Program-made: the position numbers and the translations under genes
Notes under the pieces: model-generated
Told to the model about the DNA's origin: nothing
Databases searched by the model: none
What the model saw: only the letters and a program-made list of their open reading frames with translations
Shown: positions 1 to 64,000 of the stretch, one piece after another
Layout: each line of letters starts with the position of its first letter
How positions within the stretch are numbered: the first letter of the stretch is position 1
Assembly: GCF_030819175.1 (NCBI RefSeq)
Contig: NZ_JAUTBJ010000002.1
Location: forward strand, 1,684,001-1,748,000
From: Sphingomonas sp. SORGH_AS_0879
GTDB taxonomy: Bacteria; Pseudomonadota; Alphaproteobacteria; Sphingomonadales; Sphingomonadaceae
Direction: 5' to 3'
DNA: 64,000 nucleotides

Positions 1-866
1 GCCTTGCCGTAGAGGCGCTTCATGGCGCTGAAGACCGCCTCGACAGGGGCGCGCCGTCTGGCGATGAGGTGGTTGCGCCGGGCCTGCCAGCGCGGCAGCT
101 TTGGCATGTAGCGGTGCCGGCGATGCATGATGCGATCCTTGATCCCGGCCGCCTTCAGGGCCTTGCGACGCGCCTGGCCCTCATAGGCCCGGTCGGCATA
201 GACCGCGCCTTCGTCGCCGCAGACCAGCGCGTCGGCCCGTTCGACATCCTGGACCCTGGCCGAGGTGAAGGCCAGCTTGCGGATCAGGCCCGAGCCCTCG
301 TCCATGCCGATATGGAAGCGGTAGCCGAACACCGGCTTGCCGTCCTTGCGCGTCCAGTCGGCACCCGGCTCCTGGGGGTGCGGATCACCCGGCGCGATCC
401 CGTCCCCGCGCGGGGGCTTGCGGGTCGCCTTGACCACCGAGGCATCAAGGATCGTCCCCCGCCGCAGCACCAGCCCCTGCGCATCCAGCTGCCGGTTGAT
501 CTCGGCAAAGCAGCGCTCCAGCACGTCCCCCGCCGCCGCCGCCGCGCGAAACCGGCACAGCGTCGTCTCGTCCGGCGTGCCGCCATCCAGCGCAAAGCCG
601 CAGAACCGCCGGAACGACAGCCGGTCGAGCAGCGCCTCCTCCAGCCCGGGGTCCGACGGATCATACAACGCCTGTAGATACAGCGCCTTGACCATCGCCA
701 GCGGCGCATAGGGCGGTCGACCCGTCCGACCCTGCCGCAGCGGCGACACCAGCGGCTCCAGCCGGCTCCAGTCGATCAGCCGCTCGATCCCCGACAGCTT
801 CGCATTCGATCCCAAGCGCGGATCCATCAACGCTTCCACCAGCGATCGCTGCTCGACCATCACCAT
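1..866 (-). CDS. IS5-family transposase, 3' end beyond window
   Basis: An open frame runs leftward from an ATG at 866 and leaves the window, giving 288 visible residues. The N-terminal part has the DUF772-type region of IS5 transposases (LSFRRFCGFALD near residues 83-94, then PDETTLCRFR). The DDE catalytic set is visible: D141 in TILDASVVK, D225 in YADRAYEG and E276 in RAPVEAVFSAMKR. It would catalyse cut-and-paste movement of its own element. No frameshift or stop interrupts the visible part, so it may be intact. The non-coding stretch 867-952 should contain one end of the element; GTGAATCAC at 884-892 is a small palindrome there, but without the other end no inverted repeat or target duplication can be assigned. 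Confidence 0.9.
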   Translation of the reverse strand, partial: MVMVEQRSLVEALMDPRLGSNAKLSGIERLIDWSRLEPLVSPLRQGRTGRPPYAPLAMVKALYLQALYDPSDPGLEEALLDRLSFRRFCGFALDGGTPDETTLCRFRAAAAAGDVLERCFAEINRQLDAQGLVLRRGTILDASVVKATRKPPRGDGIAPGDPHPQEPGADWTRKDGKPVFGYRFHIGMDEGSGLIRKLAFTSARVQDVERADALVCGDEGAVYADRAYEGQARRKALKAAGIKDRIMHRRHRYMPKLPRWQARRNHLIARRRAPVEAVFSAMKRLYGK

Positions 867-952
867 GCCCTCCTGCCCGCACAGTGAATCACTCAACCAT
901 CCTCATTGCCAGACGTTTCGCAGAGGAATCCTCGCAGGGGAGGAAGAGCGAC

Positions 953-1981
953 CTACGCCGCCATGCGCAGGCTTCGGTCGATCGGGGCGAGGGCCGCCAG
1001 GAATTGTTCGGCGCTCGCCCGCCACGTGAAGCCCTGCCCATAGGCCGCACAGCGATCGCGATCGAGCGTCAGGGCTTTCGTGATGGCCCGCTCCAGTGCC
1101 TCGTCCATCACCCCGACCTGGGGGGTCAGCACATCCAGCGGCCCCTGCACCGGCAGCGCGGCGACCGGCGTGCCGCAAGCGAGCGCCTCGATCATCACCA
1201 GTCCGAAGGTGTCGGTCCGGCTTGGGAAGACGAACACATCCGCCGCGCGGTAGATGGCGGCCAGATCCTCACCGAACTTCGCACCCAGGAAATGCACCTG
1301 TGGATATTCTGCCGCCAAGGCCGCGCGGGCCGGGCCGTCGCCGACCACGACCTTCGATCCCGGTACATCGGTCGCGAGGAAGGCGGCGATGTTCTTCTCT
1401 ACCGCGACGCGGCCCGCATAAAGCTGGACCGGGCCGGGCAGGGCGCGGACGACGCCGTCGCTTGGGCCATCGGCGCGGAACAGCGTGGTATCCACCCCGC
1501 GCCCCCAATGGCGGCTTTGCGGCAGGCCATGCGCCGCCAGCGCCCGCGCCACGCTGGGCGTCGAGGCGAGGATCGCGGCGGAGGGCGCATGGAACCAGCG
1601 GACATAGCGCCAGACGAATTCCGGGCTGACCGCCCGTATGCGCGCCGCGACATATTCGGGAAACTGGGTGTGATAGGCGGTCGTGAAGGGCAGCCCCCGG
1701 CTCAGGCACCAGCGGCGCGCCGACAGTCCCAGCGGCCCCTCGGTCGCGATATGGACCGCTTCGGGCCGGAACGCCGCCAGCGTCCGCCCGACTTCGCCCG
1801 GCCTGGGCAAAGCCAGGCGGATTTCGGGATAGGTTGGGCAGGGGACCGAGGGGTAAAGATCGGGCGAGACGATCGACAGGTCATGCCCCATCGCGCGCAA
1901 CTCCGCCGCGACCGATTGCAGCGTGCGGACCACGCCGTTCACCTGCGGCGACCAGGCGTCGGTAACGATCGCGATGCGCAT
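953..1981 (-). CDS. GT4-family glycosyltransferase
   Basis: The product is 342 residues with a GT-B fold. The N-terminal Rossmann half opens with RIAIVTDAWSPQVNGVV, the usual start of MgtA / SqdX-like family 4 glycosyltransferases. The donor-binding half contains SRTDTFGLVMIEALACGTPV, the retaining GT4 signature. Such enzymes transfer a sugar from a nucleotide-sugar to a lipid or glycan acceptor at the cytoplasmic face of the membrane. It lies 20 bases behind the LpxH-like phosphoesterase on the same strand, so the two are probably co-transcribed and may act on the same glycolipid. Donor and acceptor cannot be read from the sequence. Start ATG 1981 is the first good start and fits family length. 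Confidence 0.88.
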   Translation of the reverse strand: MRIAIVTDAWSPQVNGVVRTLQSVAAELRAMGHDLSIVSPDLYPSVPCPTYPEIRLALPRPGEVGRTLAAFRPEAVHIATEGPLGLSARRWCLSRGLPFTTAYHTQFPEYVAARIRAVSPEFVWRYVRWFHAPSAAILASTPSVARALAAHGLPQSRHWGRGVDTTLFRADGPSDGVVRALPGPVQLYAGRVAVEKNIAAFLATDVPGSKVVVGDGPARAALAAEYPQVHFLGAKFGEDLAAIYRAADVFVFPSRTDTFGLVMIEALACGTPVAALPVQGPLDVLTPQVGVMDEALERAITKALTLDRDRCAAYGQGFTWRASAEQFLAALAPIDRSLRMAA

Positions 1982-2001
1982 GACCCGTCCGTCCCTCTCG
2001 T

Positions 2002-2886
2002 TCAGGCGGCGATGGCGGCGACCGTCGGCAGATTGCGCCGCGCCTCCATCTCATCGCCCCAGTGCAGGATTTCCATCGTGCCGTCGAAATGCTCGACCAG
2101 CGCGGTGCAACCCTCCACCCAGTCGCCGTCATTATAATAGGTGACGCCGCCGATCTCACGGATTTCTGCGGTGTGGATATGGCCGCACACCACCCCGTCG
2201 ACACCGCGCGCGCCCGCCGCATGAGCGACGACTTCCTCGAAATGCGAGATGAAGGCGACGGCGTTCTTGACCTTGGCCTTGGCGTGCTTGGACAGCGACC
2301 AATAGGGGCGCTTCATCCACCGCCGGACGATGTTGACCCAGCGGTTCACCTCCATCAGCGCGGTATAGGCGAAGTCGCCGACATGGGCGAGCCAGCGATG
2401 CGCCAGGGTGATCGCGTCGAACTCGTCGCCATGCAGGATCAGCAGGCGACGACCGTCCGCCGTCTCGTGGATCGCCTTGCGACAGATGGCGATGCCGCCG
2501 AAGTCCATGCCGGTGAACTGGCGGAAGATCTCGTCGTGATTGCCGGGGATATAGACGACACGGGTGCCGCGCCTGGCACGCTTCAGCAGCCGCCAGACCA
2601 CGTCATTGTGCGCGGCGGGCCAGTAGAATTTCTTCTTCAGCCGCCAGCCATCGATCATATCGCCGACCAGATACATGGTTTCGCTGTCGACATGATCCAG
2701 AAAGTCGATCAGCATTTCGGCATTGCAGCCGCGCGTGCCCAGGTGGACGTCGGAAATCCAGATGGTGCGGTAACGGCGGCGTTCATTGCCTTCCGGCTCC
2801 GGCGTGACCGGCGCACGCGGAATGAAGTCAAGAATGGCGGCGTCCTCGTGCAATGCGCCATCGATCGGAATGCTGGTCATCGGCAT
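2002..2886 (-). CDS. LpxH-like metallophosphoesterase (UDP-2,3-diacylglucosamine diphosphatase family)
   Basis: The product is 294 residues from ATG 2886, which sits behind a GGGGGA ribosome site; an upstream in-frame ATG at 2931 lacks one. All metallophosphoesterase motifs are present in order: ISDVHLG, VGDMIDGW, PGNHDE, LHGDEFD and VCGHIHTAEI, supplying the two-metal ligands. The family hydrolyses the pyrophosphate of UDP-diacylglucosamine in lipid A synthesis, but several paralogues act on other substrates. Pairing with a GT4 glycosyltransferase immediately downstream is consistent with an envelope glycolipid role rather than proof of lipid A synthesis. The call is certain for the fold and uncertain for the substrate. 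Confidence 0.85.
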   Translation of the reverse strand: MPMTSIPIDGALHEDAAILDFIPRAPVTPEPEGNERRRYRTIWISDVHLGTRGCNAEMLIDFLDHVDSETMYLVGDMIDGWRLKKKFYWPAAHNDVVWRLLKRARRGTRVVYIPGNHDEIFRQFTGMDFGGIAICRKAIHETADGRRLLILHGDEFDAITLAHRWLAHVGDFAYTALMEVNRWVNIVRRWMKRPYWSLSKHAKAKVKNAVAFISHFEEVVAHAAGARGVDGVVCGHIHTAEIREIGGVTYYNDGDWVEGCTALVEHFDGTMEILHWGDEMEARRNLPTVAAIAA

Positions 2887-3069
2887 CGGCGTTCCCCCAC
2901 GCTTGAGCGTCGATGCTGTCATGCCCGTCATCTGTTACGCCCGCATCGCAGATCGGTGACAGAGGCAAAGCAGTTTCGTGACCGGTTCAAGTCATGGGCA
3001 AAGAAAAAGCCCGGCCGATCCATGGGACCGACGGGCTGTCTCGACGAACCGAACTTCGTGTGTCTCACG

Positions 3070-3171
3070 CCCCTCCCGCAAACGGGAGGGGATGGGGGAG
3101 GGCAGGGATTCTCACCGAGGCTATCGCCCGCGGCCTTTCCCTCCCCAAACCCCTCCCGCCTGCGGGAGGGG
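3070..3171. repeat. paired palindromic repeat between genes
   Basis: Two hairpins of near-identical arms lie in the 303-base space between the phosphoesterase start and the TonB receptor stop. The first is CCCCTCCCG at 3070-3078 with CGGGAGGGG at 3083-3091; the second is CCCCTCCCGC at 3150-3159 with GCGGGAGGGG at 3162-3171. The arms of one can also pair with the other. This is a REP-like intergenic element; it may also end transcription of the leftward TonB receptor gene. No gene is seen in 2887-3189. Confidence 0.6.
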
Positions 3172-3189
3172 CTTAAGAAGAGAGGAAAG

Positions 3190-6006
3190 TTAGAACCGCA
3201 CCGCCACGGCTGCGGAATAGGTCCGGCCGTTCTTGTAGAAGGCGGTCGGACGGTCCGGCGTCGCGTTATACTGGTAATAGGTTTCGTCCAGCAGGTTCTG
3301 GGCGTTGAAGGTCAGCGTGATCTCCTTGGACAGGTTCACACCCGCCGAGAAGTCGAGCTGGCTGTACGGCGCCACCATCTCGCGCGAGCCGAGGCGACCG
3401 ATCGTGCGGAAATAGCTCGAACGATAATTGTAGCTCAGCCGCGCCTGGAAGATCCCGCTTTCGAAATAGGGGATCACGTTGACCGTGTGACGCGACAGAT
3501 AGGGCAGGTTGAGCGCCGCACCCGTCGTGTCGACCGACGAGGTCGAGCTGTCCTGGTACGAATAGTTCGCCTGGATGCCGAAGCCGCCCCAGATTTCGGT
3601 CTGACCCGAAATCAGCGCGCCATTGACCTTCGCCTTGCCGCCATTGATCGGCTGGTTGATGTTATAGGTGGTCAGCGCACCCGCCAGCGTGTTGAAATAC
3701 ACCGCATTGGTGCGGGTGTTGATGATGTAGTTCGAGATGTCGCGACGGAACAGCTCGACCGCCACCAGCGAGCCGGCGCGCGGATACCATTCCGCCGTCA
3801 GTTCGTAATTGGTCGACTCATAGGGCTTCAGGTTCGGATTGCCGCCGCCGCCGTCGAGGGTGACGTTGTTGAGCGACAGGGATGCCGCCAGATCCTCATA
3901 GCGCGGCCGCGAGATCACCCGGGCGACCGCACCGCGCACGATCACCTGCGGGCTGATCGAATAGGCGAGGTTCACGCTGGGCAGGAACTTCAGATAATCG
4001 GTGGTGGTCGTGGTGGGCACCGGCACCGGATTGGTGAGGTTGCTCTGCGTCACCGCATAGCGGGACTGGTCGCGGGTATAGACCAGACGACCACCGATAT
4101 TGCCGCGCAGGCCGCCCTGGTCGAAATTCGCCTGGACATAGGACGCCATGACGGTTTCGCGCACGCGGGTGGAGGCACCGATCTTGTTGACCAGCGGGCT
4201 GTTGATCGCCTTGGACAGGATGTCGATCACCGCCTGGTCGGGCAGGTTCAGATACTGGGTCGCATTGCCCGAGCCGCCGGTTCCGTCGAACACGCCGCCC
4301 GGCGTGACCAGCGTGGGCACGCCCAGTTTGTCGGCGGTCATCGAGGTCGTCATATAGGTGTTGATGCCGCGCGCATCGAGCCGGTTGACGTGGTCGGTCA
4401 CGCGGCTGCCCAGCAGGATCTGGGTGAAGGGGCCGAATTCGACCGGGATGGTCGCGTCATAGCCGCCGTAAATGTCACGGTCGGTGGTGACGCTGTAATC
4501 CAGCCCGCCGATCTGCGCGGCGTTCAGCGGCTGGCCGTTGACGATGACCGGACGGCCCTCGATCGTGGCGGCATTGTTGTTCGGGTTGGTGAAATAATTC
4601 GCGGGGTTGGTCGGATCGCCGACATAGTTCACCGTCGCCGACTTCGGCCCGAACGCATAGCTGAACGGCAGCCTGGTCTGCACGTTGAACAGATATTCGG
4701 GGTTGCGGCCACCGACCGCGCGCGACCAGCCGCCCGCGAAGCTGATCTTGGCGCCGTCATCGCCTTCCCAATCGGCGAAGAAGTTGAGGTTGTCGGTCTT
4801 CAGCTTGGTCTTGCGGACCAACGTGTCGAGCTGCGACGACTGGCTGTTGGCCGCGCCGAAGCTGGCCGAGTTGACCGTGCCGTTGCTGACATTGGCGGTC
4901 TGCAACACGTCGCCGGTCCAGGCGCCGGGGATGGTGTACATCGACTGGCTGTAATTGTTGTAATTGCCGTCGATGTGCAGCCCGTTCAGGGTCAGCGTCA
5001 GATTGTCGGCCGGGCGATACTGGATCGTGCCCGACACGCTGGCGCGCTCGCGGGTCTGCTGGAAATAGGCATAGTTGATGCCGAAGGGCAGATAGGCGTT
5101 GGCCAGATCCTGGCGCGTGCCGCCGGTGACCGTGGCGTTGGTATTCTTCAGCAGCGGCTGGCCGCCCGCATCGTAGATCAGCAGGGGGCGGCCGTCGGCG
5201 CCGCGCAGCGTCTCGTCCTTGGCGTTCTTCTGCGTCTGGAAGAAACGCTCGTCGCCGCGCTCATAGCCGAAGAACTCGACACCCGCGCGGGTCAGGCTCT
5301 GGCGGTCATAGGTGGCGGCGACCAGGAAGCCGAAATTGTCGGCCTGATTGTGCCAGCTATACAGGCCCGAGGCGCGGACATTGCCCTTTTCGGAACGGTC
5401 ATTGTACGAATAGCCGCCCGAGGCGAAGACCGAATTGGGCGCGAGGTCGAGCGGACGACGGGTGCGCACGATGACCGTGCCGCCCAGGCTGCCTTCCTCG
5501 ATGCGCGGTTCCGGCGACTTGTAGACTTCGAGGCGGTCGACCAGTTCGGGGGCGAGCAGCGAATAGTTGAAGGTACGGCTGGACGGGTCGTTGTCGTTGC
5601 CGCCCCAGTCGGCCGAGGCCAGCGCGTGGCCGTCGAGCAGCATGCGGTTGAGCGCCGGATCGGTGCCCAGGATCGCGACCTTCTCGCCCTCGCCGAAGCG
5701 GCGGTCGATGCTGACGCCCGGAATGTGCGACAGCGATTCCGCGACGTTGCGGTCGGGGAACTTGCCCACGTCCTCGGCGGTGATCACGTCGACGACGGCG
5801 TTCGCCTCGCGCTTGACGTTGATGGCGTTGCGAAGGCTGCTGCGGATGCCGGTGACGACGACGTCGCCGCTGCTATCGGACTGATCGCTGCCCGGCGCGG
5901 TCTGCGTCGGCGCGTCGGCGGTCTGTCCGCTGGTCTGTGCGAAGGCGGTGCCCTGGATACCCGCGAGTGCGGTCGCGGTCAGGATGATGCTACGAAAGCT
6001 CAACAC
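3190..6006 (-). CDS. TonB-dependent receptor of the GlcNAc locus
   Basis: The product is about 938 residues from GTG 6006, chosen because GGGGGG lies just upstream and the protein then begins with a signal peptide ending in GIQGTAFAQ. An in-frame ATG at 6144 would add 46 residues of non-signal sequence. A plug domain follows (VVVTGIRSSLRNAINVK, then VVDVITAEDVGKFPDRNVAESL), then a beta-barrel ending in an aromatic-terminated strand (YSAAVAVRF). It should take up an oligosaccharide across the outer membrane using TonB energy. Its divergent position next to cutC, gntR and the nag genes suggests a GlcNAc-containing glycan such as a chitin oligomer; that substrate is inferred. Confidence 0.92.
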   Translation of the reverse strand: MLSFRSIILTATALAGIQGTAFAQTSGQTADAPTQTAPGSDQSDSSGDVVVTGIRSSLRNAINVKREANAVVDVITAEDVGKFPDRNVAESLSHIPGVSIDRRFGEGEKVAILGTDPALNRMLLDGHALASADWGGNDNDPSSRTFNYSLLAPELVDRLEVYKSPEPRIEEGSLGGTVIVRTRRPLDLAPNSVFASGGYSYNDRSEKGNVRASGLYSWHNQADNFGFLVAATYDRQSLTRAGVEFFGYERGDERFFQTQKNAKDETLRGADGRPLLIYDAGGQPLLKNTNATVTGGTRQDLANAYLPFGINYAYFQQTRERASVSGTIQYRPADNLTLTLNGLHIDGNYNNYSQSMYTIPGAWTGDVLQTANVSNGTVNSASFGAANSQSSQLDTLVRKTKLKTDNLNFFADWEGDDGAKISFAGGWSRAVGGRNPEYLFNVQTRLPFSYAFGPKSATVNYVGDPTNPANYFTNPNNNAATIEGRPVIVNGQPLNAAQIGGLDYSVTTDRDIYGGYDATIPVEFGPFTQILLGSRVTDHVNRLDARGINTYMTTSMTADKLGVPTLVTPGGVFDGTGGSGNATQYLNLPDQAVIDILSKAINSPLVNKIGASTRVRETVMASYVQANFDQGGLRGNIGGRLVYTRDQSRYAVTQSNLTNPVPVPTTTTTDYLKFLPSVNLAYSISPQVIVRGAVARVISRPRYEDLAASLSLNNVTLDGGGGNPNLKPYESTNYELTAEWYPRAGSLVAVELFRRDISNYIINTRTNAVYFNTLAGALTTYNINQPINGGKAKVNGALISGQTEIWGGFGIQANYSYQDSSTSSVDTTGAALNLPYLSRHTVNVIPYFESGIFQARLSYNYRSSYFRTIGRLGSREMVAPYSQLDFSAGVNLSKEITLTFNAQNLLDETYYQYNATPDRPTAFYKNGRTYSAAVAVRF

Positions 6007-6131
6007 GCTGAAATCCCCCCAATTGCTGTCGCGCCATCTCGCGAAGCCTTGTCGATCCTCGGGTCGGGAGGTCGATGGCTTCCTCCCGTCGGCATCTTTT
6101 TTATACAGTATGCTCGAGACACCAACTTGTA

Positions 6132-6188
6132 ACCAAAATGACATTGGTCCGTAAACGGGAAAAATGTGACGTTTGGTTCATGGGACCA
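6132..6188. promoter_or_regulatory. candidate regulator sites between the receptor and cutC
   Basis: The 279-base divergent region holds two short dyads built from the same half-sites: ACCAA-N7-TTGGT at 6132-6148 and TGGT-N7-ACCA at 6174-6188 (the latter nearly extended, TGGTTC / GGACCA). Four ACCA/TGGT half-sites in 57 bases between divergent sugar genes, with a GntR/HutC gene nearby, suggest operator sites. The spacing is not the usual contiguous HutC-type dyad, so the assignment is weak. Confidence 0.3.
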
Positions 6189-6285
6189 TTATGCTGGCGC
6201 ATCGCGCCCCGTGCTGCTTAAATGACGCAATCCCGGCGTTCGCCGTGTCAGGGGCGGAGCGGCCGTCGAGAAGAGACTTTGGGGG

Positions 6286-7041
6286 ATGCAGGCCATGGCG
6301 ATACCACCGTCCCGAATTGGGTCGACGCTGTTGGAGATTTGCGTCGACGATGCCGATGGCGTGGCTGCCGTCGCGGCGGCCGGCGGCGACCGGATCGAGC
6401 TGTGCGGGGCGCTGGCGCTGGGTGGACTCACGCCATCGGCGGCCCTGGTCGCCTGCGCGGTCGAATCCGGTGTGCCGGTCCATGCGATGGTACGCCCGCG
6501 CGATGGCGATTTCCGTTATGACGACCGCGATGTCGCTCTGGCGACGGCGGAAATCGAGCGCATGGTGACGCAAGGCGTTGCGGGCGTCGTGGTCGGCGCG
6601 ATGGCGGACGACCGGCAACTGGACCTCGACATATTGGCGCGCTGGCGGGATGCGGCCAAGGGCGTCGCGATCGTGCTCCACCGCGCCATCGATCTGGTCG
6701 CGGACCCCGTCGCGGCGGTCGAGGCGGTGGCACGGCTGGGCTATGACCATGTGCTGACCTCGGGCGGCGCGGTGACGGCGGAACAGGGCGCGGCGGTCAT
6801 CGCGGACATGGTTGCGGCGGCCAGCGGGCGCATGGCGATCATCGCGGGGTCGGGTGTTTCGGCGGACAATGCGGCGCAACTGGTCGCCCGGACCGGGGTT
6901 GATGCGGTCCATGCCTCCGCCAGCGTGCGCGAGCCCTGGGGGGATTCGCGGATCGAGGCGATGGGCTTCGCATCGGGCCCCCGACGACGAACCGAGCCCG
7001 CGCGGATCGCGGCGCTAAGACAGGCTATCAAGTGGAGATGA
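6286..7041 (+). CDS. cutC: CutC-family protein
   Basis: The product is 251 residues, a full-length CutC TIM barrel: LLEICVDD at the N-terminus, GGDRIELCGALALGG, VHAMVRPRDGDFRY and the C-terminal IIAGSGVSADNA. CutC was named for copper homeostasis, but its biochemical role is unresolved. Here it opens the GlcNAc operon directly in front of the GntR regulator, so a sugar-metabolism role is at least as plausible as copper handling. Two in-frame ATGs occur at 6286 and 6295; the second is better spaced from the GGGGG at 6281-6285. Confidence 0.9.
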   Translation: MQAMAIPPSRIGSTLLEICVDDADGVAAVAAAGGDRIELCGALALGGLTPSAALVACAVESGVPVHAMVRPRDGDFRYDDRDVALATAEIERMVTQGVAGVVVGAMADDRQLDLDILARWRDAAKGVAIVLHRAIDLVADPVAAVEAVARLGYDHVLTSGGAVTAEQGAAVIADMVAAASGRMAIIAGSGVSADNAAQLVARTGVDAVHASASVREPWGDSRIEAMGFASGPRRRTEPARIAALRQAIKWR

Positions 7042-7121
7042 AATCCAATGTATGCCAAATATAATACCTATTGCCCGACCGGTAGGGCTGCGATAGATCA
7101 AGTGGCGAAGCGGGGCGTGGC

Positions 7122-7895
7122 ATGAGTGACGCCCGGGCAAAGGGGGATGGCGCGGCCATGACATTTTCGGCGCAGGTCGGCTCCTTCCGAAAGGGGAACC
7201 CCGCGCCGTTATACCTTCAGCTTCAGCAGCTGTTGCGCGACGCGATCAACGGCAATGTACTGGCGGAGGACGATGCCATCCCGGCCGAGCGCGATCTGGC
7301 GATCGAATATGACGTGTCGCGGATCACGGTGAGGAAGGCGATCGGCGGTCTGGTCGAGGAAGGGCTGCTGACGCGGCGGCGCGGCGCGGGCACCTTCGTC
7401 GCCGGGCGTGTCGAGAAGAGCTTCTCCAAGCTGTCCTCCTTCTCCGAGGACATGATCGCGCGCGGGCGCACGCCGAGCAGCCAGTGGGTCAGCCGCGCGC
7501 CGGGTACGGTCACGCCGGAGGAAGCGCTGTCGCTGGGCCTGTCGCCGGGCGCGCCGGTCTATCGGTTCCAGCGCGTGCGCTTCGCCGATGAGGTGCCGAT
7601 GGCGGTCGAGGTTTCGACCATCGCCGGTTTCGCGCTCCCCTCGATCGAGGCGGTCGACCGCTCGCTCTACGCGGCGCTGGATCGGGCGGGGCATCGACCG
7701 GTGCGCGCGCTGCAACGCCTGCGCGCGGTGCCGTTCGGCGCGGACCATGCCAAGATGCTGAACGTCGATCCGGGCCATGCGGGCCTGTTGATCGAGCGGC
7801 GCGGATTTCTGCGCGATGGACGGGCGGTGGAATATACCCAGTCCTTCTATCGCGGTGATGCCTATGATTTCGTCGCGGAGTTGACAGATGTCTGA
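7122..7895 (+). CDS. GntR/HutC-family regulator of the nag operon (NagQ-like)
   Basis: The product is 257 residues. The winged-helix domain spans roughly residues 22-90 (PLYLQLQQLLRDAI, then IPAERDLAIEYDVSRITVRKAI and RRRGAGTFVAGRV). A UTRA ligand domain fills the rest (LSLGLSPGAPVYRFQRVR). HutC-type regulators beside nag genes usually sense GlcN6P or GlcNAc6P and repress the operon. The stop overlaps the start of the deaminase gene by 8 bases, so it is within the operon it probably controls. A second in-frame ATG exists at 7158. Confidence 0.9.
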   Translation: MSDARAKGDGAAMTFSAQVGSFRKGNPAPLYLQLQQLLRDAINGNVLAEDDAIPAERDLAIEYDVSRITVRKAIGGLVEEGLLTRRRGAGTFVAGRVEKSFSKLSSFSEDMIARGRTPSSQWVSRAPGTVTPEEALSLGLSPGAPVYRFQRVRFADEVPMAVEVSTIAGFALPSIEAVDRSLYAALDRAGHRPVRALQRLRAVPFGADHAKMLNVDPGHAGLLIERRGFLRDGRAVEYTQSFYRGDAYDFVAELTDV

Positions 7896-8928
7896 ACTGA
7901 TGACCGCCGGTAAAGCGGGAACCGGCACCCTGATGGGAGCGGAAGCGGGCGAGGCGCCGGAGGCGATCGCCCGGCTGCTCGCGCGCAACGCGCCGACCGT
8001 CAGGGCGCTGGCCGAGCGGCTGCGTGCCGCCCCGCCGCCGGTGATCATCACCATCGCGCGTGGGTCGTCGGACCATGCCGCGACCTATGGCAAATATATC
8101 CTGGAAACGAAGACCGGCGTGCCGGTGTCGTCGGCGGCTCCCTCGGTCGCGTCGATCTTCGAAACGCCGATGAAGGTGCAGGGTGCGCTGGTCATCGCCA
8201 TCTCGCAGTCGGGGCGCAGCCCGGACCTGCTGGCGACAGTCGAGGCGTATCGGGCGGGCGGCGCGCATATCGTGGCGCTCGTGAACGATGAGGAGTCGCC
8301 GCTGGCAACCGGCGCGGACACCTTCCTGCCGCTGTCGGCCGGTCCCGAAAAGGCCGTCGCCGCCACCAAGTCCTGCCTGACCGCGCTGGCGGGTCTGGCG
8401 CAACTCGCCGCCGCCTGGGCGGGGGACGAAACGCTGGAGGCCGCGCTCGCCGAACTGCCGGGTCAGGTCGAAGAGGCGCTGGGCCTCGACTGGTCCCCGG
8501 CGGTCGAGGGATTGCGCGAGGTCAGCCAGATGTTCGTGCTGGGTCGCGGTTACGGTTACGGCGTGGCGCAGGAAGCCGCGCTGAAGCTCAAGGAAACCTG
8601 CTCGATCCAGGCCGAGCCGTTCAGTGCCGCCGAAGTCCGGCACGGCCCGATGCGCATCGTAGAGCCCGGCTATTCGGTGCTCGGCTTCGCCACCTCGGAT
8701 GTGGCGGGCGAGGATGTGAAGGCGGTCGCCGACCAGTTCGCGGAGCGTGGCGCCAAGCCGTTCGTCGCGGGGCAGGGCGGTGCGCTGCCCATGGTCGAAG
8801 GCCACCCCGCGCTGGAGCCGATCGCGATGCTCGCCAGCTTCTACCGCATGGTCGAGGCGCTGGCGCTCGCCCGTGGCATGGACCCCGACTCGCCGCCGCA
8901 CCTACAGAAAGTGACCCGTACGCTATGA
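7888..8928 (+). CDS. SIS-domain glucosamine-6-phosphate deaminase (NagB-II type)
   Basis: The product is 346 residues with two SIS domains and no glutaminase domain. Motifs match the GlmS isomerase half: ARGSSDHAATYGKY, AISQSGRSPDL, KAVAATKSCLTAL and QAEPFSAAEVRHGP. The protein therefore resembles the alternative deaminase NagB-II, which converts GlcN6P to fructose 6-phosphate and ammonia. Placement between gntR and nagA with overlaps of 8 and 4 bases supports the catabolic direction over glucosamine synthesis. No classical NagB is present in the window. Confidence 0.9.
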   Translation: MSELMTAGKAGTGTLMGAEAGEAPEAIARLLARNAPTVRALAERLRAAPPPVIITIARGSSDHAATYGKYILETKTGVPVSSAAPSVASIFETPMKVQGALVIAISQSGRSPDLLATVEAYRAGGAHIVALVNDEESPLATGADTFLPLSAGPEKAVAATKSCLTALAGLAQLAAAWAGDETLEAALAELPGQVEEALGLDWSPAVEGLREVSQMFVLGRGYGYGVAQEAALKLKETCSIQAEPFSAAEVRHGPMRIVEPGYSVLGFATSDVAGEDVKAVADQFAERGAKPFVAGQGGALPMVEGHPALEPIAMLASFYRMVEALALARGMDPDSPPHLQKVTRTL

Positions 8929-10076
8929 CCCGCTTCCGCTTCATCAATGGTCATGTCGCGACGGCGGACGGTGTCCTGCCGGGCGCGGAGATCGTCGTGC
9001 AGGGCGACCGGATCGCGTCGATCGGCGCGGTGGAGGGCGTTGGTCAGAATGGGGGCGACACGATCGACCTGAACGGCGGCTGGGTCGTGCCCGGCTATAT
9101 CGACACGCAGGTCAATGGCGGCGGCGGTGTGCTGTTCAACGATCGCCTCGACGTGGACGGCATCGCGACCATGGCGGCGGCCCATGCCGCCTATGGCACG
9201 ACAGCGATGCTGCCGACCCTGGTCAGCGAAACGCCCGACAAGATCGCCCGCGCCCTCGACGCCATCGATGAAGCGATCGCGGCCGGAGTGCCCGGCATCG
9301 TCGGCATCCATGTCGAGGGGCCAGTGCTCAACCCGGCGCGGAAAGGTATCCACGACCCGACGCGCTTCCGCGATCTGGACGACGATATGGTCGCCGTCCT
9401 GACCCGCCCGCGCCGTGGCAAGGTCATGCTGACCATCGCGCCCGAACGGGTGCCGGTCGCCACGATCGAGCGGCTGGTCGCGGCGGGCGTGCTGGTCAGC
9501 GCGGGGCATAGCGAGGCGAGCTATGAGCAGGCGATGGCGGCGTTCGATGTCGGCCTGTCGGGCATCACGCATCTCTACAACGCCATGCCCGCGATGCAGC
9601 AGCGTGTGCCGGGGCTGGCGGGCGCGACGCTCGACGATCCGCGCCCTTATTCGGGCCTCATAATCGACGGCTTCCACGTCTCCGCGCCGATGCTGCGGCT
9701 GGCGTTGAAGGCGCGGCCCTTCGACAAGCTGATGCTGGTCACCGATGCGATGTCGTCGGTGGGCGCGGTCCAGAAGGACTTCGTGCTGCACGGACGGCAT
9801 ATCGATGTGTCGGGCGGCAAGTGCGCCTATGCCGACGGCACGCTGGCGGGTTCGGACCTCGACATGGGCTCGGCGGTCGCCAATGCGGTCGAGCAGTTGC
9901 GCATCACCGTCGATCGGGCCGCCGCGATGGCCGCGACCAATCCGGCGGCGTTCCTGGGCCTCAGCCATGAGCGTGGTTCGCTCGCCCCCGGCCTGCGCGC
10001 CGATTGGGTGGTGCTCGACGCCGTATTGAAGCCGGTCGAGACCCGTATCGCCAAGCCAGAGAGGATTGCGGCATGA
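8925..10076 (+). CDS. nagA: N-acetylglucosamine-6-phosphate deacetylase
   Basis: The product is 383 residues of the amidohydrolase superfamily. Conserved elements are DTQVNGGGG after the first strand, GIHVEGPVLNPARKG with the metal-binding Glu, SAGHSEASYEQ and GITHLYNAM with the metal His residues, and LVTDAMSSVG with the catalytic Asp. It removes acetate from GlcNAc6P to give GlcN6P for the upstream deaminase. It overlaps its neighbours by ATGA junctions on both sides, which supports translational coupling. Confidence 0.95.
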   Translation: MTRFRFINGHVATADGVLPGAEIVVQGDRIASIGAVEGVGQNGGDTIDLNGGWVVPGYIDTQVNGGGGVLFNDRLDVDGIATMAAAHAAYGTTAMLPTLVSETPDKIARALDAIDEAIAAGVPGIVGIHVEGPVLNPARKGIHDPTRFRDLDDDMVAVLTRPRRGKVMLTIAPERVPVATIERLVAAGVLVSAGHSEASYEQAMAAFDVGLSGITHLYNAMPAMQQRVPGLAGATLDDPRPYSGLIIDGFHVSAPMLRLALKARPFDKLMLVTDAMSSVGAVQKDFVLHGRHIDVSGGKCAYADGTLAGSDLDMGSAVANAVEQLRITVDRAAAMAATNPAAFLGLSHERGSLAPGLRADWVVLDAVLKPVETRIAKPERIAA

Positions 10077-12979
10077 CCGTCGCGCGCCGCGAACTGCTGC
10101 TGGGCAGCGCCGTCGTGGGACTGGTCGGGGGGATCGCCCCCATGCCCGTCTTCGCCGCACGGCGCCGCCCGGCGGAGGGGGCCGGCGCGCTTCCCATGCC
10201 CGAACCGGTCGACACGCTTCCCGCCGCCCTGCCGGTGCAGGACGCGGCGCGCGTGCTGATGGATCGCGGATGGATGTTCCATGAGGGCGATGTCGACCCT
10301 GCGCCGCTGGAAACGCATGACGCGACCTATGCCTCGGTCAAGGCGGGCAATGCGCGCGGCGCGGCGGCGGTCGATTTTGACGACAGCGACTGGCAGTCGG
10401 TCGACCTGCCGCACGACTGGGCCTCGTTCCAGCCCTTCGAGAAGACCGCCAATGTCGCGCAAGGCTATCGCGCGCGCGGGATCGGCTGGTATCGCCGCAC
10501 CTTCCGGCTGGACCCCGCGCTTCGCGGTCGCCGGATCGAGCTGGAGTTCGGCGGCGTCGCGACCAACGCCACTGTTTGGGTCAATGGCAGCGTCGTCTCG
10601 CACAATTTCTCGGGCTATAGCGCGATCCGCATCGACCTGACCCCCTTCGCGCGGTTCGGGGACGAGGCCAATGTCGTCGCGGTCCGCGTCGATGCCAACG
10701 CCATGGAGGGCTGGTGGTATGAGGGCGCCGGGCTCTACCGCCATGTCTGGCTGGGCGATTATGCGGCCGTCTCGATCGCCACGGACGGCGTGCATGGCGA
10801 TCCCCGCCGCCGCGCCGATGGCGGCTGGCATGTCCCCGTCACCATGACGCTGACCAGCATCGCCCCTACGGAAACCCCGGTCACGGTCGAGGCACGGCTG
10901 CTGGATCCGCAGGGCCGCGTGGTCGCCACCGGCCAGGCGCAGGCGAGCGTGCCGTCGCTGGACGAAGGGACGGCGACGCTGGACCTGCCGGTCAGCGACC
11001 CGACGCTCTGGTCGATCGAGCGCCCGACGCTCTACACCCTGCATGTCCGGCTGCTCCGCGACGGGCAGTTGGCCGATGAGCGCCGCGTGCCGATCGGCTT
11101 CCGCACCATCCGCTTCGATGCGGACAAGGGCTTTTTCCTCAACGAAAAGCCGGTCAAGCTGAAGGGCGTCTGCCTGCATCAGGATCATGCGGGCGTGGGC
11201 ACCGCGATCCCCGATGCGCTGATCGGCTGGCGGTTGGAGCGGTTGAAGGCGATGGGCTGCAACGCGGTCCGCTCCAGCCACAACGCGCCGACGCCCGAGC
11301 TTCTCGACTGGTGCGACCGGCTGGGTCTGGTCGTGATGGACGAGAACCGCCAGTTCAACCCCGCGCCCGAATATCGCGCGCAACTGGAATGGCTGGTCCG
11401 CCGCGACCGCAATCATCCCAGCGTCATCCTGTGGTCGGTCTTCAACGAAGAACCGATGCAGGGCACGCCGTCGGGCGTCGAGATGGTCAAGCGGATGGCG
11501 CACTGGGTCCGCGCGCTGGACGACAGCCGACCGGTGACCGCGGCGATGAACGGTGCCTTCTTCAACCCGATCAACGTCGCGCAGGTCGTCGATGTGACCG
11601 GGTTCAATTACTATCAGGGCGATTACGACCGCTATCATCAGCTCAATCCGACCAAGCCGATGACCAGCTCGGAGGACACCAGCGCGTTCATGACGCGCGG
11701 TGCTTTCGAGAGCGACCCCGCGCGCCACATCGCCTCCAGCTATGACGACGAGGCGGCGAGCTGGGGCGCGACCCACCGTGTCGCGTGGAAGAAGATCGCC
11801 GACCGGCCCTATGTCGCGGGCGGGTTCGTGTGGACCGGCTTCGACTATCATGGCGAGCCGACGCCCTATGAATGGCCGACCATCGCCAGCTTCTTCGGCA
11901 TCATGGATCTGTGCGGCTTCCCCAAGACCGCATTCGACATCCACCGCGCCGCCTGGGTCGATGACGAGGCCGTCGTTGCGATCGCGCCGCACTGGACCTG
12001 GCCGGGGCGCGAGGGCAAGCCGACCAAGGTCATGGTCCTGTCCAATGCCGAGCGCGTCGTCCTTCGCCTGAACGGCAAGACGATGGGCGAGGCGGCGGTC
12101 GACCGGCTGATGGGCAATGAATGGACCGTGCCGTACGCGCCGGGCCGGATCGAGGCTATCGCCTATCGCGGCGGGCGCGAGGTGGCACGCGCCGCGCATG
12201 AGACCACCGGCGCGCCGGTCGCGCTCCGCCTGACCCCGGCGCGCACCGTGATGGCGGGCGATACCGAAGATGCGCAGGCGATCACCATCGACGCGGTCGA
12301 TGCCAAGGGGCGTCACGTTCCGACCGCCAATCTGATGACCCGCTTCACGATCGAGGGCGGGGCGATCATCGGCGTAGGCAATGGCGATCCCAACAGCCAC
12401 GAATCCGAAAAGGGCAACCAGCGCTCGCTGTTCAACGGTCTGGCGCAGATGATCGTGCGGCCCGATACCGGGCGCGGGCGGATCACGATCCGGGCGACGG
12501 CGGACGGGTTGAAGCCGGCCACCCTGCGGCTCGACCGGCTGGGCGTGGTCCCGCGCGCGCAGGTGCCGGTGGCGGCGGGCGACATGGACTTGCGCGACTG
12601 GCGGCGGTCGGAGCGGCAGGATACCAAGCCCTCGCCCGATTTCGCGCCCGCCTCGAACGACAATAACGGCTGGGCCTTTGTCCGGGCGGGCACGCCGACC
12701 CCGGCGGAGGCGGCGGGATATCGCGTCTATCGCACCGTGATGACGCCGCGTCATGCGGTGGCGGCGCGGGGCGGGGAGATCCGCTTCGCCTCGGTCGGCG
12801 GCATGGCCAGCCTGTGGGTCGATGGGAAGATGGTCGCGGAGAAGCGCGATCCTCAGCCCGGCCCGCTCGTCGCGCCGCTGGCACCGGGCGTGGGCAAGCG
12901 GACGATCGTCCTGATCGTCGCGGGGCTGGGCAATATCGAGAGCGGCCTGCTGGGCCGGGTGTCGGTGCGCGACCGCTGA
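10073..12979 (+). CDS. Tat-exported glycoside hydrolase family 2 enzyme
   Basis: The product is 968 residues from ATG 10073, inside the nagA stop (ATGA). The start MTVARRELLLGSAVVGLVGG is a twin-arginine-like leader although the RR is followed by E, so Tat export is likely but not certain. The GH2 sugar-binding, immunoglobulin-like and TIM-barrel domains follow. E459 in VFNEEP fits the acid/base and E534 in TSSEDTSA fits the nucleophile. The C-terminal third holds further beta-sandwich domains. GH2 includes beta-galactosidases, mannosidases and exo-glucosaminidases. Its position inside a GlcNAc operon suggests it frees GlcNAc or galactose from a GlcNAc-containing oligosaccharide in the periplasm. 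Confidence 0.88.
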   Translation: MTVARRELLLGSAVVGLVGGIAPMPVFAARRRPAEGAGALPMPEPVDTLPAALPVQDAARVLMDRGWMFHEGDVDPAPLETHDATYASVKAGNARGAAAVDFDDSDWQSVDLPHDWASFQPFEKTANVAQGYRARGIGWYRRTFRLDPALRGRRIELEFGGVATNATVWVNGSVVSHNFSGYSAIRIDLTPFARFGDEANVVAVRVDANAMEGWWYEGAGLYRHVWLGDYAAVSIATDGVHGDPRRRADGGWHVPVTMTLTSIAPTETPVTVEARLLDPQGRVVATGQAQASVPSLDEGTATLDLPVSDPTLWSIERPTLYTLHVRLLRDGQLADERRVPIGFRTIRFDADKGFFLNEKPVKLKGVCLHQDHAGVGTAIPDALIGWRLERLKAMGCNAVRSSHNAPTPELLDWCDRLGLVVMDENRQFNPAPEYRAQLEWLVRRDRNHPSVILWSVFNEEPMQGTPSGVEMVKRMAHWVRALDDSRPVTAAMNGAFFNPINVAQVVDVTGFNYYQGDYDRYHQLNPTKPMTSSEDTSAFMTRGAFESDPARHIASSYDDEAASWGATHRVAWKKIADRPYVAGGFVWTGFDYHGEPTPYEWPTIASFFGIMDLCGFPKTAFDIHRAAWVDDEAVVAIAPHWTWPGREGKPTKVMVLSNAERVVLRLNGKTMGEAAVDRLMGNEWTVPYAPGRIEAIAYRGGREVARAAHETTGAPVALRLTPARTVMAGDTEDAQAITIDAVDAKGRHVPTANLMTRFTIEGGAIIGVGNGDPNSHESEKGNQRSLFNGLAQMIVRPDTGRGRITIRATADGLKPATLRLDRLGVVPRAQVPVAAGDMDLRDWRRSERQDTKPSPDFAPASNDNNGWAFVRAGTPTPAEAAGYRVYRTVMTPRHAVAARGGEIRFASVGGMASLWVDGKMVAEKRDPQPGPLVAPLAPGVGKRTIVLIVAGLGNIESGLLGRVSVRDR

Positions 12980-13032
12980 CCGGCGGGGCCTGCTCAACCG
13001 ACAAAGGAAGCGATTTGGCGAAAGTGACTGCA

Positions 13033-15483
13033 ATGAGTGACCTGACCGTTTTTGCCCCTCTGGCGGGTTGGGTGACGCCGCTGGCGGACGTGCCGGACGC
13101 GGTTTTCGCCGAGAAGATGCTGGGCGATGGCATCGCGATCGACCCGGTGAACGACATGCTCTGCGCCCCTTGCGACGCGGTCGTCCTGACCGTGCACGAG
13201 GCGGGGCACGCGGTCACTCTGCGCAGCACCGATGGCTATGAGTTGATCTGCCATATCGGCATCGACACCGTGTCGCTGGGCGGCCAGGGGCTGACCCCGC
13301 AGGTGCAGGCGGGGGCGAAGGTGCTGGCGGGGCAGCCGCTGATCCGTTTCGACCTCGACCATCTGGTGCGCAATGCGCCCGCCGTGGTGACGCCGATCAT
13401 CGTCGCCGACGCCACCCTCTATGGTGTCGAGTTGATCGCCAAGGGGCTGGTCGCGGTCGGCGATCCGCTGTTGCGCGTCGTGCCGCTCGCGGGTGAGGCC
13501 GTTGAAAGCGTCGCCGGTGGCGAGACGCTGGTGCAGGAAACGGTCGTCGCACTGTCGCACGGTCTCCACGCCCGCCCCGCTGCGCGACTGGTCGAGGCGG
13601 TGCGGCGGCATGAGGCGAAGGTCACGCTCTATCACGGCGATCGCCATGCCTCGGCTTTAAGCGCGGTCGGATTGTTGGGGCTGGGCCTGGGCCATGGCGC
13701 GACGGTTCGGATCGAGGCGAGCGGCGCGCAGGCCGCCGCCGCGCTGGCCGATGTCATCACGTTCCTGAAGGACGCCACGGTGGAGGAGACGCCGGTCGAG
13801 GCCCCGGAGCCCGCCCGTGCCGAAGGGCCGGGGCTGGGCGGCGTGCCCGCCGCACCGGGGCTGGCGGTAGGGCCGATCCACCGGCTGACCCGTGCGGCCA
13901 TCCCGGTCGAGACGGTCGCCGGATCGGCGGACGAAGAAACCACGAAGCTGAACGATGCGCTGGCCCGCGTCCGCGAAGGGCTGGAGCAGGCCGCCACCGC
14001 CGGTGGCGCGCGCGGTGGGGTGATGGCCGCGCATGGCGCGATGCTGTCCGACCCGACGCTCAGCGAGGCGGCATTGACGGCAATCGGCCGGGGCCTGAGC
14101 GCGGGCGTGGCGTGGCAGGAGGCGATCGCCGAACAGGTCGCGATCCTTCTGTCGAGCGGCGACCGACGTATCGCCGAGCGTGCCGACGATCTGCGCGATC
14201 TGGAACGTCATGTCCTGGCCGCCCTTGCCGGATTGCCGATCGAGGGGCCCAGCGTCCCCGCCGGGGCGATCCTGGTCGCCGAAGACCTGCTGCCCAGCCA
14301 GGTCGCCGCGCTCGACGCCGCCAGCGTTGCGGGCATCGCCTTGGTCCGGGGCGGCCCGACCTCGCACGCCGCCATATTGGCGGCGGGCATGGGACTGCCG
14401 ATGGCGGTGGCGTTCGGCGATCCGCTGGCTGCGCTGGAGGATGGCCGCGACATCATCCTCGACGCCGATCGCGGTCTGATCGATCCCGACGCGGATGCGG
14501 AGGCGCAAGCGGACGCGCGCGATACCATCGCCCGTCGCAAGGCCGAGATGGAGGCCGCCCGCGCTGCGCAAGGTCCTTGCCGCACGCTCGACGGCACCCG
14601 GATCGAGATGTTCGCCAATCTGGGCTCGGTCGCCGATGCCGAGGTGGCGGTGCGGGAAGGTGCCGAGGGCTGTGGCCTGTTGCGCACCGAATTTCTGTTC
14701 CTGGACCGCGCCACCGCGCCGACCCGCGAGGAACAGGCCAGGGATTATCAGGCGATCGCCGATGCGCTGGGCGACCGGCCGATGATCGTCCGGCTGCTCG
14801 ACGTCGGCGGAGACAAGCCCGCGCCCTATATGGACCTGCCCGTCGAGGAGAATCCGGCGCTGGGCCTGCGCGGTATTCGTGTGTCGCTGGCCGATCCGCA
14901 ATTGCTGGAGGATCAGGTCGGGGCGATCCTGTCGGTCCGCCAGCCATGCCGGATCATGGCGCCGATGGTCGCCAGCCTGTCAGAACTGGAGGCGGTCCGT
15001 GCGGTCGTCGAGCGGCAGGGCGGAAAGGCCGAGGTCGGCGTGATGATCGAAACGCCCGCCGCCGCGATCTCCGCCGATATCCTGGCGCGCAAGGCGGACT
15101 TCTTCTCGATCGGGACCAACGACCTGACCCAATACACCCTCGCCATGGATCGCGGTAACGCGGCGGTGGCGGCCGGGGTCGATGGCCTTCATCCGGCGGT
15201 GCTGCGGCTGATCGGCGCGACCTGCGACGGCGCGGCGCGAAACGATACGCCGGTGGGGGTGTGCGGCTCGCTGGCGGCCGACCGGCTGGCGGTGCCGATC
15301 CTGCTGGGGCTGGGCGTGACCGAATTGTCGGTGCCGCCGGCGCGCGTCGCCGCGATCAAGGCGCTGGTCGGCAAGCTCGACCTCGCCCGTTGCCGCGCGG
15401 CGGCGATGCAGGCGCTGGCGCTGCCTTCCGCCCCGGCGGTGCGCGCGCATGTCACCAAGATGCTTCAGGAGATCGGCGCATGA
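13033..15483 (+). CDS. Fused PTS protein EIIA(Glc)-HPr-EI
   Basis: The product is 816 residues with three PTS modules in one chain. EIIA(Glc-type) covers about residues 1-150, with active His74 in ICHIGIDT and His60 as partner. HPr covers about 170-250, with phospho-His179 in SHGLHARPAARL. Enzyme I covers about 268-816, with phospho-His445 in GGPTSHAAILAAG and a C-terminal PEP-binding barrel (DFFSIGTNDLTQYT). It passes phosphate from PEP to the EIICB encoded next, so the operon carries its own complete phosphorelay. ATG 13033 gives the family length; TTG 13015, behind AAAGGAAG, is also possible and would add six residues. Confidence 0.95.
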   Translation: MSDLTVFAPLAGWVTPLADVPDAVFAEKMLGDGIAIDPVNDMLCAPCDAVVLTVHEAGHAVTLRSTDGYELICHIGIDTVSLGGQGLTPQVQAGAKVLAGQPLIRFDLDHLVRNAPAVVTPIIVADATLYGVELIAKGLVAVGDPLLRVVPLAGEAVESVAGGETLVQETVVALSHGLHARPAARLVEAVRRHEAKVTLYHGDRHASALSAVGLLGLGLGHGATVRIEASGAQAAAALADVITFLKDATVEETPVEAPEPARAEGPGLGGVPAAPGLAVGPIHRLTRAAIPVETVAGSADEETTKLNDALARVREGLEQAATAGGARGGVMAAHGAMLSDPTLSEAALTAIGRGLSAGVAWQEAIAEQVAILLSSGDRRIAERADDLRDLERHVLAALAGLPIEGPSVPAGAILVAEDLLPSQVAALDAASVAGIALVRGGPTSHAAILAAGMGLPMAVAFGDPLAALEDGRDIILDADRGLIDPDADAEAQADARDTIARRKAEMEAARAAQGPCRTLDGTRIEMFANLGSVADAEVAVREGAEGCGLLRTEFLFLDRATAPTREEQARDYQAIADALGDRPMIVRLLDVGGDKPAPYMDLPVEENPALGLRGIRVSLADPQLLEDQVGAILSVRQPCRIMAPMVASLSELEAVRAVVERQGGKAEVGVMIETPAAAISADILARKADFFSIGTNDLTQYTLAMDRGNAAVAAGVDGLHPAVLRLIGATCDGAARNDTPVGVCGSLAADRLAVPILLGLGVTELSVPPARVAAIKALVGKLDLARCRAAAMQALALPSAPAVRAHVTKMLQEIGA

Positions 15484-17207
15484 GCTCGCCCATGGCCTCG
15501 CTTCAATCGCTCGGTCGGGCGCTGATGCTGCCCATCGCGGTCCTGCCGGTGGCGGGGTTGCTGCTCCGGCTGGGGCAGCCCGACCTGTTGAACATCGCCT
15601 TCATGGCCAATGCCGGCAATGCGATCTTCGACAATCTCGGCCTGTTGTTCGCGGTCGGCGTCGCCACCGCCTTTGCCCGCGACGGCAATGGCGCGGCGGC
15701 GCTGGCGGGGATCACCTGCTACCTCGTCACCATCAAGGGTGCCGAGACGCTGGTCGTACCGCCGCCCGGCACCGGCGCAGGGCTGGCCAAGGATATCGCC
15801 GCGACGATCGATGCCGCATGGCGGACCAAGGCGGTTCACAAATTCGATGTGCCGGTCGGTATCGTCGGAGGGTTGATCGGCGGCGGCTTCTATAATCGTT
15901 TCGCCACGATCAAGATGCCGGAATATCTGGCCTTCTTTGGCGGTCGGCGGTTCGTGCCGATCATCTCGGGGATTGCGGGCCTTGCGCTGGCGGGTCTGCT
16001 GGGCGTGGCGTTCGGGCCGGTCAATGCCGGGATCGATGGCCTCAGCCAGGGCGTGGTGCAGGCCGGTGGCCTGGGGCTCTTCGCCTTCGGCGTGCTCAAC
16101 CGGTTGCTGATCGTCACCGGTCTCCATCACATTCTGAACACCGTGGCCTATTTCGTGGTCGGTGACTTCCACGGCAAGACCGGCGACCTGAACCGCTTCT
16201 TCGCGGGCGACCCGACGGCGGGGGCCTTCATGAGCGGTTTCTTCCCGGTCATGATGTTCGGCCTGCCCGCCGCCTGCCTCGCCATGTATCACGAGGCGCT
16301 GCCGGAACGGAAAAAGGCGGTCGGCGGGATGCTGTTCAGCCTGGCGCTGATGTCGTTCCTGACCGGCGTGACCGAGCCGATCGAGTTCAGCTTCATGTTC
16401 CTGGCGCCCGTCCTCTACGCCTTTCACGCCGTCCTGACCGGCCTGTCGGAAGCGCTGATGAACGCGCTGGGCGTGCGGCTGGGCTATGGCTTTTCGGCCG
16501 GGCTGTTCGACTATGTGCTGAACTTCGGACAGGCGACCAAGCCGTTGCTGCTGATCCCTGTCGGAGTGGCCTATGCGCTGATCTATTATGCCGTGTTCCG
16601 CTTCGCCATCCGCCGCTGGAACCTCCAGACGCCGGGCCGCGATGTCGAAGCGGTGACCGAAGGCGATACCGCGAACGAGGCCGGGTCTGCGGTCGAGGGC
16701 GGGCGAGGCGCGTCCTTCGTCGCCGCGATGGGGGGCAGTGCCAATCTGACCGAGGTTGCCGCCTGCACCACGCGCCTGCGCCTGATCGTGGCCGATCCGG
16801 CTCAGGTCGACGAGCCCGGATTGAAGCGACTGGGCGCGCGTGGCATATTGCGGCCCTCTGCGAACGGGGTGCAGGTTGTGCTGGGTCCGGTGGCCGATAC
16901 GGTTGCGATGGAGATGCGAGCGGCGATGGAGGCGGGGCCGATCGCGGCCTCGGCGGCACGCGTAACCGCTACGCCGATTGCGGCCGACCCGGTAGTATCC
17001 GCCCCCGTGGCCGCAAAGGCGGAAACCCTGCCCGATGCGCTGGCGCGCGTCGTGGGCGGTTCGGACAACATTCTGTCGGTCACCCGATATGCCGGGCGTT
17101 GGCGCGTCGAACTGAAGGACGATGCCAAGGTCGCGGTCGAGCTTCCGTCATCGGCTCGGGGGCTGGCGCGCGTCGGGCTGAACGTCGTCCATCTGCTCGA
17201 CGGTTAA
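15480..17207 (+). CDS. nagE: GlcNAc-type PTS EIICB with a second, Cys-less EIIB-like domain
   Basis: The product is 575 residues from ATG 15480 overlapping the previous stop. Residues 1-380 are the EIIC membrane domain (TM segments from residue 12, FFGGRRFVPIISG at 152-164, GVTEPIEFSFMFLAP at 296-310). Residues about 413-485 are EIIB with phospho-Cys429 in VAACTTRLRLIV. A linker rich in Ala and Pro leads to residues 518-575, which resemble EIIB again (GGSDNILSVT) but have Tyr537 at the Cys position. It imports and phosphorylates GlcNAc, or possibly glucose. GlcNAc specificity follows from the adjacent nagA and deaminase. Confidence 0.9.
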   Translation: MSSPMASLQSLGRALMLPIAVLPVAGLLLRLGQPDLLNIAFMANAGNAIFDNLGLLFAVGVATAFARDGNGAAALAGITCYLVTIKGAETLVVPPPGTGAGLAKDIAATIDAAWRTKAVHKFDVPVGIVGGLIGGGFYNRFATIKMPEYLAFFGGRRFVPIISGIAGLALAGLLGVAFGPVNAGIDGLSQGVVQAGGLGLFAFGVLNRLLIVTGLHHILNTVAYFVVGDFHGKTGDLNRFFAGDPTAGAFMSGFFPVMMFGLPAACLAMYHEALPERKKAVGGMLFSLALMSFLTGVTEPIEFSFMFLAPVLYAFHAVLTGLSEALMNALGVRLGYGFSAGLFDYVLNFGQATKPLLLIPVGVAYALIYYAVFRFAIRRWNLQTPGRDVEAVTEGDTANEAGSAVEGGRGASFVAAMGGSANLTEVAACTTRLRLIVADPAQVDEPGLKRLGARGILRPSANGVQVVLGPVADTVAMEMRAAMEAGPIAASAARVTATPIAADPVVSAPVAAKAETLPDALARVVGGSDNILSVTRYAGRWRVELKDDAKVAVELPSSARGLARVGLNVVHLLDG

Positions 17208-17333
17208 ACTAGGTTGGATTTAAGTTTCTGATATTGCCGCCCATTGGGCAATCGGAGTAGGCGTTGCGGAACGTTGCATGGAGCGATTCCGACCGGGCGG
17301 TACTGGGATCGCGATGGAGATTCCTGATTGATT

Positions 17334-18113
17334 ATGGATAGGGTTGCCAACGTTGACGACAAGCGCCTCTACCGAGCGCCGGCGTTGGAAAAGGGGCTGG
17401 ACATACTCGAACTGCTGTCGGCCGAGGAAAGCCCCCTGACGGTGAGCGCCATCGTCAACCGGCTGGGACGCTCGACGGGCGAGTTGTTCCGGATGATCCA
17501 GGTGCTCGAACATCGCGGTTACGTGACGCAGGGTCCCGATGGCTATGTCATCACCTCGCGCCTGTTCCATCTGGGTCTGAAGCGGCCGCCGGTCCGTAGC
17601 CTGATGGAGCAGGCGCTGCCCGAGATGCGGCTGCTGTCGGATCGGATCGGCCAATCCTGTTATCTCGCCATCGCATCGGGTGCCGCTTCGTCGGTTATCG
17701 CGCGCATGGAGGCGGACACCACGGTCGGTTTCTCGGTGCGCGTCGGCTATCGCCGTCCCATGCATGAAACGCCGTCGGGCATCTTGCTCTATGCGTGCCA
17801 GCCGGAGGCGATCCGTCGGGAGTGGGAGGCGATGTTCGATCCGCCATTGTCCGAACAGGCACTGAGCGAATTGCGGGTCGAGGCGGATGCGATGCGGGCA
17901 CAGGGTTTCGCCCAGGCGGAAAGCGTCGAACTGCTCGGCATGGTCGAACTGGCCGCGCCGATCATGCGCGGGTCGCGCGCTTGCGCGGTGTTGACCGTCC
18001 CGTTCGTCCGCATCATCGACGCGGTCGCCGGCGAGGATGAGGTTCTGGCCGAACTTTGCGATGCGGCGAAGCAGGTGTCGGAACAACTGATCGGCGGCGA
18101 CCTGCGGGTCTGA
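17334..18113 (+). CDS. IclR-family transcriptional regulator
   Basis: The product is 259 residues from ATG 17334 (a TTG at 17328 is in frame). A winged helix-turn-helix spans about residues 14-75 (ALEKGLDILELLS, TVSAIVNRLGRSTGELFRMIQVLE). The IclR ligand domain follows, including MHETPSGILLYA and GFAQAESVELLGMVELAAPI. It begins 126 bases after nagE on the same strand with no overlap, so it may have its own promoter. Ligand and targets are unknown; nearby sugar genes make carbohydrate control plausible. Confidence 0.88.
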   Translation: MDRVANVDDKRLYRAPALEKGLDILELLSAEESPLTVSAIVNRLGRSTGELFRMIQVLEHRGYVTQGPDGYVITSRLFHLGLKRPPVRSLMEQALPEMRLLSDRIGQSCYLAIASGAASSVIARMEADTTVGFSVRVGYRRPMHETPSGILLYACQPEAIRREWEAMFDPPLSEQALSELRVEADAMRAQGFAQAESVELLGMVELAAPIMRGSRACAVLTVPFVRIIDAVAGEDEVLAELCDAAKQVSEQLIGGDLRV

Positions 18114-18247
18114 TCGCCGCTTGTCGCGATCCCGCTTCGCGGCGATAGAGCCCTTTGCCCGATGAACAAATCCGGCGGCCCGGACTTTACCGTCCGACCG
18201 CCGGATCGCCATGTGCGGTCGGTGCGGAAGCGACAGGGGGTTCGTGC

Positions 18248-19336
18248 GTGCTGCTGAAATATTATAAGGGTTCCTTCCTCTTCACGGCGCTCTGCCTGGC
18301 CGCAGCGGCGTGGCTGGGTTTCCAGAGCACGGGAAGCCTGCCCGGCACGCTCGGCGTCCTTTGGATCGTCCTGGTGCTGGGCGTGCTGGAGGTTTCGCTG
18401 TCGTTCGACAATGCGGTCGTCAACGCGACCGTCCTGCGCGACATGGACGACAAATGGCGTCATCGCTTCCTGACCTGGGGCATCCTGATCGCCGTCTTCG
18501 GGATGCGGATCGTCTTCCCGCTCGCCATCGTCGCGATCGCCGCGCATATGGGCCCGATCGAAGCGGTCAAGCTGGCCGCCGGGAACCCTGTCCGGTACGA
18601 ACAGATCATCACCTCGGCCCATGTCGGCATTTCGGGGTTCGGCGGCAGCTTCCTGGCGATGGTCGGCCTCAACTTCTTCCTCGATGAGGAGAAGGAGGAG
18701 CATTGGATCGGCCCCATCGAGCGTCCGCTCGCCGCGCTGCGCCGGATTTCGGGACTGGCGATGGGGATCGTCCTGCTCGCACTGTACGGCATCGGGCAGT
18801 TCATTCCGGCGGACGAGGCGATGACCTTCCTGACGGCGGGCATATTCGGCCTGCTGACCTATATCGTGGTCCATGCCATCGGCGTGCTGCTGGAGGGCGA
18901 TGGGGATGCCGTAACCGGGGCCGCGGCGCGGTCGGGGTTCGCGGCCTTTCTGTATCTGGAAGTGCTGGACGCCAGCTTCTCGTTCGACGGGGTGATCGGG
19001 GCCTTCGCCTTGTCGAACAACCTGTTCATCATCGCATTGGGGCTGGGCATCGGCGCGATGTTCGTCCGATCGATGACGATCATGCTGGTCGATAAGGGAA
19101 CGCTGACCCAATATCGTTACCTGGAACACGGGGCCTTCTATGCCATCGTCGCACTGGCCGCGATCATGCTGTTGTCGGTGCGCTTCCATATCCCGGAGAC
19201 GATCACCGGCCTGATCGGCGCGACCCTGATCGGCCTGTCCTTCTGGGCCTCGATGCGCAGCAATCGCAGGCATCCCGAACAGGGGCTGGAGGAGGCTCAG
19301 CCGGTCCGCCCGTCCGGCAAATCGGTCGGCGCGTAG
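18248..19336 (+). CDS. DUF475 / TerC-like integral membrane protein
   Basis: The product is 362 residues from GTG 18248 behind an AGGGGG ribosome site; an upstream in-frame ATG at 18155 would add 31 residues without membrane character. About nine hydrophobic segments are visible. Two family signatures repeat in the halves: LEVSLSFDNAVVNATVL near residue 45 and LEVLDASFSFDGVIGAFALSNN near residue 238, the internally duplicated SFD acidic motif typical of TerC-related proteins. The family is linked to metal ion export or tellurite resistance, but no substrate is established for DUF475. It stands alone between two regulators. Confidence 0.85.
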   Translation: MLLKYYKGSFLFTALCLAAAAWLGFQSTGSLPGTLGVLWIVLVLGVLEVSLSFDNAVVNATVLRDMDDKWRHRFLTWGILIAVFGMRIVFPLAIVAIAAHMGPIEAVKLAAGNPVRYEQIITSAHVGISGFGGSFLAMVGLNFFLDEEKEEHWIGPIERPLAALRRISGLAMGIVLLALYGIGQFIPADEAMTFLTAGIFGLLTYIVVHAIGVLLEGDGDAVTGAAARSGFAAFLYLEVLDASFSFDGVIGAFALSNNLFIIALGLGIGAMFVRSMTIMLVDKGTLTQYRYLEHGAFYAIVALAAIMLLSVRFHIPETITGLIGATLIGLSFWASMRSNRRHPEQGLEEAQPVRPSGKSVGA

Positions 19337-19413
19337 TCGCCCGCGGGCGGCGACGGAACCCTTTGCCCTGGCCGGGGATTTGCCCTGGTGTCTGCCACGG
19401 GAGGGATCGCGCC

Positions 19414-20205
19414 ATGTCGGTGTCCGCCATCGATACGCTGAGACAGCCAAGGCCGAGCAAGGATCGACCAAGCCTGACCGGCCTGTTCCTGAAGGACCGC
19501 GGGCGCGAGACGATGACGCCCGAGGAGATCGCCATGCTGGAAAACAGCGTGGACGAGGTGCGCTCCATCCCCGCCCGCACCATCGTCATCCGCCGGGACG
19601 AGCGTGTCCGCAACAGCAGCCTGCTGCTGGAGGGCGTAATGTGCCGTTACATGGACGACCGGCAGGGCAATCGTCAGATCGTGGCGTTTCACGTACCCGG
19701 CGATTTCGTCGACCTGCATGGCTTTGCGATGCGGTATCTGGATCATGACGTCGCGACGCTTACCCCGACGCGGGTGGCCCTGGTCGGGCATGATCGGCTG
19801 GAGCAGATCGTCGAGCAGCAACCGCGTCTGACCCGCCTCTTGTGGTTCTCGACCTTGCTCGACGCCGCGATGCACCGCGAATGGGTGTTCCGCCTGGGAC
19901 GGCTGGAAGCGGATGGGCGAGTGGCGCATCTGTTTTGCGAGCTTCATGCGCGGCTGGCGATGGTCGATCTGGTGCGGGACGGCATGTTCCGCTTTCCGGT
20001 GACCCAGATCGACATCGCCGAGGCGGCGGGCGTGACCCCGGTCCATCTCAACCGCGTCCTGCGATCGCTGCGGGAGAGGGGGCTGATGACCTTTCGCGGC
20101 GGCGCCGTGCACATCCAGGATATCGGGGCGTTGACGGCGCTCGCCGATTTCGACCCGGCCTATCTGTATGGCGGCGGGCCGACATTGGAAGGGGCGGGGT
20201 CGTGA
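19414..20205 (+). CDS. Crp/Fnr-family transcriptional regulator
   Basis: The product is 263 residues from ATG 19414, preceded by GGGAGG; an in-frame ATG at 19363 would add 17 residues. A cyclic nucleotide-binding fold occupies about residues 40-150 (VRNSSLLLEGVMCRYM, HVPGDFVDLHGF), and a Crp-type HTH lies at about 195-240 (TQIDIAEAAGVTPVHLNRVL). The N-terminal Cys cluster of oxygen-sensing Fnr is absent, so Fe-S sensing is not expected. The last four bases overlap the start of the next small gene. Confidence 0.88.
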   Translation: MSVSAIDTLRQPRPSKDRPSLTGLFLKDRGRETMTPEEIAMLENSVDEVRSIPARTIVIRRDERVRNSSLLLEGVMCRYMDDRQGNRQIVAFHVPGDFVDLHGFAMRYLDHDVATLTPTRVALVGHDRLEQIVEQQPRLTRLLWFSTLLDAAMHREWVFRLGRLEADGRVAHLFCELHARLAMVDLVRDGMFRFPVTQIDIAEAAGVTPVHLNRVLRSLRERGLMTFRGGAVHIQDIGALTALADFDPAYLYGGGPTLEGAGS

Positions 20206-20390
20206 CGCCGCCGGTCGCGGGGGCGCATGTGCATAGCGAGGCCGGGCTGGCGACAGCGGAACAGGGCATCGTGATGCTCGACGGTCCCAACGGCGTGGCG
20301 GTATCGATGACGCCATCCGCCGCGCGGGCGACAGGCGAGGGGCTGGTCGCCGCCGCTCGACTGGCGGAGAAGCAGCAACGCAAGGGGTAA
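20202..20390 (+). CDS. small conserved hypothetical protein
   Basis: The product is 62 residues from GTG 20202, which overlaps the regulator stop (GTGA). It is soluble, with the core EQGIVMLDGPNGVAVSMT followed by an Ala-rich helix and a basic tail (AEKQQRKG). The coupling to the Crp-like gene and the protein-like composition support it as a real gene. No function is recognised. Confidence 0.6.
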   Translation: MTPPVAGAHVHSEAGLATAEQGIVMLDGPNGVAVSMTPSAARATGEGLVAAARLAEKQQRKG

Positions 20391-20468
20391 AGCGTTTCGT
20401 CGCAGGACTTTACGTGATGGGCTCGTGGCTTATGGTGATGACGCGTCTTTCATGACCGGGAGTTCACT

Positions 20469-22586
20469 TTGCGTCATCTGCCTCTTGCCGTCGCTCTGGC
20501 GGCCCTTATGAACACCTCCGCCATGGCCAGCCTCCCGCAGGCGACCCAGGCCCCCGCCACCAATCCGTTGCTCAGCCCCTGGACCGGCCCCTATGGCGGG
20601 GTGCCGCCCTGGGACAAGGTGAAGCCCGAACTGTTCCCGGCGGCCTTCGCGGCGGCACTGGCCGAGCGGCGGGCGGAATATGAGCGGATCGCCAACGATC
20701 CGGTCAAGCCGAGCTTCGCCAATACCTTCGTACCGATGCAGAATGCCGGGCAGACGCTGAACCGCGTGATGACGCTGTTCGGGGTGATGACGGGGAACAT
20801 GAACTCGCCCGCCTATCAGGCGCTCGACCGCGAATGGTCGCCCAAGCTGGCCAAGGCGTCGGATGAGATCACCTTCAACCCCAAGTTGTTCGCGCGGATC
20901 GAGGCGATCTACAAGACACGCGACACCAGCGGCCTCGACGAGCAGCAGAAGCGGTTGGTCACCCGCACCTATGACAGCTTCGTGCGGCAGGGCGCGAAGC
21001 TGACCCCGGCCCAGAAAGCGGAACTGTCCGCCTTCAACCAGAATCTGGCGATCAACTTCAGCGAGTTCTCCCAGCGGCTGCTGGCCGATGAGGGGACCGC
21101 GATCATCGTCACCGACGAGGCGCGGCTGGCGGGCCTGCCCGACAGCGTGAAGGCGGTCGCCAAGGCCGCCGCCGCCGAGCGCGGGCAGCAGGGCTGGGCG
21201 ATCGTCAACACGCGGTCGGCGGTCGATCCCGTGCTGACCTTCGCCACCGACCGTAGCCTTCGCGAGCAGGTGTGGCGTGCTTTCACCAAGCGCGGCGACA
21301 ATGGCGACATCAACGATACCAAGGCGACCATCGCGCGCATCGTCCGCCTGCGGGCCAACCGTGCACATCTGCTGGGGTTCAAGACCCATGCCGACTGGCG
21401 GATGCAGGACACCATGGCCAAGACTCCGGCCGCTGCGATGGACCTGATGATGCGGGTCTGGCCCGCCGCCAAGGCGCGCGTGGCGGAGGAAGTCCGCGAT
21501 ATGCAGGCGATCGCCGATAAGGAAGGGGCGAAGATCACGATCGAGCCCTGGGACTATCGCTTCTATCAGGAGAAGGTGCGCAAGAGCCGCTACGACCTCG
21601 ATCAGGCCGAATTGAAGCCCTATTTCGAGTTGAACAACATCATCCAGGGTTCGCTCTATGCCGCGAACCGGCTCTATGGGCTGGAATTCAAGGAGATCAC
21701 CGGCACGGTTCCGGTGTTCGAGCCGAACATGCGGGTCTGGCACGTCACGCGGAACGGCAAGGAGGTCGGCCTGTTCTACCGCGACGATTTCGCGCGGACC
21801 GGCAAGCGTTCGGGCGCCTGGGCGAACACCTATCGCGGCCAGCGCAACCTGCCGCCGGTGCAGAATGTCCTGTCGTCGAACAACAACAATTTCGCCAAGG
21901 GCGCACCCGGCGAGCCGGTGCTCATCAGCCTGGACGATGCCGAGACGCTGTTCCACGAATTCGGCCACGCCATCCACGCGATGCTCCAGAACGTCACCTA
22001 TCCGGGGCTGGCGGGCACACCGCGCGACTTTGTGGAATATCCCAGCCAGGTGAACGAGCATTGGCTGCTGACCCGCGACGTGCTCGACAAGTACGCCCGC
22101 CACTACAAGACCGGCCAGCCCATGCCGCAGGCGCTGCTCGACAAGATCAAGGCGTCCGAGACCTTCAACCAGGGGTTCGCGACGACCGAATATCTGTCCT
22201 CGGCAATCGTCGACATGAAGCTGCACACCATCCCGGACGGGGTGGTCGATCCGGCGGCGTTCGAGGCGACGACCCTGCGTGAGATTGGGATGCCGAAGGA
22301 ACTCGTGATGCGGCACCGCCTGCCGCAGTTTAACCACCTGTTCTCCTCCGACAGCTACTCGGCCGGCTATTACAGCTATCTCTGGTCAGAGACGATGGAC
22401 GCCGACACCTTCGCCGCCTTCGAGGAAGCGGGTAGCCCGTGGGACAAGGCGACGGCGGACCGCTTCGCGCGGATCCTGTTGTCGACGGGGAATGAAACCG
22501 ACCGGGCGGAAGCGTACCGAGCGTTCCGGGGGCGTGACCCGGACGTCAACGCATTGTTGAAACAGCGGGGCTTCCCGACGAAGTAA
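20469..22586 (+). CDS. M3-family metallopeptidase (peptidyl-dipeptidase Dcp-like)
   Basis: The product is 705 residues. The zinc motif HEFGH lies at about residues 496-500 within LFHEFGHAIHAML, the M3 signature. The start is TTG 20469 behind GGGAGTT, giving an N-terminal leader (LPLAVALAALMNTSAMA), so a periplasmic enzyme is expected. The C-terminal SYSAGYYSYLWSETMDADTF segment is the usual M3 substrate region. Dcp enzymes cleave dipeptides from the C-terminus of short peptides. It is probably a single-gene unit ending in the palindrome cluster shared with the converging GH97 gene. Confidence 0.92.
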   Translation: MRHLPLAVALAALMNTSAMASLPQATQAPATNPLLSPWTGPYGGVPPWDKVKPELFPAAFAAALAERRAEYERIANDPVKPSFANTFVPMQNAGQTLNRVMTLFGVMTGNMNSPAYQALDREWSPKLAKASDEITFNPKLFARIEAIYKTRDTSGLDEQQKRLVTRTYDSFVRQGAKLTPAQKAELSAFNQNLAINFSEFSQRLLADEGTAIIVTDEARLAGLPDSVKAVAKAAAAERGQQGWAIVNTRSAVDPVLTFATDRSLREQVWRAFTKRGDNGDINDTKATIARIVRLRANRAHLLGFKTHADWRMQDTMAKTPAAAMDLMMRVWPAAKARVAEEVRDMQAIADKEGAKITIEPWDYRFYQEKVRKSRYDLDQAELKPYFELNNIIQGSLYAANRLYGLEFKEITGTVPVFEPNMRVWHVTRNGKEVGLFYRDDFARTGKRSGAWANTYRGQRNLPPVQNVLSSNNNNFAKGAPGEPVLISLDDAETLFHEFGHAIHAMLQNVTYPGLAGTPRDFVEYPSQVNEHWLLTRDVLDKYARHYKTGQPMPQALLDKIKASETFNQGFATTEYLSSAIVDMKLHTIPDGVVDPAAFEATTLREIGMPKELVMRHRLPQFNHLFSSDSYSAGYYSYLWSETMDADTFAAFEEAGSPWDKATADRFARILLSTGNETDRAEAYRAFRGRDPDVNALLKQRGFPTK

Positions 22587-22596
22587 CCGCTTAAAT

Positions 22597-22721
22597 CCTC
22601 CCCATCGTCAGATGGGGAGGGGGACCGCGCCCGCAGGGCGTGGTGGAGGGGCAGGGCCGGTCCGTCTCGCCCCTCCACCATCCTTCGGATGGTCCCCCTC
22701 CCCAAGCATAGCTTGGGGAGG
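22597..22721. repeat. cluster of four hairpins between converging genes
   Basis: The 143-base gap between the converging M3 peptidase and GH97 genes is almost wholly palindromic. It holds CCTCCCCATC / GATGGGGAGG (22597-22620), TGGTGGAGGGGC / GCCCCTCCACCA (22641-22680), CCATCC / GGATGG (22678-22692) and CCTCCCCAAGC / GCTTGGGGAGG (22697-22721). This is a REP-like mosaic and could also terminate both genes. Its CCTCCCC arms resemble those of the element at 3070-3171. Confidence 0.65.
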
Positions 22722-22729
22722 AATTGGGG

Positions 22730-24808
22730 TTACAGCGCCTTCAACCGGATCGCCTGGCCGCCGCCGGGGGCGAGCGACAGGGTGAGGGTATCCCCCTTCT
22801 TCACCATCCGCGTCTCGAACGCGATCGAATGGCGGGCGTCGGTGGCATAGGTCGCACCGGGGCCGTCCTTATAGACCTGCGCCTCATAGGTCTTGCCGGC
22901 ATCGAGGAAGTCGAGCGTCACGGTCAACGCTCGAGAATTTTCGTCGGTGATCGAGCCGATATACCAGTCCCGGCTTTTCCGATCCCGCCGCGCGAAGGTG
23001 ACGTAATCGCCGACCTCGCCGTTCAGCACCCGGCTGTCCTCCCAATCCACGGGCACATCCGCGATGAAGCGGAACGCCTGTGGGTATTTGGCGTAATTCT
23101 CCGGCGTATCCGCCGCCATCTGCACCGGCGAATAGAGCACGACGTAGAGCGCCAACTGCTTGGCGATGGTCGACTGGATCGGGCTATTGTCGCTGCCGGT
23201 CAGGCTCAGCACGCCCGGCGTGAAGTCCATCGGGCCTTCGAGCATCCGGGTGAAGGCCAGGTTCGCCTCATGCTCGGGCGGGTTCTTGCCCTGCCAGGCG
23301 TTATACTCCATGCCCCGCGAACCTTCGCGCGCCAGCCAGTTGGGATAGGTGCGGCGGAGCCCCGTGTCTTTCACCGGCTCATGCGCATCGATCGAAACCT
23401 TATATTTCGCGGCGGCCTCCAGCACGCGGAGATGGTGGTTCACCATCCACTGGCCCTCATGCCATTCACGCGACACCGAGCCGTCCGCATTCACCCGCTC
23501 GATCTGCCCGGCATCGGCGACATAGCCGGTCTTGACGACATGCTCGCCATGATTGGCGGCGAATTTGAAGGCGGGGTCGAACTGGCTCTCATAATGGCTG
23601 ACCGCGCCGCCCGTCTCGTGATGGCCGATCAGCGAGACGCCCTTGGACCTGGCGTACTTCGCCAGCGCATCGGCGTCGAAATCCTCCGCCGGGGTCGCGA
23701 ACTGCATCGCCGAGCCATTGCCCGCCCAGTCGCCGTCCCAGCCGATATTCCACCCCTCGACCAGAACGCCGGGGATGCCGTACTTCGCCGCGAAGTCGAT
23801 ATAGGTCTTCACATTGGCGGTGGTGGCGCCGTGGCGAGGCCCACGCGCCCAGCTCCATTCGCCCTTGATCATCTTCCACCAGACGCCGACGAACTTGCCC
23901 GGCTTCACCCAGGACACGTCGCCCAGCTTGTTGGGCTCGTTCAGGTTGAGCATCAAATGGCTCATATACAGCCCGCCCGCATCGGGGGCGATCAGGAAGG
24001 TGCGCCAGGGCGTCGTCCAGGCGCCGGTCTTCATGACCTTGGGCGCGCCCGAGCCGGGGGTGAGGACCGCCTTGAAGCTGTTCCCCTCGGTCTTCATCAG
24101 CGCCATGCTGGCATAGTCGACCAAAGCCGCCTCATGGATGGCGATGTGCGTGCCGTCGTCCAGCTTCATGGTGATCGGCGTCGCCGCCGTGCCGACCGCG
24201 TTGATCGGCGTGCGGTTGTAGAGATATTCCTCGCGGTTCCACAGGAAGGCGGGTTTCCACCAAGCGGTGCCGCCTTGCGCGATGTTGAACTCGGTCAGTT
24301 CCTCGGCGATGTTCGCGTGCGGCATCGCCTGCTGCTCGGGAAATTCGTAGCGAAAGCCGACGCCGTCGTCCTGCACGCGGAACACCACGTCGTAACGGCG
24401 GTGGAGCGCACTCGACTCCATCAGGCGGACGCGCATCTCGCGGTGATTGTCGCGGATGGTGCGCCATTCGCCCCAGGGCTGGGTCCAGCTCGTGTCGGAC
24501 TTGGCGTGGGTGACCGCTTCGATCTTCAGGCCGCGCTCGATCTTGGGCGCGTCGGTGAACATCATGCCCAGCCGTGAGGGCGCGACGATCGCCTTGCCGT
24601 TCCGCGCGATCATATAGACCGCGCGGCCGTCATTGTCGGTCGAGACCTGCACGGTAATCTGGCCGTTGGGCGAGGTTTCCACCGCGTCGGGCTGTCCGGC
24701 GGGCTTGGCGAATTTGAACGTCTCGTTGACCGCCGGATCGGCGGGGCCGTTCTGGGCGGAAGCGGCACTGGCGATCAGGCCGAGGCCGATAGCGATGGTC
24801 GTCTTCAT
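22730..24808 (-). CDS. GH97 alpha-glucosidase (SusB-like), periplasmic
   Basis: The product is 692 residues with signal peptide MKTTIAIGLGLIASAASAQ. The N-terminal beta-sandwich (NGQITVQVSTDNDGRAVYMI) and the barrel (GVLVEGWNIGWDGDWAG, then YVADAGQIERVNADGSVSR) are typical of GH97, and the C-terminal region completes a full-length family member. GH97 enzymes of the SusB type are inverting alpha-glucosidases acting on maltooligosaccharides. It is the last gene of the leftward maltose operon, its ATG overlapping the stop of the GH13 alpha-glucosidase by four bases. Confidence 0.92.
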   Translation of the reverse strand: MKTTIAIGLGLIASAASAQNGPADPAVNETFKFAKPAGQPDAVETSPNGQITVQVSTDNDGRAVYMIARNGKAIVAPSRLGMMFTDAPKIERGLKIEAVTHAKSDTSWTQPWGEWRTIRDNHREMRVRLMESSALHRRYDVVFRVQDDGVGFRYEFPEQQAMPHANIAEELTEFNIAQGGTAWWKPAFLWNREEYLYNRTPINAVGTAATPITMKLDDGTHIAIHEAALVDYASMALMKTEGNSFKAVLTPGSGAPKVMKTGAWTTPWRTFLIAPDAGGLYMSHLMLNLNEPNKLGDVSWVKPGKFVGVWWKMIKGEWSWARGPRHGATTANVKTYIDFAAKYGIPGVLVEGWNIGWDGDWAGNGSAMQFATPAEDFDADALAKYARSKGVSLIGHHETGGAVSHYESQFDPAFKFAANHGEHVVKTGYVADAGQIERVNADGSVSREWHEGQWMVNHHLRVLEAAAKYKVSIDAHEPVKDTGLRRTYPNWLAREGSRGMEYNAWQGKNPPEHEANLAFTRMLEGPMDFTPGVLSLTGSDNSPIQSTIAKQLALYVVLYSPVQMAADTPENYAKYPQAFRFIADVPVDWEDSRVLNGEVGDYVTFARRDRKSRDWYIGSITDENSRALTVTLDFLDAGKTYEAQVYKDGPGATYATDARHSIAFETRMVKKGDTLTLSLAPGGGQAIRLKAL

Positions 24809-26418
24809 GCAGTCATCTCCCGGATCGCCGCCCCGAACGCGCCCAGGCGTTCGTCGGTGGCGTTATTGATTTGGACCAGCACCCGTTCGCCGCGTGGCAG
24901 GTCGGGCGGAAGCTGGACGGGCGTGACGCCCAGGTTGAACAGACAGAGCAGGCGCTGGCCGCCCTCGCATCGCTCGAAGGCGAGCAATTGGTCATCGGCA
25001 TGGAGCAGCCTGAGGTCGCCGATCGCCAGCGCTGGCGTTGCGGCACGCAGTCGCACGAGCCTGCGGGTGAGGTTCAGGAGCGAGTCCGGGTCGCCCTCCT
25101 GCCGATTGACCGCCAGCGCGGCATGGTCGGGTCCGGTGGGGAGCCAGGGTTCCGCATCCGAAAAGCCGCCGTTGATCGCATTGCTGCTCCACGGCATCGG
25201 CGTGCGCACCCCGTCGCGGGACAGGGTGAGGGGCCAGTTGGCGATGGCCTCGGGATCGACCAACCGCTCGAACGGCACATCGACCTGGGTCAGTCCCAGT
25301 TCCTCGCCCTGATAGAGAAAGGCGTTGCCGCGCAGGGAAAGCAGCAGCAGCATCTTCATTCGGGCGAACGCCTCGCGATGCTCCGGCGTGGTCCAGCGGG
25401 AGACGGCGCGCGGCGCATCGTGGTTCTCGAACGCCCAGCTTGGCCAGCCGACCCCCGGCTCGGCGGGCCATTTGGCCAGCGCTTCGGCGACGATGCGCGG
25501 AGTCAGCCGATCGGCATAGAGGAAGTCGAAGCCGTAAGCGGTGTTCAGCCGATGGTCGCCAGCGGTGAACAGCTTCATCTCGCGATCCGCCTCGTCGCCA
25601 CCGACCTCGGCCACGGTGAAGCGGTCGCCATAATCGTCCAGCGTGGCGCGGATACGCTCCAGGAACGGCACGATGTCGGCATGGCTCTGATTGTAGAGCT
25701 TGACCTGGAAGTCGAACGGCCGGGTGCGCGTCTTGCCGGTGTCGGGCGCGGGAGGGTTATCCCGCAGGGTCGGCTCGTGCATCATGAAGTTGATCGCATC
25801 CAGCCGGAAGCCATCCACCCCCCGGTCCAGCCAGAAGCGTGCGGTGGCCAGCAACTCGGCCTGCACCTCCGGATGGTGGACGTGAAGCTGTGGCTGCTCT
25901 TTGAGGAAATTGTGGAGATAATATTGCCCGCGCCGCGCGTCCCAGGTCCAGGCGGGGCCGCCGAACACCGACTGCCAATTGGATGGCGGCGAGCCGTCGG
26001 GCTTGGCATCGGCCCAGACATACCAGTCGGCGCGAGCGTTGGTCCGGCTCGAGCGGCTTTCGGTGAACCAGGGATGCTCGTCGGAAGTGTGGCTGTACAC
26101 CTGATCGATGACGACCTTCAGCCCCAGTTCGTGCGCGCGCGCGACCAGCGCGTCGAAATCGGCGAGCGTGCCGAAGATCGGATCGACATCGCGGTAATCC
26201 GCCACGTCATAGCCGAAATCCTTCATCGGCGAGGTGAAGAAGGGCGACAGCCAGATCGCATCCACTCCGAGGGCCGCGACATGGTCGAGACGCGCGGTGA
26301 TGCCGGGCAGATCGCCGATGCCGTCGCCATTGCTGTCGGCAAAGCTGCGCGGGTAGATCTGATAAATCACCGCGCCTTTCCACCAGGGACGGGGGACGGC
26401 AGGAATTCTTACGGTCAT
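24805..26418 (-). CDS. GH13 alpha-glucosidase
   Basis: The product is 537 residues from ATG 26418, which shares one base with the amylase stop (TGATG). The GH13 catalytic triad is visible: nucleophile D207 in DGFRLDAINF, acid E271 in TVAEVGGDEA and D334 in FENHDAPRA. The opening WWKGAVIYQIYPRSFADSNGD and the absence of a signal peptide match cytoplasmic alpha-glucosidases or oligo-glucosidases of GH13. It would release glucose from maltose and short maltooligosaccharides brought in by the locus transporter. The annotated upstream ATG at 26439 is less likely because it lies within the amylase gene. Confidence 0.93.
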   Translation of the reverse strand: MTVRIPAVPRPWWKGAVIYQIYPRSFADSNGDGIGDLPGITARLDHVAALGVDAIWLSPFFTSPMKDFGYDVADYRDVDPIFGTLADFDALVARAHELGLKVVIDQVYSHTSDEHPWFTESRSSRTNARADWYVWADAKPDGSPPSNWQSVFGGPAWTWDARRGQYYLHNFLKEQPQLHVHHPEVQAELLATARFWLDRGVDGFRLDAINFMMHEPTLRDNPPAPDTGKTRTRPFDFQVKLYNQSHADIVPFLERIRATLDDYGDRFTVAEVGGDEADREMKLFTAGDHRLNTAYGFDFLYADRLTPRIVAEALAKWPAEPGVGWPSWAFENHDAPRAVSRWTTPEHREAFARMKMLLLLSLRGNAFLYQGEELGLTQVDVPFERLVDPEAIANWPLTLSRDGVRTPMPWSSNAINGGFSDAEPWLPTGPDHAALAVNRQEGDPDSLLNLTRRLVRLRAATPALAIGDLRLLHADDQLLAFERCEGGQRLLCLFNLGVTPVQLPPDLPRGERVLVQINNATDERLGAFGAAIREMTA

Positions 26419-28211
26419 CAACGGCTCTCCGCCGCGCATACGGCATAGCCGAAGGCGGGCAATTCCAACATCAGGCTCCCCGGCGCGGCGGCGGTCGGGG
26501 CACAGGCACCGGCCATGGTTATGAACTGTTGCGATACCGTTTCAACCTGCACGGCCTGGGTGATCGGCTTGGCCGAAGTGTTGAACGCGATCACATATTC
26601 GCGGCTCGTCGCGGGGTCGAAGCGCGACACCGCGAACAGGCCGGGCGCATCGCCGCGCGCACGGATCACCTGCCGCCCCCGCGTCAGCGCCGGGTTGGCC
26701 ACGCGGAGGCGGGCGAGGGTGGCGATCTCGCGATAGAGCGGATGGGTGGGCACGAAGCTGTCGGTCGCGGTGGTCTTGGTCGTGCCGACCAGCTTGTTGT
26801 CGTTATAGCTGGCGACCTTGCTGGCGAACATGTCCTCGCGTGCATCCTGATCGTTGCCATCGCCCGCAAAGCCCTGTTCGTCGCCCGAATAGATGGTCGG
26901 CACGCCGCGCAGGGTCAGCAGCATGGCGTGGCCGAGTTCGACCCGCTTCAGGATTTCCGCGTCGGAGGCATCGGGGTTCGCCAGCCGTACATCGCGGGCG
27001 AAGCGGCCATGGTCGTGATTGCCGAGGAAGGTCGGCAATATGTCCGCCGTCGCCTTCCCCTTGGCATAGAGGACGTCGCCCTCGAACAGGCTGGATAGGA
27101 CCCGCGTCGGTTTGTTCTCCGCGACCGTCTGGATCACCGCGTTCATGAAGGCGAAGTCGAGGACCGCCGGATAGTCGGCGATCTTGGTCCAGCGCGCGAG
27201 GTAGCCGGGCTCCATCCCGGCCGTCACCTCGCCGAAGATGTGGAAGTTCGGAATACCCTTCGCCTTGGCGCGATCGAGCATCGCGGGCACGAAACTGCGC
27301 CAGAATTCCGGATTCACATGCTTGGCGGTGTCGATGCGATAGCCGTCGATGCCGAACCGGTCAATCCAGCTCCCATAGATGTCGATCATGCCTGCGATGA
27401 CGCGGGGATTTTCGGTATAGAGATCGTCCAGCCCGGAAAAGTCACCGGTGGTCGAGCTTTCGTCCTCGAAGGTCGTGTTGCCGCGATTGTGGTAATAGAT
27501 CGAGTCGTTGAGCCAGGCCGGGGTCTTGGCGTTCTTCTCGCCCGCCCGGACATAGGGCGTGTAGGCGTAGGTCGGATCGGTCAGATGCGCGAAGTTGGCC
27601 GCCGTCTGCACGTCGTCGCCGAGAAATCCGGAATTGATCGCCTTGCCGCCGACGCCGCCCTGCCGCTGATACGGGTAGGTCGCGCGGTCGCGATAGGGGC
27701 AGGGCGATCCCTCGCCGCATTCACGATACTGGATCACGTCCGCCGTGTGGTTGACGATGATGTCCATATAGACCTTCATCCCTCGCGCGTGCGCCGCGTC
27801 GATGAAGGCGTGGAGATCGGCCTCGGTCCCCAGATGCGGGTCGACGGTGGTGAAGTCGGTGATCCAGTAACCGTGATAGCCAGCGCTTTCCTGGCCTCTG
27901 GCACCTTGCACCGGCTTGTTCTTGAAGATCGGCCCCAGCCAGATCGCCGTCGCCCCCAGCCCCTGGATATAGTCGAGCCGCTTGGTCAGCCCCTTCAGAT
28001 CGCCGCCGTGATAGAAGCCCTTGTGCGTCGGATCGAAACCGGTGGTCAGCGGCCCGCCCTTCAACCCGCCGCGATCGTTGGCGGTGTCGCCATTCTCGAA
28101 CCGGTCGGGAAGGACGAAATAGATGACCTCGTCCTGCGGCAGGCGCTGGCGATAATCCTGTGCGGCGAGCGGCGTGGCGGTTGTCAGAAGGGCGAGCAAT
28201 AACGTCTTCAT
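26418..28211 (-). CDS. GH13 alpha-amylase, secreted
   Basis: The product is 597 residues from ATG 28211 with signal peptide MKTLLLALLTTATPLAAQ; the frame stays open much further upstream but that part is the antisense-frame shadow of the halogenase gene. GH13 motifs are present: DIIVNHTADV, GIDGYRIDTAKHV with the nucleophile, HIFGEVTAG with the acid and FLGNHDHGRFA. A C-terminal beta domain closes the protein. It probably cleaves maltodextrins in the periplasm after TonB receptor uptake. It overlaps the halogenase stop by four bases (ATGA). Confidence 0.92.
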   Translation of the reverse strand: MKTLLLALLTTATPLAAQDYRQRLPQDEVIYFVLPDRFENGDTANDRGGLKGGPLTTGFDPTHKGFYHGGDLKGLTKRLDYIQGLGATAIWLGPIFKNKPVQGARGQESAGYHGYWITDFTTVDPHLGTEADLHAFIDAAHARGMKVYMDIIVNHTADVIQYRECGEGSPCPYRDRATYPYQRQGGVGGKAINSGFLGDDVQTAANFAHLTDPTYAYTPYVRAGEKNAKTPAWLNDSIYYHNRGNTTFEDESSTTGDFSGLDDLYTENPRVIAGMIDIYGSWIDRFGIDGYRIDTAKHVNPEFWRSFVPAMLDRAKAKGIPNFHIFGEVTAGMEPGYLARWTKIADYPAVLDFAFMNAVIQTVAENKPTRVLSSLFEGDVLYAKGKATADILPTFLGNHDHGRFARDVRLANPDASDAEILKRVELGHAMLLTLRGVPTIYSGDEQGFAGDGNDQDAREDMFASKVASYNDNKLVGTTKTTATDSFVPTHPLYREIATLARLRVANPALTRGRQVIRARGDAPGLFAVSRFDPATSREYVIAFNTSAKPITQAVQVETVSQQFITMAGACAPTAAAPGSLMLELPAFGYAVCAAESR

Positions 28212-29734
28212 GCGAAAGCCTTTTGAACGGGCGCGGCGCAATGCGCGGCGAGGAAGGCGTCGTGCGTCGGCAGCCGGCCGGCCACCTGCGCGGCATGACG
28301 CCGGGTGAGGCTGAGGAAATCGTCCAGTTCGTCCGCCGACAGCCCATCGGCGAGCGCGTGATGCCCGGCGGGGACGATGCCCTGGCCGATCATCACCTGC
28401 ACCCAGGCGGGCTCGGCGAAAAGCTCGTCCCCTTCGCGGCGGAATCGGCCGTGGCTGCGGAACAGCGCGATGCGGGCAGCGAGGCTGTCGGGCACCGGCA
28501 CCGCGCGCCGCTCGGTCCAGAAGGGCTCGGGGCGGGCATTGGCGTGGTAATGGAGGATCAGGAAGTCGCGGATCGCCCGCCACTCGGCCTCGGTCTCGCG
28601 ATTATAGGCGTCGATCTCGACCGGCTGGAGTGTCTGGCCGGGCCAATAGTCCAGCAGCCGCGCGATGCCCGACTGGATCAGATGGATGCTGGTCGACTCC
28701 AGCGGTTCGAGGAACCCCGCCGCCAGTCCGAGCGCGACGCAATTGCCCACCCACGTGCGGGCGCGCCGTCCGGTGGTGAAGCGCAACAGTCGCGGCTCGC
28801 CCGTCGCTTCGCCGTTCAGCGCCGAGAGCAGCCGGTCGGCCGCTTCGTCCTCCGACAGATAGCGGCTGTCATAGACCAGCCCATTGCCGGTGCGATGCTG
28901 GAGCGGAATGCGCCAGCGCCAGCCGGCTCCATGGGCGATGGCGCGGGTATAGGGGGGCAGGGGGGCGGCACGCTCGCCCGCCACCGCCAGCGCGCGGTCG
29001 CAGGGGAGGAGGTCCGACCAGTCGTCGAACGGCTCGGCCAGCGTCTCGCCGATCAGCAGCGCGCGAAAGCCGGTGCAGTCGATGAACAACTCGCCCGCAT
29101 GGGTCTCGCCGCCTTCCAGCACGACATGGTCGATCCGCCCGCCCGCATCCCGCGCGACCGAGGCGATGCGGCCTTCCACCCGCACCACGCCCGCCGCTTC
29201 CGCATGGCGGCGGAGCAGCGCGGCATAGAGGCTGGCGTCGAAATGATAGGCCCAGGCGAGGCCGCTGGGCAGGTCGGGGCGGCCGGGATCGGGGGCGAAG
29301 CGGCTGGCCATCGCGGCTTGCGCGCTTGCCATATGGCCCCAGAGCGAGGCGGGGTTCGCCGCTCCGCCGCCGCGCAGCCAATAATGGTGGAAGGGCACCA
29401 GCCCCAGCCCGCGCCCGATGCTGCCGAACGCATGGAGATAGCCGCTGCCCTCGCCCGACCAGCCCTCGAACCTTATGCCCAGCTTGAAGCTGCCGTTCGT
29501 CGCGCGCAGGAACTCCGCTTCGTCAAGCCCGAGCATCTGGTTGAACAGTCGGATGCCGGGAATAGTCGCCTCGCCCACTCCGACCGTGCCGATCGCATCG
29601 GACTCGATCAGGGTGATGCGGGTGGCGGCGGGCAGGAACCGCGCCAGCGCCGCCGCCGCCATCCATCCGGCGGTGCCACCGCCGACGATCACGACCTTTC
29701 CGGCGATACGGTCCGTGGTAGGGCGGGCGTCCAT
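28208..29734 (-). CDS. flavin-dependent tryptophan-halogenase-like protein
   Basis: The product is about 508 residues from ATG 29734 (GTG 29746 is an alternative). It has the FAD motif VVIVGGGTAGWMAAAAL and GVGEATIPG, and GWRWRIPLQHR, the halogenase GWxWxIP motif. FKLGIRFEGW carries the Lys that aligns with the PrnA catalytic lysine, and EPLESTSIHLI carries the Glu partner. The residues needed for halogenation therefore seem retained. Homologues often sit beside TonB receptors in Sphingomonadales and Caulobacterales, where the substrate is unknown. Here it lies between the maltose receptor and the amylase gene, coupled to the latter. Confidence 0.9.
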   Translation of the reverse strand: MDARPTTDRIAGKVVIVGGGTAGWMAAAALARFLPAATRITLIESDAIGTVGVGEATIPGIRLFNQMLGLDEAEFLRATNGSFKLGIRFEGWSGEGSGYLHAFGSIGRGLGLVPFHHYWLRGGGAANPASLWGHMASAQAAMASRFAPDPGRPDLPSGLAWAYHFDASLYAALLRRHAEAAGVVRVEGRIASVARDAGGRIDHVVLEGGETHAGELFIDCTGFRALLIGETLAEPFDDWSDLLPCDRALAVAGERAAPLPPYTRAIAHGAGWRWRIPLQHRTGNGLVYDSRYLSEDEAADRLLSALNGEATGEPRLLRFTTGRRARTWVGNCVALGLAAGFLEPLESTSIHLIQSGIARLLDYWPGQTLQPVEIDAYNRETEAEWRAIRDFLILHYHANARPEPFWTERRAVPVPDSLAARIALFRSHGRFRREGDELFAEPAWVQVMIGQGIVPAGHHALADGLSADELDDFLSLTRRHAAQVAGRLPTHDAFLAAHCAAPVQKAFA

Positions 29735-29796
29735 GCGGCATCTCACATTCGGGATTCCCGCGCCGGATATGGGGGGACCGGCGCGGGAAACTTGTA

Positions 29797-32541
29797 TCAG
29801 AAGCGATAGGTAAACCCGGCGAGGAACCGGCGGCCATAGCTCTGATAGTCGATCACCTGATCGCGCTGTCCGCCATTGGTCGTGACGAACGGCGTGTCGG
29901 TCAGGTTCTGGCCCTGCACGAACAGCGACAGGCCCTTGAACGTGCCGTCCTGGAAGTCATAGCCGATCTGGCCATCGACGATCGTCTCGTCGATCGCGCG
30001 GCGGCGGACGCGGTTGGCGCCGAAGCCTGACAACTCACCCACGAAGGTCGAGCGATACCGGACCGATCCACGGATGTTCAGGCCCCACTTCTCGAAAAAG
30101 GCGGTGCCGTTCGCCACCCAGCGCGAATAGCCGGGAATATCCTCGGGCTCGCCGCCGGGGGTCGGGGTGATCTCGGTCTTGGTGTACGACCCGCCGCCCG
30201 TCAGGCCGAAGCCGTCGAGGAAACCGACCACCTGACCCAGCGGCAAGGTGCCCGCCAGTTCGACGCCGTAGATCGTGCCGCCGGTCCCGTTGATCGGACG
30301 GGTGATCCGGCCCTGAAGCGGAATGCCGACCGGCAGCGACGCGGGAAGGGGCAGGCCGGTATAGTCGTAAGGCTGCTCAAGATTGTAAACGAAGCTCTTG
30401 AGATCCTTGTAGAAGCCCTGCGCCGCCAGATAGCCGCGCGTGCCGAAATATTTCTCGATCGTCACGTCGTAGGAATTGGAGCGGATCGGGCGGAGGAACG
30501 GATTGCCGCCATTGCCCGAGATGATCCCCTGCGCCGTGTCGAAGCCATAGGAGAGTGCGACGCGCATGTCGTCGAAGCGCGGGCGCATCATCTGACGCGC
30601 CGCCGCGACGCGGAACACCCAGTCGCTGGGCAGGCGAAGCGACAGATTGGCGCTGGGCAGGATATCCCAGTAATCGTCGCCCTGGACGATCGTGTTGAAG
30701 CCGGTGCCGTTATAGACCAGCCCGCGCGACTTCTGCTCGGTGCCGACCGCCTGCACGCCGATATTGCCGGTCAGCTCCGCCGCGCCGATCTGCGCGCGCA
30801 GATCGGCCTGGAGATAGGCGGTCATCAGATGCTCGGTCGTGGTGTACGCCTTGGCGGGCACGTCCGGGCTGGTGTTGGGCGTCAGCGTATAGACGCCACC
30901 CGCCAGCAACGCGCGCGGGTCGTAGCTGAGCATCGGTCCCAGACCCAGATAGGTCAGGTCGGTCGGCGTCTGGCGATATTGCTGCGGCAGGGGCGCGATG
31001 GTCGCGCCGCCAGGCAGGGTGACGAAGGCCTCGTTGGGGGCCAGCGACTTGGCATGATCGGTATAGTTCAGGCCGAAGCGGATGGCGTGGACGATCGGGG
31101 TCTCGACTTCGCGTTCGATCTCGACGCGGTACTGCTTGATCTCGTCGGTGACCTTGCGGTCGTTATAATAGCCCGCCTGACGTGTCGTGCCGCCCCAGCC
31201 CAGCGGATCGGTCAACTGGATCAGATTGGGGTCGGAATAGTTCAGCGTCGGCTGGAACACGGTGCCGGTCCGGCCCGTGGTGAAGCCCAGCGTGTCGGTC
31301 GCGCCATTGCCCTGGCCGTAGCCGGTACCGCTATAGGTCTCCAGCGTCACCTCGTCGCGGTCGGTGCGCGAATAGCTGAGGTCGACGAATGCGCTCCAGC
31401 CGTCATCGCCCTTATACTTGCCGTTATAGCCGAACGAATAGAGCTTGGCCTTGCGCTGGAACGAGTCGTTGCGGACCACGCCCTCGACACCGCTGAACGT
31501 GCCCGATGTGACCAGGCCGTTATTGACCACCGCGTTGGTCAGCGACGGATTGGCGCCCCATTGCAGCGGCAGTTCGATGCCGCGCTTGATCTGGTCGTCG
31601 TTGAAGTCGGAATAGAAGCCGTCGAGCGTGCTGGTGAAGGTGTCGCTCATTTTCCACTGGAGCGTGCCCGAAAGGCCCAGGCGCTTCAGCGTGGTCGAGG
31701 TGACATAGGATTTGGATCCGCCGATGACGTTGGCCGACGCGCCGTTCACCGTGACCGGCGCATAGCCCCAGGCATTGCCTTCCTGAATCTGGTATGGTTC
31801 GTTGAGATAGCTGGCCGACAGCGCGACGCCGATCGTGTCGTCCGCGAACTGGTCGACATAGGTGGCCGAGGCGCGATAGCCGAAGTCCTTCGACCCCGCG
31901 TTCAGCTTGCCGATATCGGCATAGGTGCCACGCGCGCCGACCGAGAAGACGCGCTTGCCATAGTCGAGCGGGCGGATCGTCTTCAGGTCGACCGTGCCCG
32001 ACAGGCCCTGGCCGATCAGCGCGGCATTGGCGGTCTTGTAGATCAGCACCTGGTTGACGACTTCCGCCGGATACTGGTCATATTCGACCGCACGGTTGTC
32101 GCCGGTCGAGGTCTGCTCGCGACCGTTCAATAGCGTCGTGGAGAAGTCGGGGGCGAAGCCGCGGATCGAGATGGCGTTGGAGCGGCCATTGACCCGCTGC
32201 GACGTCACGCCGGGCAGGCGGGCGATGGACTCGGCGATCGAGGCGTCGGGAAGCTTGCCGATATCCTCGGCCGAGACGGATTCGACGACCAGGTCGCGGT
32301 TCTTCTTCTCAGCGACGGCATTTTCCAGCGCGGCGCGAAAGCCGGTGACGACGATATCGCCGGGTTCGGCATTGTCCTGCGCTTGCTGGGCGGCGGTGTC
32401 CGCGGTGCCGCTGTTCGGCGCGGGTACGACCGCGACGCTTTGCGCACATACCGGCGCGGCGACGATCAGGGCGAGCGTGCTGACGCCGAGCTTCAGGAAC
32501 GAGCGCGCGGCATCGGCCGACGCCACAGGGCGAACCGTCAT
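29797..32541 (-). CDS. TonB-dependent receptor of the maltose/starch locus (MalA-like)
   Basis: The product is 914 residues from ATG 32541, preceded by GGAGGGGAT. The signal peptide ends near APVCAQ. A plug domain (IVVTGFRAALENAVAEKK, VVESVSAEDIGKLPDASIAESI, ISIRGFAPDFSTTLLNG) is followed by a barrel ending in RRFLAGFTYRF. It should move maltodextrins across the outer membrane. The frame is open 5' of the start to 33630, but that part overlaps the divergent lacI gene. It leads the leftward operon of halogenase, amylase and glucosidases, 62 bases ahead of the halogenase. Confidence 0.93.
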   Translation of the reverse strand: MTVRPVASADAARSFLKLGVSTLALIVAAPVCAQSVAVVPAPNSGTADTAAQQAQDNAEPGDIVVTGFRAALENAVAEKKNRDLVVESVSAEDIGKLPDASIAESIARLPGVTSQRVNGRSNAISIRGFAPDFSTTLLNGREQTSTGDNRAVEYDQYPAEVVNQVLIYKTANAALIGQGLSGTVDLKTIRPLDYGKRVFSVGARGTYADIGKLNAGSKDFGYRASATYVDQFADDTIGVALSASYLNEPYQIQEGNAWGYAPVTVNGASANVIGGSKSYVTSTTLKRLGLSGTLQWKMSDTFTSTLDGFYSDFNDDQIKRGIELPLQWGANPSLTNAVVNNGLVTSGTFSGVEGVVRNDSFQRKAKLYSFGYNGKYKGDDGWSAFVDLSYSRTDRDEVTLETYSGTGYGQGNGATDTLGFTTGRTGTVFQPTLNYSDPNLIQLTDPLGWGGTTRQAGYYNDRKVTDEIKQYRVEIEREVETPIVHAIRFGLNYTDHAKSLAPNEAFVTLPGGATIAPLPQQYRQTPTDLTYLGLGPMLSYDPRALLAGGVYTLTPNTSPDVPAKAYTTTEHLMTAYLQADLRAQIGAAELTGNIGVQAVGTEQKSRGLVYNGTGFNTIVQGDDYWDILPSANLSLRLPSDWVFRVAAARQMMRPRFDDMRVALSYGFDTAQGIISGNGGNPFLRPIRSNSYDVTIEKYFGTRGYLAAQGFYKDLKSFVYNLEQPYDYTGLPLPASLPVGIPLQGRITRPINGTGGTIYGVELAGTLPLGQVVGFLDGFGLTGGGSYTKTEITPTPGGEPEDIPGYSRWVANGTAFFEKWGLNIRGSVRYRSTFVGELSGFGANRVRRRAIDETIVDGQIGYDFQDGTFKGLSLFVQGQNLTDTPFVTTNGGQRDQVIDYQSYGRRFLAGFTYRF

Positions 32542-32632
32542 GAAATCCCCTCCAGGAAACCCCGCTTTCTTTCGACGAACGGGTATGGTTGTTGCCGCAC
32601 CTGTGAAATCGATCGCGATGAAAGGGAATGAT

Positions 32633-32655
32633 GCCGCATACGTATTCAATGCGGC
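32633..32655. promoter_or_regulatory. candidate LacI operator between receptor and regulator
   Basis: A perfect dyad GCCGCAT / ATGCGGC (32633-32639 and 32649-32655) spans nine bases, and the 8-base palindrome ATACGTAT (32638-32645) lies inside it. LacI-family operators commonly have a central CG, as here. It sits about 92 bases before the receptor start and 91 before the regulator start, a position from which both could be repressed. The dyad is directly visible; its binding by the adjacent LacI protein is inferred. Confidence 0.5.
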
Positions 32656-32745
32656 CATATCGGCCTGTTGCATTATTACGACAGGACTCCCGCTTAACCT
32701 GGTACAGCAAAGCCGGTATGGGGGGGCGAGGAGGATGCCCTGATC

Positions 32746-33777
32746 TTGGTCGGCCAGCGAAAGCCCACATCGTTCGATATCGCGCAAATGGCGGGCGTGT
32801 CGCAGCCTACGGTCAGCCGTGCGCTTCGAGGAAGTCCTTCGGTCAGCGCCGCCACCCGCGCGCGGATCGAGGCGATCGCCAAGACGCTGAACTATACGGT
32901 CGACCGCGCCGCCTCGAACCTGCGGAGCGGGCAGACGCGGACGCTGGCGCTGCTGCTGTTTCGCGATCCTTCGCCGGGGCGGACGCTGATAAACCCCTTT
33001 TTCCTCGGGATGCTGGGCTCGATCATGGAGAGTTGCGCGGAGGTCGGATACGACCTGCTCGTTTCTTTCCAGAACCCGACCAGCAACTGGCAGGCCGATT
33101 ATGAAGACAGCCACCGCGCCGACGGGCTGATCCTGCTCGGTTATGGGGACTATGCCGATTATCGCGAGCAGCTCGATCAATTGGTCGCGCGCGGCACCCA
33201 TTTCGTGCGCTGGGGCTCGGTCGCGCCGGGCCAGCCGGGGCTGACCATCGGATGCGACAATCATGCGGGCGCGCTGGCGGCGACACGGCATCTGGTGGCG
33301 CAGGGGCGCAAGCGGATCGCGTTCCTGGGCGATGCGACCGACCATTATCCCGAATTCCATGACCGTTATCGCGGCTATTGCGATGCGCTGGCCGAGGCGG
33401 ATTTGCCCTGCGATCCCGCGCTTCAGGTCGGCGCGATCTCCAGCGAGGAAGAGGGCGAACGCGCCGCGCGCGAATTGCTGGCGCGGGGGCGGCCCTTCGA
33501 CGCGATCATGGCGGCAAGCGACCTGATCGCCCTGGCGGCGATGCGCGTGCTGGCGGAGGCGGGGCTGCGGGTGCCCGACGATGTTTCGCTGGTCGGGTTC
33601 GACGATATCCCGGCGGCCAGCTTCGCGCATCCGCCGCTCAGCACGGTGGTACAGGATGCGGCGGCGGCGGGGCGGCTGCTGGTCCGCGCGCTGCTCGCCG
33701 AGATTTCGGGCAAGCCCCGGACGCCGACCCTGCTGCCCGCCACGCTGGTCGTGCGCGGGTCCAGCATCCGGCCATAA
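32746..33777 (+). CDS. LacI-family regulator of the maltose/starch locus
   Basis: The product is 343 residues from TTG 32746, behind GAGGAGG at 32728-32734. The LacI HTH is at residues about 9-55 (SFDIAQMAGVSQPTVSRALRG, then hinge helix VDRAASNLRSGQTRTLALL). A periplasmic-binding-protein-like sensor domain follows (MAASDLIALAAMRVL, LVGFDDIPAASFAHPPLSTV). It is divergent from the TonB receptor and 32 bases ahead of the MFS transporter, so it probably controls both, with a maltose-type sugar as inducer. Confidence 0.93.
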   Translation: MVGQRKPTSFDIAQMAGVSQPTVSRALRGSPSVSAATRARIEAIAKTLNYTVDRAASNLRSGQTRTLALLLFRDPSPGRTLINPFFLGMLGSIMESCAEVGYDLLVSFQNPTSNWQADYEDSHRADGLILLGYGDYADYREQLDQLVARGTHFVRWGSVAPGQPGLTIGCDNHAGALAATRHLVAQGRKRIAFLGDATDHYPEFHDRYRGYCDALAEADLPCDPALQVGAISSEEEGERAARELLARGRPFDAIMAASDLIALAAMRVLAEAGLRVPDDVSLVGFDDIPAASFAHPPLSTVVQDAAAAGRLLVRALLAEISGKPRTPTLLPATLVVRGSSIRP

Positions 33778-33809
33778 AACACAATGATAACAGAATATCG
33801 GGAGAGGTT

Positions 33810-35291
33810 ATGGAGAAGCCGCGTCAGGGCTTTTGGGGGCTGTGGAACACGTCGTTCGGCTTTTTCGGAATCCAGATCGGCTTTGCCCTGCAAAACGCCA
33901 ATGTCAGCCGCATCTTCCAGTCGCTGGGCACCGCCGAGAAGGACCTGGCGTTCCTGTGGATCGCCGCGCCGCTGACCGGGCTGCTCGTCCAGCCGGTGAT
34001 CGGCCATTATAGCGACAGGACATGGGGCCGGTTCGGGCGGCGGCGGCCCTATTTCCTCGCGGGCGCGGTTCTGGCGACGCTGGCGTTGATGGGGATGCCC
34101 AATGCGGGCGGGCTGCTGGGCGCCGCGATGCTGCTCTGGCTGCTCGACGCCTCGCTCAACGTGTCGATGGAGCCGTTTCGCGCCTTTGTCGGCGACATGC
34201 TCCCCAGCCGCCAGCGGACGGCGGGCTATGCCTTCCAGACCGGGTTCATCGGGGCGGGCGCAGTGCTGGGATCGCTCGCACCGATGGTGCTGACCGATGT
34301 CTTCCACGTCGCCAATGTCGCGGGGCCGGGCGAGGTGCCGCCGTCGGTGCGCTATGGCTTCTATATCGGGGCGGCGGCCTTGTTCGGCGCGGTGCTCTGG
34401 ACCGTGCTCACCACCCGCGAATATTCGCCCGAGCAGATCGCGGCCTTTGCCGAGAGCGACGAGGGGCAGGTGGCGCATAGCGATGCCGTGCCGTCCGACC
34501 GGATCGGCACCGCGCCGCTCTGGATCGTCGCGGGCGCGTTGGTCGTCGCGGGCGTCGGGCTGCTGGGGCTCGACAAGCCGGTCTATCTGCTGGGTGGCGG
34601 GTTGATCGCCTTCGGTCTGGCGCGGATTCTCAGTGCGGCGCTGGTGCGGAGTGGGCGAGGGGCCAATGCGCTCAGCCAGATCCTGGCCGATCTGGCGGCG
34701 ATGCCCGCGACGATGAAGCGGCTGGCGCTCGTGCAGTTCTTCACCTGGTCGGCGCTGTTCATCATGTGGATATACACCACGCCGATCGTCGCGGCGCGGG
34801 TCTTCCATACCACCGACGCCTCCAGCGCGGCCTTCAACGAGGGGGCCAATTGGGTCGGCGTGCTGTTCGCGGTGTACAGCGGTGTGGCCACGCTCTGGGC
34901 CTTCGCACTGCCATGGCTGGCGCGGGCGATCGGGCGGCGGAACACGCATGTCGTCGGCCTGCTGTGCGGCGCGGCAGGGTTCGCGTCGTTCCTGATGATC
35001 CGGGACGCCTGGTGGCTGTTGGGGGCGATGGTGTTCGTCGGCATCGCCTGGGCCTCGATCCTGACCATGCCCTATGCGATCCTGTCGGCGGCGCTTCCGG
35101 CTGAGAAGCTGGGCATTTACATGGGGTTGTTCAACATCTTCATCGTGCTGCCGCAACTGATCGTGTCGTCCATCATGGGGGCGGTGGTCAGCCATTTCTT
35201 CCCCGGCGATCTGGTATGGGCGATGGCGATTGCGGCGGGGGTGATGGGACTGGCGGCGCTGGCGATGCTGAGGGTGGCAAAGGACGCCTGA
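33810..35291 (+). CDS. MFS sugar transporter (SLC45 / GPH-like)
   Basis: The product is 493 residues from ATG 33810, behind GGGAGAGG. About twelve membrane segments are visible. The N-terminal FWGLWNTSFGFFGIQIGFAL and DRTWGRFGRRRPYFLAGA loop, with its arginine-rich motif, matches SLC45-like proton/disaccharide symporters found in sphingomonad maltose loci. It should carry maltose or maltodextrins across the inner membrane for the cytoplasmic glucosidase. It is co-oriented with and 32 bases behind the LacI gene. Confidence 0.88.
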   Translation: MEKPRQGFWGLWNTSFGFFGIQIGFALQNANVSRIFQSLGTAEKDLAFLWIAAPLTGLLVQPVIGHYSDRTWGRFGRRRPYFLAGAVLATLALMGMPNAGGLLGAAMLLWLLDASLNVSMEPFRAFVGDMLPSRQRTAGYAFQTGFIGAGAVLGSLAPMVLTDVFHVANVAGPGEVPPSVRYGFYIGAAALFGAVLWTVLTTREYSPEQIAAFAESDEGQVAHSDAVPSDRIGTAPLWIVAGALVVAGVGLLGLDKPVYLLGGGLIAFGLARILSAALVRSGRGANALSQILADLAAMPATMKRLALVQFFTWSALFIMWIYTTPIVAARVFHTTDASSAAFNEGANWVGVLFAVYSGVATLWAFALPWLARAIGRRNTHVVGLLCGAAGFASFLMIRDAWWLLGAMVFVGIAWASILTMPYAILSAALPAEKLGIYMGLFNIFIVLPQLIVSSIMGAVVSHFFPGDLVWAMAIAAGVMGLAALAMLRVAKDA

Positions 35292-35297
35292 GCCAAC

Positions 35298-35318
35298 TCC
35301 TCCTTGTGCCGGGGAGGA
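35298..35318. terminator. possible small bidirectional hairpin
   Basis: TCCTCC at 35298-35303 pairs with GGAGGA at 35313-35318 in the 27-base gap between the converging transporter and kinase genes. The stem is short and the T-run is poor, so this may be incidental. Confidence 0.25.
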
Positions 35319-36653
35319 TTATCTCGGCAGCGTGATCGTTGCGGCCAGCCCGCCTTCTGGCCGGTTGGAGAGGCGGATATCCCCGCCCGCCTCGCGCACG
35401 ATCGAGCGGGCTAGTGCGAGGCCCAGTCCGATGCCGCCCGTATCCCGGTTGCGTGAGCTTTCCAGGCGGATGAAGGGATCGAACACCGCCTCCAACTGAT
35501 CGGCGGCGATGCCGGGGCCCTGGTCGGCGACGATGATCGCGACATGATCGGCCTGCGCATCGATCCGCACATCGGCGGAATGACCATATTTTACCGCATT
35601 CTCGATCAGGTTGCGGACCGCGCGCCGCATCAGCGTGGGGCGCAGCTTCAGCCGGAGCCGCCCGCCTTCCTCGAAGGTCACGTCCTGTCCCAGGTCCAGG
35701 AAATCGGCGACGACCGCATCGACCAGCGCGTTCAGGTCGACATCGGTCTCCGCCTCGCTCGGACGCCCCGCGCGCGCCAACGAGAGGATGTCCTCCAGCG
35801 TCTTGTTCATCTCGGCGATGGTGTCGGCCATGCGCAGCCGGTCCTGTTCGTCCTCGACCGACTCGATGCGGACCCGCAAGGCGGCCAGCGGCGTTCGCAG
35901 GTCATGCCCGATCGCGCCCAGCATCCGGTCCTTTTCCTCCAGCATCGCCCGGATCCGCAGCCGCAGCGCGTTGAACGCCGCGATCAGGCCGGAGACGTCG
36001 AGCGGCCCCTGTTCGGGAATGGGTTCGCCGGGCTCGCGCGGGTCGAAACGCTCCGCCGCGCGGGTCAGGTCGCGCAAGGGGCGCGAAATGCGCCGTCCGA
36101 TCCACAGCACGGGCAGCAGGATGACGCCGTACAGGATCAGGGTCTGCGCGATCAGCCGCCAGACCAGATACATCCCGTCATTGGGCCAGAAGGAGCGCGT
36201 GACCAGCCAGCCGCCGGTCTTGCGCTCGACGGCGATCAGCAGTTCCTGTGCCGGAGGACGCCGCCGGTCGACACGGCGGCGGGGCCAGTCGAAATCCTCC
36301 GGGCGGAACGGGCGGATGCCGGTGACGACGCGCAGCACCGGATGCCCCGATTCTGCCAGTCCCTCGCGCACCAGCGCCTCTACCGCGGGCACGCCCGGCA
36401 GGTTGGGGCGGATCGGATTGTTGCGCGACATCCGCACCCGGCCGCGATCGGGGGCGGGCGGGCGGCCATTGGCGGCGCGGTCGATCGCATCGGTCAGCCG
36501 CGCAATGGCGGGGCCCGATGTCTGTTCCAGCAGCAACGTCCTCCGCTCGTGCAACAGTAGCGCGAAGTTGATCGCCTGCGCCACGAACAGCGCGATGGCG
36601 AGCAGCAGCGCCATCTGCGCCGCCAGCCGACGCGGCCAGAAGCGGAGCCTCAC
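35319..36653 (-). CDS. sensor histidine kinase
   Basis: The product is 444 residues. A first membrane helix covers about residues 12-34, a periplasmic loop rich in Arg and Pro covers 35-160, and a second helix covers 165-186. A HAMP domain follows, then HisKA with phospho-acceptor H250 in AIGHDLRTPLAAL. The ATPase domain has the N box NLIENAVKYG and the G boxes DQGPGIAAD and GGIGLGLALAR. It is the partner of the response regulator encoded just upstream, which it overlaps by four bases. The stimulus is not evident; the architecture is EnvZ/PhoQ-like. Confidence 0.93.
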   Translation of the reverse strand: MRLRFWPRRLAAQMALLLAIALFVAQAINFALLLHERRTLLLEQTSGPAIARLTDAIDRAANGRPPAPDRGRVRMSRNNPIRPNLPGVPAVEALVREGLAESGHPVLRVVTGIRPFRPEDFDWPRRRVDRRRPPAQELLIAVERKTGGWLVTRSFWPNDGMYLVWRLIAQTLILYGVILLPVLWIGRRISRPLRDLTRAAERFDPREPGEPIPEQGPLDVSGLIAAFNALRLRIRAMLEEKDRMLGAIGHDLRTPLAALRVRIESVEDEQDRLRMADTIAEMNKTLEDILSLARAGRPSEAETDVDLNALVDAVVADFLDLGQDVTFEEGGRLRLKLRPTLMRRAVRNLIENAVKYGHSADVRIDAQADHVAIIVADQGPGIAADQLEAVFDPFIRLESSRNRDTGGIGLGLALARSIVREAGGDIRLSNRPEGGLAATITLPR

Positions 36654-37369
36654 AGGCGCGTCACCTCGGCGGCCAGCGTATAGCCGCCGCCCCAGACCGT
36701 CTTGATGATCTCGGGCGATTTGGGGTCCGCCTCGATCTTGCGGCGCAGGCGGCTGACCTGATTGTCGATCGCGCGGTCGAAGGCGGCGGCCTCGCGCCCC
36801 TGGGTCAGGTCGAGCAACTGGTCGCGGGTCAGCACCTGGCGAGGACGGCTGACCAGCGCGAGCAGCAGATTATATTCGCCGGTCGACAGCATCACCGACA
36901 CGCCCTCGCGATCGACCAGCGACCGCTCGCCCGATTTCAGCACCCAGCCCGCAAAGGCGTAGGAGCCGCTGTCCGGCGCATGGAGCCGCGCGCCGCCCGC
37001 CTGGGTCCGGCGCAGCACGACCTTGGCCCGGGTCGCCAGTTCGCGCGGGGAAAAGGGCTTCACGACATAGTCGTCCGCGCCCATTTCCAGTCCGACGATC
37101 CGGTCCGTCTCCTCGGCGCGGGCGGTCAGCAGGATGACCGGCACCTCGCTGGTCGCCGCGATATGGCGGCAAAGGCTCAGCCCGTCCTCGCCCGGCATCA
37201 TGATGTCGAGGATGACCAGGTCGATGGCATAGGCCGCGAGCCGGGTGCGCGCCGAGGCGGCATCGCCCGCCTGGGTCACGCGGAACCCCTGTTTGGTCAG
37301 ATAGACGGCGAGCGGCTCGCGGATGGAACGCTCGTCATCGACGAGCAGCAGGTGCGGCGTGTCGGACAT
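36650..37369 (-). CDS. OmpR-family response regulator
   Basis: The product is 239 residues from ATG 37369 behind GGGGAGGGG; upstream in-frame starts would add a non-conserved leader. The receiver has LVDDERS, phospho-Asp in DLVILDIMMPGEDG and Lys in DDYVVKPFSP. The C-terminal winged helix contains LSTGEYNLLLALVSRPRQVL and VSRLRRKIEAD. It binds DNA after phosphorylation by the kinase downstream. Its targets are unknown. Confidence 0.94.
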   Translation of the reverse strand: MSDTPHLLLVDDERSIREPLAVYLTKQGFRVTQAGDAASARTRLAAYAIDLVILDIMMPGEDGLSLCRHIAATSEVPVILLTARAEETDRIVGLEMGADDYVVKPFSPRELATRAKVVLRRTQAGGARLHAPDSGSYAFAGWVLKSGERSLVDREGVSVMLSTGEYNLLLALVSRPRQVLTRDQLLDLTQGREAAAFDRAIDNQVSRLRRKIEADPKSPEIIKTVWGGGYTLAAEVTRL

Positions 37370-37447
37370 GGGGGAGGGGTCTAGCATGGCAAGCGCGGCT
37401 CGCAAGCGGGGCGACGGATGGGGGGATCGGTCGCCCCGCCTGACGGC

Positions 37448-37936
37448 TCAGTCGTCCTGCTGGGGGGCAGGCTGAGCTCCGGGGGCCATGCCGCCATGGC
37501 GGCGGCCACCGAACCGGGGGGCGGCGGCGCGTTCGGCCACGTCGATCTTGCCGTCATGATTGATGTCGAGACGATCGAACACCGCCACGGCGCGGGCGCG
37601 GAAGGCGTCGGCGGTGATGGGTTGCGGGGCGCGACGGCCGGGGCGGTCACCGCCGCCCTGGCGACGCTCCTGCCACTCGGCACGACGCTGCTCGCGATAG
37701 GCGCGCATTTCGTCCGGGGTCACGGTGCCGTCGTGATTGGCGTCCATCGCGGCGAAGCGCTGGTCGGCGGCGGCAATGGCGGCGGCGCGGGTGATATTGC
37801 CCGAGGCGTCGGGCCGCATACCCATCAGGCCACCACCCATCCGGCCGGGCGGCGGGGGAGGGGCCGAGGTCTGGGCCTGCGCGGCGGTGGCGGTCAGCAG
37901 GGTGGTGAGGGAAAGGCCGATCAGGGTCTTTCGCAT
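37448..37936 (-). CDS. secreted EF-hand protein
   Basis: The product is 162 residues from ATG 37936 with signal peptide MRKTLIGLSLTTLLTATAAQAQ. Two EF-hand loops have proper calcium ligands: DANHDGTVTPDE and DINHDGKIDVAE, separated by a basic Arg/Gln-rich linker (RRAEWQERRQGGG). The tail is Pro/Gln-rich. It is likely a periplasmic calcium-binding protein. It runs in the same direction as the two-component genes with a 78-base gap, so membership in that operon is possible. An in-frame upstream ATG (38116) would remove the signal peptide position. Confidence 0.85.
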   Translation of the reverse strand: MRKTLIGLSLTTLLTATAAQAQTSAPPPPPGRMGGGLMGMRPDASGNITRAAAIAAADQRFAAMDANHDGTVTPDEMRAYREQRRAEWQERRQGGGDRPGRRAPQPITADAFRARAVAVFDRLDINHDGKIDVAERAAAPRFGGRRHGGMAPGAQPAPQQDD

Positions 37937-38066
37937 GGGTTTCGGGTCCTTTGCGGCGGAGAGGAAAATCCCTTCCGGTCGATGGCCCTTCTCGCCTGGG
38001 GCTGTCGCCCGATCATGTCGGGCGACAGCCGCAATTGTCGCAAATTGTGCGGCTTGGCCGCCGCCT

Positions 38067-39308
38067 TCAATCGAGAAATCGATCGTCGAACATGCCGTAG
38101 AGGATGGTCGAGGCATAGAGTGCGATGGCGTGGGGGCGCTCCATCGTGCCCGCCCATTTGCGCATGTCGAAGGCCGCGTTCTGGATCGCCATCAGCGCCT
38201 GGGCCGCGATCAGCGCATCGACCGCGCGCATCGACCCTTCCGCCACGCCGTCCATGATCGTGCCCGCATAGCGCCGCGCGATCCCGTTGGAGCGCTCGAC
38301 CATTTGCGCGCGCACGTCGCCCGGCAGGCTGGCGAGCGCGGTGGTGCGGAGCAACGGCCCGCGTTCGGCGAACTGGACGTCCAGCAGGGTCGCGATCGCG
38401 CTGGACAGCCGGTGCCAATGGCTGCTCCCGGCCGCATCGGCCAGTTGCTGCGCGGCGGTGATCGTGTCGAAGCTGCGGCGGTAACAGGCGGCGACCAGAT
38501 CGTCCTTGGCGTCGAGATGGTGATAGAAGCTGCCCTTGGTAACGTTCAGCTCGCTGGCGATCCGCTGCACGCTGGCGCCGCGATAGCCGAGCTGGTTGAT
38601 CAGCCGGGTCGCGGCCAGCAGAAACGCCTCGCGCCCCGGCTCGGTCCGCTGCGCCATCCGCGCGTCGAGGTCGAGCATGGCGGGGGACCAGGTCGATCCC
38701 TTCGCCGCGATGCCATGGGTCAACACGTCGAGCAGCCGTTCCTCGACGCGGGGAAACTGGTCCAGTTCATACCGGACCAGCCAGATCGGCAGCCAAAAGG
38801 TGTTTTCCAGCAGAACATGCGCCCGCGCGCCGTGCAGGTCGGTATGCGCGCGGCTGGGGGCCGGACCCCACAGGCTGCGCGTGGCGCGGAATACCTTCTG
38901 CCACCCGGCCATCAGGCGCCCCCGGATCGGCTCCTCCATGGCGCGAAGGTCGGACAGGACGGCGAAGGGCGCCTCCTCGCCTCGTTCGATCCGGGCGAGC
39001 CGGGCCATGTTGATCGACAGATAGCGCGCGACGCGGGCCTGCGGCGTGGGTGCCTCGGCAGCGAGCGTCAGCATTTCGAGCAGCCGGTCCAGCGTATGCT
39101 CGAACGCCGCCGCCGCCAGTTCGTCCTTGCGACGGAAATAATAGGTGACGCTGGTGGTGTTCAGCCCGACGCGCTGCGCGACATCGGCGAAGGTCATGCC
39201 CTTGGCCGATTGTTCGTTGATCGCTTGCGCCGCCGCCGCCAGGATGGCGTCACGCTTCTGTCGATAGCGTTCGGTACTCTGCTCTTCCTCGACGGACGTT
39301 GCCGCCAT
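38067..39308 (-). CDS. two-domain TetR/AcrR-type regulator
   Basis: The product is about 413 residues from ATG 39308, behind GAGAGGG (GTG 39317 also in frame). It contains two complete TetR DNA-binding domains in one chain: MTFADVAQRVGLNTTSVTYYFRR... beginning near residue 38, and ASVQRIASELNVTKGSFYHH beginning near residue 245. Each is followed by a helical ligand region, making the protein twice the usual TetR length. A single polypeptide could thus act as a pseudo-dimer or link two operators. No adjacent target gene is obvious; the 239 bases upstream to the PAS protein carry no gene. Confidence 0.88.
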   Translation of the reverse strand: MAATSVEEEQSTERYRQKRDAILAAAAQAINEQSAKGMTFADVAQRVGLNTTSVTYYFRRKDELAAAAFEHTLDRLLEMLTLAAEAPTPQARVARYLSINMARLARIERGEEAPFAVLSDLRAMEEPIRGRLMAGWQKVFRATRSLWGPAPSRAHTDLHGARAHVLLENTFWLPIWLVRYELDQFPRVEERLLDVLTHGIAAKGSTWSPAMLDLDARMAQRTEPGREAFLLAATRLINQLGYRGASVQRIASELNVTKGSFYHHLDAKDDLVAACYRRSFDTITAAQQLADAAGSSHWHRLSSAIATLLDVQFAERGPLLRTTALASLPGDVRAQMVERSNGIARRYAGTIMDGVAEGSMRAVDALIAAQALMAIQNAAFDMRKWAGTMERPHAIALYASTILYGMFDDRFLD

Positions 39309-39547
39309 TGCCGTCACCCTCTCGATACTCGCCCGTCGATCCGTCGATCTGCGACGGACCGATATTCCCTATCTCGAAAAACGACGCCGGTCATCGCTTT
39401 TTGCGGAATCGAGGATTGGGCGAGTGCGCCGCCCCTCTCAAATCCGAAATCGGGTATGGCCGAAACGGCTTGGACCGTCTTTGGATCATATCGCGCCGGT
39501 AACGAGCCATTAACAAAGGTTTAGTCCATTTTGGGCAATAAGGGCCC

Positions 39548-40603
39548 ATGGGTATCGAATTTTTCCCCGCAAAGCCTGACCAGATTTGGCAGCGGGAGGA
39601 CATGATGTTTCGGTCGATCGACCGAGCGCATCTACTGGTGGTGTTCGATACCGATGGCGTCATTCAATGGGCCAATGACAATTTCCTTCAGGTCTTTGGT
39701 CATACCGCTACCGAATTGGCAGGGCGGCCCCATGCGATGCTGTGTCCCGCCGATATCGCCGCGTCAGCGGACCATGAACAATTCTGGTCCGATCTGCGCC
39801 GGGGCCTGACCCATAGCGGGGCCTATCGCCGGATGGGGCGGCAGGGGCGGTCGATCTGGCTGGAGGCACGCTATCTGCCCATCCTGGATGCGGACGGGAC
39901 CGTCACCCAGGTCCTCAAGATCGCGACCGATATCACCGGGCATTGCCTGACCGATGGGGAGGCGCATAGCAAACTCGCTGCGATCGACCTGTCGCAGGCG
40001 GTGGTGGAATTCGATCTGAAGGGCCGTGTGCTGGCCGCGAACGACATCTTCCTGTCGCTGATCGGATACTCGCGCGCGGCGACGATCGGCGTGCATCACA
40101 GCCGCTTTTGCAGTGCCGACCATGTCCGCTCGCCCGCCTATGCGCGCTTCTGGGCCGATCTGGCGGCGGGGCGGTTCATCGCCGGGCGGTTCGAGCGGCG
40201 GCGCGCCGATGGGACGGCCCTTTGGCTTCAGGCCACCTACACCCCGATCCTCGACGCCGAGGGCGTGCCGTACAAGATCGTGAAGTTCGCGACCGACATG
40301 ACCGACCGGGTCCGGCTGGAGGCGGAGGCGAGCGAGCGGCTGGATCAGGCCGAGCGGTTTCGCCTGATGGCGGAGGATCGCCAGACCGCGCTGGAGACCA
40401 TGCTTCGCGACATGGAGGGCCTCGTCGACAGCATCGCCGCCATCGCCGGACAGACCAACATGCTGGCCCTGAACGCGAGCATCGAGGCGGCGAGGGCGGG
40501 CCCCGCCGGGCGCGGCTTCGGCATCGTCGCCGCCGAGGTCAAGAAGCTGGCCGAGGATACCCGCAGCGCCACTCAGTCGGTGCGCGAGATGCTGCGCCGT
40601 TAA
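39548..40603 (+). CDS. soluble PAS-PAS-MCP signalling protein
   Basis: The product is 351 residues with no membrane segment. Two PAS domains cover roughly 20-135 and 145-260 ([18 protein letters not shown] and [18 protein letters not shown], each ending in a KIATDIT / KFATDMT motif). The chemoreceptor hairpin tip is present at about 300-330 ([20 protein letters not shown], then [18 protein letters not shown]). The coiled coil is very short and ends soon after the tip, with no methylation helices. The layout resembles BdlA-type receptors. Its stop codon overlaps the tesB stop on the other strand. Confidence 0.88.
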
Positions 40604-41499
40604 CCGCCGGCCTTGGGCGAACGCAGGCGAATCAGCCCTTCCTGCGCGACGCTGGCGACCAGCCGTCCGTCGCTGGTGAAGATGCGGCCCCGGTTGAACC
40701 CGCGCGCATGGCCCGCCCAAGGGCTGTCGGTCGTGTAGAGCAGCCATTCGTCCGCCCGGAACGGCTCGTGCAGCCACAGGGCGTGGTCCAGGCTGGCCGT
40801 CTGCATATCGTCGATCAGCCAGTGGACCGCGTGCGGCAGGGTGGAGGTGCCGAGCAGCGCGAAATCGCTGGCATAGGCCAGGATCGCGCGGTGCAGCGCG
40901 GGATCGTCGCCGACCGGCGCGACGAGGCGGAACCAGATCGACTGGGACGGTGCGCGGGGCTCGGGCTTGAGCAACTGCCGGGGATCGACGGGCCGCAGTT
41001 CGATGGGACGGGGACGCGACAGAAAGGCGCGGAGCGGCTCAGGGATTTGGTCGCCCAGCGCGGCCAGCAGCTCCCGTTCGGGCGTCAGCGTATCGGGTGC
41101 GGGGACGTCGGGCATGGCGTCCTGATGATGCAGCCCTTCCTCCGGCGTCTGGAACGAGCAGGCCAGGTTGAGGATCGGCTTGCCCTTCTGCATCGCGATC
41201 ACCCGCCGGGTCGCGAAGCTGCGCCCCTCGAAATCGCGCTCGACGCGGTAGACGATCGGATAGCGTTCGTCGCCCGGCCGCATGAAATAGGCATGGAGCG
41301 AATGGGCGGTGCGCGGTGCCTCGGTTGAGCGTTGCGCCGCCTGGAGCGCCTGTGCGATCACCTGTCCGCCGAAGACCCGCCCCTCGCCACCGGGGCGCCG
41401 CGCGCCGCGATAGAGGTCGGTGTCGATCTCCTCGACATCCAGCAGCGCGACAAGGCCCTGGGCCATGATTTCGGGGGAAGGGGGCGGTCGATGATCCAT
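40600..41499 (-). CDS. tesB: acyl-CoA thioesterase II
   Basis: The product is 299 residues from ATG 41499, with two hotdog domains. The TesB catalytic positions are visible: Asp in [20 protein letters not shown], Thr/Ser in [16 protein letters not shown] and Gln in [25 protein letters not shown] is the N-terminal family motif. It hydrolyses medium and long acyl-CoAs to free fatty acid and CoA. Upstream in-frame codons lack a ribosome site and lie within or beyond a palindrome that is probably an operator. Confidence 0.94.
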
Positions 41500-41518
41500 G
41501 TCGTGGTGATGATTGTAC

Positions 41519-41534
41519 TTGACGTAAACGTCAA
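41519..41534. promoter_or_regulatory. perfect palindrome in the tesB leader
   Basis: TTGACGT-AA-ACGTCAA, two perfect 7-base arms around an AA centre, lies 20 bases upstream of the tesB start. That position suits a repressor site over the promoter or early leader. It resembles the general form of operators for MerR- or TetR-type regulators of acyl-CoA and branched-chain amino-acid degradation, but I cannot name the regulator. Confidence 0.55.
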
Positions 41535-41621
41535 CCGCTGATCCCTTGTGCGGAAAAGATACTTTCACCGGTGCCTGGGCATCGCTACACAGTCGCGGTC
41601 GATCAGATCCGGGAGTTGGCG

Positions 41622-41798
41622 ATGGACGCATTGAACGAAGACGGCGCGTCGGAGCGTGCGGAATTGCACTTTCTGGCGGCCCTGACCGAAGAACTGATGC
41701 GTCACCTGATGGAGGCGGGCGTGCTGTCCCGCACGCAGCTCCAGTCCATCGAGAATGCGGTCGCCGAGCGGACCGGCGGCATCCCACGCGCCTGGTAA
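41622..41798 (+). CDS. small hypothetical protein
   Basis: The product is 58 residues from ATG 41622, behind GGGAG; a GTG at 41571 is in frame. The sequence is acidic and helical (ERAELHFLAALTEELMRHLM) with a polar tail. No signal peptide or membrane segment is seen. No family is recognised; the region is protein-like, not a shadow of a larger gene, because the only large opposite-strand frame here is low-complexity. Confidence 0.5.
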   Translation: MDALNEDGASERAELHFLAALTEELMRHLMEAGVLSRTQLQSIENAVAERTGGIPRAW

Positions 41799-41890
41799 GG
41801 TCGTGCGCGCCGGTGATCGGTACGCTTCATGACACAAACGTCATCCCCGCACGGCGTTAGCGGCTTTCCTGACCGGGGAAAGCCGCTAAC

Positions 41891-43126
41891 GTGATCGCCA
41901 TGAGTGACGTGCATGACGACGCGACCGCCAAGGCCCCCATGGCCGGCGATTCGATCCTGGGAACCCCGGCGGGCATGGGCTCGCGGGAGGCGATGCGGAT
42001 CGCGATGCGGCGTGATCGCCTGCTCGCCGGGCTGACGCTGACGGCGGGGGCGGGGTTCACCCTGGCGCTGCCCTTCGCGCTGAAGGAGGGGGCGGAGTTC
42101 TTCCTGCCGCTGACCACCGCGCTGGTCATCGCGATCGCGCTGGTCCCCATTCTCGAATGGCTGGAGCGGCGGCGGGTGCCGTCTCCGCTGGCGGCTTTGC
42201 TGTGCGTCCTGCTGTTCCTCGTCGTCGCCAATATCGCGCTGGCGGCGATCATCGTGCCCGCGACCGATTTCTTTCGTCTGCTGCCCAGCCGGATCGGGCG
42301 AATCCAGGACAATCTGGCGCCGCTTCTCGACCTGTACTCCAACCTCGAACGCTATGTGAACAAGGCGCTGCGGCAGGTCGCCTCGACCCCGATCCGCCAG
42401 CCGCAGACGAGCGCGGTGTCGCCGCCCAGCTCGATCCTGGAGCTTGCCGCGACCTCGGCCCCGACGCTGATCGTCCAGTTCCTGTTCGGCGTCCTCGTCG
42501 TCTTCTTCGTGCTGTCGGGCTGGACCCGGATGCGGCGCGAGACGATCCGCGGGCGGACCAGCTTCGACGGCGCGATGGCGACCGCGCGGGTGATCCAGGA
42601 GGTAGTGGACGACGTGTCCGCCTATCTGGGCACCATCACCATCATCAACCTGGCGCTGGGCGGGGCGGTGGCGGGGGCGCTGTCGCTGTTCGGCATGCCC
42701 TATCCGTTGATGTGGGGCGGCATCGTCGCGCTGCTCAACTACATCCCCTATTTCGGGCCGGTGATCGGCGCGCTGCTGCTCGCGGTCGGGGGGCTGATGA
42801 CGTTCAGCGACATCTGGGTCGCGCTCGCCCCGCCCGCGATCATGTACGGGATGCACCTGATCGAGGCTAACCTCATCACTCCGCTGGTCGTCGGACATCG
42901 CCTGACCATCAGCCCGGTCATGATCCTGGTCTCGCTCAGCTTCTGGGGATGGGTGTGGGGGACGCTGGGCGCGCTGCTGGCGGTTCCGCTGCTCATCATC
43001 CTGCAAACCGTGCTGAAGGCGGCGGGCAAGCCGGACATTGCGGGCTTCCTGTTCGAGCATGGTACGCTGACCTATCTCGACCGTGACAGCGACCCGGAGG
43101 ACGTTCCGCAAGAAAGTTCGAAATGA
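41891..43126 (+). CDS. AI-2E family transporter (PerM-like)
   Basis: The product is 411 residues (GTG 41891; ATG 41900 is also usable). About eight hydrophobic segments are seen: two pairs near residues 45-65 and 70-90, one near 105-125, then 200-220 and the C-terminal group 255-385. The motif NYIPYFGPVIGALLLA and the final GALLAVPLLIILQTVLK are family hallmarks. Members export small molecules or act as ion/proton antiporters; the AI-2 name is historical. It probably stands alone, ending 52 bases before the first tRNA gene. Confidence 0.9.
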   Translation: MIAMSDVHDDATAKAPMAGDSILGTPAGMGSREAMRIAMRRDRLLAGLTLTAGAGFTLALPFALKEGAEFFLPLTTALVIAIALVPILEWLERRRVPSPLAALLCVLLFLVVANIALAAIIVPATDFFRLLPSRIGRIQDNLAPLLDLYSNLERYVNKALRQVASTPIRQPQTSAVSPPSSILELAATSAPTLIVQFLFGVLVVFFVLSGWTRMRRETIRGRTSFDGAMATARVIQEVVDDVSAYLGTITIINLALGGAVAGALSLFGMPYPLMWGGIVALLNYIPYFGPVIGALLLAVGGLMTFSDIWVALAPPAIMYGMHLIEANLITPLVVGHRLTISPVMILVSLSFWGWVWGTLGALLAVPLLIILQTVLKAAGKPDIAGFLFEHGTLTYLDRDSDPEDVPQESSK

Positions 43127-43178
43127 AGCGTTGACAGCTTCGGGGCGCTCGCCTAGTTGGCGCGCCTCGACGCTTTCA

Positions 43179-43255
<77 letters not shown>

Positions 43256-43336
43256 TTCCCTTCCGGGAATGGCTGAAAACATCGAAATCCCCAAAGGGGC
43301 CGATGCCGGATATATGCGGCGTCACATGGCTTTCAA

Positions 43337-43413
<77 letters not shown>

Positions 43414-43481
43414 TCCTTCGGGATGGCGTTTTCGTTTCCGGGTTACGGGGACGTTCCATTTCTCCCGACATTCCATTCGTC

Positions 43482-43551
43482 ATCCCAGCGAAGGCTGGGA
43501 TCTCTGGCGACGGGCCACTGCGATCGAGAAAGGCCCCAGCCTGCGCTGGGG
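43482..43551. repeat. paired CCCAGC palindromes
   Basis: ATCCCAGC-GAAG-GCTGGGAT at 43482-43501 and CCCCAGC-CTGC-GCTGGGG at 43534-43551 share a CCCAGC / GCTGGG core, with GTC/GAC-like flanks. The same core occurs at 47948-47973 after pgk. It is a dispersed REP-like element of this genome. Confidence 0.6.
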
Positions 43552-43613
43552 CGACGCGATTGGACCTTCGCTCAGGATAAACTCCGGCGCACTGCCAAAG
43601 TCGAAGGGAAACC

Positions 43614-43817
43614 CTAACCCCGTCCCCCCTCCATCCACCGCAACAGCGGCTTCATCGGCGTGATCCACACGATCCCGGCGACCACATAGAAGGCCAGTTG
43701 CAAAACCCAGTGCCACCGGCCCACCACGCCCGACAGGCTGGCGACCAGCACCGCCCACAGGATGATGATCGCGACGATCAGCAGCATTCCAGCGGGTTTG
43801 CGCCAACTGGGGGTCAT
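43614..43817 (-). CDS. DUF2842 small membrane protein
   Basis: The product is 67 residues from ATG 43817, which overlaps the 5-FCL stop by four bases (ATGA). Two membrane helices are visible (AGMLLIVAIIILWAVLVASL and QLAFYVVAGIVWITP), followed by the basic-aromatic end KPLLRWMEGG that matches DUF2842. Function is unknown; coupling to the folate cyclo-ligase gene is a synteny clue only. Confidence 0.78.
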   Translation of the reverse strand: MTPSWRKPAGMLLIVAIIILWAVLVASLSGVVGRWHWVLQLAFYVVAGIVWITPMKPLLRWMEGGRG

Positions 43818-44347
43818 GGGACGATCCATTCCGATTCGGTGGCGATGGCGTGGAGCGGTACGTCCCAGTCATCGGGGGCCAGCGCCTCGACCTCCTGCAC
43901 GCCCCAGGCGAGCCCGACGCGCCAGGCGTCGGGGTGTGCGGCGAAGGCGCGGTCGTAATGGCCCGCTCCCTGGCCCAGCCGGTTGCCGCGCCGGTCGAAG
44001 CCGACCAGCGGGGTCAGGATGATGTCGGGCATGCATTCGGGCGCATCCGGGTCCGGCTGGTGAAGCCCGAAAGCACCGACATGCAGATCCTGTCCCTCCA
44101 CCCATGTCAGGAAGCGGATCGGGCTCGCGCGATCGACGACATGGGGCAGGGCGATCGTCGCGCCCGCATGCAGCGCCGCCTCGACCCATAGCGCCGGATC
44201 GGCCTCCGCCCCGATCGGGCGGTAGGCGGCAATGATCTGTCCGGGCAGCAGGCGGTCGAGAAAGGGGCGCGCCACCGGCAGCAGGCCGGGGCCGTGCGCG
44301 TCACGCGCCGCCCGCATCCGGGCGCGAAGGGCGCGTTTGTCGGTCAT
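43814..44347 (-). CDS. 5-formyltetrahydrofolate cyclo-ligase
   Basis: The product is 177 residues from ATG 44347. The family ATP/substrate motif NRLGQGAGHYDRAFA is at about residues 130-144, with LTPLVGFDRRG before it; the N-terminal basic helix MTDKRALRARMRAARDAHG is usual. It converts 5-formyl-THF to 5,10-methenyl-THF using ATP, recycling a folate by-product. The gene follows the probable 6S RNA, as in many proteobacteria. Confidence 0.94.
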   Translation of the reverse strand: MTDKRALRARMRAARDAHGPGLLPVARPFLDRLLPGQIIAAYRPIGAEADPALWVEAALHAGATIALPHVVDRASPIRFLTWVEGQDLHVGAFGLHQPDPDAPECMPDIILTPLVGFDRRGNRLGQGAGHYDRAFAAHPDAWRVGLAWGVQEVEALAPDDWDVPLHAIATESEWIVP

Positions 44348-44384
44348 GTCAGAGAAGGGCGGGTGGCGGGACCGCCATGGCCGT

Positions 44385-44545
44385 TTGCCGTAATATCCAC
44401 TGACGCCCAATACGTCAGGTGGGGACCATGTGCGTCGGACCAGGGTCCGGGCAGGGACAGCCCCCTTGGATGAAGAATAGCCTCAGGGATTATCGTGGCT
44501 CGTACCGGGCAGAACCCGCCACTGACCCATGTAGGGGAGAGGCCC
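44385..44545 (-). ncRNA. ssrS: probable 6S RNA
   Basis: The 200-base gap between zapA and the 5-FCL gene, both leftward, has no coding frame and is the classical site of 6S RNA (zapA-ssrS-ygfA). Read on the minus strand it begins with GTCAG-TGG opposite CCCACCTGAC near its end, which can form a long closing stem. GGACC / GGTCC-type pairing and GGGCTGTCCC lie inside. A 6S RNA binds RNA polymerase in stationary phase. Ends are approximate and the fold is drawn by eye. Confidence 0.65.
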
Positions 44546-44548
44546 GGC

Positions 44549-44863
44549 TTACTCAAGGGGCCCGCGTCCTTCGGAATCCAGCGCATCGGCCAATCCCTCC
44601 AGCCGCTCGGCGATCCGGGTGAGCGCGGCCTCGCTGACCGCGGCCCCGGCGGGCGGGCGACGCTCCGCCTCTTCCAGCGCGTCGGCCAGCATCAGCGCGA
44701 CGAACAGCAGCGCGCGTTCGCCATTATGTCCGCCTGACGCGCGCATCGCCGCCGGCCAGCGCTGGTCGAGCATCTGGCCGAGCATTCGGACCCGCGCTTC
44801 GCCGCCTTCCTGGCAATAGACGGTATGGGGGCGGTCGCCGATCGTGATCGTGACTTCGGCCAT
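44549..44863 (-). CDS. zapA: cell division protein ZapA
   Basis: The product is 104 residues from ATG 44863. The N-terminal strand region MAEVTITIGDRPHTVYC and the following helix match ZapA, and the second half is a coiled-coil (ERALLFVALMLADALEEAE). ZapA tetramers crosslink FtsZ filaments at the division site. Its start overlaps the stop of the upstream small coiled-coil gene (TGATG). Confidence 0.9.
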   Translation of the reverse strand: MAEVTITIGDRPHTVYCQEGGEARVRMLGQMLDQRWPAAMRASGGHNGERALLFVALMLADALEEAERRPPAGAAVSEAALTRIAERLEGLADALDSEGRGPLE

Positions 44864-45060
44864 CAGACGGCGCTCCCCCGGCTGATCACTTCGTCCAGCG
44901 CGGAAACGGCGTCGGCCATGCGGGCCTTGAGCGCGGCATGGCGTCGCGCGAGCGCGTCTTCCTTGGCCGCGCGGGTGCGGATCGTCTGTTCGATGCGGGC
45001 GATCGCGCGGTCGATGCGCTCGACGGAGGAGAGGACATCGTCGGCAATGGGTTCGGGCAT
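44863..45060 (-). CDS. small coiled-coil protein upstream of zapA
   Basis: The product is 65 residues from ATG 45060. Almost all of it is a predicted helix with heptad-like Leu/Ile/Ala spacing (VERIDRAIARIEQTIRTRAA). It is translationally coupled to zapA through a TGATG junction. Division or envelope function is likely only by association; similar small frames before zapA are common in alphaproteobacteria. No named family is asserted. Confidence 0.7.
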   Translation of the reverse strand: MPEPIADDVLSSVERIDRAIARIEQTIRTRAAKEDALARRHAALKARMADAVSALDEVISRGSAV

Positions 45061-45257
45061 GGGATCGGCTTAGCAGGATGGCTTGACGCGGCAACCCGCA
45101 ATTGGACGATGCGAAGCCTGGGGGCGGTTGACAGCGAACCCATCGGCTCCGAAAGGCGTGGCGCGAACGATGGAATCGCGGGACGTGCCCGCCCTCACCA
45201 TCCAACCGGGGGCGGTGCCGTCCAGGCAGTGCCCGTATGAGACAGGAGCTTGCTGGC

Positions 45258-46268
45258 ATGACGGTCAAGGTTGCAATCAATGGTTTCGGTCGCATCGGCC
45301 GACTGGTCGCGCGCGCCATTCTCGAACGGGGCGGCGACGCGCTGGAACTGGTCGCGATCAACGATCTCGCCGACGCCAAGTCCAACGCCTGGCTGTTCAG
45401 CCGCGACAGCGTCCATGGCCGCTATCCGGGTGAGGTGTCGGCGGACGGCAACGACATCGTGATCGACGGAAAGCGCATCCGCGTCACCGCCGAGCGCGAC
45501 CCCGCCAACCTGCCGCACAAGGAACTGGGCGTCGATCTGGTGCTGGAGTGCACCGGCTTCTTCACCGACAAGGCGTCGTGCGAGAAGCATCTCGCGGCGG
45601 GCGCGAAGAAGGTGCTGATCTCGGCGCCGGGCAAGAATGTCGACCTGACCGTCGTGTACGGCGTCAACCATGACAAACTGACCGCCGACCACACCATCGT
45701 GTCGAACGCCTCGTGCACCACCAACTGCCTGGCGCCGGTTGCCAAGGTGCTGAACGATGCGATCGGGATCGAGCGCGGCCTGATGACCACGGTCCACGCG
45801 TACACCAACGACCAGAAGATCCTCGACCAGATCCACCCCGATCTGCGCCGCGCCCGCGCCGCCGCCATGTCGATGATCCCGACCACCACCGGCGCCGCCC
45901 GCGCGGTGGGCGAGGTTCTGCCCGAACTGAAGGGCAAGCTGGACGGCTCGGCCATCCGCGTGCCGGTGCCGGACGTCAGCCTGGTCGACCTGACCTTCAC
46001 CCCTGCGCGCGACACGACCAAGGAAGAGGTCAACGCCATCCTGAAGGCGGCCGCCGAGAGCGGTCCGCTCAAGGGCGTGCTGGTTTATACCGACGAGCCT
46101 TTGGTCTCGATCGACCTGATGCACTCGCCCCAGTCCTCGACCGTCGACAGCCTGGAGACGGCGGTGCTCGACGGCAAGCTGGTGCGCGTCGTGTCCTGGT
46201 ACGACAATGAATGGGGCTTCTCGAACCGCATGGTCGACACCGCGACCGCGATGGCGAAGTTCCTCTGA
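45258..46268 (+). CDS. gap: glyceraldehyde-3-phosphate dehydrogenase, type I
   Basis: The product is 336 residues from ATG 45258 (an in-frame ATG at 45237 adds seven residues). The NAD fold starts [16 protein letters not shown]; active Cys153 is in [12 protein letters not shown] and His180 in TTVHAYTND. The Asp in INDLAD favours NAD over NADP. The C-terminal [15 protein letters not shown] is conserved. It acts in the lower glycolysis/gluconeogenesis step beside pgk. The last base is shared with the MOSC start. Confidence 0.97.
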
Positions 46269-46744
46269 TGAGCGACGGGCGGGTGATGACCGGGCATCTG
46301 GCCGGTATCGCCCGCCATGCCGTGCCGAAGGGGAGGGTGGAGGTGCTGGACACCGCCATCGTCACCCTGGCGGGCGGCGTGGAAGGCGATTGTCGCGGGC
46401 GGATCAAGCCCGGCGGGCGGGGCAGGCGTCAGGTGACGCTGATCGAGCGCGCCGACTGGGACGCCGCGCTGGCCGAGATCGACCGCGATATCCCCTGGCA
46501 GGAACGCCGCGCGAACCTGCTGGTCGAGGATTTCGACCTTCCCCAAATTCCGGGCACCCGGTTGCGTATCGGGCCCGTCCTTCTGGAAATCACCATGGAA
46601 TGCGATCCGTGCCACCGCATGGACGCGATCGCCGACGGGTTGCAGGCGGCCCTCCGTCCCGATTGGCGCGGCGGCGTGTGTACCCGCGTGATCGAGGGCG
46701 GCACGATCCGCATCGGCGACAACATCAGGATCGAGGAATCATGA
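46268..46744 (+). CDS. MOSC-domain protein
   Basis: The product is 158 residues from ATG 46268, sharing one base with the gap stop (TGATG) and overlapping pgk by four bases. Motifs include GVEGDCRGR near residues 37-45, [24 protein letters not shown] and the MOSC cysteine in [12 protein letters not shown] proteins carry sulfur or molybdenum-cofactor chemistry. The tight coupling within gap-pgk is unexpected and suggests either a moonlighting role or simple co-transcription. Confidence 0.85.
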
Positions 46745-47940
46745 CCAAGGCATTCAAGACGCTCGACGATATGGGTGACGTGTCCGGCAAGCGCGTGCTG
46801 GTCCGCGAGGATCTGAACGTGCCGATGGCCGATGGTCGCGTGACCGACGACACCCGCCTGCGCGCGACGATCGCGACGGTGACCGAACTGGCCGACAGGG
46901 GCGCGATCGTGCTGATCCTCGCCCATTTCGGCCGCCCCAAGGGGCAGCGCAATCCCGACTATTCGCTGGCGATGCTCACCCAGCCCTATAGCGACGTGCT
47001 GGGCCGCCCGGTCCGCTTCATTGAGGATGTCGCGGGCGAGGCGGCGGAAGCGGCGGTCGCGACGCTGAACCCCGGTGATATCGCGATCCTGGAAAACACC
47101 CGCTTCCATGCGGGCGAAGAAAAGAACGATCCAGAACTGGCGGCCTCGATCGCCAAGCTGGGCGACTTCTACGTCAACGACGCCTTTTCGGCGGCGCACC
47201 GTGCGCATGTCTCGACCGAAGGGCTGGCGCGACAGCTTCCGGCGTTCGCGGGCCGCGCGATGGAGGCCGAACTCGACGCGCTGGAAAAGGCGCTGGGCCA
47301 TCCCGAGCATCCGGTCGCGGCGGTGGTCGGCGGGGCCAAGGTCTCGACCAAGCTCGCGGTGCTCAAGCATCTGGTCGGCAAGGTCGATCACCTGATCATC
47401 GGCGGCGGCATGGCCAACACCTTCCTCGCCGCGCGCGGGGTCGATGTGGGCAAGTCGCTGTGCGAGCATGACCTGACCGGCACGGCCGAGGAGATTCTCG
47501 ACGCGGCCGATAAGGCGGGCTGCACCGTGCATCTTCCCTATGACGTGGTGGTCGCCAAGGAGTTCAAGCCCAACCCCGCCACCCGCACCGTCAACGTTCA
47601 TGAGGTCGCGGCGGACGAGATGATCCTCGACCTCGGCCCCAATGCGGTCGAGGCGCTGGGCGATGTGCTGAAGAATTGCCGGACGCTCGTCTGGAACGGC
47701 CCGCTCGGCGCGTTCGAGACGCCGCCCTTCGACATGGCGACCGTCGCGCTCGCCAAGACGGCGGCGGCGCTGACCCAGGATGGCAGCCTCGTCTCGGTCG
47801 CGGGCGGCGGCGATACGGTGGCCGCGCTCAACCAGGCGGGCGTGGGGGCGCAGTTCACCTTCGTCTCGACGGCGGGCGGCGCATTCCTGGAATGGATGGA
47901 GGGGCAGGACCTGCCCGGCGTCGCCGCACTGACGGCCTGA
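46741..47940 (+). CDS. pgk: phosphoglycerate kinase
   Basis: The product is 399 residues from ATG 46741. Motifs present: [11 protein letters not shown] at the N-terminus, LAHFGRPKG, the hinge region [10 protein letters not shown] and the nucleotide-binding [13 protein letters not shown]. The C-terminal [12 protein letters not shown] loop binds ATP. It makes ATP from 1,3-bisphosphoglycerate. The gap-MOSC-pgk unit is probably terminated by the hairpin right after the stop. Confidence 0.97.
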
Positions 47941-47947
47941 CCTGTCA

Positions 47948-47973
47948 GTCGCCCCAGCCTTTGCTGGGATGAC
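47948..47973. terminator. hairpin after pgk (repeat-derived)
   Basis: CCCAGC-CTTT-GCTGGG (47953-47968), flanked by GTC and GAC, lies 8 bases after the pgk stop and 10 before the tlpA-like stop. It carries the same core as the palindromes at 43482-43551. It may serve as a terminator for both converging genes, but there is no strong T-run. Confidence 0.5.
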
Positions 47974-47982
47974 GTTTGGACT

Positions 47983-48498
47983 TCAGGACCCCGTCGCCAC
48001 TGGCGGCGGGGTTTCCTGCAACAGGGGCACCAGCAACCGGTTGAGGTCGTCCAGGTCGAACGCCGCCGCCTTGGCGTAGCGAACCCGCCCGGCGCGATCG
48101 ATGATATAGTTGGTCGGCACTGCGCCCAGCGTGTCGTAAGGTCCCCGGATCCGCCGCGCCGACGGGATCGCCATCGCCGCGAATAGCGGTTTCATGCGAT
48201 AGAGCGGCAGCGAATCCTCGGTCGCCACCGCAAAGACCTTCAACCCGTGTCTGGCCTGCGCCCGGTAATATTGGTCGAGCAGCGGCAACTCCGCGCGGCA
48301 CGGCCCGCACCATGTCGCCCAGAAATTCAGCACGACCACCTGCCCGCGCAGATCGGCCAGGCGGACATGCGTGCCGTCGATCAGCGTCAGGTCGAAATCA
48401 GGCGCCATCTCGCCGGCCCTGGGCACCGCCTTGGCCGCGACGCCGGAGGGAAGGACGAGCATCATCGCCGCCAGCCATGCCCAGCCCGTTCGCCGCAT
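47983..48498 (-). CDS. TlpA/ResA-like thiol-disulfide protein
   Basis: The product is 171 residues from ATG 48498, preceded by GGGGAG; the in-frame ATG 48534 is less well placed. An N-terminal hydrophobic segment (WAWLAAMMLVLPSGVAAKA) exports it. The thioredoxin fold carries WCGPC in NFWATWCGPCRAEL and a cis-Pro in GAVPTNYIIDRAG. It probably reduces disulfides in the periplasm, for example in cytochrome c maturation. It converges on pgk and diverges from the antitoxin. Confidence 0.9.
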   Translation of the reverse strand: MRRTGWAWLAAMMLVLPSGVAAKAVPRAGEMAPDFDLTLIDGTHVRLADLRGQVVVLNFWATWCGPCRAELPLLDQYYRAQARHGLKVFAVATEDSLPLYRMKPLFAAMAIPSARRIRGPYDTLGAVPTNYIIDRAGRVRYAKAAAFDLDDLNRLLVPLLQETPPPVATGS

Positions 48499-48565
48499 CC
48501 CCGATCTCCCCGCCAGCATGCCGATGGCGAGCATGGCCGTCGCGGCGGGCCAGCGTCAAGAGTGC

Positions 48566-48601
48566 TTGATCCGACGTGTCGGACTTGCTACGTTGAACAC
48601 G
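48566..48601 (+). promoter_or_regulatory. candidate promoter/operator of the toxin-antitoxin pair
   Basis: TTGATC (48566-48571) and TACGTT (48589-48594) are separated by 17 bases and precede the antitoxin ATG by 25. CGTGT (48575-48579) and ACACG (48597-48601) form a dyad overlapping the -10 region. This suits an autoregulated TA promoter, but it is not tested against background. Confidence 0.35.
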
Positions 48602-48619
48602 TTAAACGAAGGAGTGGTG

Positions 48620-48850
48620 ATGCTCGGCGTCCGTCTCGACACCGAATTGGAGCAGCGGCTGGCCGCCGTCGCGCGCACCCAGGGGCGCAGCAAGAGCGAC
48701 ATCGCGCGCGAAGCGGTGCGGCGTTACGTCGACCTGCACGACGAGGCCTATCGCCGCGAGGCGCGCCGCCAGTCGACCCGCGCGTCGAAGCGCGACACAC
48801 CGGAGGATTTCGCCTTCTGGAATCAACTGGCCCAGGAAGCGGGCGCGTGA
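48620..48850 (+). CDS. ribbon-helix-helix antitoxin
   Basis: The product is 76 residues from ATG 48620, behind GAAGGAG. The first strand and helices are GVRLDTELEQRLAAVARTQGRSKSDIAREAV, a standard RHH DNA-binding domain. The Arg-rich C-terminus (EARRQSTRASK) and TPEDFAFWNQLAQEAG would wrap the toxin. It overlaps the toxin by four bases, as is usual for PemI/MazE-type pairs. Confidence 0.85.
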   Translation: MLGVRLDTELEQRLAAVARTQGRSKSDIAREAVRRYVDLHDEAYRREARRQSTRASKRDTPEDFAFWNQLAQEAGA

Positions 48851-49173
48851 AAATCGCGCATGCCGCCATCGTCCTCGCCACGACGGGGGAGGGGAACGAT
48901 CACCGCCCGTTCCTGGTTGTCCAGTCCGATCTCTATAACGAGACGCACAACACCATCACGGTCTGTCCGATGACCTCCGTGGTGGGGGGAGAGGCGCTGT
49001 TCCGCGTCGCCTTCTCGCCGCGCGAACATACCGGCCTGACGGTGGAGTGCGAGGTGCAGGTGGACAAGATCCTGTCCATCCCGCGCAACGGCATCGTCAA
49101 GATCCTCGGCCATGCTTCGCCCACCCGGATGGAGCAGGTCGATCAGGCGCTGCGCCGCTGGTTGATGCTCTGA
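48847..49173 (+). CDS. PemK/MazF-family toxin
   Basis: The product is 108 residues from GTG 48847. Family features are RPFLVVQSDLYNETHNTITVCPMTS (quoted in part: HRPFLVVQSDLYN) and the C-terminal VDKILSIPRNGIVKILGHA. PemK/MazF toxins cleave mRNA or act on related RNA targets and are neutralised by the cognate antitoxin. The downstream gap to fba is 38 bases, so co-transcription with fba cannot be excluded. Confidence 0.85.
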   Translation: MKIAHAAIVLATTGEGNDHRPFLVVQSDLYNETHNTITVCPMTSVVGGEALFRVAFSPREHTGLTVECEVQVDKILSIPRNGIVKILGHASPTRMEQVDQALRRWLML

Positions 49174-49211
49174 CATTCGTTTCGAACCAAAGACCAATCC
49201 GGAGAGACCGC

Positions 49212-50120
49212 ATGACCCCGACCGTGAAGGCCATTCTCGACAAATATGAGGGCACGCCCGCCGCCGTGAAGGCCAATCTGGCGCGCATCCTGATGCAGGG
49301 GAAGCTGGGCGGCACCGGCAAGCTGATCATCCTGCCGGTCGACCAGGGTTTCGAACATGGCCCGGCGCGCAGCTTCGCGGTCAACCCGCCCGCCTATGAC
49401 CCGCATTACCATTTTCAACTGGCGATCGATGCCGGGCTGTCGGCCTATGCCGCGCCGCTGGGGATGCTGGAGGCGGGGGCCGACACCTTTGCCGGGCAGA
49501 TTCCGACGATCCTGAAGATCAACAGTTCGAACAGTTGGGGCACCTCGATCACCCAGGCGGTGACGGGCAGCGTGCAGGATGCGGTGCGGCTGGGTTGCGC
49601 GGCGATCGGCTTCACCATCTATCCGGGGTCTGACGGTATTTTCGACGCGATGGACCAGATCGCGATCCTGTCCGCCGAAGCGCGCGAGGCCGGCCTCGCC
49701 ACCGTGATCTGGAGTTACCCGCGCGGCGGCAAGCTGACCAAGGACGGCGAACTGGCGCTCGATGTCGGGGCCTATGCCGCGCATATGGCGGCGCTGCTGG
49801 GGGCGCACATCATCAAGGTGAAGCTGCCCAGCGACCATATCGAACAGGCCGAGGCGAAGTCCGCCTATGAGGGGACCGACTGGTCCAACCAGGCCGATCG
49901 CGTTCGCCATGTCGTCCAGTCGAGCTTCGCGGGCCGCCGCATCGTCGTCTTTTCGGGCGGCGCGGCCAAGGGCGCGGATGCCGTCTTTCAGGATGCGCGC
50001 GATATCCGTGACGGTGGCGGCAACGGCTCGATCATCGGCCGCAATACTTTCCAGCGTCCGCGCGACGCGGCGCTGGCGATGCTCGACAAGCTGATCGCGA
50101 TCTACAAGAACGAGGAATAA
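49212..50120 (+). CDS. class I fructose-bisphosphate aldolase (DhnA type)
   Basis: The product is 302 residues from ATG 49212, behind GGAGAG. The TIM barrel shows ILPVDQGFEHGP near the N-terminus, TVIWSYPRGGK, IIKVKLPSDH with the Schiff-base Lys, and IVVFSGGAAKGAD. The enzyme interconverts fructose 1,6-bisphosphate with two trioses. It lies in the same direction as gap and pgk but is separated from them by the tlpA-like gene and a toxin-antitoxin pair. Confidence 0.94.
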   Translation: MTPTVKAILDKYEGTPAAVKANLARILMQGKLGGTGKLIILPVDQGFEHGPARSFAVNPPAYDPHYHFQLAIDAGLSAYAAPLGMLEAGADTFAGQIPTILKINSSNSWGTSITQAVTGSVQDAVRLGCAAIGFTIYPGSDGIFDAMDQIAILSAEAREAGLATVIWSYPRGGKLTKDGELALDVGAYAAHMAALLGAHIIKVKLPSDHIEQAEAKSAYEGTDWSNQADRVRHVVQSSFAGRRIVVFSGGAAKGADAVFQDARDIRDGGGNGSIIGRNTFQRPRDAALAMLDKLIAIYKNEE

Positions 50121-50133
50121 GTTCTTGCAGGGC

Positions 50134-50165
50134 TGGGCGTTTCGGTTGGGGAACCGGGACGCCCA
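50134..50165 (+). terminator. strong hairpin after fba
   Basis: A 14-pair stem with two G-T pairs, TGGGCGTTTCGGTT at 50134-50147 with AACCGGGACGCCCA at 50152-50165, closes on a GGGG loop 14 bases after the fba stop. It is followed by a weak T stretch (ATCCTT). It likely ends the fba transcript. The sequence to the ThiE start holds no TPP riboswitch pattern. Confidence 0.65.
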
Positions 50166-50223
50166 ATCCTTCCCGCCGCCGTCACAGGTGACGGGGCGTG
50201 CGTCAGGCGCTAGGGAAGGCGGC

Positions 50224-50907
50224 ATGACGCTTGATGACGATCCTCTCGGCCCGCTCGATCCCGAATTCGCCACCGCCTTTGTACGGGACATGCGACGGCC
50301 GCCCTGCCAGCTTTACCTGATCTCGCCGCTCGACGTGACCGGCGGTTTCGCGGACCGGCTGGCGCGCGCGCTCGATGCCGGGCCCGTCGCGGCCTTCCAG
50401 TACCGCGTGAAGGACATGGACCAGCACGCCGCCGCCAAGCTGGCCGAGCCGCTCCAGCGCATCTGCGTCGACCGTGAGGTGGCGTTCATCGTCAACGACA
50501 GCATCAGCCTCGCCAAGCGGCTGGGCGCGGACGGTGTGCATCTGGGCCAGGAGGACGGCGACTCCCGCGAGGCGCGCGACGTGCTGGGCCCGTCGGTCCA
50601 GATCGGCGTGACCTGTCACGACAGCCGTCATCTGGCGATGGAGGCCGGGGAGGCGGGGGCGGATTATGTCGCCTTCGGTGCCTTTTATCCGACGACGACC
50701 AAGGAGACCAAGCATCGCGCCGAACCCGTGGTGCTGTCCTGGTGGTCGACCCTGTTCGAACTCCCCTGCGTCGCGATTGGCGGGATCACGCCCGACAATG
50801 CCGGAACGCTGGTCAAGGCGGGCGCGGACTTCCTGGCGGTGTCGGGCGCGGTGTGGAACGGCGACGAGGCGGCGGCGGTCAAGGCCTTTGCCGAGGTATT
50901 GAAGTAG
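50224..50907 (+). CDS. thiamine phosphate synthase-like protein
   Basis: The product is 227 residues from ATG 50224. ThiE features are FIVNDSISLAKRLGADGVHL, GVHLGQEDGDSREARDVLG, IGVTCHDS, YVAFGAFYPTTTKET and CVAIGGITPDNAG. The family couples hydroxymethylpyrimidine-PP with thiazole phosphate. It has an N-terminal extension of about 25 residues before the core. No other thiamine genes are near, and a ThiE-like paralogue of another role is possible. Confidence 0.88.
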   Translation: MTLDDDPLGPLDPEFATAFVRDMRRPPCQLYLISPLDVTGGFADRLARALDAGPVAAFQYRVKDMDQHAAAKLAEPLQRICVDREVAFIVNDSISLAKRLGADGVHLGQEDGDSREARDVLGPSVQIGVTCHDSRHLAMEAGEAGADYVAFGAFYPTTTKETKHRAEPVVLSWWSTLFELPCVAIGGITPDNAGTLVKAGADFLAVSGAVWNGDEAAAVKAFAEVLK

Positions 50908-51150
50908 GGCGCTCCGACAGGGGCATGGCGATCACCTCGCCATTCCATCCATTAGGCTGTGCCGCCATTCCAACATGCTCTTCTTTTCCCCCGCTCCTCA
51001 TAGAGGGGAATAAGGAGCCGCATGAATGTCGATTGGCCCTACGCCCTGCGTGAGCCCGCCGGTATGATCGCCTATCCGTTGCGCATCGGAAACAAGCGTC
51101 CTTCGCCTGCGTTCAACAGACAGGCTACGAACGACGCGGAGGAGCGGCGC

Positions 51151-51339
51151 ATGAAAAGACTGGCGATCGCCCTGGGGACGGGGGTAGCCATGGCATTGGT
51201 GGCGGTGGCGACGCATCCCACCCCCGCACCCGCCTATCCGATCGAGCCCGGCAGGGGTGCGGCGTCGCCGAGCGGCGTTGGCGCGCCCCCCGCAAGCGCG
51301 ATCACGCCACCGGGCAAGCACAAAGTGCCGCAGGAATGA
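51151..51339 (+). CDS. small secreted protein
   Basis: The product is 62 residues from ATG 51151, preceded by GGAGG; the frame is open upstream to 51022 but that part lacks a good ribosome site. MKRLAIALGTGVAMALVAVA is a signal or anchor segment, followed by a Pro/Ala-rich tail (PTPAPAYPIEPGRGA). The stop overlaps the M23 start by four bases. Function is unknown, possibly linked to the cell-wall peptidase. Confidence 0.6.
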   Translation: MKRLAIALGTGVAMALVAVATHPTPAPAYPIEPGRGAASPSGVGAPPASAITPPGKHKVPQE

Positions 51340-51947
51340 GGCGAAGCGGGGGCAGGGGCCCGCTGTCGCGTTTCGGCTGGGTGATGCTGGGCCTGATCGT
51401 GGTCGGGGTCGGCGGGTTTCTGTCGATGCTGTCCGTCGGCTCGGGCGATGTCGTGGTGCCCGAAGCACAGGCGCCTGCCTCCGGGGGCGTGACGGGCGGC
51501 GCGGCGGCGCTCATCATGCCGATCGCCGACTATCCGGTGGCCTCGCTCCGCCACGACTGGGGCGACCCGCGCGAAGGCGGCGAGCGCCGGCATCGAGGGA
51601 TCGACCTGATGGCACCGGGCGGCACCCCGGTCGTGGCGGCGCTTCCGGGCACGGTCGAGAAGCTGTTCGACAGCGCGCGGGGCGGCCATACGCTCTATAT
51701 CCGCTCGCTCGACCGGCGCTGGAGCCTCTATTACGCGCATCTGAAAAGCTATGCGCCAGGCCTGACCGAGGGGCAGCGCGTCGCGCAGGGGCAGGTGGTC
51801 GGCTATGTCGGGGATACCGGCAATGCGGGCGCGGGCAACACCCATCTCCATTTCGGGGTCAGTTGGATGCGCGCCGGGGATGACTGGTATCAGGGCGAGC
51901 CGGTCGATCCCTATCCGCTGCTTGCCGGAAAGACCGCTTCAAGCTAA
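51336..51947 (+). CDS. M23-family peptidase (LytM-like)
   Basis: The product is 203 residues from ATG 51336. An N-terminal anchor (GWVMLGLIVVGVGGFLSML) leads to the M23 domain, with HRGIDLMAPGG (zinc His and Asp) and HLHFG near the C-terminus. YVGDTGNAGAGNTHL is a family stretch. It acts on peptidoglycan crossbridges outside the inner membrane, or regulates an amidase if inactive. Zn ligands appear present. It is coupled to the preceding small secreted protein. Confidence 0.9.
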   Translation: MRRSGGRGPLSRFGWVMLGLIVVGVGGFLSMLSVGSGDVVVPEAQAPASGGVTGGAAALIMPIADYPVASLRHDWGDPREGGERRHRGIDLMAPGGTPVVAALPGTVEKLFDSARGGHTLYIRSLDRRWSLYYAHLKSYAPGLTEGQRVAQGQVVGYVGDTGNAGAGNTHLHFGVSWMRAGDDWYQGEPVDPYPLLAGKTASS

Positions 51948-52020
51948 AGCAGCGTCCACGGACCGCCGGGCTGCGTCACCGCCCCGGCATCCTTCGCTCT
52001 TTCCAGCAGGTTGAAGACCC

Positions 52021-52584
52021 ATGAAGATCAGCGGCGTGGACATTCGTCCCGGCAACATCATCGAGTATGAAGGCGGCATCTGGCGCGCCGTGAAGATTCA
52101 GCATACCCAGCCCGGCAAGGGCGGTGCGTATATGCAGGTCGAGATGAAGAACCTCATCGACGGCCGCAAGACGAACGTCCGCTTCCGCTCCGCCGAGACG
52201 GTCGAGCGCGTCCGCCTGGACACCAAGGACTTCCAGTTCCTGTTCGCCGAGGGTGACGACCTGACCTTCATGGACAAGGAAACCTATGAGCAGATTACGC
52301 TGCCGCGGGACCTGCTGGGCGATGCCGCGGCCTTCCTTCAGGACGGCATGGACGTGGTGATGGAACTGCATGAGGAGCGTCCGATCTCGGTCCAGCTTCC
52401 CGACCAGATCGAAGCCACCATCGTCGAGGCCGACGCCGTGGTGAAGGGGCAGACCGCCTCGTCGTCGTACAAGCCCGCCATCCTCGACAATGGCGTGCGC
52501 GTGATGGTGCCGCCGCACATCGCCAGCGGCGTGCGCATCGTCGTCGACGTGTACGAACAGACCTACGTCCGCCGCGCGGACTAA
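52021..52584 (+). CDS. efp: elongation factor P
   Basis: The product is 187 residues with the three EF-P domains. The domain I loop is [12 protein letters not shown], with K33 at the tip that is modified in many bacteria. Domain II has [13 protein letters not shown] and domain III has [23 protein letters not shown] relieves ribosome stalling at poly-proline. It is followed by a strong intrinsic terminator and is probably monocistronic. Confidence 0.97.
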
Positions 52585-52592
52585 TCGGTATC

Positions 52593-52635
52593 GGCGGATG
52601 ACCGGCGCGACAGACGCGCGACCCAGTCATCCGCC
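52593..52635. repeat. long inverted repeat after efp
   Basis: GGCGGATGAC at 52593-52602 and GTCATCCGCC at 52626-52635 are perfect 10-base inverted copies, separated by 23 bases, directly after the efp stop. They lie just before the intrinsic terminator and may add to it or be a separate signal. Confidence 0.5.
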
Positions 52636-52640
52636 GCCCC

Positions 52641-52667
52641 GGCCCGTCGTTCGCGGCGGGCCTTTTC
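52641..52667 (+). terminator. intrinsic terminator of efp
   Basis: GGCCCGTCG-TTCG-CGGCGGGCC (52641-52662) forms a 9-pair stem (one G-T) on a stable TTCG loop and is followed by TTTTC. This is the clearest rho-independent terminator in the window. Confidence 0.85.
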
Positions 52668-52712
52668 ATTATAGCGCCGTGGAGATGCAGCGGCGCGATC
52701 GAAAGGACGATC

Positions 52713-53525
52713 ATGGCCTCGCACTCCGGGCTTCTCACCATCATGGAACGCGCCGCGCGCAAGGCCGCCCCGCGTCTCCGCCGCGACTTCAACGAGGTTC
52801 AGCACCTCCAGGTCAGCCGCAAGGGCCCCGCCGACTTCGTGTCGATGGCGGACAAGCGTGCCGAGGAAACCGTCTTCGAGGAATTGAAGAAGGCGCGCCC
52901 CGACTGGAACTTCCTGATGGAAGAGGCTGGCGAGATCAAAGGCGATCCGTCCAAGCCACGCTTCATCATCGATCCGCTCGACGGCACCTCCAACTTCCTG
53001 CACGGCATCCCGCACTTCGCCATCTCGATCGCGGTCGAGGAGCAGTTGCCGAGCGGCAAGCGCGAAGTGACCACCGGCCTGATCTACCAGCCGCTGACCG
53101 ACGAAAGCTTCTGGGCCGAAAAGGGCCGGGGCGCGTGGTTGCAGGACGGTCGTCTGCGCGTGTCGTCGCGCCGCGATCTGTCGGAAGCGCTGATCTCGAC
53201 CGGCATCCCCTTCCTGGGGCACGGCGATTTCGTCCAGTGGAGTCGCATTTTCGGTGCGATCGCGCCGCAGGTCGCCGGTATCCGCCGCTTCGGCTCGGCC
53301 GCGCTCGACCTCGCCTGGGTCGCGGCGGGCCGCTATGACGGTTTCTGGGAGTCCGGCCTGAAGCCCTGGGACGCAGCGGCGGGCATGCTGCTGGTGCGAG
53401 AAGCGGGCGGTTTCGTCAGCGACTTCCGGGGCAGCGACAAGTCGCTCGAGCGTGGTGAGTATCTGGCCGCCAACGAGGGGCTGCATTCCAAGCTGCACAA
53501 GCTGCTGGCCAACGCGCTGCGCTGA
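52713..53525 (+). CDS. suhB: inositol monophosphatase family protein
   Basis: The product is 270 residues from ATG 52713. The metal-binding motifs are EEAGE near residue 71, IDPLDGTSNFLHG near 89-102, and PWDAAAGMLLVREAGG near 213-228. SuhB-type proteins hydrolyse inositol phosphate and in enterobacteria bind transcription complexes. Bacterial paralogues can act on other sugar phosphates. It is followed by a symmetric inverted repeat that may end it, ahead of the nuo operon. Confidence 0.9.
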   Translation: MASHSGLLTIMERAARKAAPRLRRDFNEVQHLQVSRKGPADFVSMADKRAEETVFEELKKARPDWNFLMEEAGEIKGDPSKPRFIIDPLDGTSNFLHGIPHFAISIAVEEQLPSGKREVTTGLIYQPLTDESFWAEKGRGAWLQDGRLRVSSRRDLSEALISTGIPFLGHGDFVQWSRIFGAIAPQVAGIRRFGSAALDLAWVAAGRYDGFWESGLKPWDAAAGMLLVREAGGFVSDFRGSDKSLERGEYLAANEGLHSKLHKLLANALR

Positions 53526-53539
53526 GATTTCGAGGGGAT

Positions 53540-53572
53540 TTGAACGCAATCGCGTGCAGCTATTGCGTTCAA
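53540..53572. repeat. 11-base inverted repeat between suhB and nuo
   Basis: TTGAACGCAAT at 53540-53550 and ATTGCGTTCAA at 53562-53572 are perfect inverted copies separated by 11 bases. There is no T-run after it, so it may be a regulatory site or a factor-dependent stop rather than an intrinsic terminator. No gene is seen in 53526-53720. Confidence 0.55.
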
Positions 53573-53720
53573 GCCTTTCAAATACCATCTGAAAATCTGT
53601 CCGATGGGGTGAATGGCACGGTTCAGTTGCGATTCATTCTCATGCCTCCGCTGACTTGCTCCGGCGGGTTCATCGGCCTAAAGCCATCCGCATCCAGTTC
53701 CGCATCTGCGAGAGAAAAAC

Positions 53721-54095
53721 TTGGTCGATCTGTCGCAATATCTGCCGATCCTCCTGTTCCTGGGCGTTGCCCTGGTTCTGTCGACGGCCTTCGTGTTTCT
53801 GCCGATGCTGGTCGCGCGCCTGACGGGTGCGCATCAGCCCAACGAGCAGAAGCTGTCCGAATATGAATGCGGCTTCCCCGCGTTCGAAGACCCGCGCAGC
53901 CAGTTCGACGTGCGTTTCTACCTCGTCGCGATCCTGTTCATCATCTTCGATCTGGAAGCGGCGTTTCTGTACCCCTGGGCGGTGAGTGTGTTCAGCCTCG
54001 GCTGGACCGCCTGGTTTTCGATGATGATCTTCATCGGCGAGCTCGCGCTCGGGCTTGTCTATGCGTGGAAGAAGGGAGCGTTGGATTGGGAGTAA
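53721..54095 (+). CDS. nuoA: NADH-quinone oxidoreductase subunit A
   Basis: The product is 124 residues. Three helices are seen, with the conserved loop [22 protein letters not shown] (quoted in part: [12 protein letters not shown]) that contacts the quinone site. The start is TTG 53721 behind GAGAG. It is the first gene of the complex I operon, 195 bases after suhB. The nuoB TTG lies inside its end (overlap of 10 bases). Confidence 0.96.
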
Positions 54096-54670
54096 ATCTT
54101 CACTCCGGTCCGGTCGAGTTCAAGCCGCAGGCCCATGGCGGAGTCGTCCATGACGGCCAGGCCGTCATCCAGCCCGATCAGGGCTTTTTCGACGGACTGA
54201 ACGGCGAACTGACCGACAAGGGCTTCCTCGTCACCTCGACCGAGGAACTGTTCCAATGGGCGCGCACCGGCTCGCTCTGGTGGATGACCTTCGGTCTGGC
54301 GTGCTGCGCGGTGGAGATGATCCACGTCAACATGCCGCGTTACGACATGGAGCGTTTCGGTGCCGCGCCGCGCGCGTCGCCGCGCCAGTCGGACGTGATG
54401 ATCGTCGCGGGTACGCTGTGCAACAAGATGGCTCCGGCGCTGCGTCGTGTGTACGACCAGATGTCGAACCCGAAATATGTCATCTCGATGGGTAGCTGCG
54501 CCAATGGCGGCGGCTATTACCATTACAGCTATTCGGTGGTGCGCGGCTGTGACCGGATCGTGCCCGTGGACATCTATGTCCCCGGCTGTCCGCCGACCGC
54601 CGAGGCGTTGCTCTATGGCGTGATGCAGTTGCAGCGGAAGATCCGCCGCGCCGGGAGCATCGAACGGTGA
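54086..54670 (+). CDS. nuoB: NADH-quinone oxidoreductase subunit B
   Basis: The product is 194 residues from TTG 54086, behind GAAGGGAG. The N2 cluster cysteines are in [27 protein letters not shown] and [11 protein letters not shown]. It carries the terminal iron-sulfur cluster next to quinone. It overlaps nuoC by four bases. Confidence 0.97.
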
Positions 54671-55503
54671 GGGCGCCCGCTCCCCGCTTCGCCTCGAACG
54701 ACGGCGTGATCGATGCGGCGCGCGCCGCGCTCGGCCCCTGGCTGGTCGATGCGCGCGAGCATGTGGGTGAGGTCGCGCTGATCGTCGATCGTGCGAACCT
54801 CGTGCCCGCCATGATCGCGCTGCGCGACACCAAGGGGCTGGAATATCAGCAGCTCATGGAGATCGCCGGCGTCGACTATCCCGAGCGCGACGAGCGTTTC
54901 GAGGTGGTCTATTGCCTGCTCTCGCTGACCCGCAACCATCGCCTGCATGTCCATGTCTGCGCCGACGAGGACAAGCCTGTGCCGTCGGTGACGGGCCTGT
55001 GGCCGGTCGCGGGCTGGCTGGAGCGTGAGGTCTATGACCTGTACGGCGTGCTGTTCTCGGGCAATAGCGATCTGCGTCGCATCCTGACGGACTATGGCTT
55101 CCGTGGCCATCCGCTCCGCAAAGACTTCCCGCTGACCGGCTATACCGAGTTGCGTTACTCGGAAGAGGAAAAGCGCGTCGTCTATGAGCCGGTGAAGCTG
55201 GCGCAGGACTTCCGCAATTTCGACTTCCAGAGCCCGTGGGAAGGGGCGGAATACGTCCTTCCCGGCGACGAAAAGGGCTCGCAGCCGGAAGGCAAGGGCG
55301 CGCAGACCCCGGCCAGTGCCGATGCGGTGAAGAAGGCCGATGCCGCGCCGGACAAGACCGCGCCGTCGCAGACCGCCGAGACGAAGACCACCGAAAGCCC
55401 CAAGCAGACGGGCGCGGGCGAACCGCATCCGGGCAACAAGGCCGAAGGTAAGCCCCAGAACCCGGACGTCGTGCCGGGCAAGGGTGGAGGACAGAATCAG
55501 TGA
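54667..55503 (+). CDS. nuoC: NADH-quinone oxidoreductase subunit C with a long polar tail
   Basis: The product is 278 residues from GTG 54667 (GTGA junction). The first ~190 residues are the normal NuoC core, including [20 protein letters not shown] and [17 protein letters not shown]. After residue about 197 comes an 80-residue tail of Lys, Pro, Ala, Thr, Gly and Gln ([20 protein letters not shown]). Such a tail is absent from many NuoC proteins, is probably disordered, and is read in frame without a stop. Confidence 0.95.
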
Positions 55504-56735
55504 GCGACTATGTCGACGAACTGCTCCACAAGACCGACGCCGTCGACCCGACCACGGGCGACGTGTCGATCCAGAACTATACGATCAACTTCGGCCCGCA
55601 GCATCCGGCGGCGCACGGCGTGCTTCGCCTCGTCATGGAGTTGGACGGCGAGATCGTGGAGCGTATCGATCCGCATGTCGGCCTGCTGCATCGCGGCACC
55701 GAAAAGCTGATCGAACACAAGACCTATTCGCAGGCGCTGCCCTATTTCGATCGCCTCGATTACTGCTCGCCGATGTGCATGGAGCACAGCTATGTGCTGG
55801 CGGTCGAGAAGCTGCTCGATCTGGAAGTGCCGCTGCGTGCGCAATATCTCCGGACGTTCTTTGCGGAACTGACCCGCATTTCGAACCACATGCTCAATCT
55901 GGGCAGCCATGTGATGGACGTCGGCGCGATGACGCCGAACCTGTGGATGTTCGAAATCCGCGAAGACTGCATGAACTTCTATGAGCGTGCTTCGGGCGCG
56001 CGCATGCACGCGAATTATTTCCGTGTCGGCGGCGTCCATCAGGACGTGCCGCTCAAGCTGCTGACCGATATCGCCGACTGGCTCGACACCCGTCTGCCGC
56101 AGCTTTTCGAGGATGCGATCGGGCTGGTTTCGAACAACCGTATCTTCAAGCAGCGCAACGTCGACATTGCGGTGGTCAACCGCGAGGATGCGATCAAATG
56201 GGGCTTCTCCGGTCCGATGATCCGCGGCTCGGGCATTCCGTGGGACCTGCGCAAGTCGCAGCCCTATGACGCCTATGACAAGGTGGACTTCGACGTGCCG
56301 GTGGGCACCAGCGGCGATTGCTATGACCGGTTCATGGTGCGCGTCGAGGAAGTGCGCCAGTCGGCCCGGATCATGAAGCAGTGCCTGGCGCAGATGCCCG
56401 AGGGGCCGGTGCTCAGCCCAGACCGCAAGGTCACGCCGCCCAAGCGCGGTGAGATGAAGCGCTCGATGGAAGCGCTGATCCACCACTTCAAGCTTTATAC
56501 CGAAGGCTATCACGTCCCCGCCGGCGAGGTATATGTCGCGACCGAAAGCCCGAAGGGCGAATTCGGCGTTTATCTCGTCTCCGACGGATCGAACAAGCCC
56601 TATCGGTGCAAGATCCGCCCGACCGCGTTCAGCCACCTCCAGGCCATGGAATTCATGTCCAAGGGGCATATGCTGGCCGACACGACCGCGATCCTGGGCG
56701 CGATGGATATCGTGTTCGGGGAGTGCGATCGTTGA
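55500..56735 (+). CDS. nuoD: NADH-quinone oxidoreductase subunit D
   Basis: The product is 411 residues from GTG 55500. The family motifs [31 protein letters not shown] (here [11 protein letters not shown]) and [11 protein letters not shown] line the quinone cavity. The end SFLHLQAMEF-like stretch ([17 protein letters not shown]) and [12 protein letters not shown] are typical. It overlaps nuoC and the next gene by four bases each. Confidence 0.97.
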
Positions 56736-57083
56736 GCGCGATCGATTCTCCTGCGCGCATCGCGATCGCACGCCAGATGGTCGCGCATTACAATGCGCAG
56801 GACGCCGACGCTTATGTCGCGCTGATGACCGAGGATGCTTGCGAAGCGGGTTATCGCGGGGCCGTGCTGCGCGAGGGACGCGAAGGCGTGCGTTCGGGGC
56901 TGAAGGCGATGTTTGCCCAGTTCCCGCGGAACCGCGCCGAAATCGTCGCCGAACAGGCGTTCGGCGAAACCGTGCTGCTGCATGAAAAGGTCGAACGTGC
57001 GCCGGGTGGCCGAGGCGTTCGAGGTCATGTCCATCTATTCCTTCGAGAACGACAAGGTGTCGCGCGTGGAGTTCATTCGCTAA
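56732..57083 (+). pseudogene. NTF2/SnoaL-like gene inside nuo, apparently frameshifted
   Basis: A small gene starts at TTG 56732 within the nuoD stop (TTGA). Residues such as ARQMVAHYNAQDADAYVALM and VLLHEKVERAPGG match the alpha+beta barrel of SnoaL/NTF2-like proteins. After that, an extra C near 57010-57011 (GGCC) breaks the frame. Removing one C gives EAFEVMSIYSFENDKVSRVE (with the natural end before it) and a stop at 57081-57083, in a TAATG junction with nuoE. As read, the frame instead runs through into nuoE. This may be a real mutation or a sequencing error. Confidence 0.75.
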
Positions 57084-57757
57084 TGGCCGACGCAGCCATC
57101 ATTCCCGACGAGGCAGAAGTCCGCGCCCGCTGGGGCAATTTCGCCTGGACGGACGAGAACCAGAAGAAGGCGAACGAGATTCTCGCGCGCTATCCCAAGG
57201 GTCGCGAACAATCCTGCTCGATCCCGTTCCTCGACCTGGCCCAGCGCCAGGTCGGTGCCGAGACGCAGACGCAAGGCTGGTTGCCCGTGCCGGTGATCGA
57301 GTTCGTGGCGCGCCAACTGGGTGTCGCGTATATGCGCATCTATGAGGTCGCGACCTTCTATACGATGTTCAACCTGGCGCCCGTGGGCCGCTATCATGTG
57401 CAGGTGTGCGGCACGACGCCGTGCATGTTGCGCGGGTCGGACGACGTGCTGGCGGCGTGCAAGAACAAGGGGCTGATCAAGGGCAAGACCACGCCCGACG
57501 GCCTGTTCACGCTGACCGAGGTCGAGTGCATGGGCAATTGCGCATCGGCCCCGATGGTCCAGATCAACGACGACAATTACGAGGATCTGGATTACGACCG
57601 CACGGTCACCATCCTGGAAGCGCTGGCCAAGGGCGAAAGCCCCAAGACCGGCACGCAGGAGCCGGGTCGCCACACGGTCGAGCCGCTGGGCGGTCCGACC
57701 ACGCTGACCGCCATGGTCGGCGATAATCACGACTATCGCGGGGAGTGGGGCGCATAA
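57083..57757 (+). CDS. nuoE: NADH-quinone oxidoreductase subunit E
   Basis: The product is 224 residues from ATG 57083. The 2Fe-2S ligands are C109 and C114 in [10 protein letters not shown], and C149 and C153 in [11 protein letters not shown] polar tail of about 40 residues follows ([19 protein letters not shown]). The longer upstream frame joined to it is an artefact of the frameshift in the preceding gene. The stop overlaps nuoF (TAATG). Confidence 0.95.
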
Positions 57758-59067
57758 TGCTCGCTGACAAGGACCGCATTTTCACCAATCTCTACGGCTA
57801 TCAGCCGTGGAACGTCGACGCGGCGATGAAGCGCGGCGATTGGGACAACACCAAGGCGCTGCTCGAACTGGGCCAGGACAAGATCATCGACGTCATCAAG
57901 GCGTCGGGTCTGCGCGGGCGCGGCGGTGCGGGCTTCCCGACCGGCATGAAGTGGAGCTTCATGCCCAAGGAACCGCGCCCCGACCGGCCGAGCTTCCTGG
58001 TCATCAACGCCGACGAGTCCGAGCCGGGTTCGTGCAAGGACCGCGAGATCATCCGTCACGATCCGCACAAGCTGATCGAGGGGGCGCTGGTCGCGGGCTT
58101 CGCGATGCGCGCGCGGGCGGCCTATATCTACATTCGCGGCGAATATATCCGCGAGGCGGAGACGCTGTTCGCGGCGGTGGCCGAGGCCTATGACCGGGGC
58201 TTCCTGGGCAAGAATGCCTGTGGCTCGGGTTATGACTTCGACGTCTTCGTCCATCGCGGCGCGGGCGCATACATCTGCGGCGAAGAAACCGCGATGATCG
58301 AGAGCCTGGAGGGCAAAAAGGGCCAGCCGCGCCTGAAGCCGCCTTTCCCGGCGGGGGCGGGGCTTTATGGCTGCCCGACCACGGTCAACAATGTCGAGTC
58401 GATCGCGGTCGCCCCGACGATCCTGCGGCGCGGCGCCGAGTGGTTCTCCTCCTTCGGACGCGAGAACAACAAGGGCACCAAGCTCTTCCAGATTTCCGGC
58501 CATGTCGATCGCCCCTGCGTGGTCGAGGAAAGCATGTCGATCACGTTCCGCGAACTGATCGAGCGGCATTGCGGCGGCATTCGCGGCGGCTGGGACAATC
58601 TGCTCGCGGTGATTCCGGGCGGTTCGTCGGTGCCTCTGGTACCCGCCGCCCAGATCATGGACGCGCCGATGGACTTTGACGGCCTGAAGGCGGTCGGATC
58701 GGGCCTTGGCACGGCGGCCGTGATCGTCATGGACAAGTCGACCGACATCGTCCGCGCGATCAGCCGCCTGTCCTACTTCTACAAGCATGAAAGCTGCGGC
58801 CAGTGCACCCCGTGCCGTGAAGGCACCGGCTGGATGTGGCGCGTGATGGAGCGGATGCGCACCGGCGATGCCGATGTGGCCGAGATCGATACGCTGTTCC
58901 AGGTGACGAAGCAGGTCGAAGGCCACACCATCTGCGCGCTCGGCGACGCGGCGGCCTGGCCGATCCAGGGCCTGATCCGCCATTTCCGCCCGGAGATGGA
59001 ACGCCGCATTCGCGAACGCAAAGGCGAGACGGGCGGCAACGCCCCGATGATGGAAGCAGCCGAATAA
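57757..59067 (+). CDS. nuoF: NADH-quinone oxidoreductase subunit F
   Basis: The product is 436 residues from ATG 57757. NADH/FMN motifs are [27 protein letters not shown] and [21 protein letters not shown]. The N3 cluster ligands are in [14 protein letters not shown] with HTICALGD downstream. It accepts electrons from NADH. It joins nuoG by a TAATG junction. Confidence 0.97.
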
Positions 59068-61085
59068 TGCCTAAGGTCAAAGTCGACGGCGTCGAGATCG
59101 AGGTGCCCCAGGGCGCCACCGTGCTCCAGGCCTGTGAGCTGGCGGGCAAGGAAATCCCGCGCTTCTGCTATCATGAGCGGCTGTCCATCGCGGGCAATTG
59201 CCGCATGTGCCTGGTCGAGGTGAAGCCTGGGCCCCCCAAGCCGCAAGCGTCGTGTGCGCTTCCGGCGGCGGAGAATCAGGAAATCTTCACCACCACCCCG
59301 ATGGTGAAGGCCGCGCGCGAAGGCGTGATGGAATTCCTGCTGATCAACCATCCGCTGGACTGCCCGATCTGCGATCAGGGCGGGGAGTGCGACCTACAGG
59401 ACCAGTCCATGGCCTATGGCAAGGGCCATAGCCGCTATGACGAGAACAAGCGGGCCGTCACCGAGAAATATATGGGTCCGATCGTCAAGACGGTCATGAC
59501 TCGTTGCATCCAGTGCACCCGCTGCGTCCGCTTCGCCGAAGAGGTTGCGGGTGTCGAGGAAATCGGCGCGATCTATCGCGGCGAGAATATGCAGATCACC
59601 TCCTATCTCGAGCAGGCGGTGTCGAGCGAGCTGTCGGGCAATGTCGTCGACCTGTGCCCGGTGGGCGCGCTGACCTCCAAGCCCTATGCGTTCGAGGCGC
59701 GTCCCTGGGAGTTGAAGAAGACGCTCGCCATCGACGTGATGGACGCGGTCGGCACCAACATCCGCCTCGACAGCCGGGGTCGTCAGGTGCTGCGCTGCGT
59801 GCCGCGCATCAACGACGAGGTGAACGAGGAGTGGGCGAGCGACAAGACGCGTCACGCGATCGACGGCCTGGTCCGTCGTCGTCTCGACCGTCCGTTCATC
59901 CGCCGCGACGGCAAGCTGGTGCCCGCCACCTGGGACGAGGCGTTCGCCGCGATCCGTGACGTGAATGCCGGTGCCAGCGTCGCCGCAATTGCCGGTGATC
60001 TGGTCGATTGCGAGACGATGTTCGCCGCCAAGGCGCTGCTCGCCAAGATGGGTTCGAGCCTGCTCGAGGGCCGTCAGACCGGCATGGATTACGACACGTC
60101 GAGCCTGGCCGCGGTCAACTTCAACACGACCATCGCGGGCGTCGAGAAGGCCGACGCGATCCTGCTGATCGGCACCAATCTGCGCTGGGAAGCGCCGCTG
60201 GTGAACACTCGTATCCGCAAGGCGATCAAGAAGGGCGCCAAGGTCTTCGCGATCGGCCCCGAAACCGACCTGACCTACAAGGTCGAGTGGCTGGGCGCCG
60301 ACCTGTCGGTGCTGGGCAACCTGCCCGAGGCGGTGACCGAGTGGTTCGGCAAGGCCGCGCGTCCGATGGTGATCGTCGGTGGCGGTGCGCTGAAGGGTGC
60401 GCATGGCGCGAGCCTGAAGCTGGTCGACCAGTTCAATCTGGTGCGGACGCTGGAGGACGGTTCGGCGTGGAACGGCTATAATGTCGTTCACATGGCGGCT
60501 TCGCGCATGGGTGGGCTGATGCTCGGCTATGCGCAGAAGGGCGGCATTGCGGACGTGGTTGCGGCCGCGCCGAAGCTGGCCTTCTTCCTGGGTGCGGACG
60601 AGGTTGATTTCGCCAAGTTCGGCAGCAGCTTCAAGGTGTTCGTCGGCCATCATGGCGACAAGGGTGCGCATCACGCCGATGTCATCCTGCCGGGCGCGAC
60701 CTATGCCGAGAAGTCGGGAACCTGGGTCAATCTGGAAGGCCGGGTGCAGCGCGGCGACCGTGCGGTGTTCGCGCCGGGCGATGCGCGCGACGACTGGACG
60801 ATCTTCCGCGCGCTGTCCGAAGTGCTGGGCCAGACCCTGCCTTTCGACACGCTGGAGGCTCTGCGCGCCGCGATGGCCGCGGAGGTTCCCGCGCTGGGCC
60901 AGGTCGGTCTCGTCACCTTCGACTGGGCCGCGCTGTCGCTGAACGCGACCGCGTCGGGCACGATCGAGGGCTATCCGATCAAGGACTTCTACCTCACCAA
61001 CGCGATTTGCCGCGCCAGCCCGACGATGCAGCGCTGCTCGGCCGAACTGGTCCATGGTGAGAGCTATGCGGAGGCAGCGGAGTGA
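59067..61085 (+). CDS. nuoG: NADH-quinone oxidoreductase subunit G
   Basis: The product is 672 residues from ATG 59067. The 2Fe-2S motif is [20 protein letters not shown] (C-x10-C-x2-C), followed by [19 protein letters not shown] and [16 protein letters not shown] for the 4Fe-4S clusters. The molybdopterin-oxidoreductase-like domain follows without cofactor ligands, as is normal for NuoG. Electrons pass from NuoE/F to NuoB through it. Confidence 0.96.
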
Positions 61086-62137
61086 CCGCGTTTTTCAACA
61101 CGACGCTCGGCCTTCCCTATGGCTGGGCCTGGACGATCGCGACCTTGGTCGGGATTCTGGCGATCGCGCTGCCGCTGATGCTGGCGGTCGCGATGGTCAT
61201 CTATGTCGACCGCAAGATCTGGGCGGCGATGGCGCTGCGCCGTGGTCCGAACGTGGTCGGTCCCTTCGGTCTGCTCCAGTCCTTCGCCGACGGTCTGAAG
61301 GTCTTCCTTCAGGAAACCATCGTTCCGGCCGCCGCCAATCGCGGGCTGTTCCTGCTGGCGCCGATCATCACCTTCACGGTCGCGCTGATCGTCTGGGCGG
61401 TGGTGCCGTTCCAGCCGGGCGTGGTCGTCGCCAACATCAATGTCGGCCTGCTCTATGTCCTCGCCGCCTCGTCGCTGGGCGTATATGGCGTGATCCTGTC
61501 GGGTTGGGCGTCGAACTCCAAATATCCCTTCTACTCGGCGCTTCGTGCGGCCGCGCAGATGGTGTCCTATGAAGTGGCGATCGGCTTCATCCTGATTTCG
61601 GTCGTGTTGTGGTCGGGCAGCTTCAACCTGACGAATATTGTCGAGGCGCAGAAGGGTGTGTTGAACACCCCGATCAACGGCTTCTTCCTGAACCCGCTGC
61701 TCTTCCCGATGGCGGTGATGTTCTTCATCTCGGCGCTGGCCGAGACGCAGCGTGCGCCGTTCGACCTGACCGAAGCGGAGTCGGAGTTGGTCGCGGGCTA
61801 CCAGACCGAATACAGCTCGATGTCGTTCGCGCTGTTCTGGCTGGGTGAGTACGCCAACGTCATCCTGATGTGCGCGCTGAACGCGATCCTGTTCTGGGGT
61901 GGCTATTTGCCGCCGTTCGACTGGGCGCCGCTCTATGTCGTGCCGGGTATCGTCTGGCTGCTCATTAAGATGTGCGTGTTTTTCTTCATCTTCTCGTGGG
62001 TGAAGGCGACGGTACCGCGCTATCGGTACGACCAGCTGATGCGGCTGGGCTGGAAGGTGTTCCTGCCGGTGTCGCTGTTCTGGGTATTCTTGGTGTCTGG
62101 CGTGCTGATGTATGCGCGCGTGGGAGTTCCAGCATGA
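61082..62137 (+). CDS. nuoH: NADH-quinone oxidoreductase subunit H
   Basis: The product is 351 residues from GTG 61082 (GTGA). Eight membrane helices are visible, with [22 protein letters not shown] and [20 protein letters not shown], the quinone-site loops. It forms the membrane end of the quinone cavity. Confidence 0.97.
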
Positions 62138-62619
62138 GCGTCGCTCAGTACGTCAAGGCTTTTACGCTGTGGGAGTTCGTGAAGGGCCATGCGCTGACCC
62201 TTCGCTACTTCTTCAAGCCGAAGGCGACGATCAACTATCCGTTCGAGAAGAACCCCATCTCTCCGCGTTTCCGGGGTGAGCACGCGCTGCGTCGCTATCC
62301 CAATGGCGAGGAGCGGTGCATCGCGTGCAAGCTGTGCGAGGCGATCTGCCCCGCCCAGGCGATCACGATCGAGGCGGAGCCTCGCGACGACGGCAGCCGC
62401 CGCACGACGCGCTACGACATCGACATGACCAAGTGCATCTATTGCGGGCTGTGCCAGGAGGCTTGCCCCGTGGACGCCATCGTCGAGGGTCCGAACTTCG
62501 AATTTTCGACCGAGACCCGCGAAGAGCTGATCTACGACAAGTCGAAGTTGCTCGATAACGGTGACCGCTGGGAAAGCGCGATCGCGGCGAACCTTGCCGC
62601 CGATGCGCCGTACCGTTAA
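62134..62619 (+). CDS. nuoI: NADH-quinone oxidoreductase subunit I
   Basis: The product is 161 residues from ATG 62134 (ATGA junction). The two 4Fe-4S motifs are [16 protein letters not shown] and [16 protein letters not shown]. It carries clusters N6a and N6b. Confidence 0.97.
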
Positions 62620-62668
62620 AGCCCGCGACCATCGGTTCGGGGCGGACAGAAAAGGGGCCTGACAGGCA

Positions 62669-63280
62669 GTGATACAGGCTATCGCCTTCTATATTTTCGC
62701 GACCGTGGTGATCGTGTCCGCAGGGCTCACGATCGCGTCGCGCAATCCGGTGCACTCGGTCATGTGGCTGATCCTGGCGTTCTTCAACGCCGCGGGCCTC
62801 ATGGTGCTGTGCGGGGCCGAGTTCATCGCGATGCTGCTCGTCATCGTCTATGTGGGCGCGGTCGCGGTCTTGTTCCTCTTCGTCGTCATGATGCTCGATA
62901 TCGAGGTCGCGGCGATGCGGGCGGGCTTTGCGCGCTACCTGCCGCTGGGTCTGGCGCTCGCCGTCGCCCTGCTGGCCGAGATCATCATCGCGTTCCAGGC
63001 GTGGAGCGTCGGCGGCGTGCAATTGGCCGCGCGTGCCGCGCCCATCGCGCCGGAGGTGTCCAACATTCAGGCGATCGGCAACCTGCTCTACACGCGCTAC
63101 CTGTTCATCTTCGAGGGGGCGGGCTTGGTCCTGCTCGTCGCGATGATCGGCGCGATCGTGCTGACACATCGCAAGCGCGGTGGTGTCCGTCCGCAGAACA
63201 TCGCCAAGCAGAATGCGCGTCAGCCGCATGAGGCGACCCGCAATATCAATCAGCCCATCGGGCAGGGGGTGGAGCTGTGA
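62669..63280 (+). CDS. nuoJ: NADH-quinone oxidoreductase subunit J
   Basis: The product is 203 residues from GTG 62669. Five helices are visible, with the conserved [20 protein letters not shown] segment. A polar C-terminal tail ([19 protein letters not shown]) follows the last helix. It sits 49 bases after nuoI, the only notable gap in the run. Confidence 0.95.
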
Positions 63281-63585
63281 CGATCGGTCTCGTCCATTAT
63301 CTGGTCGTCGCGGCGATCCTGTTCACCATGGGGGTGCTGGGTATCTTCCTCAACCGGAAGAACCTGATCGTCATCCTCATGGCGATCGAACTCATCCTGC
63401 TCGCCGTGAACCTGAACCTCGTCGCCTTCTCGGCCGCGCTTCAGGATCTGGTGGGGCAGGTCTTCGCCATGTTCGTGCTGACCGTGGCCGCCGGTGAATC
63501 GGCGATCGGTCTGGCGATCCTGGTCATCTATTTCCGTGGCCGCGGCACCATCGCGGTCGACGACGTCAACCGGATGAAGGGGTAA
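63277..63585 (+). CDS. nuoK: NADH-quinone oxidoreductase subunit K
   Basis: The product is 102 residues from GTG 63277 (GTGA overlap). Three helices carry the conserved Glu of the MrpC-like fold ([14 protein letters not shown] and [12 protein letters not shown]). It belongs to the proton-pumping arm. Confidence 0.96.
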
Positions 63586-63590
63586 TCGGG

Positions 63591-64000
63591 TTGATCCTCG
63601 CTATCGTCTTCCTGCCGTTGCTGGCCGCCGCCATTGCGGGGTTCGGCAACAAGGCCATCGGGAACGTGCCCGCCAAGGTCGTCACGACCGGCGCGCTGTT
63701 CATTTCCTGTGCGCTGTCCTGGCCGATCTTCATCGGCTATCTGAGCGGTGCCGATGTCGCGACCGTCACGCCGGTGCTCCACTGGATCACCAGCGGCGAC
63801 ATGTCGGTCGACTGGTCGCTGCGCGTGGACTCGCTGACCGCGATCATGCTGGTGGTCATCACCAGCGTCTCGGCGCTGGTCCATCTCTATAGCTGGGGCT
63901 ATATGAGCGAGGAGCCGGATCAGCCGCGCTTCTTCGCCTATCTCTGCCTCTTCACCTTCGCGATGCTGATGCTCGTGACGGCGGACAATCTGGTCCAGAT
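63591..64000 (+). CDS. nuoL: NADH-quinone oxidoreductase subunit L, 5' part
   Basis: The frame opens at TTG 63591, five bases after nuoK, and is still open at the window end (136 codons seen). Membrane helices (LAIVFLPLLAAAIAGFG) and VDWSLRVDSLTAIMLVVITS and SALVHLYSWGYMSEE are typical of the NuoL antiporter-like start. The rest lies outside. Confidence 0.93.
   Translation, partial: MILAIVFLPLLAAAIAGFGNKAIGNVPAKVVTTGALFISCALSWPIFIGYLSGADVATVTPVLHWITSGDMSVDWSLRVDSLTAIMLVVITSVSALVHLYSWGYMSEEPDQPRFFAYLCLFTFAMLMLVTADNLVQ

Follow-up and report, generated by a model that had tools for sequence, protein, structure and literature searches.

In the window, which is the whole 64,000-nucleotide stretch of DNA that was analyzed, the small gene between nuoD and nuoE is in all likelihood a genuine complex I-linked member of a SnoaL/NTF2-like family. 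It is very probably unbroken in the organism, and the extra base that splits it in the assembly most likely stems from consensus building or polishing carried out in windows. The frameshift itself is very probably an assembly error. The small gene is a real, uncharacterized gene of the complex I operon and was unbroken in every examined relative that has it. With this reading, a key respiratory operon no longer contains a spurious pseudogene or fusion protein.

Organization of the nuoD-nuoE Region

The relevant features of the window were as follows:

55500..56735, + strand: nuoD (complex I 49-kDa subunit; Pfam Complex1_49kDa, 401.8 bits), upstream of the small gene
56732..57083, + strand: SnoaL/NTF2-like gene, homologue of 3FF2 (Saro_2299), identified by its SnoaL_2 match and the family alignment A1; in two parts in two frames as assembled
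56732..56735, + strand: TTGA start/stop overlap of nuoD and the small gene, seen in the window sequence and in relatives
57008..57011, + strand: GGCC with one base more than the reference genomes G052 and G150 (genome position approximately 1741010-1741012), in the period-500 phase
57012..57083, + strand: small-gene C-terminal tail, read in the other frame up to its TAA, identified from the sequence and a separate profile match
57081..57085, + strand: TAATG stop/start overlap of the small gene and nuoE, seen in the window sequence and in named loci
57083..57757, + strand: nuoE (complex I 24-kDa subunit, 2Fe-2S; Pfam 2Fe-2S_thioredx, 176.1 bits), downstream of the small gene

The stop codon of nuoD (TGA, ending at 56735) overlaps the TTG start of the small gene at 56732, which in several relatives is replaced by GTG at the same place. 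From 56732, the SnoaL-like frame is open through nuoE to 57757, and the whole ORF that contains the broken small gene covers 56606-57757 (383 aa in the ORF list). The C-terminal tail typical of the family (...VAEAFEVMSIYSFENDKVSRVEFIR) is found in another frame, and its stop codon (TAA, 57081-57083) overlaps the nuoE ATG at 57083. In a family-profile search, this tail appeared as a separate match to profile positions 88-112 (genome positions 1741006-1741080). The small-gene frame runs open into nuoE because the GGCC at 57008-57011 contains a base that relatives lack. These observations bear out an earlier note on this DNA, which had proposed a SnoaL/NTF2-like frame between the two complex I genes with a TTGA overlap (borne out by the window sequence and by Pfam SnoaL_2), its continuation into nuoE as written, a proper tail end with a TAATG overlap in the other frame, and an extra C at 57010-57011; relative to G052, one more base was indeed present within that CC.

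Family membership was evaluated with an alignment of 15 relatives (A1) and with an alignment to which distant members were added (A2). Scores against SnoaL_2 (PF12680) were 48 bits for the broken frame and 54.5 bits for an intact orthologue (L002), both above the Pfam gathering cut-off of 27. The closest solved structure was the crystal structure PDB 3FF2, which A1 matched with an E-value of 7.4e-44 over positions 5-112 of 112. A structural model of L002 (pLDDT 92.6) adopted the NTF2-type alpha+beta fold, with a TM score of 0.88 to 3FF2. Residues kept in 14 of 14 rows of A2 include the motif YN-x2-D-x-D, located where the first helix ends, along with E85, R89, R111, and F114. In the protein database, 1487 clusters matched the orthologue at an E-value of 1e-10; among the matches listed, the named clusters were annotated as ‘nuclear transport factor 2 family protein’, ‘SnoaL-like’, or hypothetical. 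Two more specific assignments were rejected: ketosteroid isomerase-related protein (TIGR02096), with 12.9-14.8 bits versus an NCBIfam cut-off of 97.1, and the SgcJ/EcaC family (TIGR02246), with 28.5-29.4 bits for three proteins versus a cut-off of 33.95.

The Reading Frame in Relatives

In 15 relatives from the genus, the same gene occurred in one frame, with an identity over the matched part of 69-93% in 14 of them and of 56% in one; the small-gene frame is therefore more than a chance reading frame. A search of 201 Sphingomonas genomes with the family alignment (E 1e-3) yielded 57 matches, the window's genome counted. In 56 of these, the match reached the last profile position in one frame and without a stop, and the window's genome gave two separate matches, to profile positions 3-89 and to 88-112. 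The frame was likewise unbroken in all 80 named loci investigated (the best 80 of 155 confirmed), a set that shares some genomes with the 56 genus genomes. In the same 80 loci (best 80 of 155), nuoE was always found downstream within 1 kb, nuoD was in view upstream in 79, and a 1-base TRATG overlap with nuoE was present in 62. The position of the gene was confirmed for 48 of the 56 genus genomes with a full match, either by both nuoD and nuoE (the 30 loci L102-L131, G189, and G043) or by nuoE coordinates alone (16 genomes); the position check left out eight genomes (G105, G114, G121, G127, G158, G178, G214, and G225). An alignment of orthologues, suggested in the earlier note as a check, thus gave a uniform answer, with the other genus genomes (56/56) and the best 80 of 155 named loci (80/80) reading through unbroken. 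Because all these other matches were unbroken, the break is known from the window's assembly alone.

The open frame had also led to the suggestion of a programmed translational shift, which would yield two products, a short protein of NTF2-like type and an extended one in which it is fused to NuoE. The assembled small-gene frame is indeed open into nuoE, but the two-frame arrangement was found in 0 of the 56 other genus genomes and 0 of the 80 named loci (best 80 of 155), all of which had the gene in a single frame. As the two-frame state was not kept in orthologues, classification as a programmed frameshift gene was rejected. A natural NTF2-NuoE fusion was rejected as well: when residues 1-96 of the open frame were used as a query, fusion-like database proteins amounted to two single-member matches among 53 candidates, both visibly frame-garbled. 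A programmed shift with a fused product is therefore considered extremely improbable.

Another explanation, rated as improbable, is that the extra base is real and reflects a recent frameshift in the strain, in which case the gene would be decaying and NuoE would be translated either within a fusion or separately from its own start. With a GGAG upstream of its ATG in the window sequence, nuoE could still start alone, and loss of the small gene is evidently tolerated since many relatives do without it. No frameshifted remnant of the small gene was found among the 56 genus matches or the 80 named loci (best 80 of 155), which argues against this explanation, and the recent decay that the earlier note had considered gained no positive support.

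Distribution of the Family and Variability of the nuoD-nuoE Slot

At an E-value of 1e-10, family matches were obtained in 24 of 196 genomes of the order and in 5 of 289 genomes of the class, and a search with A2 at an E-value of 1e-6 gave matches in 24 of 385 genomes of the class, the window's genome being counted in each case. Three of the matches in the order were weak (E approximately 1e-11), and the one of these whose locus was inspected (L017 in G098) had neither nuoD nor nuoE alongside. The window gene lies between nuoD and nuoE, as in many Sphingomonadales, and in the class searches this slot also held the gene in G241, G242, G522, G620, and G481. For the four of these that the class search at 1e-10 had yielded, E-values with A1, which contains none of them, were 3.9e-43, 2.5e-26, 2.9e-26, and 9.8e-19. 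G522 and G620 (from one family) and G481 (from another) are Alphaproteobacteria from outside the order, in which the gene in the slot showed 38-40% identity. The 18 weaker class matches obtained with A2 (E 1e-6) had no nuoD or nuoE alongside.

Within the genus, 144 of the 201 Sphingomonas genomes had no family match; 6 of the 201 also lacked a match to nuoE. Among the 29 nearest relatives as judged by NuoE, six had the gene, 14 had nuoD joined to nuoE by a TRATG overlap, and nine had another small ORF or other DNA at this place. In five relatives without the gene, whose NuoE was 97-98% identical, nuoD joined nuoE directly. The frequent absence of the gene favors tolerance of a real, recent frameshift, but the clean slot in 14 of the 29 nearest relatives speaks against the decay that such a frameshift would entail. 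Absence from many relatives, together with presence in other orders, indicates that the gene is an old occupant of the slot that either was often lost or was exchanged along with flanking nuo DNA.

The slot was variable across loci L022-L101 and L231-L259, where 30 of 48 segments of at least 90 nt were each filled to more than 70% by a single ORF. Many slot ORFs start 4 nt inside the stop of the preceding gene and, when next to nuoE, end 8 nt inside nuoE. The 36 slot ORFs fell into 28 clusters, of which 23 were singletons and the largest, with four members, had a coiled-coil-like look; several slot ORFs had one hydrophobic stretch. In L090, nuoD is separated from the SnoaL gene by a segment of 567 nt, which is filled by a 188-aa ORF that, by impression from its sequence, has a signal-peptide-like start and an NTF2-like look. 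A record titled Arthrobacter sp. TPD3018 (L029, QDFQ01000005.1) showed a Sphingomonas-type nuoD-SnoaL-nuoE arrangement and is probably mislabelled. Genome G060 gave two nuoE matches (L005 on contig C3, and one on contig C1); the one next to the SnoaL gene lies on a contig of 33 kb and aligned in two pieces, so that this contig may stem from contamination or represent a second, damaged copy.

Phase of Insertions in the Assembly

In total, 858 kb of the window's chromosome were compared with 400 kb of the near relative G052 (350 kb aligned, 87% identity). A coding test was run on ORFs, whole in G052, that third-position substitutions had singled out (251 genes, 305 kb); events within 45 nt of gene ends were left out. 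The resulting 31 frame-breaking clusters consisted of 16 single insertions of +1 or +2, 8 multi-event clusters, one +4 insertion, and 6 single deletions; phase figures are based on the 16 single insertions, with the multi-event clusters and the +4 insertion set aside. Twelve of the 16, including that in the small gene, were located 10-16 bases past a multiple of 500, a phase shared by none of the 6 deletions. When periods from 300 to 2000 were scanned, 12 insertions fell in one 8-base phase at period 500, versus maxima of 4-6 for 60 random sets. Apart from the one in the small gene, the insertions in this 10-16 phase, 11 in number and 1-2 bases long, break the frames of 10 further conserved ORFs at approximately 1.63-1.96 Mb.

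Gaps of 1-2 nt, coding or not, were also tested; alignments had to span 500 nt or more, and each flank had to be identical at 8 or more of its 10 bases. Versus G052, phase 5-20 contained 13 of 87 insertions and 2 of 76 deletions. With G150 as the second reference (382 kb aligned), the insertions in this phase numbered 15 of 98 (p 6e-7) and the deletions 1 of 96. Among events common to both references, 9 of 24 insertions, including that at 1741011, and 0 of 16 deletions were in phase. A coding test versus G150 (1.62-2.14 Mb) was restricted to single events, with none within 90 nt of gene ends, so that the small gene itself was excluded; phase 10-19 was found for 7 of 11 single insertions and for none of the 4 deletions.

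Attention was drawn to the period by these data, and the stretches on which it was then tested overlap with them. In 140 kb of out-of-sample alignment with G150 (from 1.35-1.62 Mb), phase 5-20 contained 2 of 41 insertions (p 0.38) and 4 of 35 deletions (p 0.02), so that no enrichment of insertions was seen there, a result that favors a real base. After coding filtering of the same stretch, 2 of 3 single frame-breaking insertions were in phase and its one deletion was not; errors may be sparser in this part of the chromosome. The number of frame breaks by itself did not set the window's genome apart, with 31 clusters in 251 G052 genes versus 30 in 258 genes in the reverse direction, and neither did 1-nt gaps regardless of phase, of which 230 were longer in the window's genome versus 222 in G052. 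The effect is visible in phase only and not in raw gap counts. A Rayleigh scan of the 24 insertions common to both references did not place period 500 among its top six.

Error positions were thus locked to assembly coordinates around the window (12 of 16 at period 500, with agreement from the second reference), and one further stretch was flat when all gaps were considered. As to the cause of this phase, we infer that a consensus or polishing step working in 500-base windows would most naturally have added the extra base; the default window of Racon is 500 bases. The period-500 phase of 12 of the 16 single frame-breaking insertions strongly supports the suggestion in the earlier note that the base is a sequencing error. 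It weighs against a real frameshift, as the base shares its phase with 11 other frame-breaking insertions. The position modulo 500 provides a simple test for an error class that breaks other genes of the window's genome, and gene calls from this genome need care. The break itself merits no further interest, and the interest of the family is modest.

Possible Role of the Small Gene

The TTGA and TAATG overlaps suggest that ribosomes would pass from nuoD via the small gene to nuoE, and such coupling would give matched amounts of its product near nascent NuoD and NuoE. Judging from the 3FF2 homologue and the model, this product would be a small soluble NTF2-fold protein. The favored and simplest, though tentative, interpretation, held at somewhat less than even confidence, is that it has no catalytic activity and serves the peripheral arm of complex I, in its NuoD/NuoE part, as an accessory or assembly factor. 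This interpretation is based on position, on the overlaps, and on printed co-regulation of a Caulobacter crescentus gene, CC_1951. Because many relatives do without it, the small gene is not strictly needed for complex I in general, and its clean absence from close relatives, as read from their sequences, argues against a strictly required factor. A published function of the family, and an interaction or phenotype of the small gene, were not found in the searches of open-licence literature.

A Caulobacter study (PMC3751524) lists CC_1951 (CCNA_02028) as an ‘NTF2 enzyme family protein’, with fold changes of -2.11 and -2.23, and the neighboring nuoD (CC_1952) with -2.18 and -2.23; CC_1951 fell with nuoD in iron limitation and in a fur mutant, and the nuo operon was given as CC1956 to CC1950. 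Like the window gene, CC_1951 adjoins nuoD in the nuo operon, a match made by position and name only; from gene order, CC_1950 would be nuoE. In another study (PMC13001252), the CC_1950-CC_1956 operon is described as essential, with transposons at a density of one per 1,250 bp, a figure that applies to the operon as a whole. Saro_2299 is recorded in PMC3608174 as a protein detected intact in a fraction enriched for periplasm; its Met had been removed and, as the table row is read, it has no signal peptide.

An equally tentative rival to this functional interpretation is that the protein is a small-molecule enzyme or binding protein with no tie to complex I, riding in a well-expressed operon. 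The SnoaL_2 fold, the frequent absence of the gene, and the occupation of the nuoD-nuoE slot by unrelated small ORFs are all consistent with such a passenger. Against it, close homologues were found in the slot wherever position was checked, also in other orders, and CC_1951 follows nuo regulation in PMC3751524, although any operon passenger would do so. A broader and more speculative proposal, for which confidence is low, is that alphaproteobacterial complex I has an unrecognized, lineage-variable, small soluble NTF2-fold partner, which has a slot of its own in the operon and is synthesized in coordination with NuoD and NuoE. Where relatives lack this partner, the slot would be empty or would code for different small proteins, likewise coupled and of coiled-coil or single-TM type, whose role may be similar.

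Comparison With Characterized and Structurally Solved Proteins

Ketosteroid isomerase (1OGZ, 3UNL, and others) has the same fold as the L002 model (TM approximately 0.8), but the identity is approximately 20%. Of its catalytic residues Tyr14, Asp38, and Asp99, the first two align to Leu and Gly, and the alignment ends before Asp99. Since the Tyr14 and Asp38 positions are occupied by Leu and Gly, ketosteroid isomerase chemistry is unlikely, which also counts against the passenger interpretation. Agrobacterium Atu0742 (2K54) was the second-best match by structure as well as by sequence, with 23% identity.

The title of the 3FF2 entry names saro_2299 of Novosphingobium aromaticivorans, an ‘uncharacterized cystatin fold protein from NTF2 superfamily’. 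Saro_2299 resembles L002, with 55% identity in the fold match, and shares the C-terminal RVEFIR with the window family, from which it differs by a 6-residue insertion before the last strands. A similar insertion was found in G241, whose gene sits between nuoD and nuoE. The uncharacterized structure 3FF2 is now tied to a family in the complex I operon, and its function is directly testable.
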